A DNA stretch of 29,416 bases from a virus. The position numbers and the translations under genes are program-made. The notes beneath the pieces are model-generated. The model did not search any database. It saw only the letters and a program-made list of their open reading frames with translations, and was not told the DNA's origin. The DNA lies in IMG/VR virus record IMGVR_UViG_3300022200_001528, positions 1-29,416 of that record. The stretch is one strand, 5' to 3'. The number at the start of each line of letters is the position of its first letter. Positions within the stretch are counted from its first letter, which is position 1. Positions 1 through 29,416 of the stretch are shown here, in pieces.

Positions 1-8
1 TATCAACT

Positions 9-887
9 ATGCCTTTCCCTACTACTGGCTCCAATACTGAGCTACAAGCTGTTAATCAGATCCTGGCGTCAGTTGGTCAGGCTCCTGTTACTACGTTGAC
101 AACTGAAGAAACTCTTGTAATTAATGAAGTAAGTCGCTTTACTGGATCTATTTCTGGTACTACTTTGACTACTACAACTGCTAATATTCCTGTTGGTACC
201 TACATTGGTGGTACAGGTGTAGCTAGTGGAACCTCCATTGCCACTGCAGGTGTAGAACAAGCGACTGATCCTGTGACCTATGAATATACTGTGAACATCT
301 CACAGACGGTTGCAGAGCGTCCTATGACTCAATCTATTGTTACAAGTAGAGTTGAAACTCAAACCAACCCGGACGTTGCGATTGCACTCAACACCCTTCG
401 AGAGGTGTCACGGGAAGTACAGGCAGAAGGCTGGACATTTAATAAAGAGTATAATTATCCTATTACTCCTAACTCTAACAATGAAGTCTTAATTCCTAAC
501 AATGTACTTCAAATAGACTTGAATAGAAATTATACACAAAACAAAAATAGAGATTCTATTAACCGTGGAGGTAAACTCTATGACCGAACAGCTCACTCTT
601 ATAAGTGGGATGATGAAACAGTATATGTAGATATTACTTGGGAGTTTGACTGGGGTAGCATTCCAGAACCAATTCAAGCTTTTATTGTCGCACGTGCTGC
701 AACTATAGTTTCTAGCCGTATTATGGGGGATCCTAATCAATATCAAATCCTTCAACAAAAGGAAGGTTTTACCCGTGCTATGGCTCTTGAATACGAATGT
801 AACCAAGGTGATTATACATACTTTGGTAGTCCCCAAGGTCATGATTATTATCAAAGTTATCAACCTTATCACACACTGTACCGATAA
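9..887 (+). CDS. Tail tubular protein A (T7 gp11-like) with inserted beta-domain
   Basis: Adaptor/gatekeeper ring protein that joins the portal to the tail nozzle in T7-like virions. The N-terminus (ELQAVNQILASVGQAPV, residues 11-27) matches the T7 gp11 start, and the middle (LREVSREVQAEGWTFNKEY, then NRGGKLYDRTAHSYKWD) and the C-terminal region with YECNQGDY follow the same family. At 292 residues it is about 95 longer than T7 gp11. The excess is mainly a Thr/Gly-rich block at about residues 43-112 (FTGSISGTTLTTTTANIPVG through NISQTVAERPMTQS) lying between the N-terminal helix and the helix that follows it in T7. That block resembles a repeat-like beta-domain common in phage structural proteins. 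The start ATG at 9 is the first available; the stop overlaps the next start as TAATG. Upstream capsid genes are outside the window. Confidence 0.93.
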   Translation: MPFPTTGSNTELQAVNQILASVGQAPVTTLTTEETLVINEVSRFTGSISGTTLTTTTANIPVGTYIGGTGVASGTSIATAGVEQATDPVTYEYTVNISQTVAERPMTQSIVTSRVETQTNPDVAIALNTLREVSREVQAEGWTFNKEYNYPITPNSNNEVLIPNNVLQIDLNRNYTQNKNRDSINRGGKLYDRTAHSYKWDDETVYVDITWEFDWGSIPEPIQAFIVARAATIVSSRIMGDPNQYQILQQKEGFTRAMALEYECNQGDYTYFGSPQGHDYYQSYQPYHTLYR

Positions 888-3649
888 TGCCTGCAGTAAC
901 ACAACAAGTACCCAATTTTCTTGGGGGTGTATCACGTCAAAATGACGATAAAAAAGTAGGAGGTCAGTTAACCGAATGTATTAATGGTTACCCTGATCCT
1001 ACCTTTGGTTTGCTAAAAAGACCAGGGGAAGAGTTTATCAATGTACTAAAAAAAGGTGATGGTACTGCCTTTACTAAAGCTGAATTAGAAGGCGCTGCTT
1101 GGTTCTTTATTGAAAGGGATACCGCAGGGTCTTACATTGGAGCTGTTAAAGGTTCAGATATTTATGTATGGACTGCAGATGAGGGCATTTGGTGTACTGT
1201 TGATAACACAGCCAGTTCTTATTTGACTGGTACTACAAAAGATGATTATCATTTCCGTAGTGTTCAAGATACAACAGTTATTACTAATAGGAACATAGTT
1301 ACAGCTATGCAACCTAAAGGCACCTTTGTTGCCGATTCAGTAGCTACACTAGTCCTTGATACTCTGATTGAGAATTTTGAATATACAGTAACTATTAGTG
1401 ACATTGCTATTAAAGTTACTGCTCAAGGGACAACAACATACGATGATATGTTGAAGTTTGATCCAGCTGATATTAATACAAACCACCACCTAATTGATGC
1501 CATTAGAGATACTATTTTAGCGCAGCAGACTGCTAGTAATACAGACTTTGATGGTGTTTGGTACCTTGAAGGTTATACCAACAGTTTGGTCATTAAAAGA
1601 GGTACGGGAACTAATTCAGTTGTAACTGATTATTCAGCTGTTACGGGTACGCCTTTGGCTATTGATATTAGCGCTTCTGGTGGACTAGATAATCTATCTT
1701 TGGAAGCGTTTACTGATTCAGTTAATGCAGTATCAGATTTACCAGCTGAATCCTTCCATGATCATAATGTACAAGTACTGAATACTTCAGCAGAAGAAGA
1801 TGATTACTATCTAAAATTTCAGGCATATGATGGCGAAAAGGGGCGTGGGTATTGGCAAGAAACCGTAGCTAGGGATGCATCGCCTGGTTTAGATGCTTCT
1901 ACTATGCCGCATATTTTGGTTAATACAGGTGAAACTACATTTGAATTCAAACCTATTGAGTGGAAGCCTAGAGCTGCAGGTAATGATGTTACCAGCCCTC
2001 TACCGTCTTTTATTGAATACCCTATTAATTCTACTTTTTACTATAATAACCGTTTTGGTGTTCTTTCCGCAGACAACATTTTCTTTGGGGTAGCTAACGA
2101 TCCTTATAATTTTTTTGTAAGGTCAGGTCTTACTCAAACACCCTCTGATCCTATTGATTTAAACGTAGCTAGCATTAAACCAGTCGTGTTGTCTGAAGTT
2201 CTTCCTTCACCACAGGGTTTACTTTTGTTTAGTGCTAGGCAACAATTTCAAGTATTTACTTCAGATGGTAACACACTAACACCCAGCACTGCTAGTATTC
2301 GTAGTCTTTCTAACTATGAAATGGCTACTGATATTGCACCAGCAGATGTAGGCACAATGACTGCATTTGTCAGTCGAGTACCTGGTTACAGCAAGGTGTT
2401 TACACTTCAACTGCGGGATATTGAACAGCGTCCGATTGTTGTTGATATCAGTAAGGTTGTTCTAGAATGGCTTCCCGAAACAATTGATGATCTTTCTGTT
2501 AGTCCCCAGAATTCATTGATTATTCTTACAGATAGAGACACACCTTATCTTTATGTATTTAGGTACTATAATGATGGTGAAAAGTATCTATTTCAGGCGT
2601 GGACTAAATGGGAACTAACTGGTACTGTTCAAATTGCTAAAATTATCAACGATTCTGCAATCATTGTATCTCAACATGAAGATGAGTATACCCTTGGTAA
2701 AATTGTTCTTGATGAGATTCCTACAGGAAATGTAATTGCTACTTCTACAGGTATTAACGGTAACTCATGTTTAGACATGGCTACTCGTCCAGTATCTCCA
2801 GGAGAAGTTGTAGCTTTAGACGATACTACACTAGTAGCAGGTTCAGACTATGAAGATGGTACTGATATTGAAACTACTACAGATGGATTAGGTGTTGGCT
2901 TAACTGTTGACATTACACAGACTGATGGAGCTTTAACTTCTGTTGTTATTAATTCACCAGGTGTCGGCTATAAAGTTGGTGATACTATTACAATTAGCGG
3001 AGGTACAGATGGAACAATTGATGTTAGTGAAATCTCTGATTCTGTAGTATATGATGAAGCGAATGATGTTACTAAAATCTACGTACCATTTACACCTTTT
3101 GTTAGTAAAACTGGTGTGATGTTATTGACTACACCAATAGCAGATGTTGGGACAGAAGCTGCCATCGATGCAGACGCTGGTTACTGGTCAACTGCTTTTG
3201 AACGTACAGAACCGGTAACAGGTTACCGTTACTTTGAAGTAAAAGGTAACTTTTTAAATTATACGGATGGTATTGTAGTAGGATATAGTTATGATTTAGA
3301 TGTTACTTTACCGCGGTTTTATTTTAAATTAAATGAAACATCTTCCGACTTTTCAGCTGCCTTGACCATTGCACGAGTTAAATTCTCAGTCAACAGGAGT
3401 GGTGCAGTTAAGTTTAAATTAAAAGCAGCAGGTTCTAATGAATGGGTCGATGTACAACATGTTGCTGAAGCTAATTACTACTCTGGAGATAGTAATCCTG
3501 TTCAACCTGAACACCAATTCACGGTACCCATTCACCAACGTAATACTAATTTTGAACTAAAAGTGACAAGTGATTTACCATACCCTGTGTCGTTGGTTTC
3601 GATGATGTGGGAAGGAAACTACTCACAACGATTCTATAGGAGGACTTAG
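887..3649 (+). CDS. Tail tubular protein B (T7 gp12-like nozzle)
   Basis: Forms the tail nozzle through which DNA leaves the virion. The start (VTQQVPNFLGGVSRQNDDKK, then GQLTECINGYPDPTFGLLKRPG) is diagnostic of the gp12 family, and the C-terminus (PYPVSLVSMMWEGNYSQRFYRRT) is the typical end of the protein. It is 920 residues against about 794 in T7. Part of the extra length is a segment around residues 665-708 (GVGLTVDITQTDGALTSVVI, then SPGVGYKVGDTITISG), a Gly/Thr beta-motif that recurs in unrelated cyanophage structural proteins. The gene starts one base inside the stop of the gp11-like gene and is followed within two bases by the gp14-like gene, so the three are probably co-transcribed. 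Identity is near certain; the exact insert borders are not. Confidence 0.93.
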   Translation: MPAVTQQVPNFLGGVSRQNDDKKVGGQLTECINGYPDPTFGLLKRPGEEFINVLKKGDGTAFTKAELEGAAWFFIERDTAGSYIGAVKGSDIYVWTADEGIWCTVDNTASSYLTGTTKDDYHFRSVQDTTVITNRNIVTAMQPKGTFVADSVATLVLDTLIENFEYTVTISDIAIKVTAQGTTTYDDMLKFDPADINTNHHLIDAIRDTILAQQTASNTDFDGVWYLEGYTNSLVIKRGTGTNSVVTDYSAVTGTPLAIDISASGGLDNLSLEAFTDSVNAVSDLPAESFHDHNVQVLNTSAEEDDYYLKFQAYDGEKGRGYWQETVARDASPGLDASTMPHILVNTGETTFEFKPIEWKPRAAGNDVTSPLPSFIEYPINSTFYYNNRFGVLSADNIFFGVANDPYNFFVRSGLTQTPSDPIDLNVASIKPVVLSEVLPSPQGLLLFSARQQFQVFTSDGNTLTPSTASIRSLSNYEMATDIAPADVGTMTAFVSRVPGYSKVFTLQLRDIEQRPIVVDISKVVLEWLPETIDDLSVSPQNSLIILTDRDTPYLYVFRYYNDGEKYLFQAWTKWELTGTVQIAKIINDSAIIVSQHEDEYTLGKIVLDEIPTGNVIATSTGINGNSCLDMATRPVSPGEVVALDDTTLVAGSDYEDGTDIETTTDGLGVGLTVDITQTDGALTSVVINSPGVGYKVGDTITISGGTDGTIDVSEISDSVVYDEANDVTKIYVPFTPFVSKTGVMLLTTPIADVGTEAAIDADAGYWSTAFERTEPVTGYRYFEVKGNFLNYTDGIVVGYSYDLDVTLPRFYFKLNETSSDFSAALTIARVKFSVNRSGAVKFKLKAAGSNEWVDVQHVAEANYYSGDSNPVQPEHQFTVPIHQRNTNFELKVTSDLPYPVSLVSMMWEGNYSQRFYRRT
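3638..3643 (+). promoter_or_regulatory. Strong Shine-Dalgarno site (AGGAGG)
   Basis: AGGAGG lies eight bases before the ATG at 3652, inside the last codons of the gp12-like gene. It is worth noting because most genes in this window, including the next two, show no such site. Confidence 0.7.
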
Positions 3650-3651
3650 AT

Positions 3652-4809
3652 ATGCCATTCCCTATTTTTGCTGCTATTGGGGCTGCAACAGGAATTGCTA
3701 GTGGTATCTTTGGTGCCTCTCAAGCTAGTTCTCAAAACCGCCAAGCACAATCCAACTATGACAAACAATTAAAGCAGAGTCAACTCATTGCTGATTTACA
3801 GAATGAGTACAACGCTAAAGCATTTGATGCTGACGTACAGAACTATTTCAATCAGCGTAATTTTCAGTTTGAAGGTGCGCTTCAAGAGTGGGAACGCGGT
3901 AAAGAAATTCAAGACTATGAATTTAGACAAGCTAACCGTCAGTACGAACGTTCCCTTCAAATCGGTAGGCAGCAGTTAAACTTTAACGATTTAGCTGCTA
4001 AACAGGCTTATGCTGCTGAAGACTTTGCACTACAAGGTCTTTTTCAACAACAAATGTTTGACCGAGAAAGTCAAATAGCTGCTCTTAAAAAGACTTTACT
4101 TGAAGGGGAACTTAATCGTCAAGCACTTCAACCTGAACTTGATGCTATTGTACAGAAGGATCGTCTTGGTCAGTTTTCTATTCAAGACAGTCTGAATCAA
4201 TTGACTAAGGAAACAGCATTTGCAAAAGAAAACGCCTTGGTTAAGAATCTACAAGAACAAGGTGCTGCTGAACTTAGACAAGCTGGTCAATCCAGAGTTA
4301 AAGGTAAGCAAACAACTCTTGGTGATTTCTACCGTCAAATGTCACAACTTGATGCCTCTTTAACAGGCCGTCAACGTCAAGCAGCTGTTCAATTGACACA
4401 GCTCGGTGTTGATACTTCATTGGCTAGAGAGCGTGTTGGATTTGAATTGAAGAAGATTAGCCTTGGATTGGCTAATGCTGTTAAAGATACAGAGTTTAAC
4501 CTTCGTGTCTTGGATGCTAATGTGGTTTCGGCCGTTCAGCAATCTCAATTTAACAGGAGAAACATTGCACTACAGAAGTATGGTGCAGATCTTAATGCTG
4601 CTGCTTCTGTAATGATTCAACCTGAACGACTTTCATATGCACCACGACCTAGGCTTGCTCCTGAGCGGATCTTTGTCGATCCTATGCCTGTTGTACCTGG
4701 CGCTGTTGCGGCACCTGTTCAACAGAATGTATGGGGTCCATTGGTTTCTGGTATTGGTTCTGCAGCTGGTTCACTTGCAAGTGTTAAAGATTGGAGTAAG
4801 ATGTTTTAA
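3652..4809 (+). CDS. Internal virion/ejection protein (gp14-like)
   Basis: By position (directly after gp12 and before two giant internal proteins) and by character this is the gp14-type protein that is ejected early to build the outer-membrane part of the DNA conduit. The N-terminus has a Gly/Ala-rich hydrophobic stretch (residues 5-27, FAAIGAATGIASGIFGASQA) suited to membrane insertion. It is followed by a long Gln- and charge-rich helical region (about 30-310) with coiled-coil character and a Pro/Val-rich tail. At 385 residues it is about twice the length of T7 gp14 (196). Sequence similarity to T7 is weak, so the call rests on synteny and on the membrane-plus-helix layout. The start has the best ribosome site of the late region. 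Confidence 0.8.
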   Translation: MPFPIFAAIGAATGIASGIFGASQASSQNRQAQSNYDKQLKQSQLIADLQNEYNAKAFDADVQNYFNQRNFQFEGALQEWERGKEIQDYEFRQANRQYERSLQIGRQQLNFNDLAAKQAYAAEDFALQGLFQQQMFDRESQIAALKKTLLEGELNRQALQPELDAIVQKDRLGQFSIQDSLNQLTKETAFAKENALVKNLQEQGAAELRQAGQSRVKGKQTTLGDFYRQMSQLDASLTGRQRQAAVQLTQLGVDTSLARERVGFELKKISLGLANAVKDTEFNLRVLDANVVSAVQQSQFNRRNIALQKYGADLNAAASVMIQPERLSYAPRPRLAPERIFVDPMPVVPGAVAAPVQQNVWGPLVSGIGSAAGSLASVKDWSKMF

Positions 4810-4810
4810 G

Positions 4811-4825
4811 TAATTAATTATGGCA
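4811..4825 (+). repeat. Shared translation leader TAATTAATTATGGCA, copy 1
   Basis: This 15-base string includes the start codon of the gp15-like gene. An identical copy (7953-7967) includes the start of the gp16-like gene. No Shine-Dalgarno site precedes either gene. Confidence 0.7.
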
Positions 4826-7800
4826 CGACTTAGATTTACTCCTGCTTCAGCTCCTAGTGGTTTTAGACCTATTCAGGTGAGCCAAGCAGAGATTACCCGA
4901 ATGCAACAAGAAAGCGATCGGGTTATCGCTAATATGCAGCGTAATCGTCAAGCTGAAATGCAGCAACGGCGTGAAATGCTGCAGACTATGAAAGAGGATG
5001 CGAATTACACACGTCAAGCCCAAGACCGTAACTTCCAAATCCAACAGCAGAACCTAAGGAATGAGCTACTTCAAAGTCAATTTGATGCTAGAACTGCTGA
5101 AGGACAGGCTGCAGAAAACCTTCAATCAGCTCAACAAATCTTTGGTGGTTTAGCTCAGTTTAGTCAAGCAGCCGCTGATATCACACAAAAGATTGAAGCC
5201 AAGCGGATTAAACGTGAAGAAGGTGATGCTCTACTTAAAGCAGTCCGTGGTGAGGATTTTGAAAGGGGATTAGCATTTAGAGAGGGAGAGTTAACACTAC
5301 TTGAAGGTCTTGAAAAATATAATTTAAATGTTAATATTCAGGAAGCTTCAGGATTAGATCCAGGCACAGTAGCTCAAGGAAGGCTTGCAAATCCTGGAAA
5401 CACTTACCTTGCAAATAGAAGTAATTCTACTTGGATACTTAAAAATCAATTTCCTTTGTTTCTTGACAGTATCTTAAATGATACTGAAACTCAATTTGAA
5501 TATAACGGTCAAATTGTAACACCTGCTGCAGCCCGTTCTAATCCAGAACTTATGCGAGATTTGTCTCAGTTTGCTGTGCGCCAGTTTACTGAGACAAAGG
5601 GGTTTTTAGGTCTTGATCCACTATTCTTGTTTGAAGGATTAAGGTATATTGATGAGCACAACAACACATTAATTAAAGGTGCTAGTGCTAATCGAATTAA
5701 GAATACCTATGCAATCCATAAAGATCAGCAAGATAGTATTGTACTAAATGATCCTGCTAGGTTTGAAGAGAATGCTCCAATTGCATTCAGAAACTTAGTA
5801 AATAATCCTTTGGTTGGTGCAGCAGGTGCTCATGAAGCACTTAAAGGTTGGGCTACTCATCAAAAACCTGATGGATCTTTCACTGTTCCTATCGAAGCTG
5901 TTAGGAATATGGTACTAAGACCTGATGGTAAAACCTACGATCAGGAGTGGCCTGGAAGGTGGTCTGAGATTATTGATGCACGTACTAATGCTGAGATGAG
6001 GTTTGCTCAGCGTGAAATGCAGATTGATAATATTTCTTTTGAACAAGATTCTCGTCGGATTCTTCAAGGTTTAACTGAGGATCCAACACAAGCAAATGCT
6101 GATGCTGCTATCAAATTCTTCCGTGAAACTCACGGTAAAGTCCCGCCTGAACTGCTTAAATTTGCTTCTAGCTACACCACTGAAGCAGTAGAGAAAATAG
6201 AATCAGCTAAACGGTTCCTTTCTATTCCTTCTGGTCTCATTACATTAGAAGCTGTAGAGGCTGCAGAATCTATTGACTATGATACTGGACGTGAACTCCG
6301 TAAGCGTTTTGCTGAGCAAGAGGCACAGTACAACTCTGGTATCTACAAAGAAACAGCTGAAGCCTTCAAGACCACAGCTAACGGTGTTACTGCATACGGT
6401 ACTAATAAACCAAACACACCAGCCAGTGTCTTTCTTCAGACTATGATGCGGTCTGAATTCCGTAAGCGTGTAGATAAAGCGGTTGCTGGTGGTATGGACT
6501 TTAACCAAGCTGCAACCGCTATTGGTCAACAGCTGGATGCTGAAGTAAAGGCTGGTTCTCGTGATCCTAATAGTCCTTGGTATCGTAAGGTAGATGCCCC
6601 TGGTGGTACTCCTACATTCCCTAACCTTAACAAAGGTATGATGACGGGTGTAGAGGCTGCTAACCGTCGTTATAATGAGCTTAAAAAGAACATTGCCACT
6701 CAAGGGTTGGCAAAAGTTATTGATACCAAAGACTCTATTATTACTGCACAAGAGGCACAGGAAATTGTAAAGGGTTATGGTCGTCCTGGATTCACTGTTC
6801 CTGCTGATGTACAAGCTGTAGCTGGTATGTCGAACGGATTGGATCCTATGGTGATTATTAATCGTCAGCTTGCTGCACAAGGTATGCAGCCGCTTGCACC
6901 TCCACCTTCAATGCAAACTACTAGTCAACTAATTAGCCCTGCCTTCCAGAAGCTTCTGTATAAAACTCCCAGTCTAAACCGTTCTGCACGTGCTCTTGGT
7001 ACGGCTAACACGTTTAATACAGCTATTATTCCTAACAACCTTGGTCCTATTATTCAACAGGCTGCACAAGCTAATGGTGTTAACCCTTCTTATATTGCAG
7101 CTTTGGCTGAGATTGAGAGTGGATTTAATCAAGGTAGTACTAGCTATAACGGCTCTTCCTTTGGTGTCATGCAGATTAGTCGAAAGGATCATCCTACTTT
7201 CTTTGCACAACAGAATTGGAGAGATCCTCAAGCTAATATCAATTACGGTGCTCAATACTATGCTGGTCTTTTGAAGAAGTACGGTGATCCTGTTAAAGCT
7301 GCTATGGCATATAATGCAGGTCCTGGTAACTACGATGCTTACCTACGTGGTGAGCTGCCTGATGGTCCGATAAAGACTGAGATGCTTAACCATGGTAAGA
7401 AGTTTGCCAAGGCTATGTATAAGTATGGCGGAGGCGCTCAAGCGTTAAATAACCCATCACTAATGAGAAGTGGATCACCTTTAGAAGTGTCTACTTTGAT
7501 GAGAACACCAGTACGTCCTCTACAATCATTTTCACCACAAGTATCTTCAATAACCTTTGATACAGGTCAACCTGGTATTGATGTTTTCTTTGAAGATAAA
7601 CAATTCCCAGCAGTTCTACCTGGTGTTGTAAAGGACATTAGTTTCCAAGGCGGTCAAGGTTCTGGATATGGGAATTATGTAGTTATCGAATCTATTGATC
7701 CTGATACTAATCAAAAGGTAGATGTTCTCTACTCTCATTTAGCTTCTAAACCAAATCTACAACCTGGGCAAATGATTAGGACAGGTCAAATTATCGGTCA

Positions 7801-7951
7801 ACAAGGTGGTACTGGTAGGGTAGTTAGTGCTGATGGCACTATTGCCTCTATTGATTTCTTACGTCCAGCTCCCCGAGGTAGTAAGGATATGACTCCTTAC
7901 GGAAATTATGAATCTTTACGTCGTCGAATTGCTAGTCAATTTAAATCTTAA
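4820..7951 (+). CDS. Internal virion protein with lytic transglycosylase and degenerate M23 domain (gp15-like position)
   Basis: Second of three internal ejection proteins. Residues 1-150 are a Gln-rich helical region (RQAEMQQRREMLQTMKEDAN). From about 745 to 865 lies a soluble lytic transglycosylase (SLT) domain: ALAEIESGFNQ with the likely catalytic Glu766, then SFGVMQIS, NINYGAQYY and AMAYNAGPGNY, all standard SLT motifs. It would open peptidoglycan while DNA enters. From about 915 to 1030 is an M23-like fold (QPGIDVFF, GYGNYVVIES, VLYSHLAS, GQIIGQQGGTG). Its first zinc-ligand His is replaced by Gln and the final HLHFE motif by ASIDFL, so peptidase activity is unlikely. In T7 the transglycosylase sits at the N-terminus of gp16; here it is near the C-terminus of the preceding protein, so equating it with gp15 is positional only. 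Confidence 0.85.
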   Translation: MARLRFTPASAPSGFRPIQVSQAEITRMQQESDRVIANMQRNRQAEMQQRREMLQTMKEDANYTRQAQDRNFQIQQQNLRNELLQSQFDARTAEGQAAENLQSAQQIFGGLAQFSQAAADITQKIEAKRIKREEGDALLKAVRGEDFERGLAFREGELTLLEGLEKYNLNVNIQEASGLDPGTVAQGRLANPGNTYLANRSNSTWILKNQFPLFLDSILNDTETQFEYNGQIVTPAAARSNPELMRDLSQFAVRQFTETKGFLGLDPLFLFEGLRYIDEHNNTLIKGASANRIKNTYAIHKDQQDSIVLNDPARFEENAPIAFRNLVNNPLVGAAGAHEALKGWATHQKPDGSFTVPIEAVRNMVLRPDGKTYDQEWPGRWSEIIDARTNAEMRFAQREMQIDNISFEQDSRRILQGLTEDPTQANADAAIKFFRETHGKVPPELLKFASSYTTEAVEKIESAKRFLSIPSGLITLEAVEAAESIDYDTGRELRKRFAEQEAQYNSGIYKETAEAFKTTANGVTAYGTNKPNTPASVFLQTMMRSEFRKRVDKAVAGGMDFNQAATAIGQQLDAEVKAGSRDPNSPWYRKVDAPGGTPTFPNLNKGMMTGVEAANRRYNELKKNIATQGLAKVIDTKDSIITAQEAQEIVKGYGRPGFTVPADVQAVAGMSNGLDPMVIINRQLAAQGMQPLAPPPSMQTTSQLISPAFQKLLYKTPSLNRSARALGTANTFNTAIIPNNLGPIIQQAAQANGVNPSYIAALAEIESGFNQGSTSYNGSSFGVMQISRKDHPTFFAQQNWRDPQANINYGAQYYAGLLKKYGDPVKAAMAYNAGPGNYDAYLRGELPDGPIKTEMLNHGKKFAKAMYKYGGGAQALNNPSLMRSGSPLEVSTLMRTPVRPLQSFSPQVSSITFDTGQPGIDVFFEDKQFPAVLPGVVKDISFQGGQGSGYGNYVVIESIDPDTNQKVDVLYSHLASKPNLQPGQMIRTGQIIGQQGGTGRVVSADGTIASIDFLRPAPRGSKDMTPYGNYESLRRRIASQFKS

Positions 7952-7952
7952 T

Positions 7953-7967
7953 TAATTAATTATGGCA
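7953..7967 (+). repeat. Shared translation leader TAATTAATTATGGCA, copy 2
   Basis: Identical to 4811-4825 and likewise spanning a start codon, here of the 1299-aa internal protein. It probably serves as an AT-rich, unstructured initiation region in place of a Shine-Dalgarno site. Confidence 0.7.
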
Positions 7968-10900
7968 TACGATCCTACAGAGATGTTTAGGGTCGATCCA
8001 GGTGAAATGGAACTCAATGAAGAGTTTCAAGCCCAAATGGAACTTGAGCGGCAGGCTGAAGAAGCTCGTGCTGCTCAAGCCGCCATGGCTGAATCTGGAG
8101 CGACTACCCCCACGGGGGGACAACCTATGCAAGCTCAACAAGCTGCTCCTACGGGACAGCAACCACAGGAGCAACAATTCCCTTGGCAACAGGGATATGA
8201 TATTGGTGATGCCGCTAGGCAAGTTGTAGAAGGTGCTATGACAGTACCTGCTGGTCTTGTTGACTTTGGTGTTGACCTAATCAATAAGGTTACAGGTCAA
8301 AATGTACCTAAACCCCCAGAGTTTCAAACTAAACACATGCAAGCTCTTCGTGAGATTGCTTCAGTTGTAGCCCCCACTATTATTATTTCTAAACTAGGTA
8401 TACGTGGTGGTCAAGCTGCCAATACTCGTGTAGGCTGGTCTTTAGGTGACAATGCTTTTGTTAAGGCTGCAGGTACTTTAGGGGTTGAATCTCTGGCAGG
8501 TGTTGCTGTAGGCGCTGTTAGCAGTGAGTACGAAGAGGATAACATTACTGGTACTCTCAAGCAATCCTTTCCTCAGACCTTTGACTGGATTCCAGATTCA
8601 ATGGCAACGTTGAAAGATGATGCACCTGATCTAAAGCGTAAGAAGAACATCTACGAAGATGTAGGTCTTGGTATCTTTACTAGTTTTGCAGAAGGTGCTG
8701 TTAAGTTTGTTGGTTCTTTTGCTAACATTGGTAGTACTCTTCGTAAATCAAATCAACTTGTAGGAGAGACACCTGAAGCACGTAGGTGGCTTGAAGCAAA
8801 CTCTCCACGTCCTTCTTCTATTGATCCTGAAGAAACGATTGTTCAATCAGCTATTAAGCAAGAAGAGGCATTAGATGAAGTAGGTTACTACAACCTCTCA
8901 GAGAATCCTATGATGGATGTTCCTCTTCGTGGTGTACATGATATCTTTGATTATACAGAGATTGGTGTTCGTACTGTTGATGACTTTGGGGTTGTTGGAG
9001 CTGCTATTGACCAAGCCCGTATTGCTAAGAACCTGGATACTGTCTATGGTCGTATTGGTAATATGGTGTCTGAACCTGCTCTTAAATATGCTCTAAAGAG
9101 CGGAGAGAATGCCCAAGATGTTGTCCTTGGTCTTGCTGATCAACTCAAGCAAGCAGGACGCATTGGTATGGAAGGTGATGGATGGAAAGTTACCTTTGAT
9201 GATGTTATTGATGCTAACGAAGATCTTGCAATTCAATTGTTTGATCCTCGTATGAGTAAAGCAGATGTTCGAGAGATCCTTGAACCATACATCACGCGCA
9301 CTGATGATGGTAAGGAAGTAATGGCAGAAGGAGGCTTTGCTTTGGCTTCACAAGCTATTCGTGGCTTTGGAGCTGACCTTACTAGTATGGATGTAGCACG
9401 TGCTCAATCCTTGCTTGCTGGAAGCCTGTCTGGACGCATCTCTGACCTTGCAGAAGGCTCACGTCTGATGGAAGGTACAGCTGCTGTGGAGGCTGCTCAG
9501 GACAAGATTATTGACCTTATGCAGTACGTTACACAGCTGTCTGGATCTGCTAAGTACTATAAGAACCGTAAGGCTAACCTGATTCAACTTGTTAAGAACG
9601 GTTTCCAAAACATTCAAGGTTATAACGAAGCTACTGTTGATGGAGCTGGTGTAGTAGCACAAAAGATCTTTAATGATTCTCAACGTTTTGCTTCTACTAT
9701 GAGGCAAATTGCTACTAATCAACCTCAGCTGATGGATCAATTCCTGATGGCTTATGAACTTACTGATGGTAAAATTGATACCATTACTAAGATGAATAGG
9801 TACATCAGTGAGATGACTACTGACCTTGGTAAAGGTGTTGTTAATCTTAATCCTGAAGTAGAAAACAAGTTGTTGGCTGGTGTATGGTCTAATGTTTACA
9901 ACTCGATGTTGTCTGCATTCTCTACTCCTATCCAAGCACTTGTTGGTAACTTTGGTGGTCTTATCTCTCAACCTGTGTCCCACTTTGCTGGGGCTGTAAT
10001 GGCTGGTGATCTTAAAGCAGTTCAACGCGGTTGGGTTGCTTATAGTTCTGTATTAGAGACATTCCAGAAAGCTTTGCCTTATGCTGGTGAGCTTTTTATG
10101 AAAGCATCTAAAGAACCTGATGCTGTAAGGGGTGCAACACGTCTTGACTTGGCGTTGCAATCTGAACGAGAGATGGAGTTTCTAAAAGAAGCTGCCCGTA
10201 CTCAAGCTGCTGAAGGTAATGTAGGTCTTCAATATTTGGTTGGTAAGATCGAGATGCTAAACGACCTTAGCAAGGATCCTATTCTTCGCTTTGGTACTAA
10301 TGCTATGACAGCTCTTGACGGTTTTACTGGTGTCTTTAATGCATCAGCTGAAGCTCGTTTCAGAGCTATGGATGATCTTATTGCAACAGGACAACCTGTT
10401 ACTAAAGATAGCGTCAAACCTATTGCTGATAAATACTACAAGCAAATGTTTGATGAAAGTGGAATGATTACAGATGAAGCTGTTAAATATGCCACTAGTG
10501 AGATGGCACTTAACCTTGACACTCCACTCGCTAAAGGTATTACTGATCTTATTCGTATTGTACCTGGTCTCCGTCCTTTCTTCTTCTTCCCTACTACTGG
10601 GATGAATATCATTGATATTGGTGGTAAGTACGGTCCTTGGCAACCATTCCAACGTGATGTTAACGAACTAGCTTACGTTAAATTGGAAGACCTGTTGGCT
10701 GATGAAGTGCGTGTTGATGAACTACTCAGAGCACGTAACTTTGATGTAGCTAACATGGATACCATTGCTAAGCAACAAAAGATTGCGGACCTTAAGTACA
10801 TGACTAGGGGACGTAAGGCTGTTGGTGCTATGGCTGTAAGTGGAGCTATTGGTCTTGTTATGAATGATCGTATCCGTGGTGATGGTCTTTATGACAAGGA

Positions 10901-11861
10901 AGCTCAAGCATCTCGTGTCAAGAACTCTAATTGGCAAAAGCGGACCATCAAAGGAATGGATGGTAAATGGTATTCCTATGAAAGTCTTGGTCCTGTTGCT
11001 GATTGGATGGCATTTGTTGCTAACGTAGCAGATAACTTTGACATGCTTGGTGAAGCAGCTACTGAGAAGTTCCTTGGTAAGGCTACGTTTATCCTTGGTG
11101 CCTCTATTACTGATCGTACTGGTTTGTCCAGTGTACGTCCGTTGATGGATATTCTGAGTGGTAACGAAGGTGCTCTGCAACGTTGGAGTGCTGGTTTTGT
11201 CAATAGTCTTGGTCCACTTGCAGGTCAACGTGGTGAGTGGTCTCGCATCTTTAGTGAAGGTATGAGGGAAGTAGAGAATGACTTTAAGAGTCATCTTGAA
11301 AACCGTAACCGTTTTATTGGTGCAGGTCTTGATCCTTCTAATCGTCAACCCTTTATTTATAGCCCTGTAACGGGTGAAAAGAAAAATGGATATGGGTTCC
11401 TCCAACGTGTTTGGAATGCTTATAGTCCTATTAAAATTCACGCTGAGCAATCACCTGAAGAAAGGTTCCTTGAAGCTATTGAATTTGATATGTCTACAAC
11501 CTTTAAAACCCGTAATGGTGTTAAGTTAACTGCTCCTGAGCGGTCTGAACTATTCCGTTTGATGGGTGAACAAGGTTACTTTAAGAATTCAATTCAAGGT
11601 ATTATGCAAGATGCTGGTAGCTGGAAGTCTATTGAAAAACTTCGTACCATGCGTCGTCAAAACATTACATCCGATAGAGTTTCATTGGATAAGTGGCATG
11701 ATCTTCATGTTCGTTTGTCTGATGCTAAGCGTGCTGCTGAAGAATTTGCTTTCCAAAGCCTCAATGCTGAACTAATGATTGGTATTGAAAGTCGTATTAA
11801 TGAGCGTGCTTTGACTCAAGAAGCAAATATTGCTGGTGAACTTCTCAACATTCGCAAATAA
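7962..11861 (+). CDS. Large internal core/ejection protein (gp16-like)
   Basis: The largest internal protein, expected to be ejected and to form the inner-membrane part of the DNA channel. Its length (1299 residues, T7 gp16 is 1318) and its position between the second internal protein and the tail fibre support gp16. Residues about 12-80 are Glu/Gln/Ala/Pro-rich and low-complexity (AQAAMAESGATT, AQQAAPTGQQPQEQQ). The remainder is mostly helical with several moderately hydrophobic stretches, for example around residues 130-190 and 960-975 (GRKAVGAMAVSGAIGLVM). I see no transglycosylase motif in it, in keeping with that domain being in the upstream protein. The gene starts 10 bases after its neighbour and ends 8 bases before the fibre gene. 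Confidence 0.82.
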   Translation: MAYDPTEMFRVDPGEMELNEEFQAQMELERQAEEARAAQAAMAESGATTPTGGQPMQAQQAAPTGQQPQEQQFPWQQGYDIGDAARQVVEGAMTVPAGLVDFGVDLINKVTGQNVPKPPEFQTKHMQALREIASVVAPTIIISKLGIRGGQAANTRVGWSLGDNAFVKAAGTLGVESLAGVAVGAVSSEYEEDNITGTLKQSFPQTFDWIPDSMATLKDDAPDLKRKKNIYEDVGLGIFTSFAEGAVKFVGSFANIGSTLRKSNQLVGETPEARRWLEANSPRPSSIDPEETIVQSAIKQEEALDEVGYYNLSENPMMDVPLRGVHDIFDYTEIGVRTVDDFGVVGAAIDQARIAKNLDTVYGRIGNMVSEPALKYALKSGENAQDVVLGLADQLKQAGRIGMEGDGWKVTFDDVIDANEDLAIQLFDPRMSKADVREILEPYITRTDDGKEVMAEGGFALASQAIRGFGADLTSMDVARAQSLLAGSLSGRISDLAEGSRLMEGTAAVEAAQDKIIDLMQYVTQLSGSAKYYKNRKANLIQLVKNGFQNIQGYNEATVDGAGVVAQKIFNDSQRFASTMRQIATNQPQLMDQFLMAYELTDGKIDTITKMNRYISEMTTDLGKGVVNLNPEVENKLLAGVWSNVYNSMLSAFSTPIQALVGNFGGLISQPVSHFAGAVMAGDLKAVQRGWVAYSSVLETFQKALPYAGELFMKASKEPDAVRGATRLDLALQSEREMEFLKEAARTQAAEGNVGLQYLVGKIEMLNDLSKDPILRFGTNAMTALDGFTGVFNASAEARFRAMDDLIATGQPVTKDSVKPIADKYYKQMFDESGMITDEAVKYATSEMALNLDTPLAKGITDLIRIVPGLRPFFFFPTTGMNIIDIGGKYGPWQPFQRDVNELAYVKLEDLLADEVRVDELLRARNFDVANMDTIAKQQKIADLKYMTRGRKAVGAMAVSGAIGLVMNDRIRGDGLYDKEAQASRVKNSNWQKRTIKGMDGKWYSYESLGPVADWMAFVANVADNFDMLGEAATEKFLGKATFILGASITDRTGLSSVRPLMDILSGNEGALQRWSAGFVNSLGPLAGQRGEWSRIFSEGMREVENDFKSHLENRNRFIGAGLDPSNRQPFIYSPVTGEKKNGYGFLQRVWNAYSPIKIHAEQSPEERFLEAIEFDMSTTFKTRNGVKLTAPERSELFRLMGEQGYFKNSIQGIMQDAGSWKSIEKLRTMRRQNITSDRVSLDKWHDLHVRLSDAKRAAEEFAFQSLNAELMIGIESRINERALTQEANIAGELLNIRK

Positions 11862-11869
11862 CTAAAACC

Positions 11870-14800
11870 ATGTCGTGTGCTGACGTACAAACAATTCAAG
11901 CAGGAAATGGATCGAAGACTCAGTTTTCGTTTGATTTCCCATATATCTTTAAATCTGAAATTCAAGTTTCTTTTTGGAACGCTACAACTAAAGAATGGGA
12001 CGTAATAGCGCAGACTGATGCGACTTACCCTTGGCAAGTTACAGACGCTAACCCTACTATTGTTGAATTTACAGGTACAGCTCCACCAGCACCTACTGTT
12101 CCTGTAGATCCTAATGAAACAAGTGTAGACAATGTACGGATTCGTCGTGTTACTAACATTGATGATATTCGTGCATTGTTCAATCCTGGTTCGGCTATTC
12201 GTTCAGATGACCTTAACAAGAACTTTGAACAGCTTCGTTATGCTATTCAAGAATCCAATTGCCAAGGGGTTACTGATGATGTCTATCAGTATCTTCTAGA
12301 TAACTATTGGGATCGTTTTGATAACACTATTTATTCTGCTGATACATGGGTAAGTGATGATACTAAAGTTGCTACCACTGAATCTATTGATCAACGTATT
12401 GATTCTAAAATTGATAACGCGTTGACTCTTGATATTGATGGATCAGATGGTATTACCATTACTGATAATACTCCTAGTGGAGGTCAAATTGTTGTTGGTA
12501 TTGGTGCAAGTTCGGTAGATCTTGATCGCATTAAAGATGAAGATATCATCACATATGCTGAGCAGAACGCTGGTAGCCCTAGTCCTGCAGATACAAACAT
12601 CTTTACAGCTAGTGCAGCAGCACGACGTTTTGATACTCTTATTCAAACTTCCACACCTTCTGGTTCCGACTGGGAAGTAGGTAAAACGTGGTTACAGAAT
12701 GATGATGATAAGACTTTGTATATGTGGAATGGTACCTCCTGGTTACCTGTTGTATCTGGTGGTACGTTCACAGAACTATCTAAAGTCATTTATGTAGACT
12801 CTATTAATGGTGATGATACTTTAACTGGTCACCGTATTAGTAATCCTAAGAAAACCATTAAAGCTGCTGTTGAAGATATTAACGCAGATCCTGATGGTGA
12901 TGGTAGTGTCGTTGTGGTTGCTCCAGGTATTTATGGAGAAACATTCCCGATTGACATTGAAAAGAATGACATTGCTATTGTTGGTACTTCACTAAGGAAT
13001 TGTATTATTCACCCTGCTATTCCAGAAGAAGATCAGGCTGGTTATAGTATTGATACTCCAGAGCCTAATGAACTGGAAACCATGTTCCGTGTGAACAGTG
13101 GTGGTTATTTTTATGGGCTTACCTTGAATGGTATGAAAGCCAGCGGTGCTCGTGGTGGTAACAGTCTTGACACTGATGCTACATACGGTCTACCTACTAA
13201 TCAAGGTTGGAACTTCGCATTTCTCCCTAATGCAATTATTAGGAAGTCACCTTATATTCAGAACTGTACCAACTTCTCTGATTCAAGGATTAATAACGTA
13301 AACTTTACACCTCACACTCCAGGAGAGGGTTCAGCAGGTGACTTGACTTCAGCTCCTTCTGGTGGTGGTATCCTTATTAATGGTGCTACAGTTAGCTCTA
13401 GCAGCCCGTTGCGTTCTATGGTGACGGATAGCTATACACACACTGCTTTGGATGGTCCTGGTATCTTTGTTACCAATAATGGCTATGCTCAGTGTACCTC
13501 TAGCTATGCTTTCTTTAACCATTACCACATCAAGTGTTTGAATGGTGGTCAAGCTAACCTTGCAGCTTCTACCACTGACTTCGGTCGTTATGGTTTGGTT
13601 GTTGATGGTCGTTCTACCAGTGCTATTTTCACTGCAACCACTACTGCAACTGCAAATGATGGTGACATTACGTTTACCATTGGCTCACCTACTGCAGATC
13701 CTAGTTGGCACGGTAGTGCTACCCGTCCACAAACTAACATGCTTGTGGATATTGGTGGTAATACTTATCCAATCCTCTCTTCTGTTGCAAATGGAGCAGG
13801 TTGGGATGTAACAATCAGTCGTCCTAATCCTTCTAAACGTGACGAAAACCTTGGTCTTGATGGGGCAGTAGCTAGTGGCTCACCTGTTAGCTTCTATCTT
13901 CGTTCTATGATTGCTTCTAGCGGTCATACTATGGAGTACGTTGGTAGTGGTACTGACTACACTGCACTACCTGAGAATGGTGGTGTACCAATTGAAGCTA
14001 ATCAAGTTGTTGAACTAAATGACGGTAAAGTCTGGACTGCTACAACAGATCATAACGGTAAGTTTAAAGTTGGTGACTTCTTTACTGTTGATCAACGTAC
14101 TGGTTTTGTTACTGTACCTGTTGGTAGTATTTCATTCCCAGTGCTAGCAGAAGATCTAGATGTTAATAGTCATAACATTTTTGATAGTACAGGTGATGTA
14201 AAGATTAACGATAATCTGGACCTTACTAATCATAAGATTGTTAATGTAACAGACCCAACTAGTGCACAAGATGCAGCAACTAAGAACTATGTAGACTCTA
14301 CTTTTGTAGAACTTACTGGTGATACCATGACGGGAGCATTGGCTCTACCTAGTGGTACAGCAGCTGCACCGTCGTTGAGTGTCGGTACAACGGATAATGG
14401 CATCTACTCCCCCGGCGCCGATCAAGTAGCCATCTCGACTAATGGCACTGGGCGGTTGTTTGTTGATGCGAGTGGGAGGGTTGGTGTTGGCACCGCGAGT
14501 CCTGGCGCAGTTTTAGATCTTCGATCCTCTGCGTCGCAAGTAGCAAGGTTTTATGCAGATAACTTCTACTATGTTGAAACCATTGGCAACGCGACAACTA
14601 GCGGAGTTGTTGGCTTCAATGCTATAGCAAAGGATAGTGGGGGAGCCAGCACCAACTTCTACCATATCAATTCAGCCGGAACAGGGCAGGTATATGTATC
14701 TGGCAACTATCCGCTTACGTTCCACACCAACAGCCTAGAACGCCTCCGCATCACATCGGACGGGAAGCTAGGTCTGGGGACTAGTAGCCCAGCCACGTTG

Positions 14801-15820
14801 TTGCATTTGTCCTCTGCAACCGGCAGCGCTTCTCCGACGCCGACTGAACTGCGAATTGCTACCACAAGCAATGCAGGTGATTGGTCAACGACTGATCCCT
14901 GGGGAAGAATTAGTTTTTATACTGCAGACGCAAGTAGCAGTGGTCCAAAAATCCATAGCACTATTCAAGCAACAGCAAATGTTGCAAATGGTGGCTATAG
15001 CAGGCTGGAGTTTGGAACTACTGCATCCGCTGACTCTAACCCGTCTGTGCGGATGGTTATAACCGAAGGAGGCAGCGTCGGCATCGGAACGTCGAGTCCT
15101 AATGCCTTGCTTGAAGTTAGCGGCACTGGCGCCACAAATAACTTCTATCTTACGTCAACAAGCAACTGCGTCGCTCGTTTAACCGCATCAAATACAAGTT
15201 CTTGCTTCATCCAGATGGGTGATCCGGACGATACCGATGTTGGTCGGATCATTTATGACAACAGTGTCAATGCGCTTTCGTTTGTAGTAAACGCATCAGA
15301 ACGCGCCCGCATCGACTCAAGTGGTCGGTTGTTGGTGGGGACTTCTAGCGCAAGAACACAGGCTGGCATTACTGGGCAAATCCAACTTGAAGGAACTACG
15401 GCAAGCACTTCAAGTATTCAACTCATTGGTAATAGCAATGACTCCCTTGCATCGTTTATTACACTTGGTAAAACACGAGGCACAGCAGTAGGCGCAACAA
15501 CAATTGTTTCAGTCAACGACCGACTTGGAGAGCTGCGTTTTGCCGGTGCAGATGGAAATGGTACACAAGTACCTGGGGCGTACATCACTGCTTATGTAGA
15601 CGGCACCCCTGGCGCTAATGATATGCCGGGACGCCTAGTGTTCTCCACTACTGCGGATGGTGCAGCAAGTCCAACGGAGCGGATGAGGATTAAATCAACA
15701 GGCATTGTCAATATCGCCAACACTCCTACATATGCAGACAACACTGCTGCATTGGCTGGTGGGCTGGTTGCTGGTGACATCTACCGCAAGTCGGATGGCA
15801 CCTTAATGATTACCTACTAA
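11870..15820 (+). CDS. Tail fibre protein (gp17-type N-terminus, beta-helix, repetitive distal part)
   Basis: Host-recognition fibre. Residues 1-145 match the T7 gp17 virion-anchoring domain (GNGSKTQFSFDFPYIFKSEI, RIRRVTN, FNPGSAIRSDDLNKNFEQLR). Residues about 305-500 begin with VIYVDSINGDDTLTGHRISN and TIKAAVEDIN, followed by a right-handed beta-helix-like region (VVVVAPGIYGETFPIDIEK). Around 790-815 is a common fibre linker (KIVNVTDPTSAQDAATKNYV). The distal part has four related units near residues 869, 967, 1069 and 1153 (GVGTASPGAVLDL, GLGTSSPATLLHL, GIGTSSPNALLEV, LLVGTSSARTQ), usually preceded by an RLRITSDGK-like strand. The end, AALAGGLVAGDIYRKSDGTL, is typical of cyanophage fibres. 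There is no autocleaving S74 chaperone motif. From about base 14380 the DNA is visibly richer in G+C and uses other codons. Confidence 0.9.
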   Translation: MSCADVQTIQAGNGSKTQFSFDFPYIFKSEIQVSFWNATTKEWDVIAQTDATYPWQVTDANPTIVEFTGTAPPAPTVPVDPNETSVDNVRIRRVTNIDDIRALFNPGSAIRSDDLNKNFEQLRYAIQESNCQGVTDDVYQYLLDNYWDRFDNTIYSADTWVSDDTKVATTESIDQRIDSKIDNALTLDIDGSDGITITDNTPSGGQIVVGIGASSVDLDRIKDEDIITYAEQNAGSPSPADTNIFTASAAARRFDTLIQTSTPSGSDWEVGKTWLQNDDDKTLYMWNGTSWLPVVSGGTFTELSKVIYVDSINGDDTLTGHRISNPKKTIKAAVEDINADPDGDGSVVVVAPGIYGETFPIDIEKNDIAIVGTSLRNCIIHPAIPEEDQAGYSIDTPEPNELETMFRVNSGGYFYGLTLNGMKASGARGGNSLDTDATYGLPTNQGWNFAFLPNAIIRKSPYIQNCTNFSDSRINNVNFTPHTPGEGSAGDLTSAPSGGGILINGATVSSSSPLRSMVTDSYTHTALDGPGIFVTNNGYAQCTSSYAFFNHYHIKCLNGGQANLAASTTDFGRYGLVVDGRSTSAIFTATTTATANDGDITFTIGSPTADPSWHGSATRPQTNMLVDIGGNTYPILSSVANGAGWDVTISRPNPSKRDENLGLDGAVASGSPVSFYLRSMIASSGHTMEYVGSGTDYTALPENGGVPIEANQVVELNDGKVWTATTDHNGKFKVGDFFTVDQRTGFVTVPVGSISFPVLAEDLDVNSHNIFDSTGDVKINDNLDLTNHKIVNVTDPTSAQDAATKNYVDSTFVELTGDTMTGALALPSGTAAAPSLSVGTTDNGIYSPGADQVAISTNGTGRLFVDASGRVGVGTASPGAVLDLRSSASQVARFYADNFYYVETIGNATTSGVVGFNAIAKDSGGASTNFYHINSAGTGQVYVSGNYPLTFHTNSLERLRITSDGKLGLGTSSPATLLHLSSATGSASPTPTELRIATTSNAGDWSTTDPWGRISFYTADASSSGPKIHSTIQATANVANGGYSRLEFGTTASADSNPSVRMVITEGGSVGIGTSSPNALLEVSGTGATNNFYLTSTSNCVARLTASNTSSCFIQMGDPDDTDVGRIIYDNSVNALSFVVNASERARIDSSGRLLVGTSSARTQAGITGQIQLEGTTASTSSIQLIGNSNDSLASFITLGKTRGTAVGATTIVSVNDRLGELRFAGADGNGTQVPGAYITAYVDGTPGANDMPGRLVFSTTADGAASPTERMRIKSTGIVNIANTPTYADNTAALAGGLVAGDIYRKSDGTLMITY
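14380..15800 (+). other. Compositionally distinct distal fibre module
   Basis: The first 2.5 kb of the fibre gene use AT-ending codons like the rest of the phage. From about 14380 the sequence changes abruptly to strings such as CCCCCGGCGCCGATC and GCCGGGACGCCTAG with many GC-ending codons, while the reading frame continues. This is what a swapped receptor-binding module would look like. The left border is judged by eye. Confidence 0.65.
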
Positions 15821-15854
15821 GCCTCGTAGTCCTACTCACTAAACCATTTCACAT

Positions 15855-15886
15855 GAGCCTACCAATCCCGGTGGGCTCTCTTTTTT
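15855..15886 (+). terminator. Rho-independent terminator after the tail fibre gene
   Basis: GAGCCTACC (15855-15863) pairs with GGTGGGCTC (15870-15878) through nine base pairs, one of them a wobble, around the six-base loop AATCCC. The run TCTTTTTT follows. It is placed 34 bases after the fibre stop, where it would end the structural transcript. Confidence 0.85.
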
Positions 15887-15910
15887 ACACCACAAACACA
15901 CTTTTTTAAC

Positions 15911-16237
15911 ATGTCTACTCCTGGTATTGATTTCCCTTTCACCGTCTGGAAAGTTGCAAATATGGAGCGAAAGCTTGATGATATTGGAACGGTCTACACG
16001 GTCCACTATACTGTGACTCGTTTCCGTGATGGTGAGCAAGCTGGTGCTTATGGTTCTCTTGGTTTTGAAGCACCTGAAGCTGATGGTATCCCTTATCCCC
16101 AACTGACTGAAGAAATTGTCATTGGTTGGGTGAAGGATCAACTTGGTGAAGAGAAAGTCACCGAGATCGACACTGCACTTGACGAACAGATCTCTCAAAA
16201 ATTGACTCCTACAACCTCCACTGGAGTCCCCTGGTAA
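15911..16237 (+). CDS. Conserved small protein of unknown function
   Basis: A 108-residue protein without membrane segments. Its N-terminal two thirds are beta-like (DFPFTVWKVANMERK, VYTVHYTVTRFRDGEQAGAY). It then has a Pro-rich turn with GIPYPQLTEEIVIGWVKDQL, followed by a helical Glu-rich part and a short tail. I recall similar proteins in cyanophages next to structural genes, without a known role. It is the first gene after the terminator, so it starts a new transcriptional segment or depends on read-through. The ATG follows an A/T/C-rich leader (CACTTTTTTAAC) without a Shine-Dalgarno site. The coding character is clear; the function is not. Confidence 0.75.
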   Translation: MSTPGIDFPFTVWKVANMERKLDDIGTVYTVHYTVTRFRDGEQAGAYGSLGFEAPEADGIPYPQLTEEIVIGWVKDQLGEEKVTEIDTALDEQISQKLTPTTSTGVPW

Positions 16238-16243
16238 ACCTTA

Positions 16244-16253
16244 CCTATAGGTA
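16244..16253. repeat. Perfect 10-bp palindrome ACCTATAGGT before a start codon
   Basis: ACCTATAGGT is its own reverse complement and sits in the 22-base gap before the membrane peptide gene. The central CTATAGG also matches the initiation core of T7-type promoters, but the upstream recognition part is missing. Confidence 0.4.
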
Positions 16254-16259
16254 TTAATC

Positions 16260-16457
16260 ATGCTTACTATCTTTGGTCTTAAAGTGTCCTATGAGGCACT
16301 CATCTTTTTTGGACTGTTTATCGGTTCTGAGATCATTGGAGCATCTAAACTTCGTGAAAATAGCATTGCACAGATCTTCATTCGTGTTGTAGAGGCATTG
16401 AAGCCTCACCGCACTGAGGATGATAAGATCCAACGTGTTAAAGATACGTTTAAGTAA
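16260..16457 (+). CDS. Small single-pass membrane protein (possible holin)
   Basis: A 65-residue protein with one hydrophobic helix at about residues 11-28 (YEALIFFGLFIGSEIIGA) followed by a charged, mostly basic helical tail (RVVEALKPHRTEDDKIQRVK). Size, single membrane helix and position just before the endolysin suit a holin or another lysis accessory protein. However, I do not recognise a holin family, and a structural or membrane-modifying role is equally open. The start is preceded by GGTATTAATC without a ribosome site. The next gene begins six bases after its stop. Confidence 0.7.
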   Translation: MLTIFGLKVSYEALIFFGLFIGSEIIGASKLRENSIAQIFIRVVEALKPHRTEDDKIQRVKDTFK

Positions 16458-16462
16458 TTATC

Positions 16463-17434
16463 ATGGTACTGCTAAAAGTAAAGCAGTACTACCCTCAAAC
16501 AGATAGTGCAACAGGTCATGGAGATCGGATGTGCTTTAGCTCTACGTGTGCTATGGCTATCAAGTATCTCCTACCTGATGCGTTGTTGGGTAGTAATGCA
16601 GATGATGATTACTTGAGAACGGTTCTCAAATACGGTGATACAACTCAATACACCAGTCAAATCAAAGCTTGTCAGCAGTACGGTGTCTTTGCTTCCTTTT
16701 ATCAAAAGGGTATAAAGCAAACTTTACTTAACGAACTTAAAGCTGGTTATCCAGTAGCTGTTGGTATCCTTCATAAAGGACATGTTTCCAACCCAATAGG
16801 CGGTGGACACTGGATGCTTTTGATTGGTGATGACGGAGAGAACGGCATCTTCCACGATCCATATGGTGAAATGGATAACGTCAACGGTGGTTATGTCACA
16901 ATTGGACGTGGTGGTAAAGATGTTAAATACTCTTGGCGTAACTGGTTAAAGCGTTGGGAAGTTGAAGGCAGTGGTACTGGTTGGTTCATGACCTTCAGAC
17001 CTATGCAACAACAATCACGACCTATTACTCCTGTTGAAAACACTTGGAAGGGAGTTAAAGCTGCTGCTAAAGCTGCTGGAGCTAAATATCCTGAGGTTGT
17101 AGCTGCTCAATGGGCTCTTGAGAGCGGTTGGGGCAAGCATACTTCTGGTAAACACAATTATTTTGGTCTTAAAGGTCAAGGTTCTGAGCGTGAAACCAAA
17201 GAATTTATCAATGGTCAGTGGATAACTATTAAAGCTGGCTTTATTGACTTCCCAGACCTTCAAACTTGTGTCTCTTACCTCGTAGATCGTTGGTACAGGG
17301 ACTATAAAAACTATAAAGGCGTCAACCGAGCCGTATCTCGGGAAGACTGCGCACGCCTTCTTCAAAAAGAAGGTTATGCAACTGATCCATCCTACCCTGA
17401 GAAACTTATTAAATTGATGTCTGACCATGATTGA
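16463..17434 (+). CDS. Two-domain endolysin: C39-like cysteine peptidase + GH73 glucosaminidase
   Basis: Cell-wall lysis enzyme of 323 residues. Residues 1-180 look like a papain-fold peptidase of the C39 type: Cys24 in DRMCFSSTCAMAIKYL, His116 in GGGHWMLLIGDDG and Asp132 in IFHDPYGE make a plausible triad. It would cut peptide cross-links. Residues about 190-323 match the FlgJ/GH73 glucosaminidase family: VVAAQWALESGWGKHTSGKH with the likely catalytic Glu220, then NYFGLKGQG. The C-terminal segment DCARLLQKEGYATDPSYPEK is the usual GH73 ending. T7 instead uses a zinc amidase. The 3' end overlaps the next gene by eight bases, and it sits between two small membrane proteins, as in a lysis cassette. 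Which of the two activities dominates cannot be told from the sequence. Confidence 0.85.
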   Translation: MVLLKVKQYYPQTDSATGHGDRMCFSSTCAMAIKYLLPDALLGSNADDDYLRTVLKYGDTTQYTSQIKACQQYGVFASFYQKGIKQTLLNELKAGYPVAVGILHKGHVSNPIGGGHWMLLIGDDGENGIFHDPYGEMDNVNGGYVTIGRGGKDVKYSWRNWLKRWEVEGSGTGWFMTFRPMQQQSRPITPVENTWKGVKAAAKAAGAKYPEVVAAQWALESGWGKHTSGKHNYFGLKGQGSERETKEFINGQWITIKAGFIDFPDLQTCVSYLVDRWYRDYKNYKGVNRAVSREDCARLLQKEGYATDPSYPEKLIKLMSDHD

Positions 17435-17684
17435 AGCTGGTGTTGCAGCAGGTTTAGCCGTAATTACCGGTTTAGCTGCCCTTACTAATCGCTTACATAA
17501 GCGTATTGACGAATCTATTGTACGTATTGAAGCGGTTGACCGCCGTATTGATCGTGCTGAACTAGATATGGCACGTCATTACGTCTATAAGGATGATTTT
17601 GAGAACGCTTTTCAAAAGATGGAGGATCACATGATCCGCATCGAAACTAAACTCGACCAACTCACATTGAGAAATGGCCAATAA
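17427..17684 (+). CDS. Small membrane/coiled-coil protein, holin or spanin candidate
   Basis: An 85-residue protein with a short N-terminal hydrophobic helix (about residues 2-21, IEAGVAAGLAVITGLAALTN). A long charged helix with heptad spacing follows (RIDESIVRIEAVDRRIDRAE, FENAFQKMEDHMIRIETKLD). One N-terminal membrane segment plus an extended coiled coil is the layout of inner-membrane spanins, and its place between endolysin and small terminase mirrors T7, where lysis genes flank gene 18. A holin role is the main alternative. It overlaps the endolysin by eight bases and the next gene by eleven, so translation is probably coupled. Confidence 0.72.
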   Translation: MIEAGVAAGLAVITGLAALTNRLHKRIDESIVRIEAVDRRIDRAELDMARHYVYKDDFENAFQKMEDHMIRIETKLDQLTLRNGQ

Positions 17685-17922
17685 GAAAGCTACAGAGGAC
17701 ATGTTTAACGAGTTACATAATCTCGTTACTACTGAATTCCTTAATCGAATTAAAAGCGGTGAAGCCACTGCTCAGGAATTAAAGGCGGCGTGTGATTGGT
17801 TAGCTAAGAATGATATCAGCGGAGTTGCTATGGAAGGTAATTCCCTTGATAAACTAGCTGCTATTATGCCTAAAGTTGATCCATCACTTGTCCAACGGAG
17901 GCTCTATGGGACGAAAGTCTAA
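17674..17922 (+). CDS. Terminase small subunit (gp18-like)
   Basis: DNA-packaging subunit that recognises the concatemer and recruits the large terminase. The 82-residue sequence (KATEDMFNELHNLVTTEFLN, RIKSGEATAQELKAACDWLA, NDISGVAMEGNSL, MPKVDPSLVQRRLYG) matches the cyanopodovirus gp18 family as I know it, and its size agrees with T7 gp18 (89). The start at 17674 overlaps the upstream stop by eleven bases. The large subunit is not directly next to it: three genes and about 2.1 kb separate them. Confidence 0.85.
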   Translation: MANKKATEDMFNELHNLVTTEFLNRIKSGEATAQELKAACDWLAKNDISGVAMEGNSLDKLAAIMPKVDPSLVQRRLYGTKV

Positions 17923-18151
17923 CTATAGCGGACCTAAATACGCTAATGGTAACTACAAATCATATCAAAAAGAATATGACTCTAGTCAGTTACAAATTAA
18001 GAAACGTACTGAACTGAATAAAGAGAATCGCAAACGTGGTACTTATGGAAACGGTGATGGTAAAGATGTCTCCCATAAAAAGGATGGATCAACAACTCTT
18101 GAACCTGCTTCTAAAAATCGTGCCCGTGTCGGTAAAGCTAGAAAAGCATGA
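17906..18151 (+). CDS. Small basic conserved phage protein, possible degenerate HNH relative
   Basis: An 81-residue, strongly basic protein. I prefer the ATG at 17906 over one 30 bases upstream because GGAGG (17897-17901) precedes it and the sequence then begins MGRKSNYSGPKYANGNYK. It overlaps the small terminase end by 17 bases. The C-terminal part (GDGKDVSHKKDGS, then ASKNRARVGKARKA) resembles the His-Gly-Asn portion of HNH proteins, but it has no Cys knuckle and no clear active site. Similar proteins accompany terminase genes in other cyanophages without a known role. A small DNA- or RNA-binding virion protein is an equally good guess. Confidence 0.75.
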   Translation: MGRKSNYSGPKYANGNYKSYQKEYDSSQLQIKKRTELNKENRKRGTYGNGDGKDVSHKKDGSTTLEPASKNRARVGKARKA

Positions 18152-18474
18152 CGCCCCTTCTACCAAGTCCTGATCACTACCTGCAAAACCTAATAACAAT
18201 GACAAGTCCCGAAGCAAAACGGATGTGGCGTAGAGCCATCAAGGAACACTTCAATTGTCAATGTGTCTATTGTGGAGAAACTTATGAACTTAATGAACTT
18301 ACTCTTGATCACGTTATACCTCGTTTTAATGGAGGACAAACAACTACAAGAAATTTGGTTCCATCCTGCAGGAAATGTAATCAGAACAAAGGTACGAATA
18401 ACTGGCTCACGTGGATGAGACAAACGTTTGGTATTACGCCACGTGAACAACTAATCCTTTCACATATTCAATAA
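18148..18474 (+). CDS. HNH endonuclease
   Basis: A 108-residue nuclease with a complete zinc-knuckle HNH motif: CQCVYCG (about residues 38-44), LTLDHVIPRFNGG with the His-metal pair (about 52-64), NLVPSCRKCNQNKG (about 70-83). In head-tail phages such stand-alone HNH proteins next to terminase genes can be packaging cofactors; others are homing nucleases. Its start overlaps the previous stop as ATGA and its stop overlaps the next start as TAATG, so it is an integrated member of the operon. An internal ATG at 18199 would also give the full motif, but the ATGA junction favours 18148. Confidence 0.88.
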   Translation: MTPLLPSPDHYLQNLITMTSPEAKRMWRRAIKEHFNCQCVYCGETYELNELTLDHVIPRFNGGQTTTRNLVPSCRKCNQNKGTNNWLTWMRQTFGITPREQLILSHIQ

Positions 18475-19502
18475 TGGCTACTAAAGAAGATCAAGAACTA
18501 TTTAGAGCCGCTGAAAATTGGTTAACTGAAAACCCTGGTAAAACTCTTGCTGATTGGAGAAAGGAAACAGGCTACACTGGCCCCGCTCTTAAAATTAGAA
18601 ACCGTAGAGGTGAACCAGTCCGTGTATCTTTTAAAGGTCAAAGCACGGCAGCCCAAACACAAAGAGCGGCTAAAGAAAAACCAAAAACAGAAGAAGAGGC
18701 TAAATATCTTCAAGAAGTAAAACGTCAAGCAAGAGAGCAAAGTCAAAGCACTGAGGTTCAGTATGTATCTGGTGGTAAACCTGTTATTGCTGAACATGAT
18801 GTCAGATTAGCATCTGGTGGCACTAGTGAGTATTTATCAATTTCAGATCCTGAATTTAAAGTATTTAAAGATACTGTTGAATCAAAAGTATACAACAAAT
18901 TTGGTGACTCTGTAGTTGTAGATATTGATGATGTTTCTGGAGATGTTCGGGTAATTCCCTCACGTGTTCACAATAAATTTGAACCTACTAGTCGCCAACC
19001 TGGTGTTGATATACCAATGGGTTCAAATATTGATGAAGCTTTAAAAAAGGTTAAAAAGGTAGTTGAAATGCCCCTTTCTAATCTTTTAGATTTTTCTGGT
19101 GGTAAAGCACTTTTAAACGTACTCCCTATGGGTGCTGTTGCTACAGCCGCTTTTACCGCTGCAGACATTGCTCAAGCAGCTCAGGGTGTGTCTTCTGTCC
19201 AACAAGCTACCTCTACTCCTGAAGCGGTTGCAGGCGGGTTAGAGGCTGCATCGGGTGCTCTTGATGTAGCTGCTACCAAGGTTCCTGTATTAGCTGCTCC
19301 TGCTGCTGTATTTGGAGTAACTGGTGGTGCTATTCGTATGCGTATGGAACGTGACATCGAACGTGAACAGATTCAGCAAGTTATGGCAGGTGAAAGAAGT
19401 GAGTACGGTCCAGCTGTAACTCAAACTCCTACACTTACTCGAACTAAATCTAACTACGAACGAAACATCCAATCCCGCATGAAAGCACGGAAACGCCGCT
19501 AG
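18474..19502 (+). CDS. Unknown 342-aa protein with hydrophobic C-terminal half
   Basis: I do not recognise this protein. Residues 1-45 are helical with a helix-turn-helix-like feel (TLADWRKETGYTGPALKIRN) and 60-90 are charged. Residues 110-170 are beta-like (YLSISDPEFKVF, SVVVDIDDVSGDVRVIPSR). Residues about 205-290 contain two Ala/Gly-rich hydrophobic stretches (LLNVLPMGAVATAAFTAADI and VPVLAAPAAVFGVTGGAI) that could insert in or lie on a membrane. The C-terminus is very basic (NIQSRMKARKRR). A virion or DNA-ejection accessory role would fit such a composition, but nothing shows it. It follows the HNH gene with a TAATG overlap and is separated from the sulfotransferase-like gene by 47 bases. 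Confidence 0.7.
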   Translation: MATKEDQELFRAAENWLTENPGKTLADWRKETGYTGPALKIRNRRGEPVRVSFKGQSTAAQTQRAAKEKPKTEEEAKYLQEVKRQAREQSQSTEVQYVSGGKPVIAEHDVRLASGGTSEYLSISDPEFKVFKDTVESKVYNKFGDSVVVDIDDVSGDVRVIPSRVHNKFEPTSRQPGVDIPMGSNIDEALKKVKKVVEMPLSNLLDFSGGKALLNVLPMGAVATAAFTAADIAQAAQGVSSVQQATSTPEAVAGGLEAASGALDVAATKVPVLAAPAAVFGVTGGAIRMRMERDIEREQIQQVMAGERSEYGPAVTQTPTLTRTKSNYERNIQSRMKARKRR

Positions 19503-19549
19503 AAGCCCCTAGAACCTCCCTCTACCCACCTTTACGCTAGAATATACCT

Positions 19550-20056
19550 ATGACCGCCCCAATCATCGTTACAGGGCCACAGAGAGCAGGCTCACGCATT
19601 GCTAGCCACATCCTTTGCTCTGACCTTGGCGGTGTGTTTGTTGATGAGCTTGAATACTGTCTTCCTTTACCGGATAACGCAGTTGTTCAAGCTCCTTTTC
19701 TTCTTAAGTCCGTTCTTGAGTTATCATTCATTCTCCCAACTGCTAAGTTTGTCTTTATGCATCGTAACCCTAAAGACATTGTAGCAAGTATGCAACGTGT
19801 TGAGTGGTACGCTGACTATTGTGATGATCCTGACTTCTACCCAGCTTATGTCAAACATTGTTATGACTACATCGACATGTTAAAGCAGACGCTAAAACCT
19901 GATCGGTGGTTTGACATTCAATATGAATCCTTAAAAGCTCATCACCTCTTTGTAGAGGATAGAACAGACTTTACAACTAAACAACACTTACCTGGTGTCC
20001 CTAACGGACCTAAAATTTGGAGAAACGATGAATACATTAGAACTCTTAAAGAGTGA
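19550..20056 (+). CDS. Compact sulfotransferase-like protein
   Basis: A 168-residue P-loop-type protein. The start, IIVTGPQRAGSRIASHIL (residues 5-22), resembles the 5'-phosphosulfate loop of PAPS-dependent sulfotransferases. FVFMHRNPKDIVASMQRVEW (about residues 68-87) is a close match to the 3'-phosphate-binding motif (R-NPKD--S). It would transfer sulfate from PAPS to an unknown acceptor such as a glycan, lipid or protein. It is shorter than typical family members (250-300), ending soon after the second motif (WFDIQYESLKAHH, then LPGVPNGPKIWR). The 3' end overlaps the large terminase start by 29 bases. It is an auxiliary gene not found in T7; a role in virion or host-surface modification is speculation. 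Confidence 0.72.
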   Translation: MTAPIIVTGPQRAGSRIASHILCSDLGGVFVDELEYCLPLPDNAVVQAPFLLKSVLELSFILPTAKFVFMHRNPKDIVASMQRVEWYADYCDDPDFYPAYVKHCYDYIDMLKQTLKPDRWFDIQYESLKAHHLFVEDRTDFTTKQHLPGVPNGPKIWRNDEYIRTLKE

Positions 20057-21755
20057 CTTTAAACTTTTTCTTCAAGCTCTTTGGAATCAGCTAGATCTAC
20101 CTAACCCAACCCGAGCACAATACGCTATTGCTGATTACCTACAATATGGTCCTAAGCGTCTACAGATTCAAGCATTTCGAGGGGTAGGTAAAAGTTGGAT
20201 TACTGGAGCGTTCGTTCTTTGGACGCTCTTTAAAGACAATGAGAAGAAGATTATGATTATCTCTGCTTCTAAGGAGCGTGCTGATAACATGTCTATCTTC
20301 CTTCAAAAGCTTATCATGGAGACACCTTGGTTACAGCATATGCAACCCGCTGATGACTCTGCTCGGTGGTCTAGGATTAGCTTTGATATTAAGTGTCCCC
20401 CTCACCAAGCTCCGTCAGTTAAGAGTGTTGGTATTACGGGTCAGCTAACGGGTTCACGTGCTGACCTTATGATCCTAGACGATATTGAGGTACCTGGTAA
20501 CTCCATGACAGAGTTCATGAGAGAAAAACTTCTACAGCTTTGTACTGAGGCAGAATCTATCCTTACTCCTAAACAAGACAGTAGGATTATGTACCTTGGT
20601 ACACCACAGACTACCTTTACCATTTATCGTAAGCTTGCTGAACGTAACTATAAGCCCTTTGTATGGCCAGCACGTTATCCCCGTAAGGTTAGCCAATACG
20701 AAGGACTACTTGCTCCTCAACTTGTTGAAGACATTGATAAAGGAGCTGAATCTTGGGGTGTAACTGACCCTGATCGTTTTGATAACGAAGACCTAGTTGA
20801 ACGTGAAGCCTCCATGGGTAGGAGTAATTTCATGCTCCAGTTCATGCTTGATACCTCCCTTAGCGATGCTGAAAAGTTTCCCCTTAAGTGCTCTGACCTC
20901 GTTATCACTAGCGTTAACCCTACTACTGCTCCCGAATCAGTCGTTTGGTGCTCAGATCCCCAAAACGTCATTAAAGACCTACCAACTGTCGGATTACCTG
21001 GAGATTATTTCTACTCTCCTATGCAGCTCCAAGGTGAATGGGATAGCTACCAAGAAACAATATGCTCAGTTGATCCATCGGGTAGAGGCTCAGATGAGAC
21101 AGCAGCAGCTTATATCTCCCAACGAAACGGTTTTCTGTACTTGCATGAAATGCGTGCTTATCGAGATGGATACAGTGACAACACGTTACTGGACATTCTA
21201 AAAGGTTGTAAGAAGTACGGTGTTACTAAACTAGTTATTGAAACTAACTTTGGTGATGGTATTGTTGCTGAATTATTCCGTAAACATCTTCTCCAAACTA
21301 AACAAGGTATTGACATTGAAGAAGTACGTGCAAATGTCCGTAAAGAAGACCGTATTATTGATACCCTTGAGCCTGTCTTTAATCAGCATAGGCTTATTGT
21401 TAATCGAAGTGTCATTGAATGGGACTTCAAATCAAACCCAGATGCAGCACCAGAAGAACGACTACTATACATGCTATTCTACCAAATGAGTAGGATGTGT
21501 CGTGAAAAGGGTGCGGTAAGACACGACGATAGACTAGACTGTCTTTCACAAGGTATTAAATACTTTACAGATGCTTTAGCTATCTCAGCCCAAGAAGCTG
21601 TTAAAGAACGTAAACGTGAAGAGTGGAACGACATGCTAGAAGCCTTTATGGACGACCCTCAAAGTGAGACAAACCATATAGTTTTAGGTATGTCTTTAGC
21701 TCAAAAAAGACAAGCTAGAGGGAGTGGTAAAAGCTCCCTTCCAACGTGGGTTTAA
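20028..21755 (+). CDS. Terminase large subunit (gp19-like)
   Basis: Packaging motor ATPase and nuclease that cuts the concatemer at the genome ends. I choose ATG 20028, preceded by GGAG at 20019-20022, over a GTG 33 bases upstream; this gives 575 residues, close to T7 gp19 (586). The Walker A segment is AFRGVGKSW (residues 49-57), Walker B LMILDD (147-152), and the nuclease domain starts with VDPSGRGSDETAA (Asp349). A later acidic cluster, VRHDDRLDCLSQGIKYF, supplies further metal ligands. The 5' end lies inside the sulfotransferase-like gene. No gene follows for about 250 bases, and the spacer there is rich in hairpins, as expected near the end of the late operon or the physical genome end. 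Confidence 0.95.
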   Translation: MNTLELLKSDFKLFLQALWNQLDLPNPTRAQYAIADYLQYGPKRLQIQAFRGVGKSWITGAFVLWTLFKDNEKKIMIISASKERADNMSIFLQKLIMETPWLQHMQPADDSARWSRISFDIKCPPHQAPSVKSVGITGQLTGSRADLMILDDIEVPGNSMTEFMREKLLQLCTEAESILTPKQDSRIMYLGTPQTTFTIYRKLAERNYKPFVWPARYPRKVSQYEGLLAPQLVEDIDKGAESWGVTDPDRFDNEDLVEREASMGRSNFMLQFMLDTSLSDAEKFPLKCSDLVITSVNPTTAPESVVWCSDPQNVIKDLPTVGLPGDYFYSPMQLQGEWDSYQETICSVDPSGRGSDETAAAYISQRNGFLYLHEMRAYRDGYSDNTLLDILKGCKKYGVTKLVIETNFGDGIVAELFRKHLLQTKQGIDIEEVRANVRKEDRIIDTLEPVFNQHRLIVNRSVIEWDFKSNPDAAPEERLLYMLFYQMSRMCREKGAVRHDDRLDCLSQGIKYFTDALAISAQEAVKERKREEWNDMLEAFMDDPQSETNHIVLGMSLAQKRQARGSGKSSLPTWV

Positions 21756-21761
21756 GAACAG

Positions 21762-21783
21762 TAAGACACAAAATAAGACACAA
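21762..21783 (+). repeat. Tandem repeat TAAGACACAA x2 (12-base period)
   Basis: Exact 10-base copies at 21762-21771 and 21774-21783, starting six bases after the terminase stop. The purpose is unknown; T7 has short repeat arrays next to its terminal repeats, which makes the location suggestive. Confidence 0.6.
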
Positions 21784-21800
21784 GTCATACCAATTGATTT

Positions 21801-21831
21801 GAACAAGGCGGATGTATAACGGGGGGGAGAA
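21801..21831 (+). repeat. Near copy of RNA polymerase gene segment 26701-26729
   Basis: GAACAAGGCGGATGTATA, then AC and GGGGGGGAGAA, aligns with GGACAGGGCGGATGTATA, then CA and GGGGGAGAA, in the same orientation. About 25 of 29 aligned bases agree, including a 12-base exact core GGCGGATGTATA, with two extra G here. The reading frame of the polymerase is not preserved. Confidence 0.6.
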
Positions 21832-21884
21832 GGGTGGACTCCCCTCCGGGAAAGGGGGAATTCGAGACAAGCTCTCATTCCCCT
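21821..21884 (+). terminator. Two back-to-back G/C-rich hairpins, possible late terminator
   Basis: Hairpin 1: GGGGGGGAG (21821-21829) with CTCCCCTCC (21839-21847), nine pairs including one wobble. Hairpin 2: GGGGAAT (21855-21861) with ATTCCCC (21877-21883), plus an inner GAG/CTC, followed by TCTTT. The short T-run makes the second a weak intrinsic terminator; both could also mark the packaging end. Confidence 0.5.
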
Positions 21885-22001
21885 CTTTACTAAAGACTAC
21901 TGGATAGAGAACATCTTATTCTACTTATTCACTCCCCCCTTTTGAATCTTGTGAATATTAGAACACTTATCCTACTGTATGGACTAACGTATTAAGAATT
22001 A

Positions 22002-22649
22002 ATGACCTTCACCCACACCGCCCAACTCCTACACATTACTCCAGACGCTGAAGATCTTATTAGTTACATGGCTAGGGTATCTAATCCCTCTAACCAGTCA
22101 AACACTGAGACCAGTGCTAAACTAATTAAGTACCTAATTAAACATAACCATTGGTCACCTTTTGAAATGGTGAACATGTGTGTAAGTATAGAGACAACTA
22201 GAAGTATTGCTGCTCAAATACTTCGTCACCGTTCTTTCTCCTTCCAAGAGTTTAGTCAAAGGTACGCTAAGGTGGAGAAACAAGCCGCTATCCCCCAACT
22301 GCGTAGACAAGATCAAAAGAATAGACAGAACTCTATTGATGATCTAGATGAAGTATTAAAGAAACACTTCCAGTTCCGTATAGGTTCACTCTACTCCGAC
22401 TGCTATGGACTGTATAAAGAACTAGTTGAAGCGGGTGTAGCTAAAGAGTGTGCTCGTGAAGTACTTCCAATGGCAGCTCCAACTAAACTATACATGAATG
22501 GTTCCATTAGATCTTGGTTACACTACTGTGACCTTCGTACATCTAACGGTACCCAGCGGGAACACGCTCAAATAGCAGCTCAAATACAAGATATCCTCTA
22601 CCAATACCTTCCTAACACTTGTGAGGCAATGTGGTCGAAAGAAAGTTAA
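22002..22649 (+). CDS. thyX: FAD-dependent thymidylate synthase ThyX
   Basis: Makes dTMP from dUMP with methylenetetrahydrofolate, FAD and NADPH, supplying thymidine for phage DNA synthesis. The diagnostic motif RHRSFS (residues 75-80, within ILRHRSFSFQEFSQRYAKV) is intact. The C-terminal segment GSIRSWLHYCDLRTSNGTQ matches the dUMP-binding end of the family. At 215 residues the length is normal. ThyX is a well-known auxiliary gene of cyanophages and other aquatic podoviruses. It is the first gene after the hairpin spacer, which places it at the right end after the terminase or at the left end before the polymerase. The ATG follows an AT-rich leader without a Shine-Dalgarno site. Confidence 0.96.
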   Translation: MTFTHTAQLLHITPDAEDLISYMARVSNPSNQSNTETSAKLIKYLIKHNHWSPFEMVNMCVSIETTRSIAAQILRHRSFSFQEFSQRYAKVEKQAAIPQLRRQDQKNRQNSIDDLDEVLKKHFQFRIGSLYSDCYGLYKELVEAGVAKECAREVLPMAAPTKLYMNGSIRSWLHYCDLRTSNGTQREHAQIAAQIQDILYQYLPNTCEAMWSKES

Positions 22650-22933
22650 GGTTAAACGAGTTTAAAGCTACTTATGAAGCCCTAGAAACAGGTACAGTCT
22701 GGATAGACCACCTTCTTCTAGGTCTTCTTTACTGGTTAGAGTCTAAATTGATTGATGTACGGGTAAAAAATGAGATAGATGAAGCGATTGAAGAGGTTGT
22801 CTTACCCCCTTTACCTGATATGGTCACTCCGTTGTACACAGAAACCCCGTCAGACACGTCTACAAGCCTTCCTAACATGCGTTTAACCGCTCCTTGGTAC
22901 GTTTCCCCGGATGATACTGTTGAACCGCGTTAA
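22631..22933 (+). CDS. Unknown 100-aa protein
   Basis: I do not recognise this protein. It begins with GTG, overlapping the thyX end by 19 bases, with GAGG four bases before the start. Residues 1-20 are basic, and 23-38 form a hydrophobic helix (VWIDHLLLGLLYWLES) that may be membrane-associated. An acidic helix (VKNEIDEAIEEVV) and a Pro/Thr/Ser-rich, probably disordered tail (LPPLPDMVTPLYTETPSDTS) follow. The frame stays open without overlap with another strong candidate, which supports it being real. The start codon is uncertain. Confidence 0.55.
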   Translation: MVERKLRLNEFKATYEALETGTVWIDHLLLGLLYWLESKLIDVRVKNEIDEAIEEVVLPPLPDMVTPLYTETPSDTSTSLPNMRLTAPWYVSPDDTVEPR

Positions 22934-22957
22934 AGGAGCACCTAAAGCTATTTTATT

Positions 22958-23218
22958 ATGATTAAATTGTGCAATGAAGTTACCTACGTTTTACTTTGTG
23001 AGAACAATGTCTATTATGTAGGTACAACAAAAGACTTAAAACATAGAGTTCAGCAGCATTTTAATGGTAATGGATCTTCAGTGACTAAACAGTTTAAACC
23101 TGTTAAACTTGTTAAAGTCTATGCAGGTAATGTTGAAAAAGAGAAAGTACTGTACGGTAGAGCCAAATATGGCGTTAACAAGTGTTATGGTTACGCCTGG
23201 TCTTCCGTTAAAAAATGA
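22958..23218 (+). CDS. Small GIY-YIG nuclease-domain protein
   Basis: An 86-residue stand-alone GIY-YIG domain: TYVLLCENNVYYVGTTKDLK (the two Tyr-containing strands, about residues 9-28), HRVQQHFNG with the conserved Arg, GSSVTKQFKPVKLVKVY, then an acidic helix NVEKEKVLYGRAKYG with a candidate metal-binding Glu. The end, KYGVNKCYGYAW, corresponds to the KYG-xxNVRGG ending of short GIY-YIG proteins in cyanobacteria and their phages, but the RGG part is changed. Such proteins may be homing-type or DNA-repair-like nucleases; no intron or intein is visible here. It is the last gene before the large control region. Confidence 0.78.
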   Translation: MIKLCNEVTYVLLCENNVYYVGTTKDLKHRVQQHFNGNGSSVTKQFKPVKLVKVYAGNVEKEKVLYGRAKYGVNKCYGYAWSSVKK

Positions 23219-23297
23219 CAAAAATTTGTCTAACCATATATCATATAAGCAACCCTGATCATTCCCCCATAGGGGGTATCACCATCCCTTATCAATG

Positions 23298-23401
23298 CCG
23301 CTCCGCACTTCGTGCTCCGCTTCCTTTACCACGTGCTTGAGAATGATTATCACTGCACAACACTGATGAGCAAGGGGAGCGGAGCGCGTAGCGCGGAGCG
23401 G
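23298..23401. repeat. Long GC-rich inverted repeat with four GCGGAGC/GCTCCGC units
   Basis: Arms 23298-23325 and 23374-23401 pair over 28 positions: 23 Watson-Crick pairs, three G-T wobbles and two mismatches, with a 48-base loop. GCTCCGC occurs at 23300 and 23314 and its complement GCGGAGC at 23379 and 23393, both spaced 14 bases apart. The G+C content is far above the phage average. As DNA it could extrude a cruciform; as RNA it would be a very stable hairpin. Confidence 0.8.
23338..23352. promoter_or_regulatory. Fur/Zur-family operator-like box TGAGAATGATTATCA
   Basis: Matches the 7-1-7 Fur-family consensus TGATAATnATTATCA at 13 of the 14 defined positions. A weaker second box (CGGGAATGATTCTCA, 23399-23413; 10 of 14) lies 61 bases downstream. 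TTTACC (23325-23330) and TATCAC (23348-23353), 17 bases apart, could form a weak promoter overlapped by the box. Protein binding is inferred from the motif alone. Confidence 0.5.
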
Positions 23402-23432
23402 GAATGATTCTCAATGTGAGTAAGTGTTAGCG

Positions 23433-23472
23433 ATACGAATACGTATTGTTAGCAAATGCTAATACGAATACG
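23433..23472 (+). repeat. ATACGAATACG direct repeat around a TTAGCA-AA-TGCTAA palindrome
   Basis: Exact 11-base copies at 23433-23443 and 23462-23472 flank the palindrome at 23449-23462. TGTTAGC is also repeated (23425 and 23447). The arrangement resembles an iteron or operator cluster upstream of the early promoter. Confidence 0.65.
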
Positions 23473-23557
23473 AAAAAGTCAAAACATCTGTGGAGCAAAG
23501 ATAAGCAAACCTGATAGGTTGCTTCGCTCGCACGCAAAAATGCTAATAAATGGATGC

Positions 23558-23586
23558 TTGACAAGCGGTTGAGTCGGTGCTATACT
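23558..23586 (+). promoter_or_regulatory. Consensus sigma70 early promoter
   Basis: TTGACA (23558-23563), a 17-base spacer and TATACT (23581-23586) with an extended -10 TGC in front: nearly ideal for bacterial housekeeping RNA polymerase. It points into the early gene cluster, as host-driven promoters do in T7-like phages. ACTAC-GTAT-GTAGT (23584-23597) overlaps the -10 and start region and could be an operator. Confidence 0.85.
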
Positions 23587-23611
23587 ACGTATGTAGTCAA
23601 GAGATGAGACA

Positions 23612-23788
23612 ATGCGAGTCAAACTGAAGGAGACAACATTCACACTAGGTTCTAAGCCTATGAAACAGTTAATGTGGTGTGATTGCGTGCCAAAGGCTAA
23701 GCGTAACAAGCCAGCGAAGCTGAATGGTATTCTTGTAGGCGGCGACTCAGCCGTCACCTCAGAAGTACAGGTGTACCATGTCCTTTGA
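23612..23788 (+). CDS. First early protein, 58 aa, unknown
   Basis: A short gene starting about 20 bases after the predicted transcription start of the early promoter. The protein is basic in its first half (MRVKLKETTFTLGSKPMKQL), has a CDC motif at residues 23-25 (MWCDCVPKAKRNKP), then a beta-like end (KLNGILVGGDSAVTSEVQVY). The stop overlaps the next start by eleven bases, the same junction seen at three other gene pairs in the window. As the first gene expressed after infection it would be a candidate host-takeover protein, but that is inference from position. No clear Shine-Dalgarno site. Confidence 0.6.
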   Translation: MRVKLKETTFTLGSKPMKQLMWCDCVPKAKRNKPAKLNGILVGGDSAVTSEVQVYHVL

Positions 23789-24164
23789 AACCACCTCACG
23801 TAGTGGCACACACCCACTTGCAAAACGCCTCAACACGTGCTATGCTGTAAGCATGACAGATAAAGAAGGAGCAGCGATGCAAGCCGAGTATGAAGCTTCC
23901 ATCCTGTGCCACTCAACGCTCTGTCCACTCTCCCATCCAAACGCTCTCAACACCTGCTACACTACAGACATGACATACAACCGCTCTCAACTCATCACCG
24001 CTCTCCATCGTGAGTATGAGTTTCTTTGTCACGATGACTTCGATCCTGACGTTGACTGCACACCTGATGAGTACCTTGCTATGCTTGAGTGCCTCAGTGA
24101 TGAGGATCTAATCAACGAGTCTAGCACTGATGACATTAACGAGTTGATTGCTGCCTACTGCTGA
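23778..24164 (+). CDS. Small acidic early protein with duplicated leader/N-terminal segment
   Basis: The C-terminal 65 residues, from ATG 23970 (MTYNRSQLITALHREYEFLC, HDDFDPDVDCTPDEYLAMLE), match a small acidic protein I recall from many cyanophages, so the functional unit may start there. The longer frame from 23778 contains an earlier degenerate copy: HPLAKRLNTCYAVSMT...EYEASILCH at about residues 13-47 parallels HPNALNTCYTTDMT...EYEFLCH at about 54-87. Either the gene is a fusion made by tandem duplication, or the upstream half is a decayed copy translated by chance. The start at 23778 overlaps the previous stop by eleven bases, which favours translation from there. Function unknown. Confidence 0.62.
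   Translation: MSFETTSRSGTHPLAKRLNTCYAVSMTDKEGAAMQAEYEASILCHSTLCPLSHPNALNTCYTTDMTYNRSQLITALHREYEFLCHDDFDPDVDCTPDEYLAMLECLSDEDLINESSTDDINELIAAYC
23818..23978 (+). repeat. Tandem duplicated promoter-like leader (two copies)
   Basis: Copy 1 (about 23824-23858: AACGCCTCAACACGTGCTAT, GCTGTAAGC, ATGACA) and copy 2 (about 23940-23975: AACGCTCTCAACACCTGCTA, CACTACAGAC, ATGACA) are similar over about 36 bases, and each ends in a start codon. Both hold an extended -10-like TGC-TATGCT or TGC-TACACT, resembling the main early promoter. Copy 1 also has TTGCAA 17 bases upstream (23818-23823). Confidence 0.55.
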
Positions 24165-24176
24165 TCGCTACACTTT

Positions 24177-24231
24177 CCCATCACTTAGCTGATGGGTTTC
24201 TGTAGCTATCACAAGTGTCTCGTTACACTTG
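24177..24231 (+). other. Two perfect hairpins between early genes
   Basis: CCCATCA-CTTAGC-TGATGGG (24177-24196), followed by TTTCTGT, and CAAGTGT-CTCGTT-ACACTTG (24212-24231) both have 7-bp perfect stems and 6-base loops, 15 bases apart. They may be a weak terminator and/or RNA-processing sites like the RNase III sites in T7 early RNA. Confidence 0.6.
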
Positions 24232-24264
24232 ATTGGCTACGTTCACACCTTATCCATTCACAAC

Positions 24265-24510
24265 ATGTTCAACACTGACATCACCATTCCTAGCCGCACA
24301 TCCGAAGCAGTTAGTCAATTGATTGTCAACCTTGTTCGTGGTGATGTACTTGTTCAATTCAAGAACGGTTACACTTATCACTACACCAATGTTAGCCGTC
24401 GTGCTATCACCAATCTCATTATAAATCCTAACATGTCTCTTGGCTTCTGGGTTAATGAGAACTGTGTCAGTGCTAAGCGTACTGATTGTCTCAAACTCAA
24501 CCTTGCTTGA
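24265..24510 (+). CDS. KTSC-like small early protein
   Basis: An 81-residue protein. I choose ATG 24265 over an in-frame ATG at 24229 because the earlier one lies inside a hairpin stem. The string CATTCACAACATG around 24265 is also repeated exactly at the start of the next gene. The core (DVLVQFKNGYTYHYTNVSRR, then ITNLIINPNMSLGFWVN) follows the pattern of the KTSC domain, a short beta-rich domain found in lysyl-tRNA synthetase C-termini and in many phage proteins. Its biochemical role is unknown. It belongs to the early cluster downstream of the host-type promoter. Confidence 0.7.
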   Translation: MFNTDITIPSRTSEAVSQLIVNLVRGDVLVQFKNGYTYHYTNVSRRAITNLIINPNMSLGFWVNENCVSAKRTDCLKLNLA

Positions 24511-24544
24511 GTAACAACTAACCACTTCATTTCACATTCACAAC

Positions 24545-24865
24545 ATGCTGTTCTACACTGAGCGTTTGACTGCTGCACTTGCTGATCGCTTCACCAATGA
24601 GGATGAGATCATCGACATTGCAAACTATGGGTGCAGTGGAGGTGTACCTGGATTCATCTATTACGCACAAACCAATGAGTTCTTTGATGACTTCGAAGAC
24701 GACATTGAAGACGTGTGCTTTGATGTCTTAGGTGATGAATACCTCTCACAACTTGCCAAGTGTGAGGATAGCATTCAAGGGCTAAAGAACAAGATGGTTT
24801 GGTTCACTGTTGAGGAGTATTGTCGTCGTCTTGTTGACATGATGGAGGAAGAAGAGGCTGCCTGA
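24545..24865 (+). CDS. Acidic early protein, 106 aa, unknown
   Basis: A strongly acidic protein (FFDDFEDDIEDVCFDV, MMEEEEAA). The N-terminal half contains DIANYGCSGGVPGFIYYAQT, a pattern I recall from uncharacterised cyanobacterial and cyanophage proteins; the rest is helical. High negative charge and small size would suit a DNA-mimic or an inhibitor of a host enzyme, but there is no direct evidence. The leader CATTCACAACATG is identical to that of the previous gene, and the stop overlaps the next start as ATGA. Confidence 0.7.
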   Translation: MLFYTERLTAALADRFTNEDEIIDIANYGCSGGVPGFIYYAQTNEFFDDFEDDIEDVCFDVLGDEYLSQLAKCEDSIQGLKNKMVWFTVEEYCRRLVDMMEEEEAA

Positions 24866-24981
24866 TGACTGAAACTAACATCATCCTTGCAGTGATTGGC
24901 TGCGTTGGCTTGTTGTCTACGCTAGCGGTGTATAGCCGTGCTAACGTAGCTGTTACCAAATACGAACAACGAATCAAATGA
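24865..24981 (+). CDS. 38-aa single-pass membrane peptide
   Basis: Starts at the ATGA overlap with the preceding gene and ends in an ATGA overlap with the following one, which strongly suggests real translation. The sequence is MTETNIILAVIGCVGLLSTL followed by AVYSRANVAVTKYEQRIK: one membrane helix at about residues 5-22 and a basic tail that would face the cytoplasm. No family is recognised. Phage early membrane peptides of this size often affect host membrane proteins or superinfection, but this is only an analogy. Confidence 0.65.
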   Translation: MTETNIILAVIGCVGLLSTLAVYSRANVAVTKYEQRIK

Positions 24982-25202
24982 CTAGAACTCGTGAATGGCT
25001 GCTCCTCAATGCAGTCGAAACATGGCTACATCACTATGGTACAAGTGGCACACCTTCTACCATTGAACAATACAAGGACCTACAAAAGGAATTCCATGAT
25101 GCTTACATGGCAACGATTACAGTAGATCTTGAGTTGCCACCTGTTGAAGATGAGGAGTCAACTCCTACACGTACAACTCGCAAACGTACAACTACTAAAT
25201 AA
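24978..25202 (+). CDS. Small early protein, 74 aa, unknown
   Basis: Residues 1-45 form a helical domain with several aromatic residues (MTRTREWLLLNAVETWLHHY, EQYKDLQKEFHDAYMAT). The tail is disordered, first acidic and then basic and Thr-rich (EDEESTPTRTTRKRTTTK), a composition often seen in proteins that touch nucleic acid. The start overlaps the membrane peptide stop as ATGA; the stop overlaps the next start as TAATG. Function unknown. Confidence 0.66.
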   Translation: MTRTREWLLLNAVETWLHHYGTSGTPSTIEQYKDLQKEFHDAYMATITVDLELPPVEDEESTPTRTTRKRTTTK

Positions 25203-25339
25203 TGTTCGCTGTTCTTGAAGGTCACGAAGTTGTTGAGTATTACTCAGACGAAACTGCTGCGTACAACTGTGCATTTGATCTGCTAGATCGTGATGATTCA
25301 GAAGATCTCATGGTTGTCGAAATTCTTAAGAAGTTCTAA
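25202..25339 (+). CDS. 45-aa acidic early protein, unknown
   Basis: Begins one base inside the previous stop (TAATG). The protein MFAVLEGHEVVEYYSDETAA, then YNCAFDLLDRDDSEDLMVVE and ILKKF, looks like a small alpha/beta fold with a beta strand, a helix and a second strand. Its coding frame shows normal codon use and an unbroken junction pattern. No family is recognised. Confidence 0.6.
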   Translation: MFAVLEGHEVVEYYSDETAAYNCAFDLLDRDDSEDLMVVEILKKF

Positions 25340-25341
25340 TT

Positions 25342-25494
25342 ATGATCCAACCACGCCTATACGAGGTGACCCTACGTTCAGGTGCTATGTATTTATTAGC
25401 ACCCGACTCTGAAGCTGCTGCATGGATGGCGCTAGAGTTGTCCCGTGAACGCGATGATGAACTAATCAATGTGAGGCAAGCTGATGAGTGGTAA
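25342..25494 (+). CDS. 50-aa early protein, unknown
   Basis: The ATG is two bases after the previous stop, and the end overlaps the next gene by eleven bases. The sequence MIQPRLYEVTLRSGAMYLLA, then PDSEAAAWMALELSRERDDE and LINVRQADEW, suggests two beta strands, a helix and a final strand, similar in layout to its 45-aa neighbour. The two could be distant paralogues, but this is only a similarity of pattern. Function unknown. Confidence 0.6.
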   Translation: MIQPRLYEVTLRSGAMYLLAPDSEAAAWMALELSRERDDELINVRQADEW

Positions 25495-25795
25495 GTACTA
25501 TCCAAACAACTGGCAACAATACAAAGAAACTCCTGATGATTTCTTCGAGCCTCATACATTTGAGGAAGTTATGTCTTGGAAGGTAGCAGGCTGGGAGTTA
25601 CCTAGCTCTATCTGCTGTATCATCCGTGCTAACACCCACAAGGGTAAAATCAAGGAGTTTGTCTATCAAAAACACAGCGCAGCTGAGGCTAAGGTTGCAG
25701 CACTAATGAACGAGGGTGTAGAGTTTACTGTCTGCACCGATGAAGCTATCCATTTTGTATCACCCAACAACGACGATGAGCATTATTACGACTGA
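25484..25795 (+). CDS. Conserved cyanophage early protein, 103 aa
   Basis: The N-terminus (MSGKYYPNNWQQYKETPDDF, then EPHTFEEVMSWKVAGWELPS) matches a small protein that I recall as widely conserved in T7-like cyanophages just before the RNA polymerase. The middle is beta-rich (SICCIIRANTHKGKIKEFVY) and is followed by a helix (HSAAEAKVAALMNEG), a strand, and a short acidic tail (NNDDEHYYD). Its role is unknown. It overlaps the previous gene by eleven bases and the next by twenty. Conservation together with position makes it a good marker for the early operon. Confidence 0.74.
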   Translation: MSGKYYPNNWQQYKETPDDFFEPHTFEEVMSWKVAGWELPSSICCIIRANTHKGKIKEFVYQKHSAAEAKVAALMNEGVEFTVCTDEAIHFVSPNNDDEHYYD

Positions 25796-25913
25796 ACAAC
25801 TAGCTGAGCTAGCTGATGGCTATCCCGAACTTGCTCAGTGCTACGATCTAAATCACATTCATAATCTCAGGGACGCAGCAGAGGAAACGATTGATTACAC
25901 AAGCCGAGATTGA
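25776..25913 (+). CDS. 45-aa early protein overlapping the RNA polymerase start
   Basis: Starts inside the end of the 103-aa gene (20-base overlap) and runs 23 bases into the polymerase gene. The sequence is MSIITTEQLAELADGYPELA, then QCYDLNHIHNLRDAAEETID and YTSRD: helical and acidic, and Leu-rich in its first part. Its stop lies just after the TTG start of the polymerase, so it could couple translation into that unusual start. No family is recognised. It is less certain than its neighbours because of the double overlap. Confidence 0.5.
   Translation: MSIITTEQLAELADGYPELAQCYDLNHIHNLRDAAEETIDYTSRD
25881..25893 (+). promoter_or_regulatory. Ribosome site GAGG and TTG start of RNA polymerase
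   Basis: GAGG at 25881-25884 lies six bases before TTG 25891. No ATG or GTG near the start gives a full-length polymerase; the first in-frame ATG is more than 100 codons inside. This site decides the start. Confidence 0.65.
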
Positions 25914-28230
25914 AACACAGATAGCCTTTGAACGGGAGGCAATTGCACACGGTTTAAGCAGGCTATATAAGAACACACAAGAATTAGAAGATAAGTCTTA
26001 TGCGTCTGCTAGTGTGTATGGTGTGGCATCTATTGATTCACTCCTCCCTATACTTATCAAATACATTGAAGACACTACACATGACAGGTTGACACGTGGC
26101 AGAGGCTATCAATTCCAACTTATCAAAACTTATGTATCTAAACTAGAAGTATTAGCATCTGCTACTATTGCACTTAAGGTAACCTTTGATAAAGTATTCT
26201 CATACAAAGACAAAGCTAACCAAGCTGTTAATGTGCTTGATGCTATAGGTCGTGCTATTGAAGATGAGTGTCAGATGAGACACTATGAGGAGAAAGCACC
26301 TGGTCTATTAGAAACTTTAAAGAAGAACTATTGGCACAAGTCGATTGGTACTCAGCAAAAGCTGACTGTCATTCGCACTATGATGAACCGTCACAACATT
26401 GAGAAATGGCATACATGGGGAAGAGACAATCGAGTTAAACTCGGTGGTTGGCTCCTTGATTGTATCATGGAATCTAGTGGCTGGTTTGAGAAGCTAGTGA
26501 TACAGGAGCGTTCTAAGCGAGTTCAGTATGTTGTCCCTACTGCAAAGTTCATGGACATCAAAGATGAACTGATGAAGAATGCTGAACTATTTAGTCCTCT
26601 TGCATGGCCAATGCTTATCCCTCCAAATGATTGGACAGAGGACAAAGCTGGTGGCTACCTCCTAAACGAAGTGATGAGGGGGCATGACATGGTTCGTAGG
26701 GGACAGGGCGGATGTATACAGGGGGAGAAACCAATCCAGTTTCTGAACAAGATTCAAAAGGTTTCTTACTGCCTGAATCCCTTCATCGTAGAGGTAGCAG
26801 AGAAGTTAGATCAATTAGAAAGACCAGTAGGTAAGTTCCTTCCTATTGTTCATTATGATCTACCTACTAAACCTGTAGACATTGCAGAGAATGCAGAAGC
26901 AAGGAAGAGTTACAGGAGAGAGGCAGCTGAAGTTCTAAATAGACAAGCTCACGAGTTTAGGAAGTCTTGTAGAACTAGAATGACTTTAGAGGCAGTTAAA
27001 AGGTTTAAGGATAAAGAGAAGTTTTACGTACCCTGGTCTTTTGACTATAGAGGTAGAGCGTATCCTATACCTGCTTTCTTAACACCTCAAGACACAGACT
27101 TTGGAAAAAGTTTATTGAGGTCTTATGAAGAGTCATTCATGACACCTGAAGCTGAAGAGTGGTTAGCATTTCAGGTAGCTACTACATTCGGTCTTGATAA
27201 GGCAACGATGCAAGAGCGTTTGCAGTGGGTACAAGATAATACCACATTCATCAAAGCTATTGCTTTAGATCCTATTGAGCGACTTCCTGATTGGGAGTCA
27301 GCTGATGAACCTTGGCAATTCCTTGCAGCTTGTGAAGAGTACTATGCTTGTGTCTTAGCTTGTACTCGGTCTCACACAGGTTTGTTTGTTGCTACAGATG
27401 CTACTTGCAGTGGTCTTCAGATCCTTGCTGGTTTAGCCCGTGATAAGTCTACAGCGCAGCTTGTTAACGTCCTACCTGGTAATAAGCCACAGGATGCTTA
27501 CAAGGTTGTTGCTGAGGCAGCTACACCTTACTGTCCTGCTTCTATTCGCCCTTACATGGACAGAAAGACGGTCAAACGTGTAGTTATGACCGTGCCTTAC
27601 AATGCTAAGCCGTACTCCAATCGTGGGTATATCAAGGACGCACTCAAGGAGAAAGGGGTAGAGATCGACAAAGATGATCTCACCAAGACTGTTAAGGCAG
27701 TCAGAGATGCTATGGATGTCGTTGTACCTGGTCCTATGGCAGTAATGTCTTGGATTGAGCAAGAGGTATCCAAAGCTATTGACAGAGGGGAGACACAGCT
27801 AACATGGACTACACCATCAGGCTTTGTCGTCACTCAACGTTTGATGAAGAAAGAGAAGGTGACTGTTAAACTACAGTTGCTTGGTCGTTGTGAGTTAGAG
27901 GTCGCTGTTGATGACAGCAAGAAGGTAGACAAGCAGCATCACAAGAATGCTACTGCTCCTAACCTTATTCACTCACTTGACGCTAGCCTGCTACACCTGG
28001 CTACACTGAGGTTTAACGCACCTATTGCTCTCATCCACGATTCTGTATTGTGTCGTGCTACAGACATGTCGGTACTCAGCACCATTGTGCGAGAGACTTA
28101 CATGCACCTGTTTGCAGAGCATGATTACCTAACTGACTTTGCCCAACAGATTGAGGCAGAGACTGACCCACCGATCATCGGAGATCTGGAACCAGAGTCC
28201 GTGATTGATTCCACTTACTTTTTTTGTTAA
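25891..28230 (+). CDS. Single-subunit phage RNA polymerase (T7 gp1-like)
   Basis: Transcribes middle and late phage genes. All catalytic motifs of the T7 family are present: FDYRGRAYPIPAF (about residue 384), motif A ATDATCSGLQ with Asp503, motif B KTVKRVVMTVPYNAK with Lys562, Arg563 and Tyr570 (matching T7 Lys631, Arg632, Tyr639), and motif C LIHDSVL with His716 and Asp717. The 779-residue length is typical of cyanophage polymerases and about 100 shorter than T7 (883). It ends in an aromatic foot (YFFC) like the T7 FAFA end. The likely start is TTG. A 29-base stretch at 26701-26729 has a near copy in the spacer after the terminase. The stop overlaps the next start as TAATG. Confidence 0.97.
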   Translation: MITQAEIETQIAFEREAIAHGLSRLYKNTQELEDKSYASASVYGVASIDSLLPILIKYIEDTTHDRLTRGRGYQFQLIKTYVSKLEVLASATIALKVTFDKVFSYKDKANQAVNVLDAIGRAIEDECQMRHYEEKAPGLLETLKKNYWHKSIGTQQKLTVIRTMMNRHNIEKWHTWGRDNRVKLGGWLLDCIMESSGWFEKLVIQERSKRVQYVVPTAKFMDIKDELMKNAELFSPLAWPMLIPPNDWTEDKAGGYLLNEVMRGHDMVRRGQGGCIQGEKPIQFLNKIQKVSYCLNPFIVEVAEKLDQLERPVGKFLPIVHYDLPTKPVDIAENAEARKSYRREAAEVLNRQAHEFRKSCRTRMTLEAVKRFKDKEKFYVPWSFDYRGRAYPIPAFLTPQDTDFGKSLLRSYEESFMTPEAEEWLAFQVATTFGLDKATMQERLQWVQDNTTFIKAIALDPIERLPDWESADEPWQFLAACEEYYACVLACTRSHTGLFVATDATCSGLQILAGLARDKSTAQLVNVLPGNKPQDAYKVVAEAATPYCPASIRPYMDRKTVKRVVMTVPYNAKPYSNRGYIKDALKEKGVEIDKDDLTKTVKAVRDAMDVVVPGPMAVMSWIEQEVSKAIDRGETQLTWTTPSGFVVTQRLMKKEKVTVKLQLLGRCELEVAVDDSKKVDKQHHKNATAPNLIHSLDASLLHLATLRFNAPIALIHDSVLCRATDMSVLSTIVRETYMHLFAEHDYLTDFAQQIEAETDPPIIGDLEPESVIDSTYFFC

Positions 28231-28799
28231 TGACCCGCACCATCCACAAAACTGAACAGCCTGTTGTCCTTGATGGTTACCAGGCTGTAATGAAGCCCAG
28301 CAAATTTGGTTACTCATTGTCTGCTATTGTTGACGCCACTGTTGTTGATGCTCTTGAAACTGATCGAGCAGAGTCTCTCAAGTGGGCAGAGACTAAACTG
28401 AAGAACCCTAAGCGTTCTACCCTTAAGCCTGAGCCTTGGGAAGAAGTATCTGAAGGTCAATACAAGGTGAAGTTCTCTTGGAATGAAGAGAGTAAGCCCC
28501 CTGTTGTTGACACTGAGGGTACACACATCACTGATGAGTCTATCCCCTTGTACTCTGGTAGTCGTGTGAAGATTGCCTTCTACCAGAAGCCCTACATCCT
28601 CAAAGATGGTGTCACCTATGGCACATCGTTGAAGCTTGTAGGTGTGCAGCTTGTGTCTCTTGCCTCTTCTGCGGGCGTTGACACGGGCGACATGGCTGCT
28701 GAAGACGTGGCTGCTCTGTTTGGTACCACTCAAGGGTTCAAAGCCTCTGAGCCGAACGTAACCGCTATTTCTGAATCCACCGAAGAAGATGACTTTTGA
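28230..28799 (+). CDS. Single-stranded DNA-binding protein (gp2.5-like)
   Basis: Coats single-stranded DNA and recruits the replisome. It lies between RNA polymerase and endonuclease I as gene 2.5 does in T7, and it has a beta-rich body (GSRVKIAFYQKPYILKDGVT, then SLKLVGVQLVSLA) and an acidic C-terminal tail ending in an aromatic residue (STEEDDF), the hallmark that contacts polymerase and helicase. I choose ATG 28230, which overlaps the polymerase stop as TAATG, giving 189 residues against 232 in T7. The end overlaps the next gene by eleven bases. Sequence similarity to T7 itself is low, so synteny and the tail carry much of the call. Confidence 0.88.
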   Translation: MTRTIHKTEQPVVLDGYQAVMKPSKFGYSLSAIVDATVVDALETDRAESLKWAETKLKNPKRSTLKPEPWEEVSEGQYKVKFSWNEESKPPVVDTEGTHITDESIPLYSGSRVKIAFYQKPYILKDGVTYGTSLKLVGVQLVSLASSAGVDTGDMAAEDVAALFGTTQGFKASEPNVTAISESTEEDDF

Positions 28800-28974
28800 T
28801 TACAACGTTTCTAAAGACGACACACTGGGTCTTTACAAAGGCACACTGACTATTGAGCTGCCTGCTATCACAGTTGAGCGCTACAAAGCAGACCGTTCAG
28901 ACTTCAAGTATGAGCTGCGTCGTGCTGTGTCTGAGATCGTAGAAGAAATCATCGAGAAACAACTAGACGACTGA
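28789..28974 (+). CDS. 61-aa small protein, unknown
   Basis: A compact acidic protein: a beta-like first half (YNVSKDDTLGLYKGTLTIEL) and a helical second half (ADRSDFKYELRRAVSEIVEE). The start overlaps the SSB stop by eleven bases and the stop overlaps the next start as TGATG, so it is firmly embedded in the operon. No family is recognised; by position it belongs with the DNA metabolism genes. Confidence 0.65.
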   Translation: MTFDYNVSKDDTLGLYKGTLTIELPAITVERYKADRSDFKYELRRAVSEIVEEIIEKQLDD

Positions 28975-29207
28975 TGGGTAAAGATTTTACAGTTCAAGAA
29001 TATCTTGACTTGAAATCACGTTTGCGTGGCATTAAACGTTGTAAAGCTCATGCAGTTAAAAAAGAGTTTCTCGTTAGAAAGCTTCTTGAGTTTGCTATTA
29101 CTGCTTACGCTTGTTTTCACGATGAACACCCATTCAGTCCTATAGAACATGAAATAGAATACGATGTACAGATCAGGCTTAGAGGAGAAGGTCGCTGCTC
29201 TTCTTAA
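28974..29207 (+). CDS. 77-aa small basic protein, unknown
   Basis: The N-terminal part is basic and helical (VQEYLDLKSRLRGIKRCKAH, then AVKKEFLVRKLLEFAITAYA); the end contains FHDEHPFSPIEHEIEYDVQI. The last 44 bases overlap the start of the endonuclease I gene in another frame, an unusually long overlap for this phage. The C-terminal residues may therefore be there only because the frame is shared. It starts inside the previous stop (TGATG). No family is recognised. Confidence 0.58.
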   Translation: MGKDFTVQEYLDLKSRLRGIKRCKAHAVKKEFLVRKLLEFAITAYACFHDEHPFSPIEHEIEYDVQIRLRGEGRCSS

Positions 29208-29416
29208 AAGCTTGAAGGTTCCTTACGAATATGAAAACTGCAAACTCGCATACGTTCTTCAATGCAACTACATCCCCGACTTTCTTTTGCCGAATGGAAT
29301 CTTTCTCGAAGTAAAGGGGAGGCTGACAAGCGAGGATCGGAGAAAGATGCTCGCAGTGAAGAAGAGCAATCCCGACTTAGATATTCGATTCGTCTTTCAA
29401 GCACCATTTAACAAAC
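29164..29416 (+). CDS. Endonuclease I (T7 gp3-like Holliday-junction resolvase), 3' truncated by window
   Basis: Resolves branched DNA before packaging and helps degrade host DNA. Although only 84 residues are visible, the match is unmistakable: YRSGLEEKVAALL at the start and the catalytic block IPDFLLPNGIFLEVKGRL (Asp39, Glu49, Lys51, corresponding to T7 Asp55, Glu65, Lys67), followed by SNPDLDIRFVFQAPF. The first possible ATG is at 29164, since an in-frame stop lies just upstream, so the protein lacks the 16-residue N-terminal extension of T7 gp3. The gene continues beyond the right edge of the window. Confidence 0.95.
   Translation, partial: MYRSGLEEKVAALLKSLKVPYEYENCKLAYVLQCNYIPDFLLPNGIFLEVKGRLTSEDRRKMLAVKKSNPDLDIRFVFQAPFNK

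Follow-up and report, generated by a model that had tools for sequence, protein, structure and literature searches.

The stretch at 21801-21831 of the window and a similar stretch inside the RNA polymerase gene are very probably the only two cognate promoters of the phage's own single-subunit, T7-type RNA polymerase, as predicted from comparative sequence analysis. The window is the whole stretch of DNA that was analyzed, 29,416 nucleotides long. It is a 29-kb fragment of a T7-like cyanophage; among named phages, Synechococcus phages such as S-RIP1, DSL-LC07, S-CBP1, S-CBP3 and S-CBP4 are closest to it. The first site lies in the spacer between the genes for the terminase large subunit and thymidylate synthase, 47 nt past the terminase stop; the polymerase is a T7-type single-subunit enzyme. 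The coordinates are collected in Table 1.

The pairing of the sites, their presence in two copies only, their homologous positions, the codon constraint, the covariation of residues with bases and the conserved hairpin were computed here. Promoter activity has been established experimentally by others, for Syn5 only. Activity of the sites in this phage, their start points and the order in which genes are transcribed are inferences, as would be any part played by the right-end copy in packaging or replication. An AlphaFold2 model of the polymerase, with a mean pLDDT of 55.6, was left out of the analysis.

Table 1. Promoter sites, RNA elements and genes of the window.
Feature	Position	Strand	Basis
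Predicted right-end promoter of the phage RNA polymerase, ACAAGGCGGATGTATA, about -16 to -1	21803..21818	+	1/16 mismatch to the internal copy; paired in relatives; homologous place in Syn5
Expected start, right-end promoter	21819 (+/-2)	+	
Predicted RNAP-internal promoter, ACAGGGCGGATGTATA, within RNA polymerase codons 271-276	26703..26718	+	Frozen codons; homologous to the promoter in the Syn5 RNAP gene
Expected start, RNAP-internal promoter	26719 (+/-2)	+	
Hairpin at the extreme 5' end of the expected transcript, CGGGGGGGAG / loop AAGGGUGGA / CUCCCCUCCG	21820..21848	+	Fold; relatives
Second hairpin (stem 21855-21883), then a short T-rich stretch, terminator-like	21855..21888	+	Fold; relatives, by a lenient criterion
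Phage single-subunit RNA polymerase gene, T7 gp1 family, 779 aa	25891..28230	+	phmmer to T7 RNAP, E 1e-59
Polymerase AT-rich recognition loop, residues 66-73; R69 = T7 R96	26086..26109	+	Alignment to T7; covariation with -16
Polymerase specificity loop, residues 658-670; K660, R666, E668, E670 = T7 748, 754, 756, 758	27862..27900	+	Alignment to T7; covariation with -11, -10, -9, -8
Terminase large subunit gene	19995..21755	+	
thyX-type thymidylate synthase gene, downstream of the right-end promoter	22002..22649	+	

Two similar sites and their counterparts in relatives

The exact 12-mer GGCGGATGTATA occurs at 21807-21818 and at 26707-26718, and a search of the window found no third place for it, even when one mismatch was allowed. 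The gapped alignment of the two sites (ACAAGGCGGATGTATAACGGGGGGGAGAA against ACAGGGCGGATGTAT-AC-AGGGGGAGAA) has 25 identities in 29 positions with two one-base gaps, in agreement with the 25 of 29 bases and the exact 12-base core reported in the sequence-only reading of this DNA. Without gaps, 21801-21829 matches the site in the polymerase gene at 23 of 29 positions. Over 16 positions the two copies differ by a single mismatch, and the next best place in the window has four.

The same reading considered such a similarity to have a small chance of arising in a 29-kb window, which is incorrect. The pair scores 18 and ranks about 13th when the window is compared with itself, and every one of ten dinucleotide-preserving shuffles of the window contained between 2 and 12 pairs that were as good or better. 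The similarity is therefore at chance level, and not significant, when the window is considered alone. That the pair is nonetheless not accidental is established by the relatives, because the sites match within each relative genome while differing between genomes.

The relatives comprised 80 viral contigs collected via thymidylate synthase and 80 via the polymerase, plus complete cyanophage genomes; several of them, like the window, are genome fragments. In genomes that contain both regions, the spacer site equals the genome's own polymerase-internal site, situated at about codon 271, and the sequence of the site differs from one genome to another (for example, ACATGACTGCCGTATA in contig L023, ACATCACCCATGTA in contig L047, TAACCACGGGTGTATACAGG in S-CBP4 and AACCCCTACGTATACAGGGG in P-SSP7). 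A lack of such similarity in relatives would have counted against the sequence-only reading; the relatives show the opposite. Among 39 distinct site pairs, the mean best match was 16.7/18 within a genome and 13.2/18 between genomes, 37 of the pairs scored at least 15/18, and none of 5000 permutations reached the observed sum of site matches. At most positions from -16 to -4, the two copies of a genome are identical in 18-24 of 24 pairs, compared with 34-77% agreement between genomes. Only position -14 is loose, and it is here that the window's own two copies differ. The sites are poorly matched in two of the 39 relatives. One of these, contig L061, has a decayed internal site. The other, L096, has two sites of different classes, with a polymerase of the GGCGGATG promoter class and a right-end site of the TCCCACAT class; it is possibly a recombinant or a chimeric contig.

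Six complete genomes were scanned, and so was the window, which is part of a larger genome: each contains exactly two copies with at most 2/16 mismatches, and no other place has fewer than four. When the whole RNAP gene was compared, without guidance, with the 400 nt that follow terL, the match fell on the homologous codon in 11 of the 12 complete genomes. This was so even for P60, SS120-1, S-TIP28 and P-SCSP-R27W, whose RNAPs are only 35-50% identical and whose sites all matched at 20/20. In the twelfth genome, S-CBP42, about 25 nt at the homologous RNAP place recur without a mismatch close to terL. Its terminase end was probably misplaced by the search, as the hit was short and the gene is not annotated.

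The internal site leaves a trace in the polymerase gene itself. Codon 276 (Ile) is ATA in 79/79 relatives and codon 277 (Gln) is CAG in 80/81. Among 402 conserved degenerate columns in 81 distinct polymerases, these two codons, both situated within the promoter site, rank first and fifth for codon freezing. The site constrains synonymous codons of the polymerase gene at the DNA level. The sequence-only reading had presented the spacer site as a copied segment of the polymerase gene, which is misleading: the internal site overlaps the coding sequence by happenstance, there is no copied piece of the gene in the spacer, and both places hold the same predicted promoter.

Two further features of the window were observed upstream of its early genes. 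A near-consensus sigma-70 promoter (TTGACA-17-TATACT, with TG before the -10 element) is situated at 23558-23586, upstream of the early genes, and is likely to be an early promoter of the host polymerase. Just upstream of it, between the late and early gene blocks, there is a large imperfect palindrome at 23291-23408 (90/123 positions).

Covariation of promoter bases with polymerase residues

In T7 RNA polymerase, N748, R756 and Q758 read promoter bases -10/-11, -9 and -8, respectively, as found from structures of promoter complexes and from specificity mutants. The promoter numbering used here equals that of T7 if the start follows GTATA. Covariation was assessed by plain mutual information and then by a tree-based branch test, for which the loops and the site were excluded from tree building. 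Of 27 changes at base -9, 22 share a branch with a change at residue 668 (T7 756) (p 8e-16); for base -16 and residue 69 (T7 96) the count is 19 of 23 (4e-17). The shared changes number 8/10 for base -10 and residue 666 (T7 754), 13/19 for base -11 and residue 660 (T7 748), and 11/20 for base -8 and residue 670 (T7 758). When the 1764 base-column tests are ranked, the top 16 all belong to the specificity loop or to the AT-rich loop with its immediate flank (columns 64-76). Columns 114, 117, 178, 205 and 210 had high plain mutual information with offsets -2/-3 and were dropped, these offsets having few states and little variation. The promoter bases thus match residues 748, 756 and 758 and the loop 93-101 in the T7 register, as in T7-type recognition.

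The correspondence can be written as a code. At -9, G goes with Glu, A with Lys, T with Gln and C with Arg; at -11, G goes with Lys, C with Glu or Asp, and A with Asn or Gln; at -10, C goes with Arg and G mostly with Asp; and at -16, A goes with Arg, C with Glu and T with Lys. Leave-one-out prediction from a single residue gave the correct base at -16, -11 and -9 in 76, 75 and 73 of 80 polymerases, respectively (baselines 28, 47 and 34). The 80 polymerases have 40 promoter haplotypes, which require 53 parsimony changes, showing that specificity has switched repeatedly.

These results bear on three other explanations of the pair. Chance similarity, assisted by the run of Gs, is favored by the equally good pairs found in every shuffle of the window, but its probability is negligible given the matched yet sequence-diverse pairs at homologous places, the outcome of the permutations and the restriction to exactly two copies per genome. 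The sites might instead be DNA targets shared by the terminase, for packaging or concatemer cleavage, or by a homing endonuclease. One copy does adjoin the terminase gene, near the expected genome end, and the window encodes both an HNH and a GIY-YIG nuclease. Against this, the bases co-vary, in the T7 register, with the polymerase residues that contact the promoter. Moreover, the experimentally mapped ends of P-SSP7 are more than 1 kb from its right-end site (site at 43818, end of the record at 45176), and the Syn5 sites are known promoters, making a nuclease or terminase site very improbable.

An equally improbable explanation is that the pair is a recombination scar or a duplicated segment of the RNAP gene, the copies being kept alike by gene conversion without promoter function. 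The near-identity of the copies within genomes would fit such a process. However, the identity ends at about 18-20 nt, which is too short for gene conversion alone, and the frozen codons and the residue-base code require a polymerase that reads the DNA. The sequence-only reading had listed these recognition sites, a site for the phage polymerase itself and the scar as candidates. Of these, the phage polymerase is now strongly supported by the paired sites, the codons, the covariation and the Syn5 precedent; a nuclease or terminase site or a scar is not needed.

The expected right-end transcript

The RNA expected from the right-end promoter begins with a hairpin. In the MFE fold, GGGUGGA is in the hairpin loop of 73/73 distinct relative elements, the stem sequences differing, and by a lenient rule a second hairpin adjoins a T-run in 67/73. 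The second hairpin of the window is a weak terminator-like element; a strict scan for terminators in the window did not pick up 21855-21883. A search of Rfam at gathering thresholds gave no match. A pseudoknot, CCACCC-GGGUGG, between the hairpin and an upstream partner was rejected, as that partner is not conserved from genome to genome; the variable bases upstream of the hairpin turned out to be the promoter.

Other hairpins were observed in this region. Where the window has its first hairpin, Syn5, P60, SS120-1, S-TIP28 and P-SCSP-R27W carry another conserved one, GAGTGGTGC...TGTGTGGA or near variants. This second type of right-end hairpin, also seen as GAGTGGTGC...TGTGTGGATTGCGGTGA and near variants, belongs to the Syn5/P60 branch (L094 at 44797-44850; L176, L177, L179 and L180 after terL). 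Between terL and thyX, 3' of the second hairpin, there are more conserved hairpins, such as AATGTCC..GGACATTCTGTAAGTACT (for example in L003, L017 and L060). The spacers of L007, L081, L082 and L087 form a group without the GGGTGGA loop, and the right-end site of this group (CCGACACTATAA..GGGAG in L081 and L082) bears a striking resemblance to the T7 promoter core.

The right-end RNA is possibly a short structured RNA, or else a terminator combined with a packaging role, as at the T7 right end. A more specific proposal is offered tentatively and is rather less likely than its alternatives: the right-end promoter would serve a dedicated short structured RNA, with the near-invariant loop AAGGGUGGA, a variable stem and a terminator-like hairpin about 35 nt further on. 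Made at the genome end, this small RNA might have a function in packaging, in concatemer processing or in replication. The polymerase, the RNA start and the internal promoter would then form a single evolving unit, with an amino-acid/base code that can be read.

With the two sites taken as cognate promoters, the following order of events may be envisaged. The host polymerase would act first, on the early genes and the phage polymerase gene, probably from the strong sigma-70-like promoter at 23558-23586. The phage polymerase would then bind the 16-bp site in its own gene (26703-26718) and transcribe everything downstream. The internal promoter alone yields no full-length polymerase mRNA, because its start falls inside the gene. 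The polymerase would also bind 21803-21818, just after the terminase, giving a transcript whose first 30 nt or so would fold into the conserved hairpin and be followed by the terminator-like one. Recognition would reuse the T7 contacts, the specificity-loop residues reading -11 to -8 and the AT-rich loop reading about -16 and -13. The polymerase and both sites would have switched specificity jointly many times, with just two promoters needing to change.

Comparison with known systems

The original paper on the Syn5 promoter (JBC 2013) reportedly describes the promoter at the right end of Syn5; the positions of the sites were checked here in the Syn5 genome. The pair in the window represents the Syn5-type layout, which is already known; the family-wide rule and the recognition code look new. 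No statement of the two-site rule for other cyanophages was found in the literature searched, which included few subscription papers, so that an earlier mention is possible.

Promoters of marine phage polymerases are hard to find, and the two-site rule can be applied to more than 100 polymerases at once. A screen published in 2024 (PMC11475235) used PHIRE/PhagePromoter predictions, among them AAAATTCTTCAAGTTTACAA for P-SSP7 and CACTTCCACTCAACCAACCG for S-CBP42. In that screen 18/26 polymerases were inactive, including all with low identity to T7 in the DNA-binding domain, and its authors attributed the inactivity to promoter prediction (PMC11475235). The two-site rule gives other promoters, AACCCCTACGTATA for P-SSP7 (at 6851 and 43818) and CTGGCCCATGTAAGCAGG for S-CBP42. 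Judged from these sequences, the promoters used in the screen for the two phages were apparently wrong. From dozens of independent specificity switches, the rule yields a natural recognition code for T7-type polymerases, and it suggests why the phages are able to switch: just two promoters must follow. The rule also points to a polymerase gene with a predicted promoter for its own product in the coding sequence, resulting in frozen codons and a variable peptide.

The closest known system is Syn5, whose RNA polymerase has an experimentally known 15-bp promoter, ATTGGGCACCCGTAA, present only twice in the genome, once in the RNAP gene (PMC3950665; Zhu et al. 2013). In the Syn5 genome, ATTGGGCACCCGTAA was found at 4929, at the homologous codon of the polymerase gene, and at 44797, 6 nt past the terminase stop. 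Syn5 and the window have in common exactly two promoters (predicted ones in the window), one at the homologous RNAP codon and one just after terL, a polymerase of the 779-aa type, and a right-end copy followed by a hairpin. The promoters are of different sequence classes, ATTGGGCACCCGTAA in Syn5 and ACAGGGCGGATGTATA in the window, the latter with a T7-like TATA before the start, and the loops of the right-end hairpins differ.

With T7, the window shares the polymerase family, the contact residues and their register (748, 756, 758 and the AT-rich loop), the TATA before +1, the G-rich start and a promoter, here a predicted one, near the right genome end. The right-end site of the window is the counterpart of T7 phiOR and of the Syn5 right-end promoter. 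However, the promoters of T7 are numerous and all lie outside gene 1, and the window sites, which read GGCGGATGTATA, do not conform to the T7 class III consensus TAATACGACTCACTATAGGGAGA, having in common with it only TATA and the G-rich start. The KP34 RNAP (PMC6834552) is likewise a phage single-subunit enzyme with few promoters, but it reads two unrelated promoter sequences, whereas the sites in the window share one sequence.

Follow-up and report, generated by a model that had tools for sequence, protein, structure and literature searches.

A hairpin of tandem GNA heptamers inside the predicted terminal repeat of one terminase lineage of T7-like cyanophages

In the window (the whole 29.4-kb stretch of DNA analysed here, a fragment of a T7-like cyanopodovirus) a long GC-rich hairpin far exceeds every other inverted repeat in strength, and comparison with related phages gives good support to placing it within the predicted direct terminal repeat (DTR), at its centre. 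The hairpin is real and conserved in its lineage, and its location can be stated with good confidence; its function we infer from sequence comparison. Three properties come out of that comparison: the position between two boundary motifs, the restriction to a single terminase lineage, and arms built as tandem GC-GNA-GC units. The reading that we prefer, at a probability of about one half, is a DNA element that would fold when the terminal repeat becomes single-stranded and would act in maturation of the genome ends, in their protection, or in both.

A T7-type gene set is present in the window, including a single-subunit RNA polymerase at 25891, TerS and TerL, and the order of genes runs from TerS and TerL through thyX (22002–22649), a 100-aa gene and a GIY-YIG gene to a noncoding gap and the early region. 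In T7-like phages the concatemer joint is the gap separating the last late gene from the first early gene. The succession of thyX, joint and early region is common to the window, its relatives S-CBP1, S-CBP3 and S-CBP4, and Syn5; further relatives are DSL-LC07 and S-SRP01. Terminal repeats have been deposited for Syn5 (237 bp), P-SSP7 (206 bp, in a genome whose ends were experimentally determined, PMC3350473), S-TIP37 (150 bp) and S-SBP1 (180 bp), and in all four the repeat is bounded by a TTTTGACAnAAATnT... motif on the left and ATCTGT on the right. The left motif has the form TTTTG(A/G)CAnAA... (TTTTGGCATAATTTTGTGAAGGGGTA in Syn5), with the repeat starting a few bases past it and stopping immediately before ATCTGT, or ACCTGT in P-SSP7. 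Both motifs occur at the expected spacing in the window and in most of its relatives, and a DTR is therefore predicted at 23239–23485, in a single copy, as would be the case had the assembly continued across the joint, with a sigma70-like promoter 72 bp downstream as expected for a left genome end. The features concerned are the following.

19995–21755, + strand: terminase large subunit (phrog_38, 1.3e-117)
23213–23238, + strand: left boundary motif A, AAATGACAAAAATTTGTCTAACCATA, adjoining the DTR and positioned like its counterpart in the four cyanophages and at most related loci
23239–23485, no strand: predicted DTR of 247 bp, placed by its boundary motifs, single copy, uncertain by about 2 bp
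23486–23491, + strand: right boundary motif ATCTGT, the first bases past the DTR, from the same four-cyanophage comparison
23558–23586, + strand: sigma70-like promoter TTGACA-17-TATACT with TG before the second hexamer, to the right of the DTR, a probable early promoter

Motif A together with the start of the repeat (23213–23244) also resembles a sigma70 promoter (ATGACA-18-TATCAT), and this segment could be a promoter, a terminase site or both. Just to the left of the repeat lies the inserted GIY-YIG endonuclease gene (22958–23218, Pfam 5.6e-11), of which the close relative L149 has none; at the GIY-YIG-flanked locus of the window, motif A reads AAATGACA in place of TTTTGACA.

A preliminary description of this DNA had reported four GCGGAGC units at 14-base spacing and an inverted repeat with 26 of 28 positions paired, three of them by wobble, all of which the window sequence bears out. 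The heptamer is found as GCTCCGC at 23300–23306 and 23314–23320 and as GCGGAGC at 23379–23385 and 23393–23399, with no copies elsewhere in the window, and four copies were reached in one of 100 shuffles. The 28-bp core has three G.T pairs and two mismatches (A.C and T.T), and ungapped extension yields arms that are 81% complementary across 37 nt. Folded as RNA the hairpin reaches −71.7 kcal/mol (z −7.1), and as DNA a z of −6.1, neither equalled by any of 200 shuffles, and its inverted-repeat score of 26 compares with 13 for the runner-up in the whole 29.4 kb. Each arm is better described as three tandem heptamers than as two 7-mers and a spacer.

23291–23327, + strand: left arm of the long hairpin (inverted-repeat comparison)
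23372–23408, + strand: right arm of the long hairpin (inverted-repeat comparison)
23300–23320, − strand: left-arm module, heptamers GCGGAGC-ACGAAGT-GCGGAGC, centre C(GAA)G (window sequence and family pattern)
23379–23399, + strand: right-arm module, heptamers GCGGAGC-GCGTAGC-GCGGAGC, centre C(GTA)G (window sequence and family pattern)

Scanning with the left end of the DTR alone, the hairpin being ignored, recovered 28 contigs, in which every complete repeat has a hairpin of the same design. The reverse scan, with the commonest right-arm 21-mer, recovered 64 contigs and 49 new loci, about 30 of which (by manual count) are flanked, at the expected spacing, by ATCTGT and a clear left motif, several others having one boundary motif or being cut off. 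At L268, L294, L273, L315 and L282 the 21-mer occurs without recognisable boundary motifs at the usual spacing. Among cultured phages the isolate S-RIP1 has the hairpin (HQ317388, about 22866–23122). The collection comprised 91 distinct candidate repeats, 90 of them shorter than 360 nt, and its hairpin class of 47, which includes one or two false matches and so amounts to about 46 distinct DTRs, is unevenly sampled, most hairpin loci having been found with search patterns based on either the repeat or the hairpin. The hairpin is centred in the DTR: the median gap measures 62 nt on the side of the left motif and 58 nt on that of ATCTGT. The 5.9 kb of repeat contain 37 hits to the arm modules; the 272 kb outside it contain 17, most of which are lone 7- to 9-mers. 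The same element occupies the same place in relatives drawn from one isolate and many metagenomes. An assembly chimera, named in the preliminary description as a possible refutation, is very unlikely, as contig L002 has an identical stretch and the relatives match in place. A contig with two repeats (L298/L312) was considered as proof of physical ends and rejected, as the copies differ.

No comparable hairpin was found in the repeats of T7, Syn5, P-SSP7, S-TIP37 and S-SBP1, and in a ThyX-based scan it was missing from more than half of the terminal repeats. With so many T7-like repeats lacking it, the hairpin must therefore be dispensable for the T7-like cycle in general, and on this distribution it is a lineage-specific addition, not a general requirement. 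The broader proposition that all cyanophage terminal repeats contain a long hairpin was likewise rejected, with little excess outside the GC-rich group.

The lineage in question is one of terminases. On a FastTree phylogeny of TerL all hairpin phages fall on one side of a single branch (34 versus 44), and with IQ-TREE the 36 phages with and 44 without the hairpin are separated by one change (SH-aLRT 90). On the ThyX tree the same label needs five changes, though thyX lies between terL and the repeat; an AU test nevertheless does not reject a single hairpin clade (p 0.205). By these trees the hairpin follows the terminase lineage, which suggests a functional link. The association could also be plain linkage, because the AU test leaves one ThyX clade possible. 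An RNAP tree was unusable as a contrast, enough of that gene being present in hairpin loci only. Some hairpin phages are placed by their thyX (22002–22649 in the window) among hairpin-less phages, hinting at an exchange of thyX between terminase lineages. Among the roles listed in the preliminary description, that of a terminal or packaging structure agrees best with these findings, the element lying within the predicted DTR and its presence following the terminase lineage; the structured RNA and the inserted miniature element fared less well, as discussed below.

In all parsable arms the central pentamer is CTNCG (left arm) or CGNAG (right arm). For the commonest left-arm type, represented by 25 TerL rows, N changed eight times on the TerL tree, and of the 17 other positions 14 never changed and three changed once. 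Two of these three single changes, in the left arm of L251, lie symmetrically around N and convert G-C to A-T within the arm, and the same swap is seen in the window's left arm (GCAC-TTC-GTGC versus GCGC-GTA-GCGC on the right) and in the right arm of L164; in all three the swapped pair is the neighbour of the loop-closing pair. Judged by these substitutions, each arm is kept self-complementary around a GNA triplet, and it is because of this that the long stem contains the A.C, the T.T and one T.G. The mismatches therefore fall where each arm is self-complementary, which speaks against the decay of an old palindrome that had been put forward to account for the wobble pairs. A whole-hairpin MAFFT alignment was poor and hence unused.

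Three-nucleotide loops of this kind bring to mind hairpin promoters of the N4 type. In DNA, a GNA loop on a stem of two or more G-C pairs gives a mini-hairpin that is unusually stable and resists nucleases (PMC4686876), and such mini-hairpins shield 3′ ends from exonucleases (PMC4686876, citing Hirao 1994; Yoshizawa 1994, 1997). In the window, two or more G-C pairs close the GNA loop in GCGTAGC and GCGGAGC of the right arm and in GCGGAGC on the − strand of the left arm, and the left-arm centre, ACGAAGT on the − strand, is closed by one C-G and one A-T pair. Each arm thus shares with d(GCGAAGC) and other GNA mini-hairpins (PMC4686876) a C-GNA-G flanked by G-C pairs, but differs in that the heptamers stand in tandem, in two inverted arms, at a phage genome end, and in that their stability is deduced from this likeness. 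Calculated energies of folding put the long hairpin ahead of mini-hairpins formed separately. At L253, the same virus as L188, a second cluster of arm modules lies outside the repeat, 280–303 nt to the right of the DTR start, and corresponds, as inverse complement, to the middle part of the right arm in L149/L150; from such sequences, arm modules may be copied locally.

T7-like replication would expose the repeat as a single strand in the 3′ tails left at unreplicated ends, and strand displacement at the concatemer joint would likewise expose it. What would then fold is either the long hairpin or the mini-hairpins within the arms, and the fold would most likely act in end maturation, that is, in the steps by which the single repeat at the joint is duplicated and is cut by the terminase of this lineage, and/or would shield the single-stranded repeat from exonucleases. 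Both the folding as a single strand and the role in maturation or protection are in this sense conjectural. A more specific and distinctly tentative version would make the element a terminase-linked single-stranded DNA switch, in which tandem GNA mini-hairpins on the displaced strand direct how the repeat is duplicated at the joint, by priming that step or gating it.

It is doubtful, but conceivable, that the arms are read as duplex, as a pac-type recognition site for TerS/TerL or a partner whose dimeric or multimeric state would explain the symmetry with no hairpin forming at all. Such a site would be expected always to lie within the repeat that the terminase must cut, as the element does, and would agree with the single change by which its presence tracks the TerL lineage and with a left-arm sequence that is nearly invariant in 25 phages; however, the arm middles vary in length and sequence between lineages, and a free N in an otherwise fixed site, set in a C-GNA-G frame in both arms, fits a DNA triloop better. 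A different kind of account, in which a palindromic module that is selfish or spreads passively (akin to REP/MITE, or a product of template switching) settled in the repeat by chance, draws on middle modules that swap as whole units among relatives, on the cluster just outside the repeat in L188/L253 together with part of one in the window, and on similar 21-mers in unrelated bacteria. We consider it improbable: module hits are strongly concentrated in the repeat, there is one centred hairpin per repeat throughout a whole lineage with one change on the TerL tree, and copies of GCGGAGC outside the hairpin, such as a dispersed REP/MITE element would supply, are absent from the window and, with few exceptions, from the relatives. 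The miniature element of the preliminary description is for the same reasons, one centred hairpin per repeat and a rarity of strong copies elsewhere, unlikely as the main account. A host or plasmid origin was also considered and dropped, as the 21-mer pattern matched scattered GC-rich bacteria, with no cyanobacterium among the titles shown, and gave no lead.

An RNA hairpin, at which late transcripts running into the repeat would terminate or have their 3′ ends protected, or which would belong to a small RNA, we also hold to be unlikely; there is little to be said for it beyond the very stable RNA fold and a position past the late genes, in their sense orientation. The fold of the + strand is the more stable in just 12 of 27 members, so that neither strand is favoured, and pairing between cognate arms does not exceed that between shuffled ones (p 0.86), a clear match of the left arm to its own right-arm type being seen in the window alone. 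Neither RNA-level selection, suggested in the preliminary description, nor compensatory change between the arms is thus supported. A search of the hairpin against Rfam gave nothing above the gathering score, which tells against a structured RNA, and a search for intrinsic terminators (a hairpin followed by a T run) gave no sites. Furthermore, early transcripts would start outside the repeat, at the promoter on its downstream side. The use of G.U pairs was tried as an indicator of RNA strand preference and rejected, no preference being seen. The lack of strand bias, cognate matching, terminator and Rfam match weakly favours the view that the hairpin acts as DNA rather than RNA.

The preferred reading, a DNA element that folds in the single-stranded repeat, can be set beside what is known of T7. 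The repeats of T7, Syn5 and P-SSP7 resemble that of the window in being a single repeat at the joint of late genes and early promoter, and those of Syn5 and P-SSP7 also share its boundary motifs; the 160-bp repeat of T7 differs in having no comparable inverted repeat, the hairpin being known in one cyanophage terminase lineage only. Chung, Nardone and Hinkle reportedly described, in 1990, a hairpin end of the T7 concatemer; the resemblance would lie in a DNA hairpin associated with concatemer-joint processing. During T7 infection a hairpin structure was found in DNA containing the repeat (PMC4281155). The position and sequence of the T7 hairpin end are not those of the window hairpin, which is inside the repeat; the best palindromes near the T7 joint are weaker, and lie 92–129 and 170–210 bp to the left of the repeat or span its right edge.

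Smaller elements accompany the hairpin in the repeat.

23264–23276, + strand: minor hairpin CCCCC-ATA-GGGGG, about 30 nt inside the DTR from its left end
23338–23352, + strand: TGAGAATGATTATCA, Fur/Zur-box-like, in the hairpin loop (family enrichment, Zur-box consensus)
23399–23413, + strand: CGGGAATGATTCTCA, a weaker palindrome, also Fur-like, that overlaps the right arm at its end (window sequence)

Small CCCCC-nnn-GGGGG hairpins stand near the start of nearly all DTRs, and a hairpin of at least four C and at least three G was found in 70 of 90, a count in which CCCC was a search condition and the paired G run was not. An exact Fur/Zur-box-like core, TTGAGAAT/ATTCTCAA, occurs in 35 of 90 terminal repeats against a shuffle mean of 0.2, often as TTATTGAGAATnnTTnnCAATAA, and as TGATAATGATTATCA in L188 and L164; given the cyanobacterial Zur-box pattern (PMC9337993), one might guess that a host regulator of the Fur family binds these palindromes. 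Another palindrome, similar to GATACGAATACGTAT, is present at about 23430–23450 and 23459–23474 and recurs with up to two mismatches in 19 of 90 repeats (shuffle mean 0.03).

The way in which T7-like phages regain a second terminal repeat before packaging is incompletely understood (PMC3350473). A hairpin of fixed design, bound to one terminase lineage and present in the cultured S-RIP1 (of Synechococcus WH8101), offers a concrete element to delete or swap. Assemblies usually conceal the genome ends of cyanopodoviruses through circularising, and the boundary motifs allow the physical ends of metagenomic cyanopodovirus genomes to be predicted from their sequence.
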